Positions 1-64,000 of a stretch of 64,000 nucleotides of DNA are shown piece after piece. The DNA is taken from positions 62,001 through 126,000 of the forward strand of contig JAIPUR010000002.1 in assembly GCA_020055655.1 (NCBI GenBank), read 5' to 3'. The notes under the pieces were generated by a model. The model ran no database searches and was not told the origin of the DNA. It saw nothing but the letters and a program-made list of their open reading frames with translations. The DNA comes from Methanosarcinaceae archaeon (GTDB lineage Archaea; Halobacteriota; Methanosarcinia; Methanosarcinales; Methanosarcinaceae). Position 1 is the stretch's first letter; each line of letters begins with the position of its first letter. A program made the translations under genes and the position numbers.

Positions 1-975
1 CTGCCACTTCCGCTTGTAACTGAAATTCATGATGAAGTTAATGGTGCACCAAGGAAAGAACAATGTGGTAGCAACTGCCACCTTAATGATGTTCCAATGA
101 CAGCAGTTACATGGGCAGAAGAAGACCATGCTGATTATGATGTGCATGCAGAAGTTGATTGTGCAGAATGCCATGAAACTGAAGAGCATCAGATCGGACG
201 CAGGGAGGTTCATAATGCTCCTGGATCAATGCATGAATTCTTTGACGGTGAGATCAAGGACTGTGACAGTTCAGGATGCCACGCAGGCATATCCCACGGT
301 GGATTTGTTGATGGTCACCTGACTGCTGTAAGCTGTGAAGCCTGCCACATTCCTGCACTTCCAGGAGATGAAATGCTTGGTGGTTCAGCTATCAAGGAAT
401 TCAGCTGGGCAAACGGTGTAAGAGAAGATGTAGCTCATGGTTCTGACTTTGCACCTACAATTGCATGGTCAGAGGGAATATACTACGACAAGCTCCCAGT
501 CAAAGCAGACAGAGCAGAAGGTTCCTTGATGCAGCCTTTCAACGTCATAACAGGTATCTGGTGGGATGCTGGTGTAGATACTGACGTGGCTTCAAACCCT
601 GATACAAGTGCTTCAATTGGTAATCCAATTCCTCCGACTGAAGTAAAAGCCGCTGATTCTGACTCCAATGGAGAAGTTACAGAAGCTGAAATGCAGGCAT
701 ATGATGGCAATTCCGATGGAGAAGCTGATTATCCAAATGCTGTACTCAGACATGTTGAAATGTACTATCAGGTAAGTCACAATGTCGCAGGCTCAGAAGT
801 AGGTCTTGCAGAGCCACTTGGATGCATAGACTGTCACGGTGAAAGTGCAACTGCAATTGACTGGACAGCTCTCGGCTATGAGAGTGATCCTGCAGCGGCA
901 ACATCATCAAAGGATATTGCAGTGAAAATTCCTGGACAGAAGCCTGCTGAAGTTGAAAGGGAGCCTGCATTCTAA
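1..975 (+). CDS. mmcA: Multiheme cytochrome c MmcA, 3' part (5' end outside window)
   Basis: The reading frame is open from base 1, so this is the C-terminal 324 residues of a larger protein. Visible haem motifs are CX3CH (bases 64-81), CXXCH (CAECH), CX4CH (CDSSGCH), CXXCH (CEACH) and a late CXXCH (CIDCH), so at least five c-type haems lie in this fragment, two with atypical spacing. In Methanosarcina acetivorans the equivalent gene heads the rnf operon, and its surface cytochrome exchanges electrons between Rnf and methanophenazine or extracellular acceptors. Here rnfC follows after 12 bases, which supports the same role. Two aspartate-rich loops near residues 219-245 of the fragment resemble EF-hand calcium loops (see findings). 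No C-terminal membrane anchor is visible. Confidence 0.9.
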   Translation: MPLPLVTEIHDEVNGAPRKEQCGSNCHLNDVPMTAVTWAEEDHADYDVHAEVDCAECHETEEHQIGRREVHNAPGSMHEFFDGEIKDCDSSGCHAGISHGGFVDGHLTAVSCEACHIPALPGDEMLGGSAIKEFSWANGVREDVAHGSDFAPTIAWSEGIYYDKLPVKADRAEGSLMQPFNVITGIWWDAGVDTDVASNPDTSASIGNPIPPTEVKAADSDSNGEVTEAEMQAYDGNSDGEADYPNAVLRHVEMYYQVSHNVAGSEVGLAEPLGCIDCHGESATAIDWTALGYESDPAAATSSKDIAVKIPGQKPAEVEREPAF

Positions 976-987
976 GGAGTTGGTCAT

Positions 988-2331
988 GTGGAAAGTAAAA
1001 GATTAGACAAAATTCCGGAGAAGATAGTAATTCCTCTCAGGCAACACAATGGTTTTGTCTGCGAGGCACTTGTTGCAAAAGGTGATGAGGTACTTATCGG
1101 TCAAAAGATAGGTGACTCATCCGAATACAATTCATCAGCAGTTCATTCAAGTGTCTGTGGTGAAGTTCTGGCTATTGAAGAAGCAGCTCACCCGGATGGG
1201 AACAAGGTTTTGAGCATTATCATTCAGCCAAGCGACTCTGAAGAAACAGTGCCATTCACTCCGGCAAAGAATCCTTCAAAGGATGCTTTAATTGAACTGG
1301 TTAAGGAGTCTGGCATAGTTGAGCACTATGGTTCACCAACACATACTGTGTTGAAACCACGCGATAAAAAGATCGATATGGTGCTTATCAATGCAACAGC
1401 TTCTGAATGGATCGGTGGTAAGTATACTAATGCAAAAGAATATGCTTCTCAGATGATAGATGCATTAAAACTCTTGATGAAGGCTGCCGGTGCTTCAAAG
1501 GGTGCTATTATAATTGGTAAGGACGATTCTGAATCAATTGAGGCTTTCGAAGGCGTGGAAGTTGATGGTAAGAAACTGCTAGTTGCTCCACTTGTTGGAA
1601 AACGCCGTCTTGATCACTATTTCAAAGATCAGGAATCTAATATTTTAGTTGCTTCACAGAAGCGTATCTATGGTAAGAATATTCTTAATTTCTTCACATA
1701 CAATGTCACAGGACGTAAGGTTGCAATAGACCAGAATCCTACTGATGTGGGTGTAGCTATCTGTGGTGTAAAATCCGCAAAAGCACTTTACGATGCTGTG
1801 TATGAAGGTAAGCCATATTATGAGACCGTTATCACTCTCGAAGGTCCTGGCAATTGCCCTGAGTATATGCTTGTGAAATTAGGAACTCCTTTCAAAGACA
1901 TTATCGAATCCTGCAATCCTGGTGAGGTTGGCAAGATCATTGCAAACGGTGTAAGAACGGGTGTTGCTCAGTACACTGATGAAGTTCCTGTTACTAAGGG
2001 AACTACAAAGATAAGCCTGCAGAAACCCGAGGACGTACTCAGAGATGAGGCAGAGGCATGTGTTCACTGTGCACGTTGTGTTGATGTATGTCCTGTGGAT
2101 CTTATCCCAAGCAGACTTGCTGTTATGGCAGATCAGGGACGCTTCGATGAATGTCGTCAGTTCCATATTCAGAACTGTATCGAATGTGGAAGGTGTGCAG
2201 GTGCATGTCCTTCCAAAATATACATATTGCAGCTTATCAGATATGCAAAGAATGCTATAGGAATGGCCTATGAGGATCTTCCTGCTAAGGAATCATCCAA
2301 TCTGAAACTTGGCTGCTGCGGAGGTGAATAA
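988..2331 (+). CDS. rnfC: Rnf complex subunit C, Fe-S electron-input subunit
   Basis: A 447-residue protein starting at GTG 988, with an AAGGAG site just upstream. The N-terminal part carries the barrel-sandwich and SLBB-like regions of RnfC/NuoF proteins. Two ferredoxin-type 4Fe-4S motifs lie near residues 358 (CVHCARCVDVCP) and 397 (CIECGRCAGACP). RnfC is peripheral and passes electrons between a soluble donor and the membrane subunits. In methanosarcinal Rnf the donor is reduced ferredoxin, not NADH. It is second in the operon mmcA-rnfCDGEAB, and rnfD starts two bases after its stop, which suggests translational coupling. Confidence 0.95.
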   Translation: MESKRLDKIPEKIVIPLRQHNGFVCEALVAKGDEVLIGQKIGDSSEYNSSAVHSSVCGEVLAIEEAAHPDGNKVLSIIIQPSDSEETVPFTPAKNPSKDALIELVKESGIVEHYGSPTHTVLKPRDKKIDMVLINATASEWIGGKYTNAKEYASQMIDALKLLMKAAGASKGAIIIGKDDSESIEAFEGVEVDGKKLLVAPLVGKRRLDHYFKDQESNILVASQKRIYGKNILNFFTYNVTGRKVAIDQNPTDVGVAICGVKSAKALYDAVYEGKPYYETVITLEGPGNCPEYMLVKLGTPFKDIIESCNPGEVGKIIANGVRTGVAQYTDEVPVTKGTTKISLQKPEDVLRDEAEACVHCARCVDVCPVDLIPSRLAVMADQGRFDECRQFHIQNCIECGRCAGACPSKIYILQLIRYAKNAIGMAYEDLPAKESSNLKLGCCGGE

Positions 2332-2333
2332 AG

Positions 2334-3347
2334 ATGTACACAATTTCAGCTCCCCCACATAAGAAATCAAAATTTAATATTAAATCACTGAACTGGAGTA
2401 AGATATTTGCTCTGGTTCCAGTTGCTCTTGCAGCAATATATCTCTTTGGCGTTCCTGCCCTGGGAATTATTCTTGCTTCAATGATAACAGCTGTAGTTAC
2501 TGAATTTGGTATACAGACCATATTCAAGCAAAAGGTAACGGTAAAAGATGGTCACGCTGCTCTTATGGGATTAATGCTTGCGTTATTGATTCCCCCTGAA
2601 GCTCCAATATGGCTTCCTGTATTTGGTGCTTTCTTTGCGATTGCCATCGGTAAACATATATTTGGAGGCTCCGGATCCTACGTCTTCCATCCTGTACTTG
2701 TTTCATGGGTGTTCATCAGAAGTGCATGGGCCGGACCTATGACTCCTCTTTCCACTCCTCACATCACTATGCTCTCTGAACTTATTATTGAGAATGGAGC
2801 TGGTCTGCTTGTAGGTGCTTCACCTCTGGCGTTGATAGGTGGTGTGTATTTGATATATAAAAGATATGTTGACTGGAGGATTCCTGTTACATTCTTCCTT
2901 GCAGTGTTCTTGTTCCATCAGGTAATTGCTTTTGTTTCTGAGATAGTTCATCTGGTTCAGGAAGGTGTATTGAATCCATTGCTATATCTCGCATCAATGT
3001 TCATTTTCCTGGAGGTCCCTGGAGATATTTCCTATGCTGCAATAGGTGTCGTGTTCTTTGGAATATTATTCCTGGCAACAGATGGACCAACATCTCCTGT
3101 AACAAAGAAAGGCCGTTTGATCTATGGTTTAATATGTGGTCTTCTTGTATCCATTTACGGTCTCTTTGGAAACTATGTGGATGGAACACTCTATGGTATA
3201 TTACTTGGAAATTGTGTGGCATCATATATTGAAATTAAAACAATGCCAGCGTCATTCGGACAGGAATGCTGGCTTGAGAAGCCATACAACCGTATCGTGG
3301 GTATAATACCTTCTGCATTTAAATTCGAGGTGGTTACTGATGAGTGA
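2334..3347 (+). CDS. rnfD: Rnf complex subunit D, membrane subunit
   Basis: A 337-residue polytopic membrane protein of the NqrB/RnfD family with about nine hydrophobic segments. Family landmarks are GGSGSYVFHP near residue 109 and ATDGPTSPVTKKG near residue 250, matching the conserved TDP/TSP loop. Bacterial RnfD/NqrB proteins bind FMN covalently at the last Thr of an S/T-G-A-T motif. No such motif occurs anywhere here; the closest is VGASPLA near residue 161. rnfD overlaps rnfG by 8 bases. Its role is electron transfer coupled to ion translocation across the cytoplasmic membrane. Confidence 0.93.
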   Translation: MYTISAPPHKKSKFNIKSLNWSKIFALVPVALAAIYLFGVPALGIILASMITAVVTEFGIQTIFKQKVTVKDGHAALMGLMLALLIPPEAPIWLPVFGAFFAIAIGKHIFGGSGSYVFHPVLVSWVFIRSAWAGPMTPLSTPHITMLSELIIENGAGLLVGASPLALIGGVYLIYKRYVDWRIPVTFFLAVFLFHQVIAFVSEIVHLVQEGVLNPLLYLASMFIFLEVPGDISYAAIGVVFFGILFLATDGPTSPVTKKGRLIYGLICGLLVSIYGLFGNYVDGTLYGILLGNCVASYIEIKTMPASFGQECWLEKPYNRIVGIIPSAFKFEVVTDE

Positions 3348-3909
3348 ATCCAAGAAAGAAACAATGGACATCATGATAAAAATGGTGATCATTTCAGCTG
3401 TTGCAGCTGCTCTTCTTGCTGGGACATATATACCAACAAGTGAGCAGGTACAAGAGAACATTGCCAATGCTAAAGTAGCGATACTTGCTGACCTTATTCC
3501 GGATGCAGCTTCCTTCGAAAATGTGGAAGGATCTGCAGTCGATGAGGAAGGTAACAATGAAATCCTTTACTACCGCGCAACAGATGATTCAGGTAATGTT
3601 ATTGGTTATGCATTCTTCAAAGAGCAGCCCGGCTCTCAGGGTCCGATTGTAGTGGCAGGTGGTGTGGATGCATCTTTCTCCACTGTAAAGGGAATGGATG
3701 TATTGAGCCATGAGGAAACTCCTGGTCTTGGTGCAAAGATCATCAACCCCGATTTCAGGGATCAGTTCAACAACATTCCATTAAGTGCTCTGGCCCTTTC
3801 AAGTGATGACGGAGCAATTGATGCGATAACAGGTGCGACAATATCCTCAAGGGCTGTAGTTGATGCAATGAGCGGTAAAATATCTGAGATTGAAGGAGCA
3901 GAGGCTTAG
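3340..3909 (+). CDS. rnfG: Rnf complex subunit G, covalent FMN subunit
   Basis: A 189-residue protein with one N-terminal membrane segment (residues about 12-30) and an extracytoplasmic FMN-binding domain. The flavinylation motif is intact: AITGATISS near residues 166-174, where the final Thr of TGAT is the expected FMN attachment site in this family. It overlaps the end of rnfD and is followed 9 bases later by rnfE. By analogy with Methanosarcina it should relay electrons between the membrane subunits and the multiheme cytochrome encoded first in the operon. Confidence 0.94.
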   Translation: MSESKKETMDIMIKMVIISAVAAALLAGTYIPTSEQVQENIANAKVAILADLIPDAASFENVEGSAVDEEGNNEILYYRATDDSGNVIGYAFFKEQPGSQGPIVVAGGVDASFSTVKGMDVLSHEETPGLGAKIINPDFRDQFNNIPLSALALSSDDGAIDAITGATISSRAVVDAMSGKISEIEGAEA

Positions 3910-3918
3910 GTGATATAA

Positions 3919-4539
3919 ATGAGTCGAAATCCAGTTAGTGAAATTATTCGTGGAATTACCCGGGATAATCCGATTTTCGGATTAGTATTAGGTCTCTGCC
4001 CTGCACTGGCGGTTACCACATCAGTTGAGAATGCAATAGGAATGTCTGCAGGTACATTTTTTGTATTGTTCTGTGCAAACATATTTGTCTCAGCTCTTAG
4101 AAAACAGATTCCTTCCACTGTGAGGCTTCCTATTTTCATCATAATTATTGCTACATTTGTGTCAATTGTAGATATGGTAATGGAAGCATTCTTCCCACCA
4201 ATGTATGCCGCGCTGGGTGTATTTATCCCATTGATCGTGGTAAACTGTGTTATTATCGGACGTGCCGAAGCATATGCTAATAAGAACAATGTATTTTATT
4301 CTGCAATTGATGCTATCGGTGCTTCCATAGGTTTCCTTCTTGTACTCTGCCTTATCGGTGGTATCAGGGAACTTTTGGGAACCGGACAGATCGTTACATT
4401 CGGATATACTTTGATATCTTCTCCGATCGACCCGGCTATGACTACTATGATCTTGCCACCAGGTGCTTTCCTCACAATTGGAATCCTTATGGCAATAGTA
4501 AATTATCAGAAAGCTAGAAAGGCAGCAAGAGGTGGTTAA
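3919..4539 (+). CDS. rnfE: Rnf complex subunit E, membrane subunit
   Basis: A 206-residue hydrophobic protein of the RnfA/RnfE/NqrD/NqrE family. It has the expected six membrane segments and the inverted-repeat family pattern, with LGLCPALAVTTSVENA near residue 27 and the second-half NCVIIGRAEAYA near residue 110. Each half carries one conserved cysteine, as in the family pair that holds an iron centre inside the membrane. It lies between rnfG and rnfA, with two bases before the rnfA start. An AGGTGA site at about 3908-3913 supports ATG 3919. Confidence 0.94.
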   Translation: MSRNPVSEIIRGITRDNPIFGLVLGLCPALAVTTSVENAIGMSAGTFFVLFCANIFVSALRKQIPSTVRLPIFIIIIATFVSIVDMVMEAFFPPMYAALGVFIPLIVVNCVIIGRAEAYANKNNVFYSAIDAIGASIGFLLVLCLIGGIRELLGTGQIVTFGYTLISSPIDPAMTTMILPPGAFLTIGILMAIVNYQKARKAARGG

Positions 4540-4541
4540 AA

Positions 4542-5129
4542 ATGGTAGAAAAAGCATTATTTGCTATCTTTATGGAAGGTGTGTTCATAAAGAACTTCCT
4601 GCTCATTCAATTCCTTGGACTTTGCTCCTTTGTAGGAGTAACTAAGGATGTTAAGAGTGCAGCAGGTATGTCAGGTGCTGTAATTTTCGTAATGACAATG
4701 GCAGCATCAGTATCGTATTTCCTGTACACATATATTCTAGAACCTGCAAAAATGGAATTTCTTGGCCTGATAAGTTTCATCGTGGTCATTGCAGCACTTG
4801 TGCAGCTTGTTGAATTCGTTGTCAGGAAAAATATTCCTGCACTGTATCGTTCACTCGGTATCTACTTGCCATTGATCACCACAAACTGTGCTGTTCTTGG
4901 TGTTGTGCTTTTGAACGTTCTTTCAGAGTACAATTTCATACAGAGTCTTGTATTTGGTGTCGCAGCAGGTATCGGATTTACTATAGTCATGTTGATGATG
5001 TCTGGTATCAGAGAGCGTTCCAATCTTGTGAACATCCCATCATCGGTCAGAGGGCTTCCACAGGCATTTCTTGTTGCCACGATGCTTTCAATGGCTTTTG
5101 TTAATTACTTCTGGGTGATTCCTATATGA
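4542..5129 (+). CDS. rnfA: Rnf complex subunit A, membrane subunit
   Basis: A 195-residue partner of RnfE with six predicted membrane segments. The conserved cysteine-bearing stretches are LGLCSFVGVTKDVKSA near residue 25 and TTNCAVLGVVLLN near residue 109. RnfA and RnfE pack in inverted orientation in known Rnf/Nqr structures and share an intramembrane iron-sulfur centre. AGGTGG lies just upstream of ATG 4542, inside the end of rnfE. The gene overlaps rnfB by four bases, consistent with a single polycistronic message. Confidence 0.94.
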   Translation: MVEKALFAIFMEGVFIKNFLLIQFLGLCSFVGVTKDVKSAAGMSGAVIFVMTMAASVSYFLYTYILEPAKMEFLGLISFIVVIAALVQLVEFVVRKNIPALYRSLGIYLPLITTNCAVLGVVLLNVLSEYNFIQSLVFGVAAGIGFTIVMLMMSGIRERSNLVNIPSSVRGLPQAFLVATMLSMAFVNYFWVIPI

Positions 5130-5926
5130 GCACAATGAGCACATTCTTGATACAGTCCATGGCCATCCTTGGTGGTCTTGGTCTTACGGTTGCTATAATG
5201 CTCATTGTGGCATCAAAGAAATTCAAGGTAGAGGTAAATCCTCTGGTCGAAGAGATCAATGAGATACTGCCCGGTGCTAATTGTGGTGCATGTGGTTTTG
5301 CCGGATGTGCTGCCTTTGCAGAAAAAGTCGTAGATGAGGATGCTCCTATCACCGGTTGTCCTGTTGGTGGCTTTGATACTGCAAAGGAAATAGGCGGTCT
5401 TATGGGCCAGGAAGTTGCTGAAGGTGAATCTGAATATCCTTACGTAAGATGTAACGGCGGAGTAAACTGTGTGGACCGTTTTGAATATGTAGGGTTTGAA
5501 GACTGTAAGGCTGTCATGCTTCTGTCTGATGGTGAGAAAGGCTGTAGCTATGGTTGCATGAGTCGTGGAACCTGTGTACGTGCATGTCCATTCGATGCTC
5601 TTGAGATCGGTGAAGACAGACTTCCTCATGTAAACGAACATCTTTGTACAAGCTGTGGACTTTGTATCAGCTCCTGTCCAAACGATATCCTTGTATTTGC
5701 AAAGCAATCAGAAAAGGTGCATGTGCAGTGTATGTCACACGATAAAGGTAAGGCTGTAAAGGCATCCTGTACCATTGGCTGTATCGGCTGTAAGATATGT
5801 GAAAAGGCATGTCCTGAGGATGCAATAACCGTTACTAAGTTCCTTGCAGATATCGACCAGGAAAAGTGTACTGCATGTGGAATATGTGTGGAGAAATGTC
5901 CACAGAATACCATTGAGATGAGGTAA
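5126..5926 (+). CDS. rnfB: Rnf complex subunit B, polyferredoxin
   Basis: A 266-residue protein with an N-terminal membrane anchor (residues about 5-28). It then has the RnfB Fe-S domain CGACGFAGC with a fourth Cys at ITGCPVGG, and several further cysteine clusters: SRGTCVRACP, CTSCGLCISSCP, CIGCKICEKACP and CTACGICVEKCP. This many ferredoxin motifs exceeds the three clusters of typical proteobacterial RnfB and matches the longer polyferredoxin form of anaerobes. It is the probable entry or relay point for ferredoxin electrons. Its ATG overlaps the rnfA stop, and the downstream membrane gene starts four bases after its stop. Confidence 0.95.
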   Translation: MSTMSTFLIQSMAILGGLGLTVAIMLIVASKKFKVEVNPLVEEINEILPGANCGACGFAGCAAFAEKVVDEDAPITGCPVGGFDTAKEIGGLMGQEVAEGESEYPYVRCNGGVNCVDRFEYVGFEDCKAVMLLSDGEKGCSYGCMSRGTCVRACPFDALEIGEDRLPHVNEHLCTSCGLCISSCPNDILVFAKQSEKVHVQCMSHDKGKAVKASCTIGCIGCKICEKACPEDAITVTKFLADIDQEKCTACGICVEKCPQNTIEMR

Positions 5927-5930
5927 TATC

Positions 5931-6263
5931 ATGACATATAAGACTAAAATTGGTCTGGATGAAAATATCGTGGCTGCACTATGCTATGTAGGTTTCTGGG
6001 TAACAGGTATTATTTTCCTTCTCATCGAGAAAGAAAATAAGTTTGTTAGATTCCACGCAATGCAATCATTGGTTGTATTCCTCCCATTGTCATTGATAAT
6101 TTTCTTTGTGGCATGGGTTCCCTATGTAGGATGGGTAATTGCTGATTTCATGGGATTCCCTGCAATGATGATCATGGTCCTCTTTGCTTTTATGGCATAT
6201 AGGGGTATGAAATTCAAGATCCCATTTGTCGGAAACTACGCCTACAACCAGATATATAAGTAA
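5931..6263 (+). CDS. DUF4870-type small membrane protein, last gene of the rnf operon
   Basis: A 110-residue protein with three hydrophobic segments and the DUF4870 signature: an early ALCYVGFWVTGIIFLL helix followed by KFVRFHAMQSL, then a hydrophobic pair and a short basic tail. It begins four bases after rnfB, and a hairpin terminator follows 18 bases after its stop, so it is part of the rnf transcript. A membrane gene in the same position follows rnfB in Methanosarcina acetivorans. The conserved position suggests an accessory or assembly role for Rnf. That is inference; no catalytic residues are visible. Confidence 0.85.
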   Translation: MTYKTKIGLDENIVAALCYVGFWVTGIIFLLIEKENKFVRFHAMQSLVVFLPLSLIIFFVAWVPYVGWVIADFMGFPAMMIMVLFAFMAYRGMKFKIPFVGNYAYNQIYK

Positions 6264-6280
6264 TATTCAAAAGCTAAAGG

Positions 6281-6301
6281 AAATGTTGTTTGACAACATT
6301 T
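6281..6301 (+). terminator. Hairpin terminator of the rnf operon
   Basis: A perfect 9-bp inverted repeat (AAATGTTGT / ACAACATTT) with a three-base loop is followed by TCTTCACTT and a run of seven T at about 6311-6317. It lies between the last rnf-operon gene and rfcS. The loop contains the only TTG that would give rfcS a canonical in-frame start, which argues against that start. Confidence 0.7.
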
Positions 6302-6391
6302 TCTTCACTTATTTTTTTAAGATATTTTCTTTACGAAAGTTTAAAAAACAACATCTACCTATTACTGCAGAAATGCTTTATTTTTCATGCC

Positions 6392-6397
6392 GGAGGG
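6392..6397 (+). promoter_or_regulatory. Shine-Dalgarno site that sets the rfcS start
   Basis: GGAGGG lies three bases before an ATT codon (6401) and six before an ATA codon (6404), exactly where homologous RFC small subunits begin. No in-frame ATG, GTG or TTG lies between this site and the conserved first block of the protein. Confidence 0.65.
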
Positions 6398-6403
6398 TTC
6401 ATT

Positions 6404-7360
6404 ATAAAAGAAGAGATTTGGATTGAGAAGTACAGACCCTTTAAGCTTGATGACGTGGTTGGTCAGAAAGAAGCTGTAGAGAGATTAAAATCATATATTC
6501 AAACCAGGAATTTACCTCACCTCTTATTTTCAGGTCCGCCTGGTGTCGGGAAAACTGCAACTTCAGTTTCTATTGCCCGTGAAATGTTTGGTGATTCATG
6601 GCGCGAGAATTTTACAGAACTCAATGCTTCAGATGAGCGTGGTATCGACGTGGTCAGGACTAAGATCAAGAACTTTGCAAAAACCACTCCCATAGGTGGT
6701 GCTGATTTTAAGATCATTTTCCTGGATGAAGCAGATGCGCTTACTTCTGATGCGCAGTCAGCTCTAAGGCGTACCATGGAACGTTATACCAACAATTGCC
6801 GTTTCATTCTTTCATGCAACTACTCATCCAAGATAATTGAACCTATCCAGTCTCGCTGTGCAGTCTACCGATTCAGGCCACTTTCAGATGATGCGTTAGC
6901 AGAGCGTGTTCTTTTTGTAGCTGAAAATGAAGGTCTGGACATCGCAGAGGATGGCGTGGATGCCATCAAATACGTTGCTCAGGGTGATATGAGAAAAGCT
7001 ATCAATGCTCTTCAGGCTGCAGCACTTGTGGCAGATACTATTCATAAGGATGCTATTTACAAGATAACAGCTACTGCTCGTCCGGAGCAAGTTCTTGAAC
7101 TTATAGAAACTGCTCTTGCCGGAAATTTTACAGCTGCAAGAAAACATCTTGATACTCTTCTGCTGGAACAAGGCCTGTCTGGTGAGGACGTTGTGGGTCA
7201 AATATATCGTGCAATGTTCGAGATAGATATAACCGATAAACTCATGGTGGAACTTATTGATGTCATCGGTGAGATTGATTTCAGGCTCACAGAAGGCTCC
7301 AATGAAAGAATACAACTCGAATGTCTTCTGGCCCATTTTGCATTATCGGGGAAGAATTAG
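6404..7360 (+). CDS. rfcS: Replication factor C small subunit (clamp loader ATPase)
   Basis: An AAA+ clamp-loader subunit of about 318 residues that loads PCNA at primer-template junctions with RfcL. The conserved start block KEEIWIEKYRP is present, then Walker A GPPGVGKT (residues 44-51 from ATA 6404), Walker B with the box FLDEAD, sensor-1 FILSCNY and the SRC motif SRCAVYRF. The C-terminal helical collar domain is complete. The start is unusual: the only canonical in-frame start, TTG 6290, sits in the rnf terminator hairpin, while GGAGGG at 6392-6397 points to ATT 6401 or ATA 6404. ATA aligns with the expected Met. Its stop abuts the ATG of the next gene. Confidence 0.9.
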   Translation: MKEEIWIEKYRPFKLDDVVGQKEAVERLKSYIQTRNLPHLLFSGPPGVGKTATSVSIAREMFGDSWRENFTELNASDERGIDVVRTKIKNFAKTTPIGGADFKIIFLDEADALTSDAQSALRRTMERYTNNCRFILSCNYSSKIIEPIQSRCAVYRFRPLSDDALAERVLFVAENEGLDIAEDGVDAIKYVAQGDMRKAINALQAAALVADTIHKDAIYKITATARPEQVLELIETALAGNFTAARKHLDTLLLEQGLSGEDVVGQIYRAMFEIDITDKLMVELIDVIGEIDFRLTEGSNERIQLECLLAHFALSGKN

Positions 7361-7879
7361 ATGCCCTTTGAAGCACAAGTTCTGGAGCTTTTAAGTAATG
7401 TTCCGCATTGGTTGTCAACCATTATAATAAGTGCTTTGCCAGTACTTGAGCTAAGAGGTGCCATACCAATAGCTATTGGTGTCTATGGTATGTCTCCCAC
7501 ATCTGCATACTTACTAGCGGTAGTGGGCAATATGATACCAGTAATTCCATTACTCTTATATTTGGATCCTGTCTCTTCATATTTGAGACGCTTCTGGATC
7601 TTTGATTCTTTTTTTACGTGGCTGTTCGAAAGAACACATCGCAATCATTCAGATCGCTTTGAAAAATTTGGCATACTGGCTTTAACATTATTTGTAGCAG
7701 TTCCGCTCCCAGTCACAGGTGCCTGGACAGGCTGTGCTGCAGCTTTTGTGTTCGGTATCAAATTCAGGCATTCTTTCCTTGCAATCCTTGCAGGTGTCCT
7801 GATAGCTGGCCTGATAGTTAGCACTCTGACTGTAACAGGGATAAACACAATGGAATTGTTCAGTGGAATAATTCAGTAA
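7361..7879 (+). CDS. Small multidrug export-type membrane protein
   Basis: A 172-residue polytopic membrane protein resembling the sm_multidrug_ex family (PF06695). It has the acidic ELRGAIPIAIG block near residue 26, the loop FERTHRNHSDRFEKFG near residue 89, and ALFVAVPLPVTGAWTG-like sequence near residue 112. About four membrane segments are visible. The family name comes from weak homology and its substrate is not established. The ATG directly follows the rfcS stop, so it is probably co-transcribed with rfcS, although no functional link is known. It converges with the histone gene downstream. Confidence 0.75.
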   Translation: MPFEAQVLELLSNVPHWLSTIIISALPVLELRGAIPIAIGVYGMSPTSAYLLAVVGNMIPVIPLLLYLDPVSSYLRRFWIFDSFFTWLFERTHRNHSDRFEKFGILALTLFVAVPLPVTGAWTGCAAAFVFGIKFRHSFLAILAGVLIAGLIVSTLTVTGINTMELFSGIIQ

Positions 7880-7937
7880 TAATTGAATACCAAAAATAGA
7901 TTAAATAAATAGAAAAAAGTAGATAAGGCCCTGGTAT

Positions 7938-8150
7938 TTACTTATCTATCAACTCTTTTGCAAGTTTTATATCTTCAGCCTTAACTGTTTTTCTTCCGGC
8001 ATGCTCTGATAATTTTATAGCTTCCTTTGATATTGCAAGTCCATACTCTTCAAGTATTTCTGTAAGTTCTACACTTGCTGGTTCGCTAACTCTCTGAGCA
8101 CCAGCACTTCTTATTACTCTTTCAATAGGTGCAAATGGTATTATTGCCAC
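7938..8150 (-). CDS. Archaeal histone
   Basis: A 70-residue protein with the single histone fold of the HMfB/HTz family. PFAPIERVIRSAGAQRVS is helix 1, a long central helix follows, then HAGRKTVKAEDIKLA with the conserved K-T-V-K-A-E-D-I loop and C-terminal helix. It forms dimers that wrap DNA and needs no tail. The start is GTG 8150 with GAGG seven bases upstream. The preceding region is very AT-rich (TATTATAT/CATATAATA stretches), as expected for a strong archaeal TATA promoter. It is a monocistronic gene on the minus strand. Confidence 0.95.
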   Translation of the reverse strand: MAIIPFAPIERVIRSAGAQRVSEPASVELTEILEEYGLAISKEAIKLSEHAGRKTVKAEDIKLAKELIDK

Positions 8151-8301
8151 AAATATTCCTCATTTCGCTTGATATAATAAATCAAAGTATTATATGTAGT
8201 TTAATTAGCAAATAAGGTATATATAATGTTTTATCCATTTTTATTATAAATTATGATTTTATGAAATTATAGGCATGCCTTCGATTCGATGTTACTTGCC
8301 T

Positions 8302-8745
8302 TTACTTTTGATTTTTTTCTTTTACCTTTTCAGCAATATCCTTTCCAAGACGGTTGCATTCAAGTAGGTCCTTTTCAGTAGGCTTATACTGTATCCTTAG
8401 AACCGGATCGACCACTGTAACTCCTGCAGAACGCAATTTTTCAGCTATCTTAACAGGTGCTTCTCCACTCCATCCATAAGAACCAAATGCACAACATATT
8501 TTATCGCTGATCCCAAGTTCCAGTATTTTATCTATGAATTTATCAATTGGTTCCAATATAGTGTAATAAAATGTAGACGATCCAATTGCTACGGCATCAT
8601 AATTGACAACATCTTCTGGATCCCATTCATAAAAGTTATTGATATCGACTTCAACATGGCGTTCAGTTGCACCCTTAGCAATGGCTTCTGCCATTAATTT
8701 TGTATTTCCCTGAGTGCTTAAGTATATAACTGCAAGTTTTGGCAT
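8302..8745 (-). CDS. Flavodoxin-like protein (FprA C-terminal-domain type)
   Basis: A 147-residue single-domain flavodoxin. The FMN phosphate loop STQGNTKLMAEAIAKG is at residues 10-25, followed by GSSTFYY near residue 56 and FGSYGWSGEA near residue 87. These features match the flavodoxin domain of A-type flavoproteins (FprA), but the diiron metallo-beta-lactamase domain is absent. It likely carries electrons. AAGGAGTGAT ends four bases before ATG 8745. It is transcribed alone, divergently from the RPA operon. Its partner redox enzyme is not encoded next to it. Confidence 0.85.
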   Translation of the reverse strand: MPKLAVIYLSTQGNTKLMAEAIAKGATERHVEVDINNFYEWDPEDVVNYDAVAIGSSTFYYTILEPIDKFIDKILELGISDKICCAFGSYGWSGEAPVKIAEKLRSAGVTVVDPVLRIQYKPTEKDLLECNRLGKDIAEKVKEKNQK

Positions 8746-8954
8746 GAAATCACTCCTTTTTAGAATTTGTAACTTTGGATGTCAAAGTTTTGTATTCCCA
8801 CATACATTCTTTTTTGTTGATGGGTGATAAAGCTATCTTTGAATTAATTAAAATCACTATCATCAATCCTACATTTCAGATAGTTTCGAGTTATATTTAT
8901 TGCCTATTACCTGATATTTCTAGTATCCTTTTTCTATTGAAATGGTGATTATTT

Positions 8955-10244
8955 ATGGAAGACAAAATTGCGCCCCATGTCGAGGAATTAAACAGGGCGC
9001 TTGAAAATATCGATGAAGCTACGATAAGGCTGGAATTAACGAAACTCCTGAAGTTTAAGGTTTCTATGGGTGAGGCTAAAAAAACCATCATGAAGAAGTA
9101 CAGCCCCAGATCATCATCTTTTGTTCTTATAAAAGATATCGAACCCGGACTTGAGGGAATTGAAATACTTGCTCGCATAATCAATATTGAAGAAAAAATC
9201 ATAAATTCCCAGGGTGAAAAGAAAACTATATTTTCGGGTACAATGGGCGATGATACTGGGATATGTTCTTTCACTTCATGGGATGATATGTTTCTGGATC
9301 CTGACGATGTCGTAAGAATAAAAAATGCTTATACAAAACTTTGGAATAACAGGCCTGAATTGTATTTTGGTAAGCGGTCTACCCTTGAAAAGATGCCAGA
9401 TGAGCAACTTCCTGCTATCAAAGAAATATCTCATACCAATATAAAAAAGCTAAAAGATATAGTAGCAGCAGATGTACTTGCAGGTTCTGATGTTCTCATA
9501 GTTGAAATGTATCACAGGGATGTATCTTTGAAAGGTAATGATCTCACCATTATCGAAGGTGTAATTGCGGACGAAACCGGAAAACTTCCTTTCACATCAT
9601 GGAAAAAGTTTGATGGTATAGATATTGGGACTTTTATACACTTTGAAGGTGCTCCGATACGAATATTCAGAGGTTTGCCATCGATTAACTTTGATGAGAA
9701 TACTCATGTCGAGATTATAGATAATCCCATATCTCTTCCTTTCTCTCTCGAGTCTGCAAACCAGGTCCCTGAACATATGCCAATGTCTGAGGTCATAGGA
9801 TCCAATGGTATTTTTGATGTGCTTGTTAGGGGAAATATAGTCTCTATAAGACCCGGTTCAGGAATAATAGAACGCTGCCCCATATGTAATCGTGTGACTC
9901 AAAAATCAAATTGCAGGGCCCATGGGAATGTTGAATGTATTCAGGATATGCGTATCAAAGCTATACTTGATGATGGCACTGGTTCTATTCATATCATGCT
10001 AAACTGTGAGATAAGTGAGGCCATATATGGCAAAAACCTCTACGAGGGAGAAAAAATGGCTCGTGATTCGATATCCAAAGACGTGGTGTTTGATGATATG
10101 AGGAATGTGCTGACAGGTAAATATATTGCTGTAAGAGGCAATTCCTCAAAGAATGAATTCGGTGTTAGTATAGTGGCAAAATCAGCATGGTATCCTGATG
10201 ACGACCTATCTGTACGTATCGATTCCATGTTGGCTTCGCTTTAG
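8955..10244 (+). CDS. rpa: Replication protein A, two OB folds plus zinc finger (first RPA locus)
   Basis: A 429-residue single-stranded DNA-binding protein of the euryarchaeal RPA type. Two OB-fold regions are visible, around residues 55-145 (TGICSFTSWDD) and 175-265 (TGKLPFTSWKKF). A C-terminal domain carries a zinc finger, CPICNRVTQKSNCRAHG, near residues 308-324 (C-X2-C-X7-C-X2-H). This matches the two-OB plus zinc-finger layout of Methanosarcina RPA2/RPA3. GGTGATT lies before ATG 8955. The COG3390 partner gene follows 17 bases after the stop, forming an operon. A second, shorter copy of this pair lies at 15322-16818. Confidence 0.92.
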   Translation: MEDKIAPHVEELNRALENIDEATIRLELTKLLKFKVSMGEAKKTIMKKYSPRSSSFVLIKDIEPGLEGIEILARIINIEEKIINSQGEKKTIFSGTMGDDTGICSFTSWDDMFLDPDDVVRIKNAYTKLWNNRPELYFGKRSTLEKMPDEQLPAIKEISHTNIKKLKDIVAADVLAGSDVLIVEMYHRDVSLKGNDLTIIEGVIADETGKLPFTSWKKFDGIDIGTFIHFEGAPIRIFRGLPSINFDENTHVEIIDNPISLPFSLESANQVPEHMPMSEVIGSNGIFDVLVRGNIVSIRPGSGIIERCPICNRVTQKSNCRAHGNVECIQDMRIKAILDDGTGSIHIMLNCEISEAIYGKNLYEGEKMARDSISKDVVFDDMRNVLTGKYIAVRGNSSKNEFGVSIVAKSAWYPDDDLSVRIDSMLASL

Positions 10245-10261
10245 GAAGGAGGTGTTTGATA

Positions 10262-11170
10262 GTGGTAGAAAGAGAAATGGCACATAGGGTATTTGCCAGA
10301 GAATTTAACGACTCTCGTTTTCAATTGCAGTCTGTTTCCATTCATGAGGATAATTCGCATGTAGCTAGTGTTCATTCTCCTAATTTCCTTGTCACTCCAA
10401 GCGGTGCAAAGTCAAACCGTGTTTTTGTAGTTGGTGTGGTTACAGAAGTTGAAAATATGGCTGATCTAAAATCAGGGGCAAAGGAGCTATTGAGAGCACG
10501 TATATCTGATCCGACCGGCTCATTCACAGTATATGCGGGGAATTATCAGCCGGAAGCTCTTGTTTTTCTCTCTAATGTAGAGGTTCCTTCCTATGTTATG
10601 GTTGTAGGAAAAGTCCGTTCGTATGAGCCTGAAGCGGGAGAAGTGTTTGTTTCCATAAGGCCGGAGGAAATTCACTATGCAGATGAATCTCTTCGAAATC
10701 GTTGGATAGTGGATACAGCTGAATTGACCCTTGAACGTGTAGATTTTCTTAAGAAAGCTTTAGATTCAGGCTTAACAGGAAAAATACTTTTAGATCATTT
10801 GAAATCACTGGGTGTACCTCTTCATCTTGTAGAAGGCATCTGCTTATCACTGGATTATTATCATACTGATCTTGCTTATATCGAACAACTTAGGGCAAAT
10901 GTAAAGGAATCACTGCTTTCTATAAAAGAAGATGGATCATGCGGATCTGATGAGGATCATGACCATGAATCATTGGTATTGGAAGTTATGGGATCTATAG
11001 CTGAATCGGGCTCTAATTCCATTTCTGGCTCAGTTGAATATGCGGCTATTATAACTGAAGCAAGCTCAAGAGGCATGTCTGCAGCTCAGGTGGATCAGAT
11101 CGTACGTATTCTATTATCTAAGGGCCATATATACGAGCCCCGTGCGGGAGTGTTCAAGGTAATCCATTGA
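10262..11170 (+). CDS. RPA-associated protein (COG3390), first locus
   Basis: A 302-residue protein of the archaeal RPA-associated family (COG3390), a single-OB-fold partner co-transcribed with RPA. The N-terminal half has the family blocks MAHRVFAREF, FLVTPSGAKSNRVFVVGVV and DPTGSFTVYAGNYQPEA. The C-terminal half, residues about 155-302, is an extension with a winged-helix-like end (AAQVDQIVRILLSKGHIYEPRAGVFKVI) that is absent from the shorter copy at 16252. GTG 10262 is chosen because GGAGGTG (10248-10254) lies seven bases upstream; the earlier TTG 10256 would leave only one base of spacing. The winged helix resembles the C-terminus of eukaryotic RPA32. Confidence 0.85.
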   Translation: MVEREMAHRVFAREFNDSRFQLQSVSIHEDNSHVASVHSPNFLVTPSGAKSNRVFVVGVVTEVENMADLKSGAKELLRARISDPTGSFTVYAGNYQPEALVFLSNVEVPSYVMVVGKVRSYEPEAGEVFVSIRPEEIHYADESLRNRWIVDTAELTLERVDFLKKALDSGLTGKILLDHLKSLGVPLHLVEGICLSLDYYHTDLAYIEQLRANVKESLLSIKEDGSCGSDEDHDHESLVLEVMGSIAESGSNSISGSVEYAAIITEASSRGMSAAQVDQIVRILLSKGHIYEPRAGVFKVIH

Positions 11171-11297
11171 CCCATTATATTGATTTCACTCTCAATATCG
11201 ATATAGTTAAATATGGATACATGTAAAGTCAAACTCAGGAAAACTAATTGTTTGATTAATATTTATGGAAAATTCTAAAAAAGTGAGGTTCAAAATA

Positions 11298-11888
11298 ATG
11301 ACTGATGATATTATTGATCAGGTTACTCGTTCTATCAAAGAAGTAAAAGGTGTAGGTGAAGTATATATTCTTACGGATGATGACCGTGAGGAAATCAGGG
11401 ATATGGAGATTAAAGCGGACCAGATGACCTTAATGGGACTTGGTATTGGTGACAATAAAGGTGTCAAACAGATACTTGAAAATGATGTGATGCTGGCTTT
11501 TACAACAAATATGGATTATGAATGGCCACCGGCACCCAATGTGGTCCTGATGCATAATGGCTCTGTAGTTGGTGAGGATATTGATGATGAGTGCAAGCTT
11601 GAAGAATACAATAAGTGTGAAGATCATCTTGTAATTGGTAACATTGTACTCTTCGACAAGGCTGTGTTGAAAAATATAGACTCGGCAAACAACCCTTTAG
11701 TTGTTGTACTTCCACCCAAACCATGCTCTGAAGTAGAATGTGTTCCGATGGTATGCAATGCACATCTGGCATCACCATCTCCACCAAGTGATGAATATAT
11801 AAAAGAAAGGATGGGATTTGAGCAAGCAAAAGGAACCGGAACTTTCCTTTTGGGATTCAACTTTGATTGTGGCTGTGACGACAATTAG
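11298..11888 (+). CDS. Conserved-looking cysteine-rich protein of unknown function
   Basis: A 196-residue soluble protein that I do not recognise. ATG 11298 is preferred over ATG 11265 because GAGGT (11285-11289) lies eight bases upstream. The N-terminal part is acidic. The C-terminal half is rich in cysteine: CKLEEYNKCEDH, PPKPCSEVECVPMVCNAH and the final FDCGCDDN, giving about eight cysteines and several nearby histidines that could bind zinc or a metal cluster. No membrane segment or signal peptide is seen. It is monocistronic between the RPA operon and the convergent aldolase. No function is proposed. Confidence 0.7.
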   Translation: MTDDIIDQVTRSIKEVKGVGEVYILTDDDREEIRDMEIKADQMTLMGLGIGDNKGVKQILENDVMLAFTTNMDYEWPPAPNVVLMHNGSVVGEDIDDECKLEEYNKCEDHLVIGNIVLFDKAVLKNIDSANNPLVVVLPPKPCSEVECVPMVCNAHLASPSPPSDEYIKERMGFEQAKGTGTFLLGFNFDCGCDDN

Positions 11889-12095
11889 AAAACGATTAGC
11901 AAAAATTCTGGTTTGAAGGGATATCAAACTGTCCTATGTGAACCAGTTCCCTCTTTTTTCCTTTATGATTTCTGTTCTTGATTTTCTATGGAACTTTTTT
12001 CCTGTCAAATATCACTGCTGGAAAACAGACGTCAGAAAAATAATAAAAAACGATTAGAAAGTACAATAAGTAAATATGATCACAGAATAATTTGT
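11889..12095. other. Intergenic region between convergent genes
   Basis: It contains a loose stem, CTGGTT near 11909 with AACCAG near 11940, followed by CCCTCTTTTTTCC, which could terminate the upstream gene. The octamer ACGATTAG appears twice, near 11894 and 12050. No coding potential or RNA gene was found. Confidence 0.35.
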
Positions 12096-12126
12096 TAAAA
12101 AAGATATAACAGGGATCAAATGATCC
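12096..12126 (-). terminator. Hairpin terminator of the aldolase gene
   Basis: On the minus strand GGATCA-TT-TGATCC is followed by CTGTTATATC and six T. It begins six bases after the aldolase stop. Confidence 0.5.
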
Positions 12127-12131
12127 GCTGC

Positions 12132-13055
12132 TTAGTTTCCGAGATATATCTTTAGTGCTTCATCTACACTTGCGTTCTCAACTGTTATTGCGAAAATGGC
12201 ATCACACATTCTGACAGCTTCTTCAAGTGGTTTCTGGTGTACATTTCTTCCAGTTGCGTTCCCTTCTGCACCACTTACATGAATTTGATCGTAGAGTTTC
12301 TGTAGGAATGCTTTAGGATTATCGCTTCCGCCGCCTGCACAGACTACTTTTGTCCTTCCAGCAGCCAGAACAGCTTCCTTAAATCCTTCTTCGGATCTGA
12401 GGCCTTCTTTCTTAGGGTAGTTCACTTTAACAAAGTCAGCACCAAGGCATGCTCCTGCTCCGGTTGCTCCTGCAATAAGGTGTGGGTCTTTCTCATCTTC
12501 TACAGCGTTCCCTCTTGGATATATCCAGAGAACAGTGATAAGTCCGTATTTATGTGCATCGTAGATCAACTGAGCCGCCTGATTCAGCATGTATGCCTCA
12601 TCTTCACTACCAAGATATATGGTGTATCCAATTCCCAATATCTTGAGCCCACTGTTGTCGCGGAATTCAGCAACCTGTGCTATATCGTACCATTGGTTGC
12701 TGAATGGGTCCATCTGGTCGGTTTTAACAAGGTGTGATTTTGAGTTTACCTTAATAAGGTAAGGTACATCCTGATAATCCATGCCGTATCTTGCAATAAG
12801 TCCTAGCTGAGTTGCAAATACTCCAATCTTTCCCTGGGATGCAATTTTGAAAAGGTGTTCTGGATCATTGTCATCAGCAGGGATATTCTCGCCATGGAAA
12901 TCATCGTTGAGATGCTCGACTTTCTGGTCGCCTGCAAAGAGCATCATTTTTCCAGTTTCTCTGGTGATCTCCATATAGTTCTTAATGTAAGTCTCACGTG
13001 CTTCCTTTGGCACATCTAAAGGTACTTTTATATCTTCTTCCTTGATTGAAACCAT
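12132..13055 (-). CDS. Class I fructose-bisphosphate aldolase, archaeal DhnA/DeoC family
   Basis: A 307-residue TIM-barrel aldolase of the archaeal class I (DhnA-like) type, which cleaves or forms fructose-1,6-bisphosphate through a Schiff-base lysine. Visible landmarks are MLFAGDQKVEHLND near residue 38, WIYPRGNAVEDEKDP near residue 175, and GADFVKVNYPKKEG, whose KVNYP lysine is the expected Schiff-base residue. The phosphate-binding end is CAGGGSDNP. ATG 13055 is preferred over GTG 13064, which would overlap the GAGTGA ribosome site. With the class II FBPase at 26016 and Pgk at 44696 it supports gluconeogenesis. A related enzyme of aromatic or ADH biosynthesis cannot be excluded from sequence alone. 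Confidence 0.8.
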   Translation of the reverse strand: MVSIKEEDIKVPLDVPKEARETYIKNYMEITRETGKMMLFAGDQKVEHLNDDFHGENIPADDNDPEHLFKIASQGKIGVFATQLGLIARYGMDYQDVPYLIKVNSKSHLVKTDQMDPFSNQWYDIAQVAEFRDNSGLKILGIGYTIYLGSEDEAYMLNQAAQLIYDAHKYGLITVLWIYPRGNAVEDEKDPHLIAGATGAGACLGADFVKVNYPKKEGLRSEEGFKEAVLAAGRTKVVCAGGGSDNPKAFLQKLYDQIHVSGAEGNATGRNVHQKPLEEAVRMCDAIFAITVENASVDEALKIYLGN

Positions 13056-13339
13056 TTGTATCACTCGATTTTGGATATTTGTATTTTCATAAGGTTGTAT
13101 CTATCCTTAATCTTGTTTTTTCTATTTTAATTATTGTACTTAAGATGTCAGGATACTAAAAATAGTTAACTTTTTTCTTATGCGCAATTTTGGGTAAAAT
13201 TACTTTTTCACAGCTAGCTCAAAAAGTAGCAATCATTTGACTCTAAAGGGTTTTATAGCTAGAACTCGATTATCTAATAGAAATATTTACTAACTGTACC
13301 ATTCATCGAATGCATTTAATATACATAAGGGGATTGTTT

Positions 13340-15178
13340 GTGGAGTCATCAATTTATTTTCTGGAACTGGTAGTCTTTGTTCTTATAATGAGCTTGATAG
13401 CTCAGGCACTCAGTAAGCGTTTTAATGTCCCCATTATGCTTTTTCTTTTGTTTGAAGGTATGTTAGTGGGACCTGAGGTCCTGGGAATTATAGATCCTGC
13501 TCTCCTTGGTGATGGCCTCGCTGCAATTGTTTCCTTCTCTGTAGCTATCATTGTTTTTGATGGTGGTTTGCATATTGATTTCAAGAGTATAAGAACCGTT
13601 CAAAAAACAGCTATGCAGCTAACAACAATAGGTGTTCTTGTGACATTTATTGGTGCTACTGCTTTTACACATTTGTTACTTGGTCTTCAAATAGAGCTTG
13701 CTGCTCTTTTTGGAGCACTGGTGGCCGCAACCGGTCCTACTGTTATAACACCATTGGTCCGTCAGATACACGTAAATCATAAAATAAGCAAGATACTTGA
13801 GCTTGAAGGCGTTCTTAATGATGCTGCCAGCGTAATCCTTGCAGCTTTTGTTTTTGAGTGGATAGTATCGGAGCTTTCAGGCTTTGATGCAATATTTTTC
13901 ATACTTCAAAGGTTGATAATTGGTTTGGTTATCGGTACGATAAGTGGTTACTTGTTGAAGCGCTTTCTTTCCAGTGACTCTCTGGTAACTGATCAGAGTG
14001 CAAAGATCATAACTCTTACAATGGTTACCGGAACTTATGTATTATCCGAAATTTTGGGAAATGAGTCTGGTATACTTGCAGTTGCTGTTTTTGGTATAAT
14101 GACGGGGACCTCTAAAATACCACACAAGCAAGCGCTTAAGGAATTCAAGACCGATCTTGTTCTGGTGATGCTCTCTTTGATATTCATTCTTCTTGCTGCA
14201 ATGCTGCGGTTTGAAGATGTTATAAATCTTGGTGCAACAGGAATCTTGCTTGTATTGCTGCTTATTTTTGTTGTACGCCCTGCATCTGTTTTCATTTCAT
14301 GCTACAATTCTGGCTTGAAGATGAAAGAAAAATTATTCATATCATTTATAGGGCCAAGAGGAGTAGTGCCCGCGTCCATTGCAACATATTTTGCAGTTAA
14401 ACTGGATTTTTTCAATATTGAGGGCGGGGAGATTCTCGTAGGTCTTATATTTTTGACAGTTATTATTACAGTTATAATGACTGGTACACTGGGAAGACGT
14501 GTAGCTAATATTTTAGGAGTTATACCAATGGAGATACTCATTATAGGTGGTGGCGATGTTGGAAGGATACTCGCTGAAAAGTTTGAGAAGAGAGGTGAGA
14601 ACATTGTTGTCATTGACGACTCTGATGAAAAATGCAAGCGTTTGCTTAAGCAAGGTATCAGGGCAGTTCACGGTGATGCAGAGGATATCAATATTCTAAA
14701 GGAAGCCGGAATTGAAAAAGCAAAGTATATAGTTGCAACCACTGATCAGGACAATACGAATCTTCTGGTAAGCCAGATAGCAAAGAGCAAGTTTGGTATG
14801 AAAGAAGAGCAGATCGTTGCCAGAGTTAACAATGTTGAGAATCTACATGCATTCTGGGACCTTGATATCCGTTCCATGAGTCCACAAATGACTACTGCGC
14901 TTGTTCTTGATAATATGGTGGGTAAAACCTCTATGTTCTCCATGTGTGAGGTGGGTGAGGAAGGTAATATTCTTGAAGTACGTGTTACTAATCCCAGTAT
15001 GGTCGGCAAAGCGATCAAGGAATTATCTCTTCCAGAGGACAGTCTTTTGATGATGATACGAAGGGGCGAAAAATCTCATATTGCAAATGGTAACTTTGTT
15101 CTTGAATATGATGATCTTGTTACTGTAATAGGTGAAGGCGATTCTGCCCAGGATGTTGCAGACCTTTTGCACAGATGA
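13340..15178 (+). CDS. Cation:proton antiporter (CPA1/NhaP type) with C-terminal TrkA-N and TrkA-C domains
   Basis: A 612-residue protein with an N-terminal antiporter domain of about 12 membrane segments. It has GPEVLGIIDP near residue 42, the ATGPTVITPL unwound-helix motif near residue 131, the family GVLNDAASVI motif near residue 157 with its Asp, and FIGPRGVVPASIA near residue 335. The cytoplasmic part is a Rossmann-type TrkA-N domain (IIGGGDVGRILAEKF near residue 398) and a TrkA-C domain, typical regulatory units binding NAD(H) or nucleotides. Start GTG 13340 has AAGGGGA eight bases upstream. The likely role is Na+ or K+ extrusion against protons, relevant to an organism with ion-pumping Rnf. 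Confidence 0.88.
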   Translation: MESSIYFLELVVFVLIMSLIAQALSKRFNVPIMLFLLFEGMLVGPEVLGIIDPALLGDGLAAIVSFSVAIIVFDGGLHIDFKSIRTVQKTAMQLTTIGVLVTFIGATAFTHLLLGLQIELAALFGALVAATGPTVITPLVRQIHVNHKISKILELEGVLNDAASVILAAFVFEWIVSELSGFDAIFFILQRLIIGLVIGTISGYLLKRFLSSDSLVTDQSAKIITLTMVTGTYVLSEILGNESGILAVAVFGIMTGTSKIPHKQALKEFKTDLVLVMLSLIFILLAAMLRFEDVINLGATGILLVLLLIFVVRPASVFISCYNSGLKMKEKLFISFIGPRGVVPASIATYFAVKLDFFNIEGGEILVGLIFLTVIITVIMTGTLGRRVANILGVIPMEILIIGGGDVGRILAEKFEKRGENIVVIDDSDEKCKRLLKQGIRAVHGDAEDINILKEAGIEKAKYIVATTDQDNTNLLVSQIAKSKFGMKEEQIVARVNNVENLHAFWDLDIRSMSPQMTTALVLDNMVGKTSMFSMCEVGEEGNILEVRVTNPSMVGKAIKELSLPEDSLLMMIRRGEKSHIANGNFVLEYDDLVTVIGEGDSAQDVADLLHR

Positions 15179-15321
15179 GCTGTTATTTGTGCACTCTTTT
15201 TTTATTTTAAATGGTTTGTGCGAATACTTTCACACTGCTTAGTAATTACATATATACTGTGAGCACATAGTCAGTAATTGCCTCTCTATATGATAAACAA
15301 ACAAGAGGCCGAGGTTAAAAT

Positions 15322-16251
15322 ATGAAAGACATTTCACAGGATATTAGAAAACAGTTTTTGGAATTGGATGTAGATATTTCTCTTGAGGACATTGAAGAAA
15401 GACTCGATAAACTGATCAATAAGTTTAAAGTTCCTAAAGATGAAGCACGTAGAAGCGTGATCAACTATTTTTTGAAAGAAAACAATGTTCCAAGAAGTGA
15501 GTTTTATACCGGTCAGTCAGAATCGCCGCAGAAAAAGATATCTGAGATGAATATGGATGGTAAATGGGTCAGCTTTAAAGGAAAAGTCACACAACTTTGG
15601 GATAACTCTCATGAATCTATTTCTCAGGCAGGCCTTGTTGGTGATGACAGCGGTATTATCAAATTTACAAAATGGGCAAATGCCGAACTTTCAGACCTCG
15701 TTGAAGGGCAGAATTACTTGTTTAAGAATGTTGTTGTAAATGAATGGAATGGTAGATATCAGGTCAATATTAACAAAACCAGTTCTATCAAAAATATTGA
15801 AGAGGAAATTGAAGTAGGGACCGCTACAGTTGATTTTAGTGGTGCCATGGTAGACATACAATCCGGCTCAGGTCTTATAAAGAGATGCCCTGAATGTAAT
15901 CGGGCACTTACAAAAGGTGCATGTATGGAGCATGGGAAGGTAGATGGGGTATATGACCTTCGTATAAAGGCTATTTTGGATGATGGCGTTACTGCCCAGG
16001 ATGTTATTGTAAAGAGAGAACTTGCCGAACAGGTGACGTCTCTGACTCTTGAAAATGCTATCGCTCTTGCAGCAGATGCTCTTGACCAGACTGTTGTTCT
16101 TGAGCAGATGAAGAAATTGCTTGTTGGAAAATATTATACAAGCACCGGTTCTCGCGTAGATCGATACCTGATCGCAGAATCTCTGGTGGAGATTCCATCA
16201 TTTGACCCTGATGAATTGGATGAGCTTATTGCAGCTGCAGAGGTGGTCTAA
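15322..16251 (+). CDS. rpa: Replication protein A, shorter form with zinc finger (second RPA locus)
   Basis: A 309-residue RPA paralogue. It has an N-terminal helical region, one clear OB fold (about residues 75-155, including GDDSGIIKFTKWANAE) and a zinc finger, CPECNRALTKGACMEHGK, near residues 189-206. The later LRIKAILDDG block matches RIKAILDDG in the first-locus RPA, so the two genes share their C-terminal domain. It differs by lacking one OB fold. The COG3390 partner begins one base after the stop. The start has GAGG upstream (near 15305). Confidence 0.9.
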   Translation: MKDISQDIRKQFLELDVDISLEDIEERLDKLINKFKVPKDEARRSVINYFLKENNVPRSEFYTGQSESPQKKISEMNMDGKWVSFKGKVTQLWDNSHESISQAGLVGDDSGIIKFTKWANAELSDLVEGQNYLFKNVVVNEWNGRYQVNINKTSSIKNIEEEIEVGTATVDFSGAMVDIQSGSGLIKRCPECNRALTKGACMEHGKVDGVYDLRIKAILDDGVTAQDVIVKRELAEQVTSLTLENAIALAADALDQTVVLEQMKKLLVGKYYTSTGSRVDRYLIAESLVEIPSFDPDELDELIAAAEVV

Positions 16252-16818
16252 ATGGCAGAATATACTCGCGAAGTATCAAGAAGGATCTTTGCTCAGGAAT
16301 TTAAAGACTCGAATTTGTCATTCAAGGATGGGGATGATCAGTATGCTCCACAATACCTGCTGACTCCAACAGCTGCCAGGGTAAATCGTATGTTCATAGT
16401 AGGTACTCTGGTAGAGAAAGAAGATATTGGCACTGATTCCGAATACTGGCGTGGTAGGGTAATTGACCCCACTGGTTCATTTCTGATATATGCAGGGCAG
16501 TATCAGCCAGAAGCTGCTCAAGTTCTTGCAGAGTGCGAAACACCGGCTTTCGTGGCAATAGTAGGTAAGCCAAGTATCTACACTACCAGGGAGGGTGATA
16601 TACTTACATCTGTTCGCCCAGAATCTATTTGTATTGTTGATGGCGAGGTTCGGGATATGTGGGTGGTGGATACTGCAAAGAATACACTTTTCCGTCTGAA
16701 TGAGCTTGACAATTCGTCCTCTGATGTAGTTAAGGCAAAAGAATACTATAACACTGACAGTAAGTTGTATTATTCTATGGTTGCTGATGCACTCAAATCA
16801 TTGCTAGAATCTGAATAA
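16252..16818 (+). CDS. RPA-associated protein (COG3390), second locus, short form
   Basis: A 188-residue member of the RPA-associated COG3390 family. Shared blocks with the first-locus copy are RRIFAQEFKDS, YLLTPTAARVNRMFIVGTLVEKE, DPTGSFLIYAGQYQPEAAQ and the ending VRPESICIVDGEVRDMWVVDTAKNTLFRL. It lacks the C-terminal winged-helix extension of the 10262 copy. It begins directly after the rpa stop and is probably translated by coupling. It is presumably the small subunit of a second RPA complex. A hairpin terminator follows. Confidence 0.87.
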   Translation: MAEYTREVSRRIFAQEFKDSNLSFKDGDDQYAPQYLLTPTAARVNRMFIVGTLVEKEDIGTDSEYWRGRVIDPTGSFLIYAGQYQPEAAQVLAECETPAFVAIVGKPSIYTTREGDILTSVRPESICIVDGEVRDMWVVDTAKNTLFRLNELDNSSSDVVKAKEYYNTDSKLYYSMVADALKSLLESE

Positions 16819-16839
16819 TAAGTTAATTAGCGTTTAGTT

Positions 16840-16872
16840 ATGCAGCATGTCTGCATGACTTTATTTTTATTA
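16840..16872 (+). terminator. Hairpin terminator after the second RPA operon
   Basis: ATGCAG-CATGT-CTGCAT forms a 6-bp stem and is followed by GACTTTATTTTTATT. It lies between convergent genes. Confidence 0.5.
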
Positions 16873-16896
16873 GCTCCATGGCTGGTTAAAAAAGTT

Positions 16897-17430
16897 CTAA
16901 TTTTGTTCTTCATCAAGCTTGCGTGAAAAATCAATGTAACTGCAGGACTGGCCGGATATTTCTATTATATCAGCAGTTACTGTTCCATTTTCAATTATAA
17001 GTTCTACTGCACAAGGGTCTGACATTCTGGGTTTTGTTGGAGATCCCGGACATATCAGGAGAACATCTCTTTTCTCTATAATAGGCCTGTGTATATGTCC
17101 AAAAACAAGTATGTTTACACCCATCTCAAGTGCTTTGTATCTGATGGGTCCTGTATCCATAATAGAAAGTGCTCCATGATGAACAAGTCCGATCTTAGTT
17201 CCTTCAACTTCAAATACAAGTGTCTCTGGAAGTAATTTTTTGACATCTCTGTCATCTGAATTTCCATGAACTGCTTTGAGTTTACCTGTCTTTTCAAGGG
17301 CTTTATAAAATCCAAGACTTGAAAAATCTCCCGCATGGATTATCATTTCGTATTTATCAAAAAGCTCTGCAAGGTGTGGTGGAATAGTGTCAGTTTCAAG
17401 ATGAGTGTCTGATATAACGATAATTTTCAT
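16897..17430 (-). CDS. YfcE/MJ0936-type metallophosphoesterase
   Basis: A 177-residue calcineurin-like phosphoesterase. All metal-ligand motifs are present: DTHLET near residue 8, HAGDFSS near residue 32, GNSDDRD near residue 55, the VHHG histidine near residue 84, and GHIHRP near residue 112. This size and layout match the MJ0936/YfcE family of small phosphodiesterases, whose natural substrate is not settled. GAGGT six bases before ATG 17430 supports the start. It lies 36 bases downstream of the COG1497-type regulator on the same strand and may share a transcript. Confidence 0.88.
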   Translation of the reverse strand: MKIIVISDTHLETDTIPPHLAELFDKYEMIIHAGDFSSLGFYKALEKTGKLKAVHGNSDDRDVKKLLPETLVFEVEGTKIGLVHHGALSIMDTGPIRYKALEMGVNILVFGHIHRPIIEKRDVLLICPGSPTKPRMSDPCAVELIIENGTVTADIIEISGQSCSYIDFSRKLDEEQN

Positions 17431-17466
17431 TTCACTGACCTCATTTAAACAAAAAACAATTCGAAC

Positions 17467-18255
17467 TTACTGGATACTCAAGTCCACAAGTTCATATTCC
17501 AGATTCTCAGTTTCAAGCCTGCTCAATATAGATGGTACTTCTTCGTCAATTGCCAGTACCAATGAGGACAGTCCATGATATGCAGCTTCGATAACCGATT
17601 CTTTTGCACCGAACATCACATTTGGTTCCACATCTATCTTTTTTAAAGCTATTAATGACTCAACACCAATGGTTGCAATATATGCCTTTGATTCTGCAAG
17701 AGTTCTAAGGCGCTCTATATCTACGTTATTAGATCCACCACGCTCTACTCTGTGTATCTTGCAAACAGTTATGCTTGCATTCTCAAGATCGATAAGTCCC
17801 AGAAGGTCGGTAACACCGACATCTTCTCCTTTCTTAGCATCTGATATTATAGTTCCACTTGCATTTGTCACATTCTCTTTTCCAACATATAGGAGACCCT
17901 CATTCATTTTCAGATATACTTTGTCGTCCTTCTGAAGGTCTTCTTCAGCGATTGCCGTCCATGTTGAAACATGACTAATTATATCGCTCATTACGTAGCG
18001 TGCATAGCGCTTCATGTCATTGGCATTTTCAAGTACCCATTCCACGCCCTGCTTTGTAATTCTATAGCGAACTCTTCCTTCGGAGTAGATCAAACCTTCA
18101 GCAACAAGCTCTTTGATGTATTCAGATACCGCTTGTGGTGTCACACCTATTTTTTCAGCAATTTCCTTTTGTCTGACATTAGGTTGGTGCGCTGCAATTT
18201 CAATTAGTATTTGAAATTTAGTAATACCACTCTTGCTATGAAGAAGATCGATCAT
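17467..18255 (-). CDS. Archaeal winged-helix transcriptional regulator (COG1497-like)
   Basis: A 262-residue protein with an N-terminal winged helix (residues about 10-75): VRQKEIAEKIGVTPQAVSEYIKELVAEGLI is the recognition region and GRVRYRITKQG the wing. The remaining 180 residues form a conserved ligand-like domain with GTIISDAKKGEDVGVTDLLGLIDLENASI. The pattern fits the archaeal COG1497 predicted regulators; no ligand is known. Its ATG overlaps the stop of the upstream regulator by four bases, so both are translated from one message and may act together. Confidence 0.75.
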   Translation of the reverse strand: MIDLLHSKSGITKFQILIEIAAHQPNVRQKEIAEKIGVTPQAVSEYIKELVAEGLIYSEGRVRYRITKQGVEWVLENANDMKRYARYVMSDIISHVSTWTAIAEEDLQKDDKVYLKMNEGLLYVGKENVTNASGTIISDAKKGEDVGVTDLLGLIDLENASITVCKIHRVERGGSNNVDIERLRTLAESKAYIATIGVESLIALKKIDVEPNVMFGAKESVIEAAYHGLSSLVLAIDEEVPSILSRLETENLEYELVDLSIQ

Positions 18256-18764
18256 TCCATTTCCTCATCTGCAAGTTTTAATCTTTGTCCCATGACTGAC
18301 AATTTATCTGATCTTCTTGCGACTGCGCGTATGTACAAAGCACTCTTATTAAGTGATCTTGTTAGACTACTCATTGAACTATTACCTTGTTCTACAAGGT
18401 ATTCAAGCTCTTCTATAGCATCCTTTACTTCTTCATACGGCAAGAAAGTCAGCATTATGATGTCGCTCATGTCTTCAAAAGAACACTGGAAGTTTGTCTG
18501 AACCTTGGAATAAGAAGTTCGGTATTCCTTGTCAGGATTCTTTCCAGGTTCTGGCATATGCCACTGACTCTCTATAAGACCACATTTTTTAAGGATATTG
18601 ATGCTGGTTGTAACATCCGTTCCTAATGCCTCATCTAAGTCATCTTTTGTCATCCACAGATTAAGAAGTTCATCAAAAACCTTTTTATGTTTTTTTGATC
18701 CAAAAACTTGAAGTAGAGGTACGAGTTCAGAAGGGTCGTTGATAATTCTTGTTCGTTTACTCAT
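18252..18764 (-). CDS. ArsR-like winged-helix protein, paired with the downstream regulator
   Basis: A 170-residue protein with a probable winged helix in its first half (LLQVFGSKKHKKVFDELLNLWMTKDDLDEALG, then TTSINILKKCGLIES). The second half is helical and contains FEDMSDIIMLTFLPYEEVKDAIEELE. The ATG at 18764 is preferred over 18797 because GAGGT lies eight bases upstream and homologues would begin near MSKRTRII. It overlaps the next regulator gene by four bases. The DNA target is unknown. The divergent region toward 19027 is AT-rich and could hold an operator for either side. Confidence 0.7.
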   Translation of the reverse strand: MSKRTRIINDPSELVPLLQVFGSKKHKKVFDELLNLWMTKDDLDEALGTDVTTSINILKKCGLIESQWHMPEPGKNPDKEYRTSYSKVQTNFQCSFEDMSDIIMLTFLPYEEVKDAIEELEYLVEQGNSSMSSLTRSLNKSALYIRAVARRSDKLSVMGQRLKLADEEME

Positions 18765-19026
18765 TTTTTTAACCTCATAAATGGACCTGAATAGCACATT
18801 TGAACATTTTGATAAATCAATAAGTATAACTTGTCCAAATGAATGCTTATTTTTGGCATCAAGGTAATAGGGGTTTAAACTTAATAAAGGTGTTGTGGCT
18901 CTTAGCCATATCTTAAGAATGTACTGTAGTATGGATATTCTATTTCAATTCTGAATAATTATTCTTATGCTCTGTATTTTTCAATGTGTACCGTTAGGTT
19001 TATCCAACTCTGTTACCAATGTTGAT

Positions 19027-19656
19027 ATGAATACTATGCCTGATACTCTTTATTTAAAGATAAATGAAATTCTGGAAGGGGAGCAACTTTCAATAAGCGC
19101 TATCACTCGAAACCTCAAAGGTGTAGGTTTCGATGAACATCGGCTTGTTATGACTGGTTATCTGCGCGCACTGAAGGACATGGGTAAACTGAATGAGGTT
19201 GACATCCCACCTTCTAAAGTATATAGCAAAATCCCGGAAGTGGAAAATGCGGATCATTTTCTTGACCTTTACTCTGCTATATCAAAAAGCATTGTATACG
19301 TTGACAAACGAATGCGTCTTCCCGTGGTGGTTTATATTTTCACCAGGGTTTTGGAAAGGCCGGTATTTAAAGCAGAACTTGCAAAAATGAACTTTAATCC
19401 CGGGAACATTAATGATGCTTTGCATAGCTCTGAAAGTTTAATAGCAGAATCATCAAATGAAAATCTACGGGAATATATCACAGGTATATCCAAAATAAAA
19501 ATACCTTCTATGGACTCTGCTTATGAAATTAGCAGAGAAAGCACTGAACTTATCAGCTATTCAAATGATGTGTTGATCAAGCTTCTTAAAAGTTCCGTTG
19601 ACGTGAGTGGTATGGTTCCCAAGACAAAGAGTACAAGCCTTGATGATTTTAGTTGA
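19027..19656 (+). CDS. Protein of unknown function with a helical, winged-helix-like N-terminus
   Basis: A protein of about 209 residues that I do not recognise. The N-terminal 60 residues (ILEGEQLSISAITRNLKGVGFDEHRLVMTGYLRALKDMGKLNEV) have the spacing of a winged helix. The rest is charged and helical, with no catalytic motif, signal or membrane segment. The start is uncertain: ATG 19027 begins the compact domain, while the longer frame from 18967 adds 20 residues of poor composition. No strong ribosome site is seen. It lies 24 bases before the nitrilase-family gene and probably shares its transcript. Confidence 0.6.
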   Translation: MNTMPDTLYLKINEILEGEQLSISAITRNLKGVGFDEHRLVMTGYLRALKDMGKLNEVDIPPSKVYSKIPEVENADHFLDLYSAISKSIVYVDKRMRLPVVVYIFTRVLERPVFKAELAKMNFNPGNINDALHSSESLIAESSNENLREYITGISKIKIPSMDSAYEISRESTELISYSNDVLIKLLKSSVDVSGMVPKTKSTSLDDFS

Positions 19657-19680
19657 GGTTTGCTTCTGGAGTTTTTAACC

Positions 19681-20478
19681 ATGACCAAAATAAAAGTTGC
19701 CTGTGTGCAGATGGATATATCCCATTGTGATAAAGATGCAAATATCAAAAAAGCACTTTCAATGGCAGAACATGCTTTGTCCGAAGGTGCTGAGGTAATA
19801 GTTTTTCCAGAAGTATTTTCAACTGGTTTTTGCTACGAGAATATGGATCATTTAGCTGAAACACAAAGCGGATATACAATCTCCCGTTTATGTGAATTCT
19901 CCAGAAGCAATGATTGTGTTATTGTAGCTTCAATAATCGAAAAAGATGTTTCGGGCTCAAACTCGATCTATTATAATCTTGGTTTTTGTATTGAAAATGG
20001 AAACATTGCCGGAACTTATCGGAAAACACATCCATTCAAAAAAGAAGGCAATTTCTTTGAAGCCGGAGATTCAATAAAACCCATAAAACTTACAAAATAC
20101 AATTTGAAAATTGGCCTTGAGATCTGCTATGAGGTTCGATTTCCTGAGGTTGCCCGAAAGCTTGTTCTTGAAGGAGCAAATATACTGATCACTATAGCTG
20201 AATTCCCCAAACCTCGCAGGCATATATGGAATACGCTCGCTAATGCTAGAGCAATTGAAAATCAGATTCCGCACATTGCCTGTAATTGCACAGGTTCAAG
20301 CCCGGATTCCTCATTCTTTGGTGGTTCACTGATTGTAGATGCTCTGGGGCAACTTTGTGTGGAGGCGGATGATGCTGAATGTGTGATCATCCATACGCTC
20401 GATTTGGATGATGTCAAAAATGTAAGGTCTGTGGTGCGTGTTTTTGATGATCGGAATCCTCATCTTTACAAGATATGA
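19681..20478 (+). CDS. Carbon-nitrogen hydrolase (nitrilase superfamily, amidase-like)
   Basis: A 265-residue enzyme with the full Glu-Lys-Cys triad of the nitrilase superfamily: Glu44 in VFPEVFSTG, Lys115 in YRKTHPFKKEG and Cys149 in LEICYEVRFPE. The fourth active-site acid is likely the Glu of the EVRFPE segment. The superfamily hydrolyses nitriles, amides or carbamoyl groups; this length and the YRKTHPF context resemble omega-amidase and N-carbamoyl amidase-like members, but the substrate cannot be told. ATG 19681 is chosen over 19660 because CTGGAG lies about nine bases upstream and MTKIKVACVQM is the family start. Confidence 0.85.
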   Translation: MTKIKVACVQMDISHCDKDANIKKALSMAEHALSEGAEVIVFPEVFSTGFCYENMDHLAETQSGYTISRLCEFSRSNDCVIVASIIEKDVSGSNSIYYNLGFCIENGNIAGTYRKTHPFKKEGNFFEAGDSIKPIKLTKYNLKIGLEICYEVRFPEVARKLVLEGANILITIAEFPKPRRHIWNTLANARAIENQIPHIACNCTGSSPDSSFFGGSLIVDALGQLCVEADDAECVIIHTLDLDDVKNVRSVVRVFDDRNPHLYKI

Positions 20479-20521
20479 CTGAACTTGATCAAAGTTTTAG
20501 TATCAATGAAAATTTGTAAAA

Positions 20522-22138
20522 CTAAGCCATTTTGAGACAGACCCAGAAAATGGTTCCTTTTCCTTCCGGATTATCTTCAACACCAACACTTCCTTCATGC
20601 AGGTCTACAATGCGTTTGACAATGGCCAAGCCTAGTCCACTTCCTTTTATATTCTTTTTGTCTGCCCGTTTGAAACGATCAAATATGTGTTCCTTTGATT
20701 CATCAGAGATCCCATCTCCCGAATCTGCAATTTTAATCTTCCAATCCATATGATCATTTTTATCAATGGATATTTTTATCTTTGAATTTCCCGGGGCATA
20801 TTTCAGGCTATTGGATATTATGTTTGAAAACACGTCTTCAATTATGGAATTTGTGTTTGCCATATACTGACCATGAAAATCAAATTCTATTTCCATGTTA
20901 CTTTCATCAAGCTTTGGTTTTAAAGTTCTAATAACATCATTGATGATGTCTTTTATATTTGTTCTGTGAAACTCAAGCTCTTCAATACTTTCAAGTTTAG
21001 CCAGGCGTGCTGCATTATCTATCATTCCAATGAGATTGTTATTATTTCTTTCAATTGTCTGGAGTGCAACTACTTTCTGTTGGTTATCTTCTTCTTCAAT
21101 GAGGGACTCGATATATCCTTTTATTACTGTTGCAGGATTGATGAGGTCATGCCTAAGTATATCTGTGAAAAGGTCTTTCAGCTCATTTGAATTCTTAAGC
21201 TCGATAAAGTACTTCTTTAATTTTTCTTCTGCAAGTTTCCTTTCCTTTATTTCGTTCTCAAGTTCAATGTTCTTTGAGTTCAATTCCTCTGTCTTCTCTT
21301 CAACTTTATTCTTCAGAATTATGCTTAGTATAACAAGTAAGAGAAATGCTCCTCCTCCGATACTCACTGAAAAACGCAGCCATTCGGGACTCTCCCATGT
21401 ATTCAGGCTATTTGTGGATTCCTTTTCTTCCTGGATCTCCTGAATGCTTTCTTCTATGGCTATTCTAAACTCTTCTTTGGCAGTTGGGGACATTGCAAAA
21501 ACAATATCATTAGGAGATATTACAAAAGAGATTTTTTTAACTTTATAATTCGGGGCGTATATCTCAGCATGTAGCTTTGATACGATTCCAGCATCAACTT
21601 CCTTACTATCTACCAATTCAAGTACATTGATGTATCCTTCTGTCTCAATAAAGTGATAATTATTGATGGAATCTTTTATGCTGGAATTGAAACTTTTGTA
21701 GAAATAGTCATTTTTGCATACTGCAATCTTTTTTCCTTGCAGGTCTTGCAGTGAAATTATGTTGGATCCGTAATATGTGTACACAACCCCCCAATCCGTG
21801 GACAGTATTTCCTTTGTGAGCATGTAATTCTCATCCATTTCCGAAGAATATGGGACTGCAAGGACAATATCGACAATTCCTGTATTCAGATTTTCTAGAT
21901 TTTTTTCCCATGTGCTCGGGATGTATTCAAGCTCCCATCCCTGTTTCAATGCGATGGATTCCATCATATCTATATGCTGTCCACTTATGGTTCCGTTCTC
22001 ATGGATTACACTCAGGGGCTCATAATTGAAAACACCAACATTGATCTTATTATCTTCGCCAACAACAGCTCCACAACTAACGGATTGTAAAATGATTGCG
22101 ATGATAAGTAATTTTAAAGTAGCTTTAACAAAGCTCAT
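20522..22138 (-). CDS. Sensor histidine kinase with extracytoplasmic solute-binding domain
   Basis: A protein of about 538 residues. An N-terminal signal-like segment is followed by a bacterial solute-binding protein family 3 domain (residues about 35-240, with NYEPLSVIHENGTISGQHIDMME and DIVLAVPYS). A membrane helix (GGGAFLLLVILSIILK) comes next, then a coiled coil. The histidine kinase core has the H-box ILRHDLINPATVIKGYIESL near residue 325 and the N, G1 and G2 boxes of the ATPase (SDGISDESK, RFKRADKKNIKGSGLGLAI). It presumably senses a small external solute. No receiver-domain partner is adjacent. The start is uncertain: ATG 22138 gives a standard signal peptide, ATG 22183 adds 15 residues. 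Confidence 0.85.
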   Translation of the reverse strand: MSFVKATLKLLIIAIILQSVSCGAVVGEDNKINVGVFNYEPLSVIHENGTISGQHIDMMESIALKQGWELEYIPSTWEKNLENLNTGIVDIVLAVPYSSEMDENYMLTKEILSTDWGVVYTYYGSNIISLQDLQGKKIAVCKNDYFYKSFNSSIKDSINNYHFIETEGYINVLELVDSKEVDAGIVSKLHAEIYAPNYKVKKISFVISPNDIVFAMSPTAKEEFRIAIEESIQEIQEEKESTNSLNTWESPEWLRFSVSIGGGAFLLLVILSIILKNKVEEKTEELNSKNIELENEIKERKLAEEKLKKYFIELKNSNELKDLFTDILRHDLINPATVIKGYIESLIEEEDNQQKVVALQTIERNNNNLIGMIDNAARLAKLESIEELEFHRTNIKDIINDVIRTLKPKLDESNMEIEFDFHGQYMANTNSIIEDVFSNIISNSLKYAPGNSKIKISIDKNDHMDWKIKIADSGDGISDESKEHIFDRFKRADKKNIKGSGLGLAIVKRIVDLHEGSVGVEDNPEGKGTIFWVCLKMA

Positions 22139-22263
22139 TCTGATTGGTGGCTTTAGCTGTTTGTATATACAGGAATATCTCATTATATATTATTATATAA
22201 TTAAATGATATATAATTTGCTTAAGTATGATATGAATATTTTGTCCATAAAAGCTGATTCAGC

Positions 22264-22297
22264 TCAAAAATAGGAAAAACGGCATAAACAATGCCGT
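22264..22297 (-). terminator. Hairpin terminator of leuS
   Basis: On the minus strand ACGGCAT-TGTTT-ATGCCGT, a 7-bp stem, runs straight into TTTTTCCTATTTTT. It starts just after the leuS stop. Confidence 0.65.
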
Positions 22298-22303
22298 CAT
22301 CTC

Positions 22304-25192
22304 TTATTCAAGGTATATTGCAGGTCTTAATGGACTTGCAAACCTTGATTTCTTTTCAGGATCGTATTCAGGTTCATCTGCTGTGTAAACTTCTATCGGG
22401 CATCCAATCTCGTTTACAAGGCATTCGATATTCTCTTCAAGTGTTTTCTTCTCATCCAGTTTGAAATCATTGAGCATTTCGAAACGCTCTGTCTTCATAC
22501 TTGAAATATCCGGAACCATTTTCTGTACGTACTTTGGAATTTCCTTGCCATATCTGCGGTTATCCGGTTCTGCCATCAACGTCTTTATCAGCTTCCCTGG
22601 ATTTAGCTCTCCTCCATTCTGCATGCTGATCGCAAGCTTGAATGCATCATTTTTCCATTGTGGGGATGTGTAAAGCACTGCTTTTTTAGGACTGAGCTTT
22701 GTGACCTTGATGATCTCTTCTATGTCGGATAATGTATTGACTATTAACTCTTCTGCAAGTTCAGCATCATTATCAATATATTCTGGCATGAATACTGGAT
22801 ATGCTGCAAGGGAGACAAATTCATTCTCATCATGTCCCATACCTGACCATATCTCTTCACAGATATGTGGTATGAATGGTGCCATCAGACGGACCCATCT
22901 GTTAAGTACATCATAAAGTACGGCACTTCCGCCACGTCTCTGGTACCATTTAATATCATTATAAAGCAGGAAGAATGCATTTTGCAATGCTCCTCTTGTG
23001 CGCAGGGATGTCATATCGTTATTTGTATCCCTCACACATTGCTCCAGCCTGCTTAGCATCCATCTGTCAATGAGTTTCAGTTCACCGGCCAGTCCGCTCT
23101 TTCCATCGGAATCGATAATCTCCATAGCAAGTTTATAGAATCTTTCAACTTGCTTTTTGGCACTTTCAACCTCTGTATTTCTCCAATCAGCGTCCTGGGT
23201 CTGCTCGGCACTGGACAATATATACATACGTGAGATGTCAGCACTATATGTATCAATGGCTTCTTTGAGCGTCAGGATAGGACCCTTTGACTTGCTCATC
23301 TTCTGTCCTTCAAGGGAAACAAATCCATTCACTGCAAGCGAGCGTGGCCATTTGTCCTCATCAAATATTGCCACATGATGGAAGAGGAAGAATAGCAGGT
23401 GGTTTGCTACAAGATCCTTCCCGGATGATCGCATATCAACAGGATACCAGTATTCAAAATCATTTCTCATCTGTGCGATGAGGTGCTCGTCCAGCCCTGT
23501 ATCAATTGCAGTTGCCTGCACAGTTCCTTTATTCAGAAGTACATAATCGAAGAGCTTTGCTGTAAGTTTTTCCGGTTCAATGCCCTGTGCAAAGAATTTG
23601 TTAGTGATATAATATGACATGTATATTGTAGAATCACCAAGGGATTCAATGAGCCAGTCCTGATCGAATGGCAACCTGGTTCCCAGGCCTTTCTTTCTGG
23701 CACATGCCTTATCTTTGAGCCAGTCTACTTTATTGTTGAATTCCACCCTGAGCTCTTCAGGGATGATGTTCATTTTTTCAATACATCTGTAAACCTTGTC
23801 TTTCCATTCAGGGTTGGAGTAGTTAAGGAACCACTGTCCTTTAACCATGTTCACAACACATTTGTGACCACAGCGACAGATTACAGGCTCACTGAATTCG
23901 TAGAATATCTCACCAATTCCTTGTTCGATCAGGTCTCTGGTAAGAGCATCTTTTATCTTTGAAACAGCAATACCTGCATACTTTCCAGTGTTCTCTTTAA
24001 GGACACCACCGTGGAATTCGCGACGATAGACCATTTTTGTAGCTTCTGTTGCTTTTGGATCGTTCTGGTCTGTGACCCCTAATTGTTCCACAGCTTCAAC
24101 TGCCGGATATTCTCCAAATTCCTTGGCATCGATAAGTGAGATAAGCTTGATGTCCCGAAGGTCTTCAGTAATTCCATATTCTGTAAGATCTTTTTCGTAA
24201 AGGTCTTTTAACGCCAGGTAATCAAAAGGTGCGTGAGCTGGCACACTCATAACTATTCCACTACCATTTCCAGCTTTTACAAATGAAGCAGGGAGTGTAA
24301 TTACATCTTTTCCGGTGAGTGGGTTTGTTACCTTGATGCCAACAAGTGTTTCTGATGGTACTTCTTCAATGAACTCCACTTCTCTATCAGTGTAAGTGAG
24401 TTTGGTGTGTGCTTCTTCACTAACGATCCATATTTCGTCCTTCCCATCTTTGCTGACTTTGACCTTGACATGTTTGATGTCTGGATTCACCCAGAGATTT
24501 GTAACTCCAAAGATGGTTTCGGGTCTTAGGGTGGCACATGGCAATATCATTCCGTTGTATTCGAATTTAACAAGTGTATAATCAACGATTGTCGCTTGCT
24601 CTCCATGAAGAATGTCATGGTCTTCAACTGGATTATTGTCATTTGGGCACCATTTTACCGGATGTGATCCTTTAACAATGAGTCCTTTTTCGTGAAGCAG
24701 GTTGAACTGCCACTCTATGAATTTTTTGTATGTGGGGTCTGTGGTAGTGAATTTCCTTCTCCAGTCAATGGAATATCCAATTGAGCGCATTGCTTTTTCA
24801 GCCTCTACACTGAAAAAATCCACGATCTTTTCAGGCTTGTTCAGGCCTGGAAGTATATCTTCAGGAATCCTGTGCAATCTGGTGTATACATCCATTGTCT
24901 CTGGATCTTTATTGTCAATGAGTTCTGCAAGACCCACAATTGGTGTGCCGGTAACATGGAATCCCATGGGGTAGAGCACATTGTATCCCTGCATTCTCTT
25001 GTGTCTTGCAATAACGTCCCCAATTGTGAAAGTCCTGGTGTGGCCTGCGTGTAAATTGCCGTTTAAATATGGGTATGGTATGGTTATGAGGAACTTTTCA
25101 CGTTCATCTGGTTCCGGCTCGAATATCCGGCTTTCATTCCAACGGCTTTGCCATTTATTTTCTACTTCTTGTGCATTGTATTCTTCTTCCAT
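22304..25192 (-). CDS. leuS: Leucyl-tRNA synthetase, archaeal type
   Basis: A 962-residue class I aminoacyl-tRNA synthetase charging tRNA-Leu. The HIGH motif is HAGH at residues 48-51 within PYPYLNGNLHAGH; the KMSKS motif occurs as GQKMSKSKG near residue 631. Between them lie a large CP1 editing domain with the threonine-rich TLRPETIFG and the archaeal/eukaryotic arrangement DWR(N)TEVES after KMSKS. ATG 25192 is preferred because AAGGTG lies seven bases upstream; the earlier start at 25219 has no site. The gene is monocistronic, with a clear terminator. All catalytic elements look intact. Confidence 0.96.
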   Translation of the reverse strand: MEEEYNAQEVENKWQSRWNESRIFEPEPDEREKFLITIPYPYLNGNLHAGHTRTFTIGDVIARHKRMQGYNVLYPMGFHVTGTPIVGLAELIDNKDPETMDVYTRLHRIPEDILPGLNKPEKIVDFFSVEAEKAMRSIGYSIDWRRKFTTTDPTYKKFIEWQFNLLHEKGLIVKGSHPVKWCPNDNNPVEDHDILHGEQATIVDYTLVKFEYNGMILPCATLRPETIFGVTNLWVNPDIKHVKVKVSKDGKDEIWIVSEEAHTKLTYTDREVEFIEEVPSETLVGIKVTNPLTGKDVITLPASFVKAGNGSGIVMSVPAHAPFDYLALKDLYEKDLTEYGITEDLRDIKLISLIDAKEFGEYPAVEAVEQLGVTDQNDPKATEATKMVYRREFHGGVLKENTGKYAGIAVSKIKDALTRDLIEQGIGEIFYEFSEPVICRCGHKCVVNMVKGQWFLNYSNPEWKDKVYRCIEKMNIIPEELRVEFNNKVDWLKDKACARKKGLGTRLPFDQDWLIESLGDSTIYMSYYITNKFFAQGIEPEKLTAKLFDYVLLNKGTVQATAIDTGLDEHLIAQMRNDFEYWYPVDMRSSGKDLVANHLLFFLFHHVAIFDEDKWPRSLAVNGFVSLEGQKMSKSKGPILTLKEAIDTYSADISRMYILSSAEQTQDADWRNTEVESAKKQVERFYKLAMEIIDSDGKSGLAGELKLIDRWMLSRLEQCVRDTNNDMTSLRTRGALQNAFFLLYNDIKWYQRRGGSAVLYDVLNRWVRLMAPFIPHICEEIWSGMGHDENEFVSLAAYPVFMPEYIDNDAELAEELIVNTLSDIEEIIKVTKLSPKKAVLYTSPQWKNDAFKLAISMQNGGELNPGKLIKTLMAEPDNRRYGKEIPKYVQKMVPDISSMKTERFEMLNDFKLDEKKTLEENIECLVNEIGCPIEVYTADEPEYDPEKKSRFASPLRPAIYLE

Positions 25193-25404
25193 TGCTCGCA
25201 CCTTTTCACGCTGGACCATATGTTTTCTAATTAGATATTATATAATATCGGGGTTTACATGGTAATAAATACCAAACTAAATAAAATAGTCGGAACAATT
25301 GTATTTTTTCAAAACCATATCTGCATATCTAAAGTTAGGATTCATCCATGTTTTTCTTTTAAATTACCGACATACTTATTCAACAGGACTCCAGTTTTCA
25401 TTCC

Positions 25405-25914
25405 ATGGAATTCAGAACACTTCAAGGGCATGTATCCATTGAAAATGTGCCTGCTTTTATAAAACAACTAAATTCAATAGCCGTTGAAAATGCCTGTATC
25501 ATTCAGGCAATGGATGCAAGAAAGATCGCCGGACAGAAACATGTTGAATTTGCAGTTGAAAAGGCGTTGCAGGCTAAAGAGTGCAATAATAATGTGGCAA
25601 AAGACCTTGGTGTGGAGATCATGAGGTATGCTTCTGGCAAAAGGCAGATAGAAGGCGCTTTTTCCATGGGTGTTCATACCGGTGAGAATGATGTGGTACT
25701 CGTGGTTCTGGGTGACACTGAACATATAGATCGTTCGATCAATGAATTGAAAAATGTAGTTTCTGAAAAGCCTGTATTGGCTTATAGGCCTTCAAAAAAG
25801 AAAGATATTCTTTCACAGTTTTGCATTACAGATGCTGAAATTGAAGCAATAGGTGAAGATATGATTCCGGATATTGTTCTTGAGCGTGTGGCTCTGGTCA
25901 ATATTCTGAAATAG
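25405..25914 (+). CDS. KEOPS complex subunit Cgi121
   Basis: A 169-residue protein of the Cgi121/TPRKB family, a KEOPS subunit that helps the Kae1-Bud32 core make N6-threonylcarbamoyladenosine (t6A) at position 37 of ANN-decoding tRNAs by binding the tRNA. Family blocks seen are IIQAMDARKIAGQKHVEFAVEKAL near residue 30 and LGVEIMRYASGKRQIEGAFSMGV near residue 70. No catalytic residues are expected. It is divergent from leuS and lies upstream of the FBPase and the t6A methylthiotransferase, so two consecutive tRNA A37 modification functions are close together. Confidence 0.85.
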   Translation: MEFRTLQGHVSIENVPAFIKQLNSIAVENACIIQAMDARKIAGQKHVEFAVEKALQAKECNNNVAKDLGVEIMRYASGKRQIEGAFSMGVHTGENDVVLVVLGDTEHIDRSINELKNVVSEKPVLAYRPSKKKDILSQFCITDAEIEAIGEDMIPDIVLERVALVNILK

Positions 25915-26015
25915 TTCTTTCCAAAATCCTAATATAGAAATTGTTAATAGGGGTGTAACAAATCTACCTATACGATTATCTGAATTCATTTAAAAAATCA
26001 TAAAGGAAATATCAT

Positions 26016-27104
26016 ATGCCTCATCCTAAAACAGCAGAAGAAATGATCAAGTGTGCCGGCCCTATAGAATGCGAACTGTTGCCTCAATTATTGCATGTAA
26101 CTGAGTCTGCAGCAATAGCAGCTTCTTATCAGATGGGCCGTGGCGAGAAGAACTATGCTGACCAGGTTTCAGTTGAATCCATGCGCAGAATGCTCAACTG
26201 CCTTGATATGAAAGGAATTATCAAGATCGGCGAAGGTGAACGTGATGAAGCTCCTATGCTTTTCATAGGTGAGGAAGTAGGTACATGGGAGGAGGATGTG
26301 GAGGTAGACATAGCTGTTGATCCTCTTGAGGGCACAAATCTTGCAGCTAACGGTTTACCAGGTGCAATAGCCGTAATGGCAATGGCAGAACGGGGTGGCC
26401 TTTTCCATGGTCCTGATATTTACATGGACAAGATCGTTGTTGGTCCTCAAGTTGTGAAATATGAAAAAGAACATCCAGATGAGATAATTGACCTTGACGC
26501 ACCAGTACGTCATAATCTCGAAATAGTTGCAAAGGCTCTGAATAGAAGTATTGATGAGATCGTTGTTGTCATTCTCGAGCGTGAAAGGCATGAAGAAAAG
26601 ATAAAAGAGATCAGGGAAGCAGGTGCCCGAGTAAATCTTGTGAGTGATGGGGATCTAATGCCAGGTGTTTCAACTGCCATTAGGGGCTCAGGTGTTCACA
26701 TGGTTTTAGGTTCAGGTGGCTCAGGTGAGGCTGTGCTTACTGCTGCTGCAATGAAGTGCCTCGGTGGAAAGATACTTGCACGCCTTGTGCTTCCTTCAGT
26801 TGCCAATGGGAAGTCCGCTGAAAAGATCGCAGAGGAGAGGTCTGAAAAGATGGAAAGACTTAATTCCATGGGTATCACAGAAGAGAACATCAATGATGTT
26901 CTTGATACTGATAACCTGGTCCCTGGCAATGATATTATCTTCTCAGCAACCGGTGTGACCTCCGGTCCGATACTTCGTGGTGTCAGTCTGTTTGGTGATG
27001 GCGATGCAAGGGTGCATAGTATCACCATTGGAAGTTCTGGAGTTGTCAAATTTACAGATACCATTTACATACATGATAAAGAGCGCAATGCATTGCGCTT
27101 CTAA
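26016..27104 (+). CDS. glpX: Fructose-1,6-bisphosphatase, class II (GlpX type)
   Basis: A 362-residue enzyme of the class II FBPase family, removing the C1 phosphate from fructose-1,6-bisphosphate in gluconeogenesis. Lithium-sensitive phosphatase motifs are present: GEGERDEAPMLFIGEEVG near residue 68 and the metal site VDPLEGTNLAA near residue 101. The sugar-binding end includes GSGGSGEAVLTAAAMKCLGG. It is slightly longer than the bacterial enzyme of about 335 residues. AAAGGAAAT precedes ATG 26016. The methylthiotransferase begins six bases after its stop. Most archaea use the bifunctional FBPA/P enzyme instead, so a GlpX type is notable. Confidence 0.87.
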   Translation: MPHPKTAEEMIKCAGPIECELLPQLLHVTESAAIAASYQMGRGEKNYADQVSVESMRRMLNCLDMKGIIKIGEGERDEAPMLFIGEEVGTWEEDVEVDIAVDPLEGTNLAANGLPGAIAVMAMAERGGLFHGPDIYMDKIVVGPQVVKYEKEHPDEIIDLDAPVRHNLEIVAKALNRSIDEIVVVILERERHEEKIKEIREAGARVNLVSDGDLMPGVSTAIRGSGVHMVLGSGGSGEAVLTAAAMKCLGGKILARLVLPSVANGKSAEKIAEERSEKMERLNSMGITEENINDVLDTDNLVPGNDIIFSATGVTSGPILRGVSLFGDGDARVHSITIGSSGVVKFTDTIYIHDKERNALRF

Positions 27105-27110
27105 ATTTTA

Positions 27111-28388
27111 ATGAAAGTTCACGTATCAAGCTATGGGTGTTCTGCAAGTCAGGCATCCGCAGAGATCATGAAGGCAAGTATCAGGGATCAAGGTCATGAC
27201 CTTGTTCCTGAGAAAGATGCTGAAGTACTTGTTATCAATACATGTACTGTCAAGTATACAACTGAGCAGAAGATACTGCACAAAATTGCTGCTGCCGGAG
27301 ATGCTGGTAATGAAGTAATTGTTTCGGGCTGTATGCCTGAGGTGCAACTTGAGGATATTCTTAATCAGAATCCTCAAGCACATATTCTTGGTATCAATTC
27401 AGTATCAAAAATTGCTGATGTCATTGGATCTCTTGGTTCTGGCAAGGGACGTATGCAGGTTTTCATGGATGAACCGGAAGGTTTCCAGAATGTCCCACGC
27501 GTCCGTTATAATCCTAATATCCATATTTGCCAATTATCTCAGGGATGTGATTTCTCCTGCTCTTATTGCATTGTCAGCATTGCAAGGGGTAAGCTTCGCT
27601 CATTCGAACCAGAGGACATCGTTGCTGACATAAAAGCTGCAGTTTCAGATGGATGTCGCGAAGTATGGCTGACATCACAGGACAATGGGCAATATGGTAA
27701 TGATGGCAAAGTCTTTCTTCCTGAGCTTTTGAAAATGATATGTGATATTCCGGGGAACTTCAAGATCCGTGTTGGAATGATAAATCCATTTTCCGTAGTT
27801 CCGATACTTGATGATCTGCTAGATGCTTTTGACAACGAGAAGATCTACAAATTATTGCATCTTCCAATTCAATCTGCTTCCGATGATGTGCTGAAAAAAA
27901 TGAATAGGTATCATGGTATTTCAGAAGCTAACAATGTAATTGATCGTTTCAGGGAACGTTTTACTGATCTGACACTTTTTACAGATATTATAGTTGGTTT
28001 TTCAGGTGAATCAAATGAGGATTTCAAAAAGACGCTTGAATGGGTAAAGCGGTTCCGCCCGGATAAGGTCAATATATCTCGTTATACTCCCCGGCCGCAC
28101 ACAAAGGCATGGGTTTACAGGAAGATAGATTCCAGGATAATTGTTCAGAGATCAAATGAGCTTCACATTCTGTGTGAAGGTATTAAACTTGAAGTGAAGA
28201 ATACAATGATAGGTTGGGAAGGCGATGTCTTCATTTCCAAAGAGGCAAAAACAAAAGGTATGATGGCACGTACGGATTCATATAATCCGGTGGTCATTCC
28301 AGAGTGTAATATTCCTCCGGGTGTGACTTGTAGGGTGCGCATATATGATGCAACAGCAGGCTATTTCTTTGCAGAGGTCATAGATTAG
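27111..28388 (+). CDS. tRNA t6A37 C2-methylthiotransferase (archaeal e-MtaB/CDKAL1 type)
   Basis: A 425-residue radical-SAM enzyme that adds a methylthio group to t6A37 to give ms2t6A. The N-terminal UPF0004 domain holds the three cysteines of the auxiliary cluster (SSYGCSAS at C10, NTCTVKYTTEQKI near residue 44, VSGCMPE near residue 73). The radical-SAM motif CDFSCSYCIVSIARGKLRS is near residue 146, and a TRAM-type RNA-binding domain ends the protein. NTCTVKYTTEQKI is typical of the e-MtaB branch, not MiaB or RimO. It begins six bases after the FBPase stop and depends on that transcript. Confidence 0.92.
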   Translation: MKVHVSSYGCSASQASAEIMKASIRDQGHDLVPEKDAEVLVINTCTVKYTTEQKILHKIAAAGDAGNEVIVSGCMPEVQLEDILNQNPQAHILGINSVSKIADVIGSLGSGKGRMQVFMDEPEGFQNVPRVRYNPNIHICQLSQGCDFSCSYCIVSIARGKLRSFEPEDIVADIKAAVSDGCREVWLTSQDNGQYGNDGKVFLPELLKMICDIPGNFKIRVGMINPFSVVPILDDLLDAFDNEKIYKLLHLPIQSASDDVLKKMNRYHGISEANNVIDRFRERFTDLTLFTDIIVGFSGESNEDFKKTLEWVKRFRPDKVNISRYTPRPHTKAWVYRKIDSRIIVQRSNELHILCEGIKLEVKNTMIGWEGDVFISKEAKTKGMMARTDSYNPVVIPECNIPPGVTCRVRIYDATAGYFFAEVID

Positions 28389-28419
28389 ATCGATATTTGC
28401 TTGATTTTGAATATGAATA

Positions 28420-30156
28420 TTAATCAGTGATCTTTTTAACCTTACCAAGCACTTTCTTGTCATATAACTTGACTATATCGCTTCTTGTGATTATTCCGAT
28501 CAGCTCTCTATGATCGGATTTCGATACAACTGGAACTCTTCCAATATCTCTTGCAGCAAGACGTTTCAACACAGAGTTCAGTGTTTCATCGGGATATGCA
28601 ACCTCAACATCTGTACTGGCTATCTCGCCAATACTTTTTTCAAGATGGTCGTGTTCAACTTTATCACGCAGGTCTTTGAGGGTTACGATCCCATAGAGTT
28701 TTCCATTTGAATCAAGTACCGGAAATCCAGCATGGCGACTTGTTTGCATTAATGCAATGAGTGATCTCACATTCTTATTTTCAGATACTGTCTGGATATT
28801 TGTTCTCATTGCATCCTTCACAATTACCGATTCCATAATATCGATCTCCTGACCTTTTCGAATCACGAAACCACGTCGTTTCAAACTCTCTGTAAATATG
28901 GATTCCGGGTTGAATGAACTTGAGACCACACTGCTTGCTACACATGCTAACATTATTGGTAGTATGAGATTGTAGTCTCTTGTTATTTCAAACAGAATGA
29001 GTATTGCTGCAAGTGGTGCATGACTTGTACCTGCAAGAACTGCTCCCATTCCTGCAAGTGCATATGCTCCTGATTCTGCTGTGATCACTGGGAATGCTCC
29101 ATGTACGACTGTTCCATATGCACCACCAAGCATTGCACCGGTGAACATTGCCGGGACAATTGAACCGCCGGAACCGCCTGAGCCAACAGTGAATGAGAAT
29201 GCAAATATTTTGAGAATAATTAATATGAGCATTACTTTCAGAGCTATATTATTGGAAAGCGCCTCATTTATGTAATGATATCCCACTCCAAACACTTGTG
29301 GGTAAAAGAATCCTATAAGCCCTACTAAAAGACCACCCAGTGCTGGCTTTATTATTGGGTGAACTTTGCACTCGTCAAAAAGATCATGTGTGGCGTATAA
29401 GACGCGCATAAGTAAGACTGAAATAATTCCCGCAAGGGTTCCAAGTCCAAGGTAGAGGAACGATTCATAAAAAGGACTAACAAGCTCGTAGTTTGCAACT
29501 TCTATTACTCTGACTCCAAATACCATGTTTGAGATCAATGTTGCGAAAACGGCAGAAATGACGATGGGTATGAACGTTTTTGCTTCAAGCTCTCCTAATA
29601 TGACCTCTACGGCAAAAACCACGCCTGCAAGAGGTGCATTAAAAGCAGCAGCAATTCCCCCTGATGCACCACATCCAAGAAGTATCTTTAGACGATTTCC
29701 ATGGATCTTTAGTACACGTGCTACAGATGAACCAATACCGGCTCCTGCAAGGACCACGGGGGCTTCTTTACCTACTGATCCTCCTGTGCCTATGGATATC
29801 ACTGATGCCATTACTTCTAAAAATGCACTTTTTGGAGATATTTTACCACCATGGAGTGTGGTGGCTTCTATCACATGTGCAATATCGTAGCGCCTTGCAC
29901 TCTTGGAAATGTGGAAGAGGATACCTACCATGAGTCCTCCAAATGCCGGAATAATAATTATCAGGTATTTGTACTGTCCTTCAATATTCCCGAAAAATGC
30001 CAGATTGCTATATTCAATAGCGTAGTCATATATTACAATGGCAATACCTGTTAAAAGCCCGATTATTACCGCAAGGGTATTGGATACTATGGACTCAGTT
30101 TGCTGCCACTGGTAAAAATAGTTCTTGATCTTGTTTTTTGTGTTTGGTATATCCAA
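28420..30156 (-). CDS. ClC-family chloride channel/antiporter with two CBS domains
   Basis: A 578-residue membrane protein. ClC signatures are GTGGSVGKEAPVVLAGAG near residue 110, with the gating Glu in GKEAP, then NAPLAGVVFAVEVILGE with the internal Glu used for proton coupling in transporters, and GSGGSGGSIVPAMFTGAMLGG near residue 320. Two CBS domains at the C-terminus (about residues 450-575) probably bind adenine nucleotides and regulate transport. Both glutamates favour a Cl-/H+ antiporter over a channel, as inferred from known ClC proteins. The start is TTG 30156. The gene converges with the methylthiotransferase. Confidence 0.92.
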   Translation of the reverse strand: MDIPNTKNKIKNYFYQWQQTESIVSNTLAVIIGLLTGIAIVIYDYAIEYSNLAFFGNIEGQYKYLIIIIPAFGGLMVGILFHISKSARRYDIAHVIEATTLHGGKISPKSAFLEVMASVISIGTGGSVGKEAPVVLAGAGIGSSVARVLKIHGNRLKILLGCGASGGIAAAFNAPLAGVVFAVEVILGELEAKTFIPIVISAVFATLISNMVFGVRVIEVANYELVSPFYESFLYLGLGTLAGIISVLLMRVLYATHDLFDECKVHPIIKPALGGLLVGLIGFFYPQVFGVGYHYINEALSNNIALKVMLILIILKIFAFSFTVGSGGSGGSIVPAMFTGAMLGGAYGTVVHGAFPVITAESGAYALAGMGAVLAGTSHAPLAAILILFEITRDYNLILPIMLACVASSVVSSSFNPESIFTESLKRRGFVIRKGQEIDIMESVIVKDAMRTNIQTVSENKNVRSLIALMQTSRHAGFPVLDSNGKLYGIVTLKDLRDKVEHDHLEKSIGEIASTDVEVAYPDETLNSVLKRLAARDIGRVPVVSKSDHRELIGIITRSDIVKLYDKKVLGKVKKITD

Positions 30157-30291
30157 TAAAACCCATCTCTACTCGGTATGTTTTTAGACTGTATTCCTGC
30201 ATCTTACATATATGTATTGAATTTGCTTGTAGCCGTTTCTATATATGGTTATAATATATCCTCATTTATAAATCATCATATATTCAATATG

Positions 30292-30302
30292 TTTATATTA
30301 TA
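30292..30302 (+). promoter_or_regulatory. Candidate TATA box for the first surface protein gene
   Basis: TTTATATTATA fits an archaeal TATA box. A start of transcription about 25-30 bases further on would give a 5' untranslated leader of roughly 140 bases with the hairpin at its 5' end. Confidence 0.4.
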
Positions 30303-30335
30303 TTATCGTATAATTGGAAATGTGGAGTAACGTGG

Positions 30336-30361
30336 AGATATTAGTAGTATTACTGATATCT
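30336..30361 (+). promoter_or_regulatory. Strong hairpin in the presumed 5' leader of the surface protein gene
   Basis: AGATATTAGTA and TACTGATATCT pair over 11 positions (one T-G wobble) around a four-base GTAT loop. It has no T-run and lies about 110 bases before the start codon, so it is more likely a leader structure or operator than a terminator. Confidence 0.5.
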
Positions 30362-30470
30362 GCAAGCAAATTTAAGTCTCGCATAGGTTGAGCTGGATAG
30401 CTTTGCTTTGTGTTTATGTTCCTGATTGGAGCAAGAGTCTTGAGTATGAGCATATTATAGGGTGGGTAAA

Positions 30471-33400
30471 ATGCATTCCTTCACAAAAAACGATATGGTT
30501 AATAGATTATTGAACAGTTTCAGGGTACTTGTCTGCATATCAATAGTGATGTCGGTATTTAATCCTGTACTGATAGCAAGCGCTTCTTCTGGTTCAGTTC
30601 TTTCAGTAGACAGCGATACAGTTGATGTAGGAAACACATCTGTAGTTCGGATCTCACTTGGAAATTGCAGCAATGTTACGAATTTGAGTTTTACTTTGAG
30701 TTTTAATGAATCAGTACTTGAATTCATTGATGCTCAGAATCACAGTGGTGTTACAGGTGCTATAAGTAACACAAGTTCATTGGGTAGCGTTGATGTTGAA
30801 CTAAATGGAATGGATAATTTCACCGCAAGTTCAAGCGCTCCTATTATAGATGTGAGTTTTAAAGGAAATGAAAGTGGAATCTCCAGTCTTGACTTCACAA
30901 GCGCAAGTCTGACAACTACAGAGGGTCCGTATTCTCCATCTGTTGGTACTGGTAATATTACTGTTAATGCTGTAGCAGCTCCAACTAACAGTGCTCCCAA
31001 AATTGTAGAAATTGGAAACAAGACAGTCAATGAAACTGAACTTCTTAGTTTCACCATCTCTGCAACAGATGCAGAAGACGATGAACTAACATATTCTGCT
31101 CCAAGTATACCCACTGGTGCAGAATTCAATGCTTCAAATCGGACCTTCAGCTGGACTCCAGCTACTGGTAGGAATGACACTTATGATGTAACTTTCAATG
31201 TCACTGATAATATAAACGATCCTGTTAGTGAAACTATTACAATTACTGTGAATACAAAAGCAGCAGTTCCTGTTGTTTACAATCCGCCAAATCCAGTAAA
31301 CTTTGCAAACACGACTGGAAATTTCTGGGTTAATCACACATGGGAATCAGGCAATGGTAATATCACAGACTCTTACAATGTGACTTATAATGGAACCTGG
31401 CACAATGGTACAAGTTCCGAATTTAATACTACAGATCTTAATGCCCACGACTGGTCAAACATAACAGTTTATGCTTACAATAACACAAGCTCAACACTTT
31501 CATCTGGTGTGGATGTGAATGTTCAGATTCCTAATAATGATATAAGCATCATTGATGTTCCACTTTCTCTTTCAGTTAATGAAGGTGTGAACATTCCAGT
31601 TGATGCTAATTTCACTGATGCTGACTTTGACTCTCCAATTTTCAACTGTAACCGTACTGATCTATTTACAGATTTTGACACATCTACAGGTACTGGAAAC
31701 TGGACTACAAATGATGGTGATGCAGGTACTTATCACATTGAATTCAATGTTTCAGATGGGTACGCTTCCAGTGTTTCTCATGTAATGATAATTACAGTTA
31801 ATGAATCGATGTATACACCCGCAGAACCTATGAACTTTGCAAACACGACTGGAAATTTCTGGGTTCATCACACATGGGAAGCAGGCAATGGTAATGTTTC
31901 GGATTCATATAATTTGAGTTATAATGGAACCTGGCACAATGGTACAAGTTCCGAATTTAATACCACTGGTCTTAGTGCCCACGACTGGTCAAACATAACA
32001 GTTTATGCTTACAATGCTACCAGCTCAACACTTTCATCTGGTGTGGATGTGAATGTTCAGATTCCTAATAATGATATAAGCATCATGGGCGTTACACCTT
32101 ACATCTCGGTAGCAAAAGGTCAGGAAATACTCGTCGATGTAAATTCCACTGATCTCGATGGTGATGCTCCAACATTTTCCTGCAATAGCAGCTTGTTTGA
32201 TTTTGACGAATCTAATGGTATTGGTAGCTGGACTCCCAAGCATAAGGACGCAGGAACTCATTATATTGAGTTCAGTGTATTTGATGAATATGGTTCCAGT
32301 GATTCTGCTATAATGATGGTAACGATCAATGAGGAAATATACACCCCTGGGAAGCCAGAGGGTTTTGTTAACACAACCGGTAACTTCTGGGTACTTCATG
32401 ACTGGGAAGCAGGCACTGGTGATGTTTCGGATTCATATAATTTGAGTTACAATGGAACCTGGCACAATGGTACAAGTTCCGAATTTAATACTACGGATCT
32501 TAATGCCCACGACTGGTCAAACATAACAGTTTATGCTTACAATGCTACCAGCTCAACACTTTCATCTGGTGTAGATGTGAATGTTCAGATTCCTAATAAT
32601 GAGGAGATCATTCTCAATGTTCCATTTTCCGACTCCGTGGAAGAAAATAAAACAATCTTCGTGGATGTTAATCACACAGATATTGACGGTGATACTCCTA
32701 CTTTCAGTTGCAACAACACAACTCTATTTGCAGACTTTAATCCAGTGGATGGTACCGGAAACTGGACTCCTGGCTTTGATGATGAAGGTGTTCATTATGT
32801 GGAATTTGGAGTGAGCGATGGATTTGGTTTGCCTGCCACTCAAGTTATAGCAATTACTGTAACAAATGTCAATCGTGCACCACAAATGAATGCTCCCTCA
32901 CAGGTTACAGTTAGTGAAAATGACACACTTGTAATTCCTCTTGGAGCATTTGATCCAGATGGGGATGAATTGGCATACTCCTCAGATTTCGGTAACGGTT
33001 CAATAATCGATGGTAATTTTACCTGGAATACCGACTTTGAGTCCAATGGTACTTACAACGTTGAATTTACTGCTACAGATGGTGAACTTGGTGCAAGTCA
33101 GTCTACTGGTATAAATGTGCTGAACACAAATCGTGCTCCAGCCCTTGAATCAATTGGTGATCAGATAATCACAGAAGGTGACACTCTTACCCTTGATCTT
33201 AATGCCAGTGATCTTGATGGTGATTCCCTTACATTTGGAACCAATGCAAGTTCTGGTACCCTTAGCGATGACATCTTCACCTGGGTAACCGACTTCGATG
33301 ATTCCGGTGTTTACACTGTCGAGTTCAATGTAACCGATGATATCGATGTTGTTAGTGAAATCATAACAATAACAGTCAATAATAACAACCGTGCTCCAAC

Positions 33401-33623
33401 CCTTGAATCAATTGCTGATCAGATTATTACAGAAGGTGACACTCTTACCCTTGATCTTAATGCCAGTGATCTTGATGGTGATTCCCTTACATTTGGAACC
33501 AATGCAAGTTCTGGTACCCTTAGCGATGACATCTTCACTTGGACTCTTGGCTTTGATGATGAAGGTGTTCATTATGTGGAATTTGGAGTGACCGATGAAT
33601 TTGGTTTGTCTGTCACATCATAG
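30471..33623 (+). CDS. Large repeat-built surface protein, 5' part (broken by frameshift at 33617-33623)
   Basis: Codes for 1050 residues: a signal peptide (residues about 10-40), a cohesin-like domain (about 43-170), then alternating Ig-like domains. Three near-identical modules carry NTTGNFWV...SYN...NGTWHNGTSSEFNTT...HDWSNITVYAYN; they are linked to cadherin/PIG-type domains with repeated DxDGD and GNWT/FTW signatures. N-glycosylation sequons are very dense. TAG 33621 ends the frame in the middle of a domain, while the same protein continues in the -1 frame to 35797. ATG 30471 has GGGTGGG upstream; GTG 30462 is possible. It is probably an anchored S-layer-associated or adhesion protein. 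Confidence 0.8.
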   Translation: MHSFTKNDMVNRLLNSFRVLVCISIVMSVFNPVLIASASSGSVLSVDSDTVDVGNTSVVRISLGNCSNVTNLSFTLSFNESVLEFIDAQNHSGVTGAISNTSSLGSVDVELNGMDNFTASSSAPIIDVSFKGNESGISSLDFTSASLTTTEGPYSPSVGTGNITVNAVAAPTNSAPKIVEIGNKTVNETELLSFTISATDAEDDELTYSAPSIPTGAEFNASNRTFSWTPATGRNDTYDVTFNVTDNINDPVSETITITVNTKAAVPVVYNPPNPVNFANTTGNFWVNHTWESGNGNITDSYNVTYNGTWHNGTSSEFNTTDLNAHDWSNITVYAYNNTSSTLSSGVDVNVQIPNNDISIIDVPLSLSVNEGVNIPVDANFTDADFDSPIFNCNRTDLFTDFDTSTGTGNWTTNDGDAGTYHIEFNVSDGYASSVSHVMIITVNESMYTPAEPMNFANTTGNFWVHHTWEAGNGNVSDSYNLSYNGTWHNGTSSEFNTTGLSAHDWSNITVYAYNATSSTLSSGVDVNVQIPNNDISIMGVTPYISVAKGQEILVDVNSTDLDGDAPTFSCNSSLFDFDESNGIGSWTPKHKDAGTHYIEFSVFDEYGSSDSAIMMVTINEEIYTPGKPEGFVNTTGNFWVLHDWEAGTGDVSDSYNLSYNGTWHNGTSSEFNTTDLNAHDWSNITVYAYNATSSTLSSGVDVNVQIPNNEEIILNVPFSDSVEENKTIFVDVNHTDIDGDTPTFSCNNTTLFADFNPVDGTGNWTPGFDDEGVHYVEFGVSDGFGLPATQVIAITVTNVNRAPQMNAPSQVTVSENDTLVIPLGAFDPDGDELAYSSDFGNGSIIDGNFTWNTDFESNGTYNVEFTATDGELGASQSTGINVLNTNRAPALESIGDQIITEGDTLTLDLNASDLDGDSLTFGTNASSGTLSDDIFTWVTDFDDSGVYTVEFNVTDDIDVVSEIITITVNNNNRAPTLESIADQIITEGDTLTLDLNASDLDGDSLTFGTNASSGTLSDDIFTWTLGFDDEGVHYVEFGVTDEFGLSVTS
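31300..32607 (+). repeat. Three near-identical ~245-bp modules in the surface gene
   Basis: Copies start near 31300, 31831 and 32367, a period of about 530 bases. Each begins with bases for FANTTGNFWV or FVNTTGNFWV and ends at VNVQIPNN. They differ by only a few codons, while the domains between them have diverged. This indicates recent duplication or gene conversion of the module itself. Confidence 0.8.
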
Positions 33624-33870
33624 TTATAACAATTAATAATAACAACCGTGCTCCAGAGATACCAGAAATCTCAGATGTAACAGCTTACGAAAACAAAACA
33701 CTTGTAATTCCCATTGGAGCATTTGATCAAGATGGTGATGAACTGACCTACTCCTTTGATTTCGGGAACGGTTCAATAATCGATGGTAATTTTACCTGGA
33801 ATACCGACTTTGAGTCCAATGGTACTTACAACGTTGAATTTACTGCTACAGATGGTGAACTTGATGCAAA
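32773..33870 (+). repeat. Mosaic of duplicated Ig-like segments around the frameshift
   Basis: Segments 33131-33282 and 33392-33542 are almost identical. So are 32773-32835 with 33548-33610, and 32988-33090 with 33768-33870. The block pattern A-B-C-C'-A'-B' shows that the stretch after about 33390 was built from the earlier copy. The frameshift falls at the boundary of copied block A'. Confidence 0.75.
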
Positions 33871-35797
33871 TCAGTCCGTTACTATAACTGTATTGAATGT
33901 AAATCGTGCTCCTACACTTCCATATATTAAAAGCGTTTCAGTGAATGAAACTGAACCTGTAAACATTACTCTTGTCGCATCTGATCCCGATGATGACTTC
34001 CCTCTGTACTATTACAAAAATGTAAGTTTTGGTGAGCTTGATAATAATGTTTTCACATGGGTTCCAACTGTTAATGACAAAGGAATCTATCACGTAAATT
34101 TCACTGTAAGTGATGGTGAGCTTTTTGATTCAAGAGTGGTTCTAATTGCAGTAAATAATACAAATGTTGCACCTCAATTCACTCCAATTGGCATTCAGAA
34201 TGGAACCGAAGGCTCAGAAATTTCATTCACTGTTACTGCAACTGATATAGATTCTGAAGATGAACTAACTTATATTCATTCAGGTGCACCGTCAACTGCA
34301 AAAATATCTTCAAATGCTACTGCAATTAAATTCACATGGACTCCTGACTTTGATGAATCAGGTCTATATTCTGTGCAGTTTATAGTTGAAGATAATCTAG
34401 GTTTTTCAGATACCATGGTGGTTCCAATAAACATCAGTAATTTGAATCGTGCACCTGCATTCAACTCACTTAATCCCAGTTACACAATAAACGAAAGTGA
34501 AACACTGACAATCAATCTTGGAGCCAATGATCCGGATACTGATCAGACAGTGTCTGTATGGATAAACGATTCCGGTAACACTACAGGTACACTTTCCGGC
34601 GATGCATACACATGGAATACCGATTATCTTGACAGTGGCACTTACAATATGGAATTTGTAGTTTCAGATGGTGTTGTGAACACTTCAGGCACAACTAGTA
34701 TAGTTGTAAATGACGTAAATGCGCCACCAGTCCTTAACTACATTTCATCAAAGTCAGTAACGGAAACCGAGAATCTTCAATTTACTATAAATGCAACAGA
34801 TGTGTATGACAATGATTCTCTTAGCTACTCAGCTGCAGGATTGCCAAACGGTTCAACATTCAACAATATCAGTCATGTTTTCAGCTGGACTCCTGCTGAT
34901 GGTCAAAAAGGAACATACACAATACAATTCAATGTAACTGATGGTACAGACTTTGATAATCAGAATGTTTCAATAACAGTGCTGGAAAGTGAAGTCGCAA
35001 GCAAGCCTACATCAAGTGGTGGCGGCGGCGGAGGCGGTGGCTCACAGAATACAGGTGAGGAATTCGAGAATATTGATTTCAAGGATTATGCTATCAAATC
35101 CGTTGTAAAGGATAGAAATACTGTCTTCAACTTTGTAAAAGAGGATAATAGTATAATCTCTTTAAGCTTTATTTCATCCCTCAACGGTGGTCAGACCAAA
35201 ACCATAATCGAAGCTCTCAAGGATACATCATCTCTTGTATCGGGACCTGCACCAGGTAATGTATACAAGAATATGAATATCTGGGTTGGTGACGGTAAAT
35301 TCGTACCTGCTATGGTATCTGATGCAAAGATCATGTTCAAGGTTGATAAGGTCTGGATGGAGGAAAATCAAATCGATCCTTCATCTATCAGTCTATGCAG
35401 GTATTCCGGATCATGGGATATACTTAAGACTACATCTACCGGAGAGGATGAGGTATATGCATACTTCATTGCAGAGTCACCAGGATTCTCTCCATTTGCC
35501 ATCTCGTCTGTAAATGAATGGGATCTAGAAGCTCTTGACCCGGAGTCTGAAAAACTTCCTGCAGTATCAGAAAATGTAGAGCAGCAAATGAGTTCAACAG
35601 TTGATGATACGGTTCCTGTGCAAGCAAATGCAGAGAATCAGGAAACAAAGAGTCCTTCCATTGCGCTTCCTATTATAATTCTGATAGGAGTTCTTGGAAT
35701 TATATTCTATGGTTACAAGAAAAGAGATTACTATTCCAAGGTTCGCACACAACTTGGTAACCCGGATGGTAAGCGCTACAGGCGTATAAAGCGTTGA
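33617..35797 (+). pseudogene. Surface protein, 3' part in the -1 frame, with PGF-pre-PGF domain and membrane anchor
   Basis: Reading in the -1 frame from 33617 continues the Ig-like repeat without a stop for about 726 residues. It contains four or five more PIG/cadherin-type repeats, a poly-glycine linker (SSGGGGGGGGS, near 35017-35043), then the PGF-pre-PGF domain found in archaeal surface proteins (ENIDFKDYAIKSVVKDRNTV... to SPGFSPFAISS). An acidic stretch, one membrane helix and the basic tail PDGKRYRRIKR follow. No ribosome site precedes any internal start, so it is the rest of the upstream gene. Joined, the protein would have about 1776 residues. A true frameshift, a recoding event or a sequencing error all remain possible. 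Confidence 0.75.
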
Positions 35798-35808
35798 TAT
35801 TGCTGATG

Positions 35809-35827
35809 GGGAATTTATATAATTCCC
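35809..35827 (+). terminator. Hairpin after the first surface protein gene
   Basis: GGGAATT-TATAT-AATTCCC, a perfect 7-bp stem, lies 11 bases after the stop and is followed by a pyrimidine-rich stretch. Confidence 0.5.
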
Positions 35828-35921
35828 TCCTATCACTTTATTCATATTTTATTTCATAAAATTATATATTGATTTTTATTTTCCATAATCTTTAATACTT
35901 GTCAAGTAAATCATTCAATGA

Positions 35922-38447
35922 ATGGTGGAAAGTGCTCAATACTTTAAAAAACGGTTCTTATCGGAAGATTTTTATTTATGGTCAAAAGCTTTTGGATCGT
36001 TTGTTTTATGCTTGTGCTTGTTCGTACTTCTTTTTACTAGCTCAGTTGCTTTAGCTGAAGCTGTAAATGTCGCTCCCTCATTGGATCTGATCGGTCCTAA
36101 AAGTGTGCAGGAAAATAATTCCTTGTCTTTCACCCTGCTAGCAACTGATGAAAATAATGATGCTCTTCAGTACACATCTCCCAATCTTCCGCAAGGTGCA
36201 CAATTGGATATAAATTCTGGATTTTTTGAGTGGATTCCTGAATACAATCAATCAGGATCATATCAAGTTGAATTTATTGCTTCTGAAGGTAATCTTTCTG
36301 ATTCTGAATACGTTGAAATCACTGTTTCCAATACCAACCGTCTTCCACAATTGCAGCCAATTTCTGACTATACTATCAACGAGACTGAATCGATTGAAAT
36401 TATACTCGTGGCTACAGATATAGATGGTGATATTCTTGAATATTCTAAATCTACTTCTTTCGGCTTGATCACAGGTAATAAATTTACTTGGACCCCATCC
36501 TATGAAAGTGCAGGAGAGCACACGATCAATTTTGCTGTTAATGATGGCGTAGATGAGGTATATCAGACCACTAAAATCACAGTTGAGAATGTGAATCGAA
36601 AACCTATTTTGTTTTCAATATCTGATAAGGTAGTTGCACCTGACAATACTATAAATTTTAGTCTTGAAGCATATGATTTTGATGGGGATAGCTTAACATT
36701 TTACAATGAAACTACACTTCCTGCCGGATCTTCATTCAACTCCGGATATTTTGCATGGACGCCTAGTAATGCCAATAACGGGGCGGAATATATGCTGAAA
36801 TTCAATGTTAGTGATGGCATTAATTATTCTGAAACTAAGGATATGAGAATATTTGTGGGGAATTCATCCCAACCACCAGTTTTCGAACCAATATCTCTTT
36901 CAAATATCCTTGAAAACGAATCACTATCATTCAAGGTGAATGTAACAGGTGTAGATCTATGGAATGATATGGTTTTACATCCAGATGGTTCATCTTATGG
37001 ACTACCATCTTTATTATTCGAATGGACCCCTTCATATGAACAGTCGGGAATTCATCTTTTAGAGTTCAGTGCTCAGGAAAAATCATATCCTGATTTTAAA
37101 GTTTTCCAGCATTTTGTTCTTGATGTACAAAATGTAAACAGAGTGCCGGAAATAGATTTTATTATCGGTGGCTCTATCAATGAAACTGAAATGCTTGTGA
37201 TTAATATCAGTGCAACCGACCCTGATGGTGACTCGCTTTTTTATTCAACCGATCCTTCACTTGGTAAATTTCAGGGAAATACATTCATCTGGACCCCTGA
37301 ATATTCTGACAGTGGTACACACATAATAGATTTTACGGTATCAGATGGCGAATTAAAAAATTCAACTCCTGTCACAATTAATGTAGAGGATACTAATATG
37401 CCACCTGAGCTGGATGCAATTGGGGCACAAACAGCATTTTTCAATGAAACTCTGGAATTTGAAATAAATGCTTCAGATGGTGACAATGATAATCTTACAT
37501 ATGCTGCCACAGGCTTGCCATCTGGTGCAAGTTTCAATGCCTCTACCCAGATCTTTTCCTGGAAAGCATTACCTGAGCAGGAAGGGGAATACACTATTGG
37601 TTTTAGTGTTAGCGATCAGGAATTTACTGATTATGAAACTATTCTCTTAACTGTGAAAGAACCTGTTGTAATTACTTCAGCCCCAAGTTCCTCCGGTGGT
37701 GGCGGAGGTGGCGGTGGTTCGCAGAATACTGGAGAGAAATTTGAGAATATTGACTTTAAGGAATATAAGATACGACCTGTTGTAAAGGATAAGGAAACCG
37801 TCTTTAAGTTCATAGAGCAAGATAACCCAATCACTTCCATTGTCTTCACTTCCAGACTGAACGGTGGTCAGGTAAAGACCATTATTGAAAATCTAAAAGG
37901 TCCGACAACTATTGTGGATGAAGTGCCTTCGGGTATTGTTTACAAGAACATGAACATCTGGATGGGTGATTCAAAGTTCTCATCAGATCTTGTATATGGT
38001 GCTGAGGTTGCATTCAAGGTTGAAAAAGAGTGGATAAAGAATAATGAAATAGAATTGGAGCACATCACTCTTTGTCGTTACTCTGGGGGTGCATGGGAGT
38101 ATCTGGACACCACAATTTCTGATGAGGATAATAGTTACGTCTACTTTACTTCAAAAACTCCGGGTTTTTCCCCATTTGCTATCACAAGCTTTGACCTTGC
38201 AGAATTGATATCTCAGGATCAAACTGTAAATTCGGTTGTTGATGACGTTGTCAGTGATACTCCTGAAAATACAGAGATCAAATCTCCTGATGAGCAGAGA
38301 TCACTTTTCTCTGTATTTGTACTAATGGGCCTGATACTCTTGCTTCTCGTTGGTGTTATGGGTAAAAGATATCATACAGATATCAAGGGGATGCACGCAC
38401 ACATTACTAACACGGATGGCAAACGATACAGAAGGATTAAACGTTAG
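35922..38447 (+). CDS. Second PGF-pre-PGF surface protein with Ig-like repeats
   Basis: An 841-residue intact paralogue of the preceding gene. Signal peptide with hydrophobic core at residues about 27-45; six or seven PIG/cadherin-type domains marked by FEWIPEYNQSGSYQVEF, FTWTPSYESAGEHTINF and similar; a glycine-rich linker (SSGGGGGGGGSQNTG); then PGF-pre-PGF (ENIDFKEYKIRPVVKDKETV to TPGFSPFAITSF), a membrane helix and the tail TDGKRYRRIKR. It lacks the cohesin-like domain and the NTTGNFWV modules. No ribosome site is visible before ATG 35922, so translation may be leaderless. It likely projects from the cell surface with its C-terminus in the membrane. Confidence 0.85.
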   Translation: MVESAQYFKKRFLSEDFYLWSKAFGSFVLCLCLFVLLFTSSVALAEAVNVAPSLDLIGPKSVQENNSLSFTLLATDENNDALQYTSPNLPQGAQLDINSGFFEWIPEYNQSGSYQVEFIASEGNLSDSEYVEITVSNTNRLPQLQPISDYTINETESIEIILVATDIDGDILEYSKSTSFGLITGNKFTWTPSYESAGEHTINFAVNDGVDEVYQTTKITVENVNRKPILFSISDKVVAPDNTINFSLEAYDFDGDSLTFYNETTLPAGSSFNSGYFAWTPSNANNGAEYMLKFNVSDGINYSETKDMRIFVGNSSQPPVFEPISLSNILENESLSFKVNVTGVDLWNDMVLHPDGSSYGLPSLLFEWTPSYEQSGIHLLEFSAQEKSYPDFKVFQHFVLDVQNVNRVPEIDFIIGGSINETEMLVINISATDPDGDSLFYSTDPSLGKFQGNTFIWTPEYSDSGTHIIDFTVSDGELKNSTPVTINVEDTNMPPELDAIGAQTAFFNETLEFEINASDGDNDNLTYAATGLPSGASFNASTQIFSWKALPEQEGEYTIGFSVSDQEFTDYETILLTVKEPVVITSAPSSSGGGGGGGGSQNTGEKFENIDFKEYKIRPVVKDKETVFKFIEQDNPITSIVFTSRLNGGQVKTIIENLKGPTTIVDEVPSGIVYKNMNIWMGDSKFSSDLVYGAEVAFKVEKEWIKNNEIELEHITLCRYSGGAWEYLDTTISDEDNSYVYFTSKTPGFSPFAITSFDLAELISQDQTVNSVVDDVVSDTPENTEIKSPDEQRSLFSVFVLMGLILLLLVGVMGKRYHTDIKGMHAHITNTDGKRYRRIKR

Positions 38448-38570
38448 TTTCGATCTTATTCTTTCCTTACTTTGTTCTATTTTATATTTCGCCCATTATT
38501 TTATGTATCATTGTACCCTTATATACCGAAAGAACTTTTCAGGAAATAATCAGTAATTAAAGGGAATAAT

Positions 38571-40667
38571 ATGCTTGAAAAAATGTTTGATCCAGATTCT
38601 ATAGCTGTAATAGGTGCTTCAAGAAAAGAAGGCAAAGTCGGGAGGGCAGTACTTGAAAATCTGTTGATTAACAAGGAAAAGACCATTATACCCATAAATC
38701 CACAGGTCGATGAGATACTGGGACTTCCTTGCTATCCTAGTATACTTGATGTGCCTGCTGATATGAAGGTAGACCTTGCCATAATAGTTATCCCTGCTAA
38801 GTTTGTCCCGGAAGCTGTGGATATGTGTGGACAGGCAGGTGTGAAAAACATCATTGTAATATCTGCCGGCTTTAAAGAAGCAGGTGTGGAAGGAGCAAGA
38901 TTTGAAAGGGAATGTGCTGCACTTTGTGAGAAATACAATATCGATATGGTAGGTCCTAATTGTCTCGGTATCATTAATACCGGATGCAATCTGAACGCTT
39001 CTTTTGCAGCAGGTATGGCATATCAAGGCAATATTGCTATGATGTCACAATCAGGTGCCATATGCTCCGTGACACTTGATTGGGCTGACAGGATCGGGGT
39101 CGGTTTTTCCAAATTCATAAGTCTTGGAAATAAAGCGGACCTTGCTGAGAATGAATTCCTTGAATATTTCGAGAACGATGATTCTACAGCAGTGATAGCT
39201 GCTTATCTTGAGGGCGTAAAAGATGGTCCTGAATTTATTAAAATAGCTAAGCGTGTGACTCAGTCAAAACCGGTAATAATAGTAAAATCCGGTAGGACCT
39301 CAGTAGGTTCAAGAGCCGTATCATCACATACTGGAACTCTTGCAGGATCTGATGCTGCATACAATGCAGGTTTTAGGCAAAGTGGTGTGTTACGGTCTGA
39401 TTCTTTAGAAGAGATGCTTGATTATTGCCGTGCTTTTTCTGTTTACCCACTTCCTAAAGGTAGAAATATTGCTGTGGTCACCAATGCAGGTGGTCTTGGA
39501 ATATTGACTGCAGATGCATGTTATAATTCTGAATTATCAATTGCTTCATTTGAAGATACAACGATCGAACAATTAAGGGAATCTCTTCCTCCTGCTGCAA
39601 ATTTCTATAACCCAGTGGATGTATTGGGTGATGCAAGTGCGGAAATATATGAAGCTGCTCTGGACGCAGTATTGGGAGATACCAATGTTAACGGAATTGT
39701 TTTTTTATTATCACCTCAGGCAATGACCGATGTGCCTGCAATAGCTGAGATGGTTGCAAAGAAGATCAAGGAATCCGAAAAGCCTATAATATGCAACTTT
39801 GCAGGTGGTACTCGTGTTTCCCCGGCTGAGGATATTCTCAACAGGAACAACATTCCAAATTACTCATCTGCTGAAAGGGCAGTGGCCAGTATGAATGCGC
39901 TTTGCGATTACTATGCTATAAAGAACAAGAAATATGGCTTGCCTAAAGCATTTGATGCAGATGTGGAGCTGGCCGAGTCTATTGTACAGGAAGCCAAGAC
40001 AGAGGGCAGAAGAACCTTAGGTCTTGAATCTCTCGACCTTTTAGCATCATATGGTATTCCGGTTGTAGGTTCCGGGATTGCAAAAACCCTTCCTGAAGCT
40101 ATATCTATATCTGAGGATGTTGGCTACCCTGTTGTGATGAAGATACTTTCTCCGGATATTTCCCATAAGACCGATGTGGGTGGTATTCGCCTTGATCTTG
40201 AACATGCAGATGATGTGGAGCGTGCCTATATCACTATGATGTCTGATGTTCGTCATTACATGCCCGATGCTTTGATCACAGGTGTACAGATACAAAAGAT
40301 GCTTAGTGGTGGAAAAGAGGTCATTGTGGGAATGGACCGCGACCCTCAATTTGGACCGTTATTGATGTTCGGTCTTGGTGGAACTTATGTTGAGTTCCTG
40401 AAAGATGTATCTTTTGCAGTGGCACCAATAAGTGAGAGCGAAGCAAAGCACATGGTTTCGACCGTCAAGACATATCCGCTGATAGCAGGTGTCAGGGGCG
40501 AAGCACCATCTGATATTAAATCAATAATTGATGCATTGATGAAAGCATCACAGCTTGTGACTGATCATCCGGAAATACTGGAGTTTGAAATAAATCCTTT
40601 AATGGTAATGCCCGATGGTCAGGGTTGTGTGGCAATGGACGTTCGTTTAACGATAGATATAAATTAA
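38571..40667 (+). CDS. acd: ADP-forming acetate-CoA ligase, fused alpha-beta subunits
   Basis: A 698-residue ADP-forming acyl-CoA synthetase, which converts acetyl-CoA, ADP and phosphate into acetate, CoA and ATP, and the reverse. The CoA-binding domain starts SIAVIGASRKEGKVGRAV; the phosphorylated active-site His lies in SSHTGTLAGSDAAY near residue 252. The C-terminal half is an ATP-grasp domain (GYPVVMKILSPDISHKTDVGGIRLDL; GVQIQKMLSGGKEVIVGMDRDPQFGPLLMFGLGG). Alpha and beta parts are fused, as in several euryarchaea. AAAGGGA precedes ATG 38571. A Pta-N-like protein follows after 44 bases and AMP-forming Acs lies nearby on the other strand. Acyl specificity cannot be read from sequence. Confidence 0.92.
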   Translation: MLEKMFDPDSIAVIGASRKEGKVGRAVLENLLINKEKTIIPINPQVDEILGLPCYPSILDVPADMKVDLAIIVIPAKFVPEAVDMCGQAGVKNIIVISAGFKEAGVEGARFERECAALCEKYNIDMVGPNCLGIINTGCNLNASFAAGMAYQGNIAMMSQSGAICSVTLDWADRIGVGFSKFISLGNKADLAENEFLEYFENDDSTAVIAAYLEGVKDGPEFIKIAKRVTQSKPVIIVKSGRTSVGSRAVSSHTGTLAGSDAAYNAGFRQSGVLRSDSLEEMLDYCRAFSVYPLPKGRNIAVVTNAGGLGILTADACYNSELSIASFEDTTIEQLRESLPPAANFYNPVDVLGDASAEIYEAALDAVLGDTNVNGIVFLLSPQAMTDVPAIAEMVAKKIKESEKPIICNFAGGTRVSPAEDILNRNNIPNYSSAERAVASMNALCDYYAIKNKKYGLPKAFDADVELAESIVQEAKTEGRRTLGLESLDLLASYGIPVVGSGIAKTLPEAISISEDVGYPVVMKILSPDISHKTDVGGIRLDLEHADDVERAYITMMSDVRHYMPDALITGVQIQKMLSGGKEVIVGMDRDPQFGPLLMFGLGGTYVEFLKDVSFAVAPISESEAKHMVSTVKTYPLIAGVRGEAPSDIKSIIDALMKASQLVTDHPEILEFEINPLMVMPDGQGCVAMDVRLTIDIN

Positions 40668-40711
40668 TTACACGTAATTTTTAGATAGCAGATATGAAAG
40701 GGAGCAAGAGC

Positions 40712-41785
40712 ATGGTATCAATTTTGGTTAGTTCATCAGAGGAATTTTCAGGTAAAAGTTCAATTTGCATGGGTTTGGGTAGGATATTCCAAGAAAAAGG
40801 ATATTCAATTGGCTATATGAAGCCGATCGGAAATCTTCTGGTGGATGTACACGGTTCTTTGGCAGATGAGGATGCAGAAGGCATAAAGAAATTGCTTGAC
40901 TTGCATGATCCAAGTAAATATATCACTCCTATTCATCTTACAGACAGCCTGGCAAATGATGCTTTGATGGGTGTTGAAAAAGACCTTGATGAAAGATTAA
41001 TAAGATCATATTCTAAGATATCTGAAGGAAAGGATATTGTTCTCATCGAAGGTGCCGGAGGTATTGGCAGTGGTGCGATGTATAATCTTTCAGATCCTGA
41101 AATAGCATCCAAACTTGACACAAAAATGCTGCTGGTAACTCGCTATGATTCTATTTTTGCTATAGATCGTATATTGTGTGATATTCGCATCATACCCGAA
41201 GAGGGAATACTTGCAGGTGTTATCTTAAATGAGGTTCCAAAAGCTAAGCTTAAAAGGGCAAATGAATTAGTTATTCCATTCTTAGAAAAGCGTGGAATTC
41301 ATGTATTTGGTGTTATTCCGGAAGATGAGACACTTCGCTCTGTTTCCCTTTCAGAAATAGTCGAGGATCTGCATGCAGAGGTACTCGTAGGTGCCGGAAA
41401 TCTTAATGATCTTGTGAAACACTATTTGGTCGGTGCTATGGAAGTAGGGTCTGCTATTAAGTATTTCAGACGCAATCCTGACAGTCTGGTAATTACTGGT
41501 GGCGATAGGGCTGATCTTCAGATGGCTGCAATTGAAAGTAGGGTAAAATGCCTGGTACTTACCGGAAATATGCATCCAAGTGGTGCTGTGCTTGCCAGTG
41601 CAGAAGAAGCTGATATTCCTGTAATCATGGTTCGTGGTGACACCATGAATACCATTGAGAGGATGGAGTATCTAATTGGTCATGCCCACATCAAGCAGCA
41701 GGTCAAACTCGACAAGGTCGTTGAACTTATTCAGAAGAATGTTGATGTTCATGCTATAGGTGAGAGCCTTGGTATTGAACTGTAA
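40712..41785 (+). CDS. BioD-like P-loop protein with DRTGG domain (Pta N-terminal type, COG0857)
   Basis: A 357-residue protein resembling the N-terminal part of long phosphotransacetylases. It has a P-loop domain (VSSSEEFSGKSSICMGLG near residues 6-23; LIEGAGGIGSG near residue 112) and a DRTGG domain (residues about 200-310, with VLVGAGNLNDLVKHYLVGAMEVGSAIKYFRRNPDSLVITGGDRADLQMAAI). The catalytic Pta domain is absent. GGGAG seven bases upstream supports ATG 40712 over 40694. The position just after acd suggests a regulatory role in acetyl-CoA/acetate metabolism, which is inference; stand-alone copies are common in archaea and not assigned a reaction. Confidence 0.8.
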   Translation: MVSILVSSSEEFSGKSSICMGLGRIFQEKGYSIGYMKPIGNLLVDVHGSLADEDAEGIKKLLDLHDPSKYITPIHLTDSLANDALMGVEKDLDERLIRSYSKISEGKDIVLIEGAGGIGSGAMYNLSDPEIASKLDTKMLLVTRYDSIFAIDRILCDIRIIPEEGILAGVILNEVPKAKLKRANELVIPFLEKRGIHVFGVIPEDETLRSVSLSEIVEDLHAEVLVGAGNLNDLVKHYLVGAMEVGSAIKYFRRNPDSLVITGGDRADLQMAAIESRVKCLVLTGNMHPSGAVLASAEEADIPVIMVRGDTMNTIERMEYLIGHAHIKQQVKLDKVVELIQKNVDVHAIGESLGIEL

Positions 41786-41825
41786 TGTAAGATATAATTC
41801 TTAAATTTCAGTATTTTTAAAATGA

Positions 41826-41852
41826 GAAAGCCCTTAAATTGATTGGGCTTTC
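41826..41852 (-). terminator. acs terminator hairpin overlapping the stop codon
   Basis: On the minus strand GAAAGCCC pairs with GGGCTTTC over 8 bp, with the acs TAA in the loop, and CTCATTTTAAAAA follows. The stem's 5' arm encodes the last residues of Acs. Confidence 0.6.
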
Positions 41853-43780
41853 GCAGTTTTCTCTTTTAGTGTTGTTACAACATCAGGGTCCTGCAGAGTA
41901 GTAACATCTCCTGTCTCTGCTCCATTTGCAATTGCTTTGAGCACTCTGCGCATGATCTTGCCACTCCGGGTCTTTGGAAGGTCATCGGAGAATATCAGCA
42001 TCTTTGGTCTTGCAAAAGGTCCAATATTCTTTGCAACATGCTTGATCAGCTCAGTTTTCAACTCTTCAGTTTCCTCAAAGCCAGTCTTGAGGGTGACATA
42101 GCACCATATGGCTTCGCCTTTTATTTCATCTATCTTCCCGACAACTCCGGCTTCTGCAACTGCAGAATGTCCAACAAGTATACTCTCAACCTCGGCTGTA
42201 CCAATACGGTGTCCTGAAACTTGTATGATATCATCAACACGTCCTATTATCCAGAAATAGCCATCGTAATCCATCTTGGCTCCATCTCCTGCGAAATAGG
42301 TCTTGTTGTCCCACTTGCTCCAGTAAGTATCTATGAATCGCTGTTCATCTCCATGGACTGTACGCACCATACTTGGCCAGGGTTTGCGAATAGCTAGCAG
42401 TCCATCCTGTCCCGGCTCAAGCTCATTACCTTTTTCATCAAGAATAACAGCATCAATTCCAGGGAATGCTCGGGTTGCACTTCCTGGCTTTGTAGTGGTA
42501 ATTCCTGGAAGTGCTGATATCATTATCATTCCTGTCTCAGTCTGCCACCATGTATCTACAACCGGGCATTTTCCATGTCCTATATTCTCATGGTACCATA
42601 GCCATGCACCCGGATTGATTGGCTCTCCAACAGAACCCAGAAGTCTAAGTGTTGAAAGATCATGCTTTTCAGGCCATTCTGTGCCCCATTTCATGAATGT
42701 TCTAATGGCAGTCGGTGCAGTGTAAAGAATAGTGACCTTATGCTTTTCCACAATATCCCAGAATCTATCCTTGTCTGGATAATCTGGTGCACCCTCATAC
42801 ATCAAAATTGTTGCTGCATTTGAAAGTGGACCATATACAAGATATGAATGTCCTGTTATCCACCCACAGTCAGCTGTGCACCAGTATATATCATCTTCCT
42901 TGAGGTCGAATATCCATTTGGTGCTGATATGGGTGCCCACCATGTATCCACCGGTAGTATGCACGATTCCCTTTGGTTTTCCTGTGGTACCACTTGTGTA
43001 CATCAAAAAGAGCATATCCTCTGAATCCATAACCTCGGAATCACATTTAGTGTCGGTCTTTTCCATAAGATCATGCCACCACATGTCTCTGCCTTCACTC
43101 ATGACGATATCATTGTTGGCATGTTGGACTACAATAACATCCTTGACCTGCCCGCAGCAAATGAGTCCTTCATCAACTTTATGTTTCTGGGATACCACTT
43201 TTCCTCTGCGGTAGTAGCCATCACAAGTTATGACCAGATTGCTTTTAGCATCTGATATGCGGTTGCAAAGTGCTTCACCAGAGAATGCTGCAAAGACCAC
43301 GCTGTGCGGTGCTCCTATTCTTGCACATGCGAGCATAGCAATAACGATCTCAGGTATCATTGGCATGTATATAGTGACAATGTCTCCTTTTTTCACACCT
43401 ATCTTTTTAAGAACATTTGCGAAACGGGATGTTTCTTCAAGTAGTTCTTCGTATGTGTATTTTCGAATGTCACCCATCTCACCTTCCCAGATGATTGCAG
43501 GTTTATCGCCATTTTTTTCGATATTGGCATCAAGGCAATTATATGATGCATTAAGTTTTCCACCAGTGAACCACTTGGAATGAGGCGGTTTCCATTCAAG
43601 GACAGTATCCCACTTATTGAACCAATTTATATCTTCGGCAAGTTCTCCCCAAAAGCCTTCCAGATCTTCCTCTGCTTTTTTGTATATTTCCGGATCACTA
43701 ATATTTGCATTTTTAGCAAAGCTTTCCGATGGCTTGAATTTCATTTCTTCGCTTTGAGGATCTATAATTTTATCTCCCAT
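41834..43780 (-). CDS. acs: Acetyl-CoA synthetase, AMP-forming
   Basis: A 648-residue acyl-adenylate synthetase making acetyl-CoA from acetate, CoA and ATP, with AMP and PPi as products. Motifs present are the P-loop-like YTSGTTGKPKGIVHT near residue 262, DTWWQTETGM near residue 411, the hinge region YFAGDGAKMDYDGYFWIIGRVDDIIQVSGHRIGTAEVES, and the C-terminal catalytic Lys in TRSGKIMRR near residue 605. The length matches the 650-residue Acs family. ATG 43780 fits the family start MGDK better than ATG 43795. Together with Acd this gives two energetically different acetate-acetyl-CoA routes. Acetoclastic growth cannot be inferred from this alone. Confidence 0.94.
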   Translation of the reverse strand: MGDKIIDPQSEEMKFKPSESFAKNANISDPEIYKKAEEDLEGFWGELAEDINWFNKWDTVLEWKPPHSKWFTGGKLNASYNCLDANIEKNGDKPAIIWEGEMGDIRKYTYEELLEETSRFANVLKKIGVKKGDIVTIYMPMIPEIVIAMLACARIGAPHSVVFAAFSGEALCNRISDAKSNLVITCDGYYRRGKVVSQKHKVDEGLICCGQVKDVIVVQHANNDIVMSEGRDMWWHDLMEKTDTKCDSEVMDSEDMLFLMYTSGTTGKPKGIVHTTGGYMVGTHISTKWIFDLKEDDIYWCTADCGWITGHSYLVYGPLSNAATILMYEGAPDYPDKDRFWDIVEKHKVTILYTAPTAIRTFMKWGTEWPEKHDLSTLRLLGSVGEPINPGAWLWYHENIGHGKCPVVDTWWQTETGMIMISALPGITTTKPGSATRAFPGIDAVILDEKGNELEPGQDGLLAIRKPWPSMVRTVHGDEQRFIDTYWSKWDNKTYFAGDGAKMDYDGYFWIIGRVDDIIQVSGHRIGTAEVESILVGHSAVAEAGVVGKIDEIKGEAIWCYVTLKTGFEETEELKTELIKHVAKNIGPFARPKMLIFSDDLPKTRSGKIMRRVLKAIANGAETGDVTTLQDPDVVTTLKEKTAKAQSI

Positions 43781-43894
43781 TTTGTACACCCACATATCCT
43801 AAGAATTCAGATAATCTGGTAATAGCCAGATTTTGAATAATAATTCTAATCCAGAAAAGTATTGAATTGATTAGTTTATATGGTTTTTTATGGG

Positions 43895-43923
43895 CTTATA
43901 AAAAGGAACGGGTTTGCACCCGT
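43895..43923 (-). terminator. Terminator of the iron-sulfur flavoprotein gene
   Basis: On the minus strand ACGGGT-GCAA-ACCCGT is followed by TCCTTTTTATAAG. It lies 16 bases after the stop. Confidence 0.55.
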
Positions 43924-43938
43924 AAAAAAGAGAATTGC

Positions 43939-44499
43939 TTATTTTGTCATTTCAAGTACATCGCAGAGCTTATTGATAGTATCCAAAGCAGTCTGCATAC
44001 CTTCTTCATCTTCTGCAGCTGGTTTTTTAAGAATTCCGCCAAAGTGTCCGCCATCTCCCATGATGACCATGCCATGGACATGCATCCATTCATGGATGGT
44101 CTGGATAGTCTTTTCCTGTCCGCCGTTTCTTGAACCACCGATCGCCATTGCAGCACCGAATTTGTTGCTGAGCTGGAATCCCTGTCTGCGTAACTGTACA
44201 CTCCTGTCAAAAAGTGCCTTGAGTTGCGCTGTCATGGTTCCAAAGTAGACCGGGGAAGATACGATTATTCCATCTGCTTGCGCAAGTTTATCGTAAACTG
44301 GCTGCATATCATCATCTATTGGGCATTTTTCGCCTTTAGCACAGACACCGCAGGCTGTACATGGTGCTATATTGGATTCGGAAATGAGTACCTTGTCAGT
44401 CTCAAATCCTCTTTTCTCTGCAATTTCCAGTACATTCTCTATTAAGGTGTCATTATTTTGGCCAGCTTTAGGGCTTCCTGAAATTCCAAGTATCTTCAT
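43939..44499 (-). CDS. Iron-sulfur flavoprotein / NADPH-dependent FMN reductase family (Isf-like)
   Basis: A 186-residue flavoprotein with the FMN-binding start ISGSPKAGQNNDTLIENVLE, the compact cysteine motif CTACGVCAKGEKC (residues 47-59) that holds a 4Fe-4S cluster in Methanosarcina Isf, the loop SSPVYFGTMTAQLKALFDR near residue 80, and AMAIGGSRNGGQE near residue 109. Isf proteins take electrons from ferredoxin and have been linked to oxygen and peroxide response. AGGTGA four to five bases before ATG 44499 excludes the longer start at 44526. Single gene with its own terminator. Confidence 0.9.
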   Translation of the reverse strand: MKILGISGSPKAGQNNDTLIENVLEIAEKRGFETDKVLISESNIAPCTACGVCAKGEKCPIDDDMQPVYDKLAQADGIIVSSPVYFGTMTAQLKALFDRSVQLRRQGFQLSNKFGAAMAIGGSRNGGQEKTIQTIHEWMHVHGMVIMGDGGHFGGILKKPAAEDEEGMQTALDTINKLCDVLEMTK

Positions 44500-44695
44500 A
44501 TAATCACCTGTTGGGATTAGAATCAATAGATATTAGTTTTTGCCTTCTGCAAGTAAATACAGAAAAGATATAATAAGATTAGTTCGTAATGACCAAAAAC
44601 GGACAATTAATTATCTTTTATATCATTAAGACATTAATGATTTTAGAGTCTATATTGGCCAAAGTGTTTCAGGCAACTATTATGGTGATGGAATT

Positions 44696-45928
44696 TTGAC
44701 TGCAAAGGATTATCTGACTATTGATGACTTTGATGTGAGTGGTAGAACAGTGCTCGTGAGAGTTGATCTGAACACTCCTATGGATCCGGAAGGGAATATC
44801 CTCGATGATATGAGGATAAAGAGTCATATCCCGACTTTAATCGACCTTGAGGATGCAAAGGTGGTACTTCTTGCGCACCAGAGCAGGGCCGGGAAAAGTG
44901 ATTTCACAACAATGAAACCACATGCAAAGCGCATATCTCAACATCTTGGACGTAAGGTCGAATATGTGGATGATATTTTTGGCAGTCATGCAAGGGACAA
45001 AATATCCAGTATGAATCCCGGAGATGTTATTCTTTTAGAGAATGTTCGATTCTATTCTGAAGAAAGTCTGAAACGTCCTGCAAAGGAACATGCAGAAACA
45101 CATATGGCCCATAAATTATCTCCTCTTTTTGATTTCTTCTTTAATGATGCTTTTGCTGTATCCCACAGGTCACAGCTATCCATTACCGGCTTCACTGAAA
45201 CACTTACAAGTGGAGCAGGCAGAGTAATGGAAACGGAAATATCTTCCCTTGATCGTGGTATTAAAGGCGGTGAATCTCCATGTATCTTTGTGCTTGGTGG
45301 TGCAAAGGTTGACGACTCCCTCAAGGTTGCTGAAAATGTCCTGACAAAAGGTGGGGCTGACAGGGTTTTGCTTACAGGTGTTGTGGCAAATGTTATGCTT
45401 GCAGCAGCAGGTGTGGATATTGGCAAAGTGAATCTGGATTTTATTGATTCACAGGGTTATACTGACCAGATAGACAGAGCAAAGATCGTGCTCGATAAAT
45501 TTGAGGGCAAGATCGGCTATCCTATAGACGTTGCAATGAATGATTCCGGAAAGCGACTTGAAGTTCATATTGATGAACTACCGGACGGTGGACTCCCGAT
45601 CAATGATATTGGACTTGAAACCATTGTATCATATTCAGGGGAAATTAAGAATGCAAAGACCGTTGTCCTTAACGGACCTGCAGGATTATCAGAGGTCAAG
45701 CCTTTTGCACTTGGAACGCATGAGATCATTAAGGCAGCTACTGAATCTGGATATTCGATTGCAGGTGGTGGACACATCTCTGCAGAGGTAAGAAATCTTG
45801 GTTATGAAGACAAGTTCTCTCACTTAAGTACAGGTGGTGGTGCTTGCATAGATTATCTTGCAGGTGATCTATTGCCAGGTATTGAGGCACTAAAAGACGC
45901 TGCTGTCCGATACAGACTTAATAAATGA
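44696..45928 (+). CDS. pgk: Phosphoglycerate kinase
   Basis: A 410-residue archaeal Pgk, interconverting 1,3-bisphosphoglycerate and 3-phosphoglycerate. Substrate-binding motifs are VLVRVDLNTPMD near residue 18, LAHQSRAGKSD near residue 62, and LLENVRFYSEE near residue 113. The nucleotide side has FVLGGAKVDDSLKV near residue 198, LNGPAGLSE near residue 323, and the GGGGH-like SIAGGGHISAE near residue 360. Start TTG 44696 is supported by GGTGA (44684-44688) seven bases upstream; the two nearby ATGs are out of frame. It converges on no neighbour and stands upstream of the AMMECR1 gene. Confidence 0.95.
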   Translation: MTAKDYLTIDDFDVSGRTVLVRVDLNTPMDPEGNILDDMRIKSHIPTLIDLEDAKVVLLAHQSRAGKSDFTTMKPHAKRISQHLGRKVEYVDDIFGSHARDKISSMNPGDVILLENVRFYSEESLKRPAKEHAETHMAHKLSPLFDFFFNDAFAVSHRSQLSITGFTETLTSGAGRVMETEISSLDRGIKGGESPCIFVLGGAKVDDSLKVAENVLTKGGADRVLLTGVVANVMLAAAGVDIGKVNLDFIDSQGYTDQIDRAKIVLDKFEGKIGYPIDVAMNDSGKRLEVHIDELPDGGLPINDIGLETIVSYSGEIKNAKTVVLNGPAGLSEVKPFALGTHEIIKAATESGYSIAGGGHISAEVRNLGYEDKFSHLSTGGGACIDYLAGDLLPGIEALKDAAVRYRLNK

Positions 45929-46009
45929 ACATATTATTTTTTACTGATAGTTGTAGGGTGCAGCTATCTTGCATATTTAGTGGGCAAATTCACTCATAGG
46001 GTGTTGGTT

Positions 46010-46648
46010 ATGGAAGAACAGGTTAATTTACTGACAAATGAAGAAGGTAAAATGGCTGTCCAATTTGCAAGAAATGTCATTGATACATACTTGGATACAA
46101 GAGAGATCCCGGATATTTCTGAAATTGAATTGCCAGATGTTTTTGATGAGGCAAGAGGAGTTTTTGTAACATTACACAAAGATGATACTCTCCGGGGATG
46201 CATTGGCCATCCTCATGCAGATTCTCAATTAAAGTCCTCAATAATTGATTCTGCCCTGTCTGCTGCCATGCGGGACCCTCGCTTTCCTCCTGTTCGTTCA
46301 GAGGAGATGACAGATATAACAGTAGAGGTCACAATTCTTACAAAACCAAAACTTATAGATGTTCCAGCAAATGAATTGCCTGATTCTATTGAGATCGGGC
46401 GGCATGGTCTGATAGTTAAAAGTGGAATTCGTCAGGGTTTACTGCTTCCACAGGTTGCACCGGAAAATGATTTTGATGAGCTTGAGTTCTTAGGTTATAC
46501 TTGTATGAAAGCGGGTCTTTCATACGACGCCTGGTTAGACGGACTTGAGGTGTATAGTTTTGAGGGTCAGGTATTTTCAGAACTAAGTCCTTCAGGTGAG
46601 ATATCTGAAAAGTGTTTTGAGAATAGTTCATGCTCGAAGGATCAATGA
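46010..46648 (+). CDS. AMMECR1 family protein
   Basis: A 212-residue protein of the AMMECR1 family found in archaea and eukaryotes. The signature LRGCIGHPHAD near residue 62 is present, together with AALRDPRFPPV-like AMRDPRFPPVRSEEM near residue 86 and the ending DFDELEFLGYTCMKAGLSYDAWLDG. The family has a conserved cysteine in RGCIG, which suggests an enzymatic role, but no reaction is established. ATG 46010 is preferred over 45980 because GGGTG lies about eight bases upstream. It converges with the deoxyribosyltransferase-like gene, with only 13 bases between stops. Confidence 0.88.
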   Translation: MEEQVNLLTNEEGKMAVQFARNVIDTYLDTREIPDISEIELPDVFDEARGVFVTLHKDDTLRGCIGHPHADSQLKSSIIDSALSAAMRDPRFPPVRSEEMTDITVEVTILTKPKLIDVPANELPDSIEIGRHGLIVKSGIRQGLLLPQVAPENDFDELEFLGYTCMKAGLSYDAWLDGLEVYSFEGQVFSELSPSGEISEKCFENSSCSKDQ

Positions 46649-46661
46649 TCCTCTGGCAGAA

Positions 46662-47090
46662 CTATTTGTAAGATTCAAGTACTTTGAGTATGCTCTCAAC
46701 ATCTCTTTCGAGTGCTTCAACTGTCATTTCCATCATCAGATTTACGATGCCGTCTTCACCAAAGGTTCTGAAATCAGTTTTTAGTCCAAGTACTGGTATG
46801 TTTTTCGCATAAGCGTATCCCATTTCCCAAGCTGTTCCAGAATCAACATCGCTACCACCGTCCAGTACTGCAAGTACAATGTCTGATGTATCCACTCCTT
46901 TTACATCATTTTCGAATATCTTGCGTTGATTGTTTTCCACACGGTTGTATATATCATCTTCTCCGTCCTCTTGTGGAAGGAATACTGAGAATCCCATCTC
47001 AACCAGCTTGTCACGCAATATTTCATTAAACTCTCTCTCTGCCTGGGAAAAAAGTGGTCCTGCAAGGTATATCTGTTTTTTGTCAACCAT
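46662..47090 (-). CDS. Nucleoside 2-deoxyribosyltransferase-like protein
   Basis: A 142-residue protein of the Nuc_deoxyrib_tr family. The substrate-binding start IYLAGPLFSQAEREFNE and the catalytic segment VDSGTAWEMGYAYA, with the nucleophile-type Glu of the GTAWE motif, are both visible, plus SDIVLAVLDGG near residue 70. Members cleave or transfer 2-deoxyribose between bases, or hydrolyse deoxynucleotides. Its role here could be nucleotide salvage or pool cleaning. AGGAGA eight bases before ATG 47090 supports the start. The single-domain length is normal for the family. Confidence 0.85.
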   Translation of the reverse strand: MVDKKQIYLAGPLFSQAEREFNEILRDKLVEMGFSVFLPQEDGEDDIYNRVENNQRKIFENDVKGVDTSDIVLAVLDGGSDVDSGTAWEMGYAYAKNIPVLGLKTDFRTFGEDGIVNLMMEMTVEALERDVESILKVLESYK

Positions 47091-47214
47091 TTGTTCAGTC
47101 TCCTGTTAGAGTTCACATGATTGACCGGATTGTTAATAATCCTGATGTAAGCAGAGTGAATGTAATAGCAAAAAAGGGTGTAAGTGCAGAAGAAGATACA
47201 AAAGTTTTGAATAT

Positions 47215-47841
47215 TTATTCTTCATCGATGTTTTCCAATTCCGTAAGGAAGTTTTCAACAATTAGTTCAAGCTTTTGCATTTGCTTGTGATAACGTGTGA
47301 TAATTTCAAATTCAAAACCGGATGATCGCAATCCATTTTCTTCATAGTTTCTGATAATTTCCGGCAATTCTTTTTTGGAGGGCAAAATAATCTTGTCGTA
47401 TTTCATTCTCAGAGCCTGCGCTACTATGGACATGAAGTTCTTGTCAATGAAGAAAAAAACTTTTTTTGAACCGGGTTTCCTGAACCTTCTTAAAATATGG
47501 TATTGTGAAAGATTCTTCATGGCTGTACTTGTAGCTGACAGGCTGTATCCTGTTTCAATGGAAATTTCCTCAAGTGACATTTCTTCCGGCTCTATGAAGA
47601 GCACGCTCACAATTTTTGAAGAAATGTCGTCAAAGCCTTCAGCTTTTAGGTTCTGTGCTATGAGCTCCTTGAAATCTTCCCTTGGACTCGTTGGGTCAGA
47701 TGTAACCCAGAATAGCTTCTCCGGATTCCTTCTTGGTGTGAACAAGAGACTTCGATTTCTGTCATTACAAGCTCTTTCATCACCAGGCTGAAGAGGTACT
47801 ATTTTGACTGAAGCTTTTCCGTTTTTCTTTTTTCCGCCCAT
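47215..47841 (-). CDS. GbsR/MarR-type winged-helix transcriptional regulator
   Basis: A 208-residue regulator with a basic N-terminal tail (KKKNGKASVK) and a winged helix at residues about 75-135: VLFIEPEEMSLEEISIETGYSLSATSTAMKNLSQYHILRRFRKPGSKKVFFFID. The spacing fits the GbsR family of MarR-like proteins, which often control osmolyte transport or synthesis genes. The C-terminal helices would form the dimer. AAGGT lies before ATG 47841. The AhpD-like gene ends 42 bases upstream on the same strand, so it may be the last gene of that transcript. The target genes cannot be read from the window. Confidence 0.75.
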   Translation of the reverse strand: MGGKKKNGKASVKIVPLQPGDERACNDRNRSLLFTPRRNPEKLFWVTSDPTSPREDFKELIAQNLKAEGFDDISSKIVSVLFIEPEEMSLEEISIETGYSLSATSTAMKNLSQYHILRRFRKPGSKKVFFFIDKNFMSIVAQALRMKYDKIILPSKKELPEIIRNYEENGLRSSGFEFEIITRYHKQMQKLELIVENFLTELENIDEE

Positions 47842-47882
47842 GCACTTACCTTGTCAATAAAAAATTGCAGTAATGTTTATTT

Positions 47883-48155
47883 TCAGAAGTCATCTATGTA
47901 CTTCAAGCCGGAACCCATTCTGATAAGTGAGGCTACAAGAAGTGCTTCTTCGATCTCCTTGTCGCTGATACCAGCTTTTTTGGTGAACCCTTTGTGGCGC
48001 ACGACACACTGGTCACATCCGGTAGCAGCAGCACATGCAAGAGCGATGAGTTTCTTTGTTCTTTTTTCAATTGCTCCATCCTGCATGATCTTCATTTTCA
48101 TGTCTGTAAATCCAATACGCTTGTCAGCTTCGCTAATTGTTTCCTGCTCGCTCAT
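47883..48155 (-). CDS. AhpD-like carboxymuconolactone decarboxylase family protein
   Basis: A 90-residue all-helical protein with the AhpD redox motif GCDQCVVRH (Cys47, Cys50, His54), the standard CXXC-X3-H arrangement of peroxidase-like family members. Alkyl hydroperoxidase or disulfide reductase activity is a reasonable guess; the physiological partner is unknown. Its ATG overlaps the last base of the stop of the upstream ArsR-type gene, so the two are translated together. This pairing of an ArsR regulator with an AhpD-like protein suggests redox- or metal-responsive control. Confidence 0.88.
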   Translation of the reverse strand: MSEQETISEADKRIGFTDMKMKIMQDGAIEKRTKKLIALACAAATGCDQCVVRHKGFTKKAGISDKEIEEALLVASLIRMGSGLKYIDDF

Positions 48156-48493
48156 TATTTCATCTCTTCTACATTTTCGAAATATCCTTCACCGCGTGGT
48201 GATAGCTGATATTCCTGCGGGTCAGTGTTTTCGATCTTATCCACATAAAGAGCATTTTCCAGCATGTCAATATGGAACTTTGCTTCTGTGGAATTAAGAT
48301 CAAGCTCATTTTTGATCTCGTCAATGGACATTGTTTTAGCATAGAGAAGCTTTAGTATTTTCCTTCGGGTAGGATTTTGAAGTGTCCTAAGTCCAATTGC
48401 GTGGTCTTCGGTTTTGTTTTCTATGCTCCTTCCTTCCTTCTTTATTTTTGCCATCCATTCTTTCTTTTTCTCAGCTGGATCTTTTTCAACCAT
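48155..48493 (-). CDS. ArsR-family winged-helix regulator
   Basis: A 112-residue protein with a lysine-rich N-terminus and an ArsR-type winged helix: LRTLQNPTRRKILKLLYAKTMSIDEIKNELDLNSTEAKFHIDMLENALYVDKI, then the short wing EYQLSPRGEGYF. No cysteine is present, so direct thiolate metal or arsenic sensing of the classical ArsR kind is unlikely. AAGGTGA lies four bases before ATG 48493. It overlaps the AhpD-like gene by one base. It probably regulates its own operon. Confidence 0.82.
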   Translation of the reverse strand: MVEKDPAEKKKEWMAKIKKEGRSIENKTEDHAIGLRTLQNPTRRKILKLLYAKTMSIDEIKNELDLNSTEAKFHIDMLENALYVDKIENTDPQEYQLSPRGEGYFENVEEMK

Positions 48494-48634
48494 AATTTCA
48501 CCTTTTGTTAGTAAACACTCAACTTTCTGTATTTACTGAAAGTTAAAAAAACATGAAATTATTTATAATTATGGTTTTGATAAAATAATGAATCAAAAAA
48601 GTAAAATATGAAGTTCAAAAGTAGTTAGAAGATA

Positions 48635-49441
48635 TTATTCTGTGGTTAATATCTCCTTCTTGATAGAATCATAGCAATTTTCAAATATTTCCTGGTTGCC
48701 CTCTATCTCGAAAATACTAAATCCGAATGTTTTAGCGTATTCCTCTATCTTCTCGTCAAAATCCTTGGTATACGCAAGTCCTGTTTTGACCTTGCCAACT
48801 CTTGAATAATTAGCTGCATCCAGAAGCATTTTGTGCATTTTTATTTGCTCTTCGGGGTCTTTGCTATAATCACTGATCTTATCTATCTCGTTCCAGTAGC
48901 GGGCAAACATTGGTGTGAAGAACATAGCAGGTTCCTTACTGTTCTCCTTAAGGAGTTTCAGGTAGCTTGCACATCCACCAACTGTGGCTCCTATGCAGTC
49001 GTCAACGACTCTTCCATCATTATCTCTGAGTATGCGTATTTTGCATTTAGTGACAAGCTCTTCGAACTTTTCTTCCACTTTCTCAAGGGCATTTCCACAG
49101 AGACCATAGAAAAGAAGGATCCCATCTGAATACAAAGCAACCTTTTCGATCTCCTCATGCATGTATGCTTTTAGATCCTTAGGATACATATGAAGACCCA
49201 GTTCCACTATGTCTATTAGAAGAGTAAATTCGTCCCCATCTTTAGAACTCTCAGGAATTGTTGGCGGAACATCTGAAGGTTGAAGTTCATATGAAATCTT
49301 CTGCTCATCCAGTTTTTCAATGAACTCAAGATGATCTCCAGTCTGTAACACTATAATATTGGATATTCGAGGGTCATTCTCAATGATCCAGACCATCTCA
49401 TCCTGGAGCATCTTACAGGCAATTATACTTAGAACAGTCAT
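48635..49441 (-). CDS. DUF1638 family protein
   Basis: A 268-residue soluble protein with the DUF1638 pattern: IACKMLQDEMVWIIENDP at the start, a central LLFYGLCGNALEKVEEKF, DCIGATVGGCASYLKLL near residue 150 and FFTPMFARYWNE. Conserved cysteines are Cys9, then those in GLCGNA, DDCIGA and GGCA, a plausible metal site. DUF1638 genes are frequent in methylotrophic methanogens and often lie near corrinoid methyltransferase genes, but no biochemical role is known to me. GGAG five bases upstream supports ATG 49441. It is transcribed alone here. Confidence 0.82.
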   Translation of the reverse strand: MTVLSIIACKMLQDEMVWIIENDPRISNIIVLQTGDHLEFIEKLDEQKISYELQPSDVPPTIPESSKDGDEFTLLIDIVELGLHMYPKDLKAYMHEEIEKVALYSDGILLFYGLCGNALEKVEEKFEELVTKCKIRILRDNDGRVVDDCIGATVGGCASYLKLLKENSKEPAMFFTPMFARYWNEIDKISDYSKDPEEQIKMHKMLLDAANYSRVGKVKTGLAYTKDFDEKIEEYAKTFGFSIFEIEGNQEIFENCYDSIKKEILTTE

Positions 49442-49645
49442 TTTTTCTCCAAAATCTTCTCTTTACATCATAAGGTCCATTACAAAATCGAATGATATGC
49501 ACTATTATATAGTTATGCGTCACAATGGTGTACTAAGCTAGTATAAAATAATGACCATTTTGTAACATAAAGAATTACTGGTTTTCTATCATATGTCAAA
49601 AACTCTTTTATCCAACCTCAACCAAGAATAATAATGGGGTTTGCA

Positions 49646-50827
49646 ATGTCACGATCATTACCAGATATTAAATTCAAGTGGATTCTTCTTCTTTTTGTAC
49701 TCATACTTATGGCAGCTTTTGTTTCTACTAACTACCTGGGTGTCAGGCCATCTGCTTCCTCTGGAATCAATAATATCACTCTGCCAGAAGGTTTTGTAAT
49801 TGATGTTTACGCAGATGATCTGGGAAGCAGCTTGCTATCCTATCCGGGTCCATCTCCCGGTCCACGTATGCTCATGCAGAAAGATGGTTTGCTCTTTGTA
49901 TCAATTCCCAACAAAGGCATAGTTGTGACACTGCCGGATATTGATGGTGACAAAAAAGCCGATGATGTGAACGTTTTCATACCAAGTCTGGATTCTCCTC
50001 ACGGACTGGATCACTATGATGGCTGGTTCTATATTGCAGAAGAGAGCAGGCTCATCAGGGTTAGGGATGATGACGGTGACCTGATTGCAGACAAAGACAG
50101 TATTGAAGTCTTAATTGACGACCTGCCAAGTGGCGGCCATTACACACGAACTGTGAAGGTCCATGACGATGCACTCTATCTTAGCATGGGTTCATCATGT
50201 AATGTATGCGATGAAGAGGATGAAAGGCGTGCAGCCATAATCCGGGGAGAACTTGATGGAAGCAAATGGACTGTATTTGCAAGCGGGCTTCGAAACTCTG
50301 TAGGTCTGGCATTCCATCCTGAAACAGGAGAACTTTACGGCACTGAAAATGGAAGGGACTGGCTTGGGGATGATCTGCCACCTGACGAGATCAATCTTAT
50401 TGTTGAAGGTGGGAACTATGGCTGGCCTATCTGCTACGGTGACAACGTCCACGACACTGAGTTTGATAAGAATGTATACATTCGCGATCCATGTCAGGAA
50501 CCTGATACAATTCCGGCTCTTGTAAATTTACAGGCTCATTCTGCTCCACTTGGTTTGACGTTCTACGATGCTGATAATTTCCCGGCGGAGTATTTGGGCG
50601 ATATGTTCGTCTGTTTTCATGGTTCATGGAACCGTCAGGAACCCACAGGTTACAAAATAGTTAGTATTGACATGGCTACGCTTGAAATAAGGGATTTTGC
50701 AACAGGTTGGTTACAGGATAACAAGGTTCTTGGTCGTCCGGTGGATGTGATAGTAGCTGAAGACGGTTCACTTTTTGTAAGTGATGACAATGCGGGAAAT
50801 ATATACAGGATATATTATGTTGGTTAA
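49646..50827 (+). CDS. Secreted six-bladed beta-propeller, PQQ-dependent sugar dehydrogenase-like
   Basis: A 393-residue protein with an N-terminal membrane or signal helix (ILLLFVLILMAAFVSTNYLG, residues about 14-33) and a six-bladed propeller of the sorbosone/soluble glucose dehydrogenase fold. Visible blocks are LPEGFVIDVYADDL, DIDGDKKADDVNVF, SPHGLDHYDGWFYIAEESRLIRVRDDDGDLIADK, SGLRNSVGLAFHPETGELYGTENGRDWLGDDLPPDEIN, GGNYGWP, and FHGSWNRQEPTGYKIV. PQQ and calcium contact motifs seem present, but archaeal PQQ synthesis is not expected, so the ligand may differ. GGGG upstream favours ATG 49646 over 49634. It likely sits outside the membrane. Confidence 0.8.
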   Translation: MSRSLPDIKFKWILLLFVLILMAAFVSTNYLGVRPSASSGINNITLPEGFVIDVYADDLGSSLLSYPGPSPGPRMLMQKDGLLFVSIPNKGIVVTLPDIDGDKKADDVNVFIPSLDSPHGLDHYDGWFYIAEESRLIRVRDDDGDLIADKDSIEVLIDDLPSGGHYTRTVKVHDDALYLSMGSSCNVCDEEDERRAAIIRGELDGSKWTVFASGLRNSVGLAFHPETGELYGTENGRDWLGDDLPPDEINLIVEGGNYGWPICYGDNVHDTEFDKNVYIRDPCQEPDTIPALVNLQAHSAPLGLTFYDADNFPAEYLGDMFVCFHGSWNRQEPTGYKIVSIDMATLEIRDFATGWLQDNKVLGRPVDVIVAEDGSLFVSDDNAGNIYRIYYVG

Positions 50828-50926
50828 AATCCACTTGTGAGAATACATGTGTCATATAAGGCTGTTAAATAATTAAATAGATATAAGAGTTACACAGTCT
50901 TATTTTTATAGATATTCTCATAATTA

Positions 50927-53900
50927 ATGTTGTTACAATTTGAAAGGGGTTATATTATCGACATCAACACGATAAGTTCACAAATTGATTTCACACTTGA
51001 TATGTCGGTGGGGAGCTACTTTTCACTGCTTTACAACAAAGAAGAAGAAATGGCAGAAGTGCTCCTCAAGTTCTTTGATGCTGGTTTAAGGAACAACGAA
51101 TGTTGTGTGCTTGGATTTTCCGACGAAAAGAATCACAAACTTGCTCTGAATGTTCTAAGAGAAGCAGGGGTTGATGTGGATAACGATCTTGAAACTGGTC
51201 AGATCGTACCCATAACATGTGTTGGATGTTATATTAATGATCAGGTAGCTGAAAGCGAAGTTCATCACTGGGAAACCCTTTACAATGAATCTATATCTTC
51301 AGGTTTTGCTGGTATGCGCATGTTTAGTGAATTTAGCATAATTGGAGATAATGCCTGGGATAAATTTATAGAATTTGAACAAATCGGCATGCGGGTCATA
51401 GAGAAAAAAGGCATAATTTCTATTTTTGCATTCCAAGAAGAGGCTCGTTCCAGATCGGAAATGATCGAGCTTATAGGCATGCACGATGGAACTATCATTA
51501 AGAAAGATGATACATGGACTCTTCTTCAGAGTTCCTCTTCATGCAAGGTTCTACAGAAAGAAACACTTTTCCCCAATGATGTATTAGAGAATGTCTGGAC
51601 AGGTGTCTGGGCTTGTGACAGGCATGACAATATAGTTTACTTCAATAAGGGTATGGAATCCCTATCAGGTCTGCGAAGTAAAGATGTTATCGGCAAAAAA
51701 ATAATCTCACTCATGCCTCGAACACTCGAGGGTGACGAACTAAGATTCATTGATATTTTCCATTTGACAAAGCAGACTCTTCACTCTCGAAATTACGATA
51801 TATTCCCTTTCATAAAACCCGATGGTCAGTATATCTACCATAGCGGTGTTCTGTCCCCCCTGAGAGACAAAAAAGGTGACTATGCTGGTATGCTGGGTAC
51901 AGTTGGCAATATCATAGAGCAGACCATTGATAGCAAGGATCTAAAGAGTGAGTTTCTCTCTGCTGAGAGACTTGGAGACATCTATAAGAAGAGTCCTGTA
52001 GTTGCTTTTCTTTGGTCTGCAGAAGAAAATTGGCCTATAGAATTTGTTTCTGAGAACATTTCACAGTTTGGATATATTCCTGAAGAATTGACCTCCAGCA
52101 AGTTTGCATATGCAGACATGATCCATCCCGATGATCTTGTTCTTGTAAGCAATGATGTTGAACAACTTGAGATATCTGGGAAAATGTATTTTTCGAGGGA
52201 ATATCGCCTGCTCACCAAATCGGGTAACTATAAGTGGGTAACAGAGAGATCTTTCCTTATAAGGGATCAGGATGGAAATCCTGCATATTATCAGGGAATA
52301 ATTGTTGATGTCACTGAGCGTAAGAAAGCTGAGGATGCACTAATTGCAGCCGAAAAGAAATATCGTCTAATATTTGAGAATTCTCCTCTTGGAATATTCA
52401 ATTTTGATGAAAAAGGTGCTATCACCCATTGTAATGATAAATTTTTAAGCATTATTGGTCTGGAATCCAAGGATGATATAATTGGTTTCAGTATGATCGA
52501 ATCAGTCAGTAATCCTGGCATGAAAAAGGCAATAGATAATGTCCTCTCCAGAAAACCTGGCCATTTTGAGGGGCAATATCGCACCATTAAAAGTGGCAGG
52601 CAAGTCTATGTAAAGGCTGATTACAGTCCAAATATTACAGAAGATGGTACATTCCTTGGTGGTATTGGTATATTCGAGGATATTTCCGAGCGTAAAAAAG
52701 CTGAAGATGCCCTTCGCCTTGATGAATCCCGTCTTGAAGCTCTTTTGAAACTCAATCAAATGACTTCCATGTCCTTTAAGGAAATTGCGGATTTTGTGCA
52801 GGAAGAAGCGGTACGCATGACACAGAGCAAGATTGGCTACCTTGCATTTCTGGATGAGGAAAATATACTTAGCATGCACTCATGGTCGAAGAGTGCAATG
52901 AGTATATGTGCTGTGGAGAATCGAAGATTTGATTATCCTCTTGAAACGACTGGAATATGGGGTGAGCCTATAAGGCAGGGAATTCCTATCATAACAAATG
53001 ATTTCCAGGCTCCGAATCCACTAAAAAAAGGCTACCCTCTTGGACATATCAAGATATTGCGACATATGAATATCCCTATTTACGATGGCGAAGAAATAGT
53101 CGGAGTTGCAGGTGTGGGCAATAAGGAAACCGAATATGACCAGTCCGATGTCCGGCAATTGACACTGCTTATGGAAGGCATGTGGCGTCTAATTCAGCGT
53201 AAAAAAGCTGAAGACACTCTCAGGGAATATGCCCAAGAACTCTCATATGTTAATGAGGAACTTTCCAGAGCAAATGATGAGTTGTCTGAAGCCAACGAGG
53301 AATTGAAATCTCTGGACAGGATGAAAGATGAGTTCCTGTCCAATGTCAGCCATGAGTTCAAAACTCCATTGACATCTATACAGGGTTACAGCCAGCTGAT
53401 CTCAGATGGTACACTTGGTGATATTAATGAGCAACAACAGAAGGCTGTCTCTACTGTTATCCGCAATTCCGAGCGCCTGAGGAGGTTGGTTGATTCTCTT
53501 CTTTATCTTAGTAGGGCACAGGCTGGAAAGATACGATACTCATTTGACCGTGTACAAATTGCAGATGTTATAGATAATTCAATACAGGATGTTGAACTTC
53601 AGGCAAAGAGCAAGAACATTACTATTAAGAAGAATCTGCCTGACGAAATGCCATTGTTCAATGCAGATAGGGACAAGCTCATGGATGTCCTCATAAATCT
53701 GACTGATAATGCGGTGAAATTTACGCCAGATGGGGGGACTATCACAATCTCGTCTTATGTTGAAGAAAAGTCACTTCATATTTCGGTAAAAGATACGGGT
53801 ATTGGAATCCCCAAAGATAAGATCCCAAATCTTTTCCAGCGATTCTATCAGGTAGATGCGTCAGGTAAGCGCAAGTATGGTGGGACCGGTCTTGGTCTAT

Positions 53901-54007
53901 ATATCTGTAAAAAGATAGTGGAAGACCATGGCGGTAACATTTGGGTCGAAAGCACAGAAGGTGAAGGCAGTACATTCCACATACAGTTCCCAATGGAAAC
54001 AGTGTGA
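50927..54007 (+). CDS. Multi-sensor histidine kinase (MEDS, PAS, GAF, HisKA, HATPase)
   Basis: A cytoplasmic kinase of 1026 residues with no membrane segment. Order: a MEDS domain (about 30-200; GSYFSLLYNKEEEMAEVLLKFFDAGL; GMRMFSEFS), three PAS domains (about 222-345, 355-470, 480-600, with typical PAC ends ending in ERKKAEDAL), a GAF domain (about 620-760), a coiled coil, HisKA with LSNVSHEFKTPLTSIQGYSQLI near residue 808, and the ATPase with N, G1 and G2 boxes (NLTDNAVKFT; VKDTGIGIPKDK; GGTGLGLYICKKI). MEDS is tied to methanogen and methylotroph sensing in annotation. ATG 50927 sits about 22 bases after a TATTTTTATA stretch, so the message may be leaderless. No receiver is adjacent. Confidence 0.92.
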   Translation: MLLQFERGYIIDINTISSQIDFTLDMSVGSYFSLLYNKEEEMAEVLLKFFDAGLRNNECCVLGFSDEKNHKLALNVLREAGVDVDNDLETGQIVPITCVGCYINDQVAESEVHHWETLYNESISSGFAGMRMFSEFSIIGDNAWDKFIEFEQIGMRVIEKKGIISIFAFQEEARSRSEMIELIGMHDGTIIKKDDTWTLLQSSSSCKVLQKETLFPNDVLENVWTGVWACDRHDNIVYFNKGMESLSGLRSKDVIGKKIISLMPRTLEGDELRFIDIFHLTKQTLHSRNYDIFPFIKPDGQYIYHSGVLSPLRDKKGDYAGMLGTVGNIIEQTIDSKDLKSEFLSAERLGDIYKKSPVVAFLWSAEENWPIEFVSENISQFGYIPEELTSSKFAYADMIHPDDLVLVSNDVEQLEISGKMYFSREYRLLTKSGNYKWVTERSFLIRDQDGNPAYYQGIIVDVTERKKAEDALIAAEKKYRLIFENSPLGIFNFDEKGAITHCNDKFLSIIGLESKDDIIGFSMIESVSNPGMKKAIDNVLSRKPGHFEGQYRTIKSGRQVYVKADYSPNITEDGTFLGGIGIFEDISERKKAEDALRLDESRLEALLKLNQMTSMSFKEIADFVQEEAVRMTQSKIGYLAFLDEENILSMHSWSKSAMSICAVENRRFDYPLETTGIWGEPIRQGIPIITNDFQAPNPLKKGYPLGHIKILRHMNIPIYDGEEIVGVAGVGNKETEYDQSDVRQLTLLMEGMWRLIQRKKAEDTLREYAQELSYVNEELSRANDELSEANEELKSLDRMKDEFLSNVSHEFKTPLTSIQGYSQLISDGTLGDINEQQQKAVSTVIRNSERLRRLVDSLLYLSRAQAGKIRYSFDRVQIADVIDNSIQDVELQAKSKNITIKKNLPDEMPLFNADRDKLMDVLINLTDNAVKFTPDGGTITISSYVEEKSLHISVKDTGIGIPKDKIPNLFQRFYQVDASGKRKYGGTGLGLYICKKIVEDHGGNIWVESTEGEGSTFHIQFPMETV

Positions 54008-54100
54008 TCCAATTTCAAAACAATTCAGTTCATCTTATCAATGAATATTTATCTTTTTAGTTCGTTCGATATGTTCAGATATTTAGAAAGGTGATTCAAA

Positions 54101-55150
54101 ATGAAAGTTATAATCATAGGTGGCTTCCTTGGAAGTGGAAAAACTACAACTCTGTTGAGTCTTGGTAAGCATCTTGTTGAGAAGGGACATAAGATCGCTA
54201 TAATTGTAAATGAGATCGGAGATGTAGGTGTAGATGGCGATACTCTCTCTTTGGGTGGTATTCCCACTAAGGAACTCACTGGTGGTTGTATTTGTTGCAG
54301 CCTTCTTGATGGTATGAAGAAGACTATGGAGATTCTTATGGAAGAGTACGGCCCGGATGTTTTAATAGTTGAACCAACAGGTATTGCCTTCCCATTCCAG
54401 ATCAAGGATAATATTGAGGAATTGAATATGGAGGGTGTTTCGTTTGCACCTGTTGTTACACTTGTGGATGCCAGTGTAATGTATAAGGATATGCAAAAAG
54501 TGCCTGTATTTATTAAAAACCAGATTCTGGAATCTGAGATCGTCTGCATTAACAAGATCGACCTTGTAGATGAGGTGGCAATCGCATCGGTATCCAATAC
54601 TATTCTTGACATTAATCCCGATGCGATAATAGCTGAATTCTCAGCGAAGAACTGGGATGCAAAGTTTCAGACAGTTTTGGATCTGCTTGCTGGTGAAAGT
54701 AAAGTTATACACAAGAGCAAGCATCTTAACTCCATTGAGATGTCCGGTGTTGGCAGCTATGCAGGAGAGTATCTGCTAAAAACGGATGTTCTGCAGTCTG
54801 ATAAAATCACCACCATGCTTGTGCACCTGCTGGGTAGTATCAAAGAGAAGCTGATAGAGAAGAACCCTGATTTCATCGGTCATGTCAAGATGACATTCAG
54901 ATTCGATGAGGGACTTGTCAAGGCAAATCTCACATCAGCTCATGGTAATCCTTATGTGGAAATACTGGAAGAAACTGAAGAGGATGAGCAGCATCTCAAG
55001 TTTTTGTCTGCGATCACACTGGTTTCAAGGGAAGATCTTATCGATATAGTCGATGGTTCCATTCAGAAGATGCTTACAGATGAAGGCATCGGTTTTGAAA
55101 AGCTTGAGGTTAAGGCTCACAGCCACGAACCTGAGGTTATTTCACTTTGA
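54101..55150 (+). CDS. G3E-family (CobW-like) GTPase, first copy
   Basis: A 349-residue metal-chaperone-type GTPase. Walker A GGFLGSGKTTTL is at residues 7-18; the metal-site motif GGCICC (residues 61-66) is the CXCC signature of the G3E/CobW family; EPTGIAFP follows near residue 91 and NKID near residue 148. A CobW C-terminal domain fills residues about 240-330. It ends in KAHSHEPEVISL, with no His-rich tail. A second, closely similar copy follows after 299 bases. Related G3E proteins deliver Ni, Co or Zn to enzymes, including corrinoid enzymes. GGTGATT before ATG 54101 sets the start. Confidence 0.9.
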   Translation: MKVIIIGGFLGSGKTTTLLSLGKHLVEKGHKIAIIVNEIGDVGVDGDTLSLGGIPTKELTGGCICCSLLDGMKKTMEILMEEYGPDVLIVEPTGIAFPFQIKDNIEELNMEGVSFAPVVTLVDASVMYKDMQKVPVFIKNQILESEIVCINKIDLVDEVAIASVSNTILDINPDAIIAEFSAKNWDAKFQTVLDLLAGESKVIHKSKHLNSIEMSGVGSYAGEYLLKTDVLQSDKITTMLVHLLGSIKEKLIEKNPDFIGHVKMTFRFDEGLVKANLTSAHGNPYVEILEETEEDEQHLKFLSAITLVSREDLIDIVDGSIQKMLTDEGIGFEKLEVKAHSHEPEVISL

Positions 55151-55449
55151 GCAGGGCATTATTGCTCTGCATCTTTTATGGCAGTTGTAACATCAACTGC
55201 TACCATCAGGCCTTCAATAAATAGATCTTATAAAATGGCACTATTGTACCAATAACTCCTTTTTTTAAGTAAGTGTGATGCCCTCTTAGGCTGTACGTCT
55301 GCAGAAAATCAGTAGTATTACGTCCAAATATTATTACCTATGTAAGTTTGCGCTAACATCAAAAAATGTGTATGGGTGTCAAGTAGGTATTTATTTTATC
55401 ATAGATTACTCATTTTCACTCATTTGTTTAAATGAGGGCGGAGATGCGA
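55151..55449. other. Spacer between the two G3E GTPase genes
   Basis: 299 bases without coding character. Just after the first stop is a weak stem GAGCA (55149-55153) with TGCTC (55163-55167); a matching but weaker element, AGCAGGGAATTGTTGCT, follows the second GTPase, so the downstream element was probably duplicated with the gene. The remainder is AT-rich and could hold a separate promoter for the second copy. Confidence 0.4.
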
Positions 55450-56556
<1,107 letters not shown>

Positions 56557-56654
56557 TTTGAAACAGTAACATTTTAAGCAGGGAATTGTTGCTCTGTATT
56601 TTCTTCTTTTTTCCTATCTCAAAAAATAAATAACATTGTAACCTTATTTTTTTC

Positions 56655-57203
56655 ATGAAGCTCAATCCCGAACTTGACAATATCGAATCGCTTGCAAGGA
56701 CCATTTTAGTAGCTGCCAGGACAGCACCTAAAGGAAAGGGTGTCGATGATATCATAACATGCCTGTTTGATGAGGACGAAAAGGCAAAACTCGCTGACAA
56801 AATGGAAGAGATGGCTGATATCAAAGGTATGAAGTTCTTCATACGAGATGCTGGCAATGTGCGAGCAGCAGATTCAATAGTCATCATCGGTCTAAGTTCT
56901 TCAGGCGTAACCGGACTTAACTGCGGAGCGTGTGGTTTTGAAACATGTAAAGGAATGCTTGATGTTGAAAAAGCAAATGTTGAATTTGCAGGTCCTCAGT
57001 GTATGATAAAATATATGGATCTGGGAATTGCTGTTGGTTCTGCTGTAGCAAAAGCAAAAGATCTCTGTGTAGACAACAGGGTACTATATTCTGCAGCTGC
57101 AACTGCCTGCTATTTTGGAATGATCGATTGCGATGTTGCAATGTCAATTCCACTTAGCGTCAAAGGTAAGAATATTTTCTTTGATAGGCCATCCACAAGG
57201 TGA
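56655..57203 (+). CDS. DUF2148 protein with ferredoxin-like CGACGF cluster motif
   Basis: A 182-residue protein of the DUF2148 family. It has a four-cysteine motif, CGACGFETC with Cys90, Cys93 and Cys98 plus Cys116 in GPQC, the same C-X2-C-X4-C core as the first RnfB cluster, so a 4Fe-4S cluster is expected. The N-terminal helix has AARTAPKGKGVDDI, a conserved family block, and the C-terminal part is glycine- and alanine-rich. No function is established. It lies 98 bases after the GTPase pair and before an AhpD-like gene. No ribosome site is visible before ATG 56655, so it may be leaderless. Its stop falls in a duplicated 24-base element. Confidence 0.85.
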   Translation: MKLNPELDNIESLARTILVAARTAPKGKGVDDIITCLFDEDEKAKLADKMEEMADIKGMKFFIRDAGNVRAADSIVIIGLSSSGVTGLNCGACGFETCKGMLDVEKANVEFAGPQCMIKYMDLGIAVGSAVAKAKDLCVDNRVLYSAAATACYFGMIDCDVAMSIPLSVKGKNIFFDRPSTR

Positions 57204-57235
57204 ATGGACGTTAGGCCATCCACAAGGTGAATGGA
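57185..57235 (+). repeat. Tandem duplication of a 24-base hairpin element
   Basis: Two perfect copies at 57185-57208 and 57212-57235, period 27. Each holds CCATCCAC-AAG-GTGAATGG, an imperfect 8-bp stem. The stop codon of the DUF2148 gene is inside the first copy; the second is noncoding. Confidence 0.8.
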
Positions 57236-57244
57236 TGTAAGAGC

Positions 57245-57264
57245 ATTTCAATTTTTATTGAAAT
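57245..57264. other. Perfect 8-bp inverted repeat downstream of DUF2148
   Basis: ATTTCAAT-TTTT-ATTGAAAT, directly followed by AT-rich sequence with TATATATAT. It may end the DUF2148 message or serve as an operator for the AhpD-like gene. Confidence 0.4.
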
Positions 57265-57374
57265 AGATATGTATATATATTCATAATCTGCATATTCATA
57301 TTTACATTCGATTCGAAATTCAGAATACCTACCATATCTGAAAGCTGTTGGATTGATATTTGTGGAGTATTAAC

Positions 57375-57707
57375 ATGAGAATGCTGGAAGAATTTTTCCC
57401 GGAATTTACAGAGAAGCTAGATGAAATTGATGAAATGTATAAGGAAATGAGAACAATTGATGAAAAAACTTATCAATTCATTTGCTTTGCACTTTCCATT
57501 AAAGCCAGATCCAAACCCTGTGTATTGAAACATTTCAAAGGTGCACTGGAAGCTGGTGCAACTGTCAAGGAACTGTCTTACATATTCGCTCTTACCATGA
57601 GGGAAGCGGCAGGTGCAGATGATTGCTGGACCCATGAAGTGATAGGTGACTGGAAAGAGATAATGAGGGGTAATGTTTCCTGTGGTTGTGCAGGCGATGA
57701 AGAATAA
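57375..57707 (+). CDS. AhpD/carboxymuconolactone decarboxylase-like protein lacking one redox cysteine
   Basis: A 110-residue all-helical protein of the carboxymuconolactone decarboxylase family. The redox position reads SKPCVLKH (Ser46, Cys49, His53) where AhpD-type proteins such as the one at 47883 have CXXC-X3-H, so the first cysteine is replaced by serine. The C-terminus ends SCGCAGDEE, a CXC pair that could supply the missing thiols or bind metal. GGAG (57364-57367) lies seven bases before ATG 57375. It stands between DUF2148 and the arsenite carrier. The reaction is unknown. Confidence 0.85.
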   Translation: MRMLEEFFPEFTEKLDEIDEMYKEMRTIDEKTYQFICFALSIKARSKPCVLKHFKGALEAGATVKELSYIFALTMREAAGADDCWTHEVIGDWKEIMRGNVSCGCAGDEE

Positions 57708-57779
57708 AAGTCAAATCTTATAGTTTGATTACGTATAGTACTTTAATAATAATTTAGTTCCAATGGGAGTGGGGATTGA

Positions 57780-58595
57780 ATGGCAACAAAAGCATGCATA
57801 ACAAAAGAGCCGCAAGGCCTTGGTTTCTTTGAGAAGTACCTGCCGGTTTGGGTGTTTCTATGTATTATTGCAGGTATCCTGCTTGGTAGATTTGCACCGG
57901 ATCTGGCATTATATCTGGATGGCCTGTCCTTATATGTTAATGGTGCACCTGTGGTTTCGATCCCGATAGCCATCTGTCTTTTCTTCATGATGTATCCTAT
58001 CATGGTGAAGATCGATTTTGCAGAGGTGCTACTGGCTGGAAAACATATTAAGCCTGTGGGCCTGACACTTCTTATCAACTGGGCAATAAAGCCTTTTACA
58101 ATGTACCTCATATCTATTTTCTTCCTAGGTACCGTTTTCCTCCATTTTATTGGTCCTGAAGCAGTTGACCTTGTAAAAATGCCATTTGGTCTGGACCTTC
58201 CTCTGGGTGCAAGTTATGGTGATGGGACCGTGGTACTTGCAGATGGTGTGAAAATGCTGGAAATACCACTCTGGCGAAGCTATCTTGCCGGGTGTATCCT
58301 GCTTGGTATTGCTCCATGTACTGCAATGGTGCTTGTCTGGGGATATCTTGCCAGAGGAAATGATTCTCACACTCTTGTGATGGTTGCCATCAATTCTCTT
58401 GTAATGCTTTTACTTTATGGTCCTTTGGGTGGATTCCTGCTTGGAGTTGGAAAACTACCAGTTCCATGGGAAGCACTCGCTTTGTCCATTGGTATCTATG
58501 TGGCTCTACCACTTGCTGCCGGATATATTTCCGAAAGCTTATTATTAAAAAGAAAGGTGAGGAATGGTTCAACACCAGTTTCGTACATCTGCTAA
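57780..58595 (+). CDS. ACR3-type arsenite efflux carrier, 5' part (frameshift at 58547-58551)
   Basis: The first 255 or so residues of an ACR3 (arsenical resistance-3) carrier: the start [36 protein letters not shown] near residue 77, and [19 protein letters not shown] near residue 178 with the conserved arsenite-site cysteine. About seven membrane segments are present. After LLLKRK the frame runs off into unrelated residues and stops at 58593-58595, while the remaining ACR3 sequence follows in the -1 frame. The cause is an A5 run where A6 would restore the frame. Undisrupted, the protein would have about 395 residues, a normal ACR3 length. Confidence 0.8.
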
Positions 58596-58966
58596 CACCA
58601 GTTACTATTATAGCCCTTCTCGTAACTCTTATTCTGCTTTTTAGCTTCAAGGGTGAAGTTATACTAAGTGAACCCCTGACAATTCTCTGGATAGCAGTCC
58701 CTCTTTTCCTGCAAACAGTCTTTATCTTCCTGCTGGGTTACACGCTCTCGAAAACTTTCAGGCTCAGTTATGAGGATGCAGCCCCCACTGCCATGATAGG
58801 TGCTTCCAATCACTTTGAGGTTGCCATAGCAACATCAACGATCCTCTTTGGTCTTTCTTCAGGTGCAGCACTTGCAACTGTTGTAGGTGTGCTTATCGAA
58901 GTACCGGTCATGCTGATGCTTGTGAGGATATGCCTGAGGACCAAAGGATGGTTCAGCGCTGCCTAA
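58547..58966 (+). pseudogene. ACR3-type carrier, 3' part in the -1 frame
   Basis: From the A-run the -1 frame reads [37 protein letters not shown]..., the standard continuation of ACR3 proteins, with the last three membrane helices and the conserved [18 protein letters not shown] block. The frame stays open to the stop at 58964-58966. No ribosome site suggests separate initiation. The break could be a real inactivating deletion, phase-variable slippage in the A run, programmed frameshifting, or an assembly error. Confidence 0.8.
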
Positions 58967-59040
58967 CTTGTAATAATCTGATTTTTTAGTCAATTTATCT
59001 GTACCAGTTAAACTCCTGGTATATTTTTATAACTATATTC

Positions 59041-59049
59041 TATATATAC
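59041..59049 (+). promoter_or_regulatory. TATA box of the flavodoxin gene
   Basis: TATATATAC lies 45 bases before ATG 59094, leaving a leader of about 20 bases that contains the GGTGGAG ribosome site. Confidence 0.5.
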
Positions 59050-59093
59050 TTGTAATGATTAAGTTCGTTTACCAATTATAAGGGTGGAGTTAA

Positions 59094-59588
59094 ATGAAAA
59101 CATTAGTAGCATATTTTTCACAGACAGGAAACACAAAGAAGATCGCAGAAGCTATTTTTGATGAGATCACAGGTGAAAAGGATATCAAAGACATTAAATA
59201 TGTAAGCAATTTCGATGGCTATGATCTTATATTTGTGGGATCTCCTGTGATGGAATTTAATATTCCTAAAAACGTGACAAACTTAATTTCAGAGAATGTA
59301 GCTGATAAGAACATGGCGTTCTTCATGACCCATGCTGTTCCTGAAGGATTCGAGTCCATCAAATCATGGACTGGCTCCATCGAGGATTTTGCAGCTAGTG
59401 GAAATTTCCTTGGTACATTTGAATGTCAGGGAGAACTTGCACAGCATGTTTATGATATGTTGATAAATTCTGGCAATCCGGAAATGAAAGGCTTTGCTGA
59501 AATGAGCTTAGCTGGAAAAGGACAACCTGATGAAACAAGCGTACAGAAAGCAAGGGAATTCGCAAAGGAAATTCAGGGAAAGGTATAG
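59094..59588 (+). CDS. Flavodoxin
   Basis: A 164-residue flavodoxin-family protein. The FMN phosphate loop SQTGNTKKIAEAI is at residues 9-21, the second FMN loop FVGSPVMEFNIP near residue 48, and the third region near FFMTHAVPEGFESI. It is unlike the 8302 flavodoxin, which is closer to the FprA domain. It probably carries low-potential electrons, possibly for the redox genes just upstream, though the separate TATA box points to its own transcript. GGTGGAG precedes ATG 59094. Confidence 0.87.
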   Translation: MKTLVAYFSQTGNTKKIAEAIFDEITGEKDIKDIKYVSNFDGYDLIFVGSPVMEFNIPKNVTNLISENVADKNMAFFMTHAVPEGFESIKSWTGSIEDFAASGNFLGTFECQGELAQHVYDMLINSGNPEMKGFAEMSLAGKGQPDETSVQKAREFAKEIQGKV

Positions 59589-59894
59589 TGACCTAAATAC
59601 CTGTTTTCTTTTTTACATTTTATTTTATGGCTTTTGACTTCAATTATACTTATTGTTCTAAATGTTCAATAACTGTACATCCACTAAAGAATTTAGAAGA
59701 TCATGCCCCTTCAAATTGATCTGATATTCTCCTCGTTCTTCGCGTTGGTGTATCAGTCCTTTGATTTGTAATTTCTCCAGATGGAAAAGGAGTATTATTC
59801 CTTTTTCATTGATTTAAGGCGGAATTTTCAAGCACCGATTCTATCCTTTGCTACCTTTGTAAGGGTATTCTCCAGAGCTTAGGTATTAAGACTA
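59589..59894. other. Intergenic region with degraded gene remnant
   Basis: 306 bases, AT-rich, between convergent genes. No intact gene fits. A winged-helix remnant on the minus strand occupies 59658-59813. Nothing else recognisable. Confidence 0.5.
59658..59813 (-). pseudogene. Remnant of a winged-helix regulator (C-terminal part)
   Basis: The minus strand reads INEKGIILLFHLEKLQIKG, then LIHQREERGEYQINLKGHD and LLNSLVDVQLLNI before a stop. This is the recognition helix, beta-wing and start of the last helix of an ArsR/MarR-like winged helix. No start codon or first half remains in frame; stops interrupt the upstream sequence in all minus-strand frames. It is the likely trace of a lost regulator. 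Confidence 0.5.
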
Positions 59895-60623
59895 CTAATT
59901 AAAACTAGAGATAATATTTTCAATCTCATCTTTGTTATTTTCAGGTATTGGAACATTTACAGTATAGCTTCTAGGCCCTGTCCGATCAAAGAACTCATAG
60001 ATTATTTCTATGTGTCTATATGGCTCTTCTAGAAATTCTGCAGAATAGAATTTTGATAGTGGAAAGTCCCATGTATGAAATTCTTTGTTCAAAAGAACTC
60101 CTTTTTCCAGCAAAATGACTTCTCCCACACTTTTTCTTTTGAAATAGAATAGGATCGAAGGGAAGATATGGCCCATAAAATAATAAAGTCCGAATAAACC
60201 TAACATTACCATAAACATGAAAAATTTAGCCTCAGGTGCAAACAAGATAAACGGAATGAATACGATCGCAGTTATTAATGATAAAAAAATGGCCATCGCA
60301 GCTCCCGTATCATTCCGAAAATCCTGCTCATGGGATAAATAATTCCACCATTCTTCATTCGTGTATTTCCAATGAACGATCATTTTTCTATCATTAATAG
60401 CCGCATCTAGAGCTTTTACATTTTTCATAGTTGTTCGAATGAAGAATAATGAAGTCAGCACAATAGTGATAGACACCATAATAAACAAACCATCAAATGA
60501 GTTTATATCAAAAGTGATGTAGCTGTGTAGGCCGAGGCCGGTAAAGAAAAGAGCTGCATAGATCCACCTATGTAAGGTTACTCTTTGAGGATTTTTAATT
60601 TTAGGCATTGCATTTTGTTTCAT
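59895..60623 (-). CDS. Membrane protein of unknown function
   Basis: A 242-residue protein I do not recognise. It has four hydrophobic segments in two pairs: residues about 18-35 and 42-60, then about 105-125 and 133-155. A cytoplasmic or external loop between the pairs contains WKYTNEEWWNYLSHEQDF. The C-terminal 85 residues are soluble and beta-rich (VGEVILLEKGVLLNKEFHTWDFPLSKF), a pattern common in YcxB- or PH-like membrane proteins. The ATG at 60623 has no clear ribosome site. It is AT-rich compared with the window and lies in a patch of orphan genes. Confidence 0.6.
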   Translation of the reverse strand: MKQNAMPKIKNPQRVTLHRWIYAALFFTGLGLHSYITFDINSFDGLFIMVSITIVLTSLFFIRTTMKNVKALDAAINDRKMIVHWKYTNEEWWNYLSHEQDFRNDTGAAMAIFLSLITAIVFIPFILFAPEAKFFMFMVMLGLFGLYYFMGHIFPSILFYFKRKSVGEVILLEKGVLLNKEFHTWDFPLSKFYSAEFLEEPYRHIEIIYEFFDRTGPRSYTVNVPIPENNKDEIENIISSFN

Positions 60624-60693
60624 GTTATTAAAAATGATACTTTTGATGGTTTAAAAATATGTTTTCAGGCTAATTTAGATTATCAAATCATGA

Positions 60694-60939
60694 TTATTTA
60701 AGGGAAACCCGGAAATCCCAATTCAATTTATTCTTATTCACAGGTGAAAATCCACACCTAAGCATTGCTTCCTTAAACTGCGGATTTGTAATAAAGAAAC
60801 CATCTGCTGATTCTTCAAAAAGGGTTTTGAGTGCAAAACTAGCATAATTTTTCTTCGCTGTTTTTTGTGGGAGTATATTTAACTTGATCCAATCATCAAT
60901 GGTTTTTATTTCAATATCGCTTAATTCGTAGTCACCCAT
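60694..60939 (-). CDS. Small protein of unknown function
   Basis: An 81-residue soluble protein that I do not recognise, beginning MGDYELSDIEIKTIDDWIK and ending NKNKLNWDFRVSLK. It is rich in Lys, Asn and Phe. ATG 60939 is supported by GGAGTGAG directly upstream, which also overlaps the alternative GTG 60948. No motif or membrane segment is seen. It lies between two orphan genes of the same strand with similar AT-rich composition. Confidence 0.55.
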   Translation of the reverse strand: MGDYELSDIEIKTIDDWIKLNILPQKTAKKNYASFALKTLFEESADGFFITNPQFKEAMLRCGFSPVNKNKLNWDFRVSLK

Positions 60940-61003
60940 TTTTCTCACTCCAATTTTTGATTTTCTGTTAATAATGTGCCACTAAGCTGTACCTTTTCTT
61001 CCT

Positions 61004-61819
61004 TTACTTAGTGGAATATGGTGTTACTAAAATATCATTTGACAAAGAGCATTTTAATCTAGAATCCTCTTCGTAATCCTCACATTCATTTAAGCTACGT
61101 AAGAGATATGCCATATCAAAGTTATCAATATCAATAATATTTCCATTTTCTACACAACCAAAGAACAAATTCCATACACGAATTCTTTCTTCATCAGTTA
61201 ACTTAGGATAGTACAATTCATCAAAAGAATAAGCTTGCTGCTGCTGCTCAAAGTAAACATCAGTGTAATTAATAAATACATATTCTTTAATGTAAAGTTT
61301 AACAGACATATTTTTTAAAGTATCGTTATTTTCGATTTGTTCTCGCGTCTCATGTAGCTGACGATTACTACCAGTTTCATAATGTGATTTAGATTCGTAG
61401 TCTAAGTAAAAATCATCTATTTGGTATGGCTGAGCACCGTAATCACCGATGACAAACAATTGATTTTTTGTTATGTCGCCACGCCATTGTAGAGCAGAGT
61501 CTAAATATCCACTAACTGCAAAAGTTTTAGATAACTTGCTATTGTTTTTCTGAAAATCAATTTGAAAAAAAGTTATCGGGTAACAAAACTGAATGGCATT
61601 GATATGAAAACCATCATTTGAAACTATTAACCACTTAAAATTTCTATATTCGTCCAGTTCTTCTTGGAATATGAAGTGTGGTTGATGATTAATTTTATCT
61701 ACTTGCAATTGATTTTGAAACATATCGTAGGTATTTATAGCTATTATAAATGAAAATAAAGCAAGCAAAATAATAAAAAAATTCATAATAATTTTTTGTT
61801 TACTATTCGATTTATCCAT
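61004..61819 (-). CDS. Membrane-anchored protein of unknown function
   Basis: A 271-residue protein with one N-terminal membrane helix (IIMNFFIILLALFSFIIAINTYDMF, residues about 10-34) and a large domain presumably outside the membrane. It is rich in Asn, Asp, Tyr and Gln, with a Gln run (FEQQQQAYSFDELYYPKL). No family was recognised. GGGGAGATAGGT just before ATG 61819 gives a strong start. Composition is more AT-rich than the flanking housekeeping genes, and with the two neighbours it suggests acquired DNA. Confidence 0.6.
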   Translation of the reverse strand: MDKSNSKQKIIMNFFIILLALFSFIIAINTYDMFQNQLQVDKINHQPHFIFQEELDEYRNFKWLIVSNDGFHINAIQFCYPITFFQIDFQKNNSKLSKTFAVSGYLDSALQWRGDITKNQLFVIGDYGAQPYQIDDFYLDYESKSHYETGSNRQLHETREQIENNDTLKNMSVKLYIKEYVFINYTDVYFEQQQQAYSFDELYYPKLTDEERIRVWNLFFGCVENGNIIDIDNFDMAYLLRSLNECEDYEEDSRLKCSLSNDILVTPYSTK

Positions 61820-62021
61820 ACCTATCTCCCCTTAATAAACAGTGTAATGTTAATTACAGTATTTAATTTATATCGATTTGATTCATACATGATTTCCTCT
61901 ATTGTTGGAACTCGGCAATAACTCACTCCATGTCATTCCATGTCACTCTTCCCAAAGCGCAAGCATTATAGTACTACAATGACTTCTTCTCAATATATTT
62001 GATAATAACACAGTGATAATT

Positions 62022-63035
62022 ATGATCAACGCAGGAATTATTGGTGCTTCTGGATATACAGGTGGGGAGCTTATGCGCTTGCTTTTGAATCACCCGGAAG
62101 TTAATATTACAGCAGCTACCTCAAGGAAACTTGCAGGGCAGGCTGTATCGGATACTCACAGGCATTTGAAGAGTTTTCTTGATCTGAAATTCGAGAATCT
62201 TAGTCCTGAAGAAATTAAATCAGCATGTGATGTTGTATTTGTTGCAGTTCCACATGGTACAGCAATGGATATTGTCCCGGAATTACTTGATGGTGAGGTA
62301 AAGGTAATAGACCTTAGTGCAGATTACAGACTCAAAACGGCAGACTTTGAGCAGGCTTATGATATGAAGCACAGGGACCCTCGAGAGGCAGTTTACGGTC
62401 TTGTGGAACTTCACCCGGAAGTTTCAGAGCAGACCTTCATTGCAAACCCGGGATGCTATCCCACAGGTGCAAATCTTGCAGCAGCTCCTCTGGCAAAGGC
62501 CGGGGTAATAAACTCTGTGATATTCGACTCAAAATCAGGCATAACCGGTGCGGGTATCAATCCAAGTGCTGTATCTCACTATCCGAACATGGCAGAGAAT
62601 GTGCAGGCCTACAAGCTCACAAGCCACAGGCATCTTGCGGAATTCGTGCAGGAACTCAACAGACTTGATAACTCACTCAAAAATATCAGCTTTACACCTC
62701 ATGTAGTTCCTTCGATCAGGGGAATACTGACTACAGCTCATGTTTTCACAAAAGATACAATGGGTGTTGACGAGGTTCGGGCTTTGTACGAGGAAATGTA
62801 CATGGACAAACCATTCGTGCGTCTTGTCGATGGTAGTCCGAGTCTTGGTGATGTGCGTGGTTCCAACTTCTGTGACATTGGCTTTGAAGTGGATGAGCGA
62901 AACAACCGTGTAGTTGTGGTATCAGCTATTGATAATCTGGTAAAAGGTGCCTCAGGACAGGCAATACAGAATATGAATATGATCTGTGGTTTCAATGAAA
63001 CCGCAGGACTCTGGAGTGCAGCTGCAGCTCCTTGA
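62022..63035 (+). CDS. argC: N-acetyl-gamma-glutamyl-phosphate reductase
   Basis: A 337-residue NADPH-dependent enzyme of arginine biosynthesis, reducing N-acetylglutamyl phosphate to the semialdehyde. The Rossmann loop GASGYTGGELMRLL is at residues 8-21; the catalytic Cys lies in FIANPGCYPTGANLA near residue 147; the later segment includes KSGITGAGINPS, SHRHLAEF and RGILTTAHVF. Length matches the family. GTGAT lies upstream of ATG 62022, which is chosen over 62013 because INAGIIGASGYTG is the family start. Followed by a CBS gene and argJ on the same strand. Confidence 0.95.
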   Translation: MINAGIIGASGYTGGELMRLLLNHPEVNITAATSRKLAGQAVSDTHRHLKSFLDLKFENLSPEEIKSACDVVFVAVPHGTAMDIVPELLDGEVKVIDLSADYRLKTADFEQAYDMKHRDPREAVYGLVELHPEVSEQTFIANPGCYPTGANLAAAPLAKAGVINSVIFDSKSGITGAGINPSAVSHYPNMAENVQAYKLTSHRHLAEFVQELNRLDNSLKNISFTPHVVPSIRGILTTAHVFTKDTMGVDEVRALYEEMYMDKPFVRLVDGSPSLGDVRGSNFCDIGFEVDERNNRVVVVSAIDNLVKGASGQAIQNMNMICGFNETAGLWSAAAAP

Positions 63036-63076
63036 TAGACAATCCTGAAATATAAGATGATAGATAAGGTATATCA

Positions 63077-63541
63077 ATGAAAGTACAAGACGTTATGAAT
63101 CCGGATCTTATTGCTTGCAGTCCTGACACTCCAATAAGGGATGTTGCACAACTGCTCAAACAGAAGAACATAAGTGGGCTTCCTATTGTGGAAAATGATA
63201 AGCTTGTGGGTATAGTATCCGAAGGTGATCTTCTCAGGTTACTGGAAGTTCCGGAGCATAAAGGACTCTGGCTCCCTAGTCCTTTCGAAGTCCTTGAAGT
63301 TCCGATAAGGGAACTTGTAAGTTGGGAAGACTCCAAGCACATGCTTGAGGACATTGGTTCAAAACCCATAAGTGACATCATGAAAACGAATGTTTACACG
63401 GTCGCTCCATCAAGCACTGTGCAGGATGCTTCAGCAATAATCACAAAACATAAGATCAACAGGTTGCCTGTTCTTGAAGGTGGCAATGTTATAGGTATTA
63501 TTACCCGTGGTGACATCATTCACGGACTTGGCAGCGTATAA
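63077..63541 (+). CDS. Protein made of two CBS domains
   Basis: A 154-residue protein made of two CBS domains: VQDVMNPDLIACSPDTPIRDVAQLLKQKNISGLPIVENDKLVGIVSEGDLL and ISDIMKTNVYTVAPSSTVQDASAIITKHKINRLPVLEGGNVIGIITRGDII. Such pairs bind adenine nucleotides or S-adenosylmethionine and report energy state. It lies between argC and argJ, 41 bases after argC and 72 before argJ, so it could tune arginine synthesis; that is inference from position. The linker holds the sequence LRLLEVPEHKGLWLPSPFEV. Confidence 0.87.
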   Translation: MKVQDVMNPDLIACSPDTPIRDVAQLLKQKNISGLPIVENDKLVGIVSEGDLLRLLEVPEHKGLWLPSPFEVLEVPIRELVSWEDSKHMLEDIGSKPISDIMKTNVYTVAPSSTVQDASAIITKHKINRLPVLEGGNVIGIITRGDIIHGLGSV

Positions 63542-63613
63542 TTGTAATTATAATTGTAATTATAACTATAGAAATTGTAGAAGAAATTAAAATCATAAAA
63601 TAGTGTGAACAAC
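63542..63613. other. Short AT repeat before argJ
   Basis: ATTGTAATTATA is repeated with slight variation right after the CBS gene (63541-63568). It may act as a promoter element or is simple slippage; nothing decides between these. Confidence 0.35.
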
Positions 63614-64000
63614 ATGAAATTCATTGAAGGCGGTATCTGCGCGGTTGCGGGTGTTCGTGCAGCAGGCATAAAACACGGAAAGATGGGACTTGCGGTAATT
63701 CAGGCAGAAGGAAATGCTGCCGGGGTTTACACCAGAAATAAGGTAATTGCTGCACCCCTTACAGTTACTCGCCAGAGCCTGTCCCAAACTGGAAAGCTAT
63801 CAGCTCTTATTGTTAATAGTGGCAATGCCAACGCCTTCACAGGCGAGCAGGGAATTGAAACTGCAAAGGAAATGCAGTCTATGCTCTCAAAAGAACTCAA
63901 TGTCGATTCCGAAATGGTAGCTGTGGCTTCAACTGGTGTTGTTGGCCATCAGCTCGATCTTAGCTGGATAAAGGAAAAACTTCCTGATGTATCAGCTTCA
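63614..64000 (+). CDS. argJ: Glutamate N-acetyltransferase ArgJ, 5' part (3' end outside window)
   Basis: The first 129 residues of ArgJ, which transfers the acetyl group from N-acetylornithine to glutamate. The family start GGICAVAGVRAAGIKHGKMGLAVI is followed by NAAGVYTRNKVIAAPL, the oxyanion-region LIVNSGNANAFTGEQG near residue 56, and MVAVASTGVVG near residue 98. The nucleophile threonine of the autocleavage site (ATM motif, near residue 190) lies beyond the window. It completes an argC-CBS-argJ run. ATG 63614 is preceded by TAGTGTGAACAAC, a weak ribosome site. Confidence 0.92.
   Translation, partial: MKFIEGGICAVAGVRAAGIKHGKMGLAVIQAEGNAAGVYTRNKVIAAPLTVTRQSLSQTGKLSALIVNSGNANAFTGEQGIETAKEMQSMLSKELNVDSEMVAVASTGVVGHQLDLSWIKEKLPDVSAS

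Follow-up and report, generated by a model that had tools for sequence, protein, structure and literature searches.

A reading-frame break at a mosaic repeat unit in a large surface protein gene of a methane-producing archaeon

The locus at 30471-35797 (+) holds a large, repeat-rich surface protein gene of a methane-producing archaeon that is split by a break of the reading frame. It lies in the window, meaning the whole analyzed stretch of 64,000 nucleotides (contig C22:62001-126000), which comes from a draft assembly of 48 contigs. The locus raises the question of whether the break belongs to the genome or to the assembly and, if it is real, whether it is a mutation, a switch, or a site of recoding. 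With the bases taken as assembled, we lean towards a real, recent, and probably incidental frame-disrupting change at a recombination junction in a fast-changing Ig-repeat surface protein. The degrees of confidence given here are judgements and were not computed; a switch or recoding share what is left after this reading and an assembly error.

As assembled, the signal peptide and the anchor lie in separate frames with TAG 33621 between them, whereas 17 orthologs hold both in a single frame (Table 1). The ATG at 30471 fits the MHxFTKN start of relatives (MHPFTKN), and the alternative, mechanical start is GTG 30462. Frame 0 carries Ig-type repeats matching Big_9, He_PIG, and PKD_4 and terminates at its TAG after ...GLSVTS. 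A PDB sequence search with a single repeat unit gave only weak matches to antibody chains. The −1 (= +2) frame takes the same Ig repeat onward from ATC 33617 (IIVITINNNNRAP) for 726 codons, and the two frames overlap by 25 nt. This course of the frames in the assembled sequence, as well as the total of about 1776 residues, agreed with the preliminary description of the locus. That description also had the −1 frame reaching a PGF-pre-PGF anchor; the domain was clearly recovered (162 bits), while the anchor itself is a plain C-terminal transmembrane helix further downstream, and no PGF-CTERM signal was found at E ≤ 0.01. A chance overlap of ORFs was rejected, as both halves belong to a single repeat protein whose orthologs in relatives are intact. 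The idea that the downstream half is translated independently was likewise rejected, since no signal peptide of its own was found in this ORF (33599-35797) and the earliest possible start is the TTG at 33893.

Table 1. Coordinates in the window of the features of the split gene, its repeat units, and the neighboring gene
Feature	Position	Strand	Remarks
Frame-0 ORF	30471..33623	+	Signal peptide, cohesin-like domain, Ig/Big_9-type repeats; ends at TAG 33621-33623; without anchor
Signal-peptide hydrophobic core	30525..30581	+	19-residue mean hydropathy 2.29
Cohesin-like domain (PF00963)	30600..30878	+	E 1.3e-4, 22.6 bits; slightly under the curated cut-off of 24.1
Unit A tail	32763..32839	+	Source-like segment for the second part of unit D, matching at 70/75 nt
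First copy (unit B) of the 97-nt exact repeat	32994..33090	+	
Unit C head	33129..33281	+	6 differences in 153 nt from the head of unit D
Mosaic unit D	33387..33655	+	C-like over 33387-33539, then A-like from 33540 up to about 33619-33637; last 21 nt (33635-33655) the same as 33378-33398
−1-frame ORF	33599..35797	+	Rest of the Ig-type repeats, followed by the PGF-pre-PGF domain and the transmembrane helix; earliest possible start TTG 33893
Frame break	33612..33637	+	33612-33622 in the narrower reading; coincides with the right end of the A-like block or lies close to it
Second in-frame stop TAA	33627..33629	+	Two codons past TAG (TAG TTA TAA)
Second copy (unit E) of the 97-nt exact repeat	33767..33863	+	773 nt downstream of copy 1
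PGF-pre-PGF domain (TIGR04213)	35057..35506	+	161.9 bits in the −1 frame, against a cut-off of 28 bits; family match
C-terminal transmembrane helix and basic tail (anchor)	35651..35707	+	Downstream of the PGF-pre-PGF domain
Neighboring PGF-pre-PGF paralog, intact	35922..38447	+	Conserved in synteny; control gene, 841 aa, 0/19 orthologs broken

PGF-pre-PGF proteins are present in several copies per genome throughout the genus. The split gene resembles the methanogen surface proteins of this family (TIGR04213) in its signal peptide, Ig/Big_9/He_PIG repeats, PGF-pre-PGF domain, and C-terminal transmembrane helix, but differs from them in having the repeats and the anchor in different frames and in that the PGF-CTERM signal was not detected. 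Its syntenic place is conserved across the genus, with a ClcB-type channel gene on one side and the 841-aa PGF-pre-PGF gene on the other. Orthology was called by this position and the domain plan; the repeat arrays are too divergent for unit-by-unit alignment. According to the ORF tables of the syntenic regions, 17 of the 19 readable orthologs, this genome counted, are single open frames (G001, G002, G003, G004, G005, G006, G009, G010, G011, G012, G019, G021, G022, G023, G024, G025, and G026), a count in which the N-terminal domain is unmatched in some genomes and some intervals hold two or three such genes. The intact orthologs range from 517 to 2575 aa, showing turnover of the array. The VARTIG hypervariable Ig-domain proteins of Thermococcales are likewise archaeal Ig-domain proteins shaped by recombination, whereas here tandem units turn over inside one gene; their description reports no VARTIG counterparts outside Thermococcales (PMC8416519).

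Apart from this genome, the only broken case is G007, a single-contig assembly whose ortholog (L057 2660-4426, G007:C1) has an in-frame TAA; in this relative the anchor was lost independently. With two of 19 orthologs broken, compared with none of 19 for the neighboring paralog, there was no significant excess. Six further orthologs were unreadable, being cut by runs of N in G014, G015, and G016 (L055, L061, L070) or by contig ends in G008, G017, and G018. The gene is therefore hard to assemble, and its family gives trouble in assemblies across the genus. Candidate "recurrent frameshifts" in the first three of these genomes were rejected, as they are N-run scaffold gaps.

The break falls in repeat unit D, which is a mosaic of two other units. 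Its head matches that of unit C, the immediately preceding unit, at 147 of 153 positions and shares with it an exact repeat of 110 nt (33171-33280 / 33429-33538). Its second half matches unit A, 777 nt upstream, at 70 of 75 positions, and its last 21 nt (33635-33655) are exactly the end of unit C. All five changes between the tails of A and D are non-synonymous, a number too small to show relaxed selection. In a nucleotide alignment with unit A (32833-32882), unit D has two extra single bases around CACTCAAGTT and an in-frame shortening of 6 nt further on. Compared by inspection with unit C at the protein level, the junction is equally readable as 4 nt missing; both readings equal +2 modulo 3, and from one sequence they are not distinguishable. 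The net gain of two bases relative to a paralogous segment, as first proposed, was thus recovered against unit A, while the comparison with unit C supports the alternative equally. The proposed position at the edge of a copied block was borne out by the mosaic, and recombination as the cause is plausible in view of so clear a composite, although one sequence cannot tell the order of events (recombination and then the indel, or both together).

The array at the break has a period of 258 nt as determined by TRF. Three more repeats of 300 nt, 80-87% identical and spaced by 528-534 nt, lie at 31288-32649, within the gene's first half, where the spacings of all exact repeats of at least 28 nt are multiples of 3.

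No further stop was found in the 726 codons after the break. Since 3.3-3.8% of random substitutions create a stop, the neutral divergence accumulated since the break, if the break is real, is roughly below about 4% at the 5% level. The GC contents of the three codon positions were similar in the two halves (0.467/0.429/0.294 vs. 0.475/0.394/0.296). The open downstream frame and the alike codon-position GC therefore indicate that the break, if real, is young.

The main rival to a real mutation is a base-level error of assembly or base calling, in which near-identical units, or mixed strains if the assembly is a metagenome bin, were merged with a wrong gain of two bases, while the true gene is one frame. 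We regard such an error as a serious possibility, though short of probable. The draft state of the assembly, the N runs and contig ends that cut the same gene in three relatives each, the fully coding appearance of the frames on either side of the break, and the occurrence of another frame break within the window, near 58540 in the non-repeat gene acr3, all point in this direction. However, stretches over the sampled positions 33600-33632 had no exact copy of at least 11 nt elsewhere in the window, and the nearest exact match is the 21-nt stretch that ends unit D. Because the break lies outside any exact repeat at these sampled positions, it is not the product of a simple misjoin by repeat collapse, nor is it inside a repeat of the kind that misleads a k-mer assembler. 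Upstream of the break, joining at the exact repeats leaves the codon register unchanged, and there is no homopolymer of at least 5 nt within 33501-33700.

The error rate elsewhere on the contig also argues against such an error. As a control, the window and six stretches of the same 180-kb contig (about 178 kb read) were compared with the ORFs of four relatives' regions. About 137 kb matched at no less than 50% identity, and one clear frame break was found elsewhere on the contig. This background predicts about 0.04 breaks for a gene of such length, although repeat regions are worse than average for assembly. Once the ORFs were inspected, the frame-break candidates at L091 and L092 proved to be an upstream overlap and shadow ORFs antisense to ribosomal-protein genes, and were rejected. 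A search of a plasmid collection gave no match.

The acr3 gene encodes an ACR3 arsenite efflux transporter (57780-58966) and is one base short at its break compared with two relatives, in which it forms a single ORF of 400/429 aa with 82-89% identity. The two breaks in the window are 25 kb apart.

Translational recoding, either by a programmed −1 frameshift or by reading UAG as pyrrolysine, would yield a full-length anchored protein as a minor product. In its favor, the frame shifts in the −1 direction and the ORFs overlap by 25 nt, a weak RNA fold lies across the junction (33610-33700, z −2.2, with 5 of 200 shuffles as stable), and PylS is encoded in the genome (TIGR02367, 398.9 bits). Nevertheless, no X-XXY-YYZ slippery heptamer was found at 33564-33623, and a programmed frameshift was rejected for want of both this motif and a homopolymer near the break. 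Pyrrolysine was rejected despite PylS, as readthrough of UAG gains two residues before the TAA at 33627. The alpha-fucosidase of Saccharolobus (Sulfolobus) solfataricus, the case that a review names for −1 frameshifting demonstrated in cellular archaea, likewise has two overlapping ORFs with the second in the −1 frame; it relies on a poly-A slippery site (review, PMC8211752), whereas the present gene has no slippery heptamer and intact orthologs are the rule. With complete orthologs that have no frame break to consider as well, we hold recoding to be extremely unlikely.

The preliminary description suggested a possible on/off switch between anchored and released forms, that is, recombination between repeats toggling the two forms in a population. 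To follow the effect of recombination, six exact repeat pairs (44-110 nt) were reshuffled in silico and the ORF was computed after deletion or duplication at each. Five of the six pairs kept the break after both events. Only the 97-nt pair gave an ORF running on to the anchor, through a deletion that leaves 1517 aa. Its copies are 773 nt apart, which is not a multiple of 3, and the deletion restores the frame because the break lies between them. This pair, the wide variation in array length among orthologs, and the independent loss of the anchor by a nonsense codon in the single-contig G007 are what favor a switch. On the other side, the restoring event removes about three units, and no element makes it reversible; the 773-bp deletion is a predicted one-way repair route and gives no evidence of a switch. 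Furthermore, 17 of the 19 orthologs are intact, the other broken case is not a frame switch, and the proportion of broken orthologs is not in significant excess over that of the neighboring paralog. No hypermutable tract was found at the break, with neither a homopolymer in the interval given above nor a short-period tandem array by TRF. The suggestion of a switch was consequently not upheld, and we consider it very improbable.

Bacterial phase-variable contingency genes (review, PMC11868660) offer a comparison, in that display of a surface protein would be toggled by a change of frame; they differ from the present case, which has no short tandem tract or homopolymer, is seen in one assembly only, and would be restored by a deletion. 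The broader proposal that repeat recombination links domain number to anchoring, with out-of-frame junctions releasing the protein, the 773-bp deletion re-anchoring a shorter form, and populations carrying both, appears similarly doubtful and is given very little weight.

For the favored reading, a real and recent frame-disrupting mutation, the following course is proposed. Unequal recombination or gene conversion between units would have produced the mosaic unit by joining the head of unit C to the tail of unit A. Where the A-like block ends on its right, or close to that point, a small indel (net +2 nt), arising presumably with or after the recombination, would have put the last strand of unit D and everything downstream out of frame. 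The resulting 1050-aa product keeps the signal peptide, lacks a membrane anchor as assembled, and would be exported and released, so that the earlier suggestion of a secreted product is a fair one; the downstream half would probably be left untranslated. A later step is predicted, in which the two 97-nt copies would recombine, the break would be lost with the sequence between them, and an anchored protein of 1517 aa would result.

As an ordinary loss of frame, the break is of little import beyond annotation, where it would lead to the gene being annotated as a pseudogene or as two separate genes. Support from reads would make it a clear natural test of whether repeat turnover alters anchoring in methanogen surface proteins, with a product shorter by 773 bp as its prediction. 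Elsewhere in the window, a perfect 6-nt tandem repeat (CACGAC, 10.5 copies, 56473-56535) encodes the (His-Asp)n tail of a P-loop protein (374 aa) that has a GCICC motif. Since this repeat is in frame, changes by whole units would affect the length of the tail only.
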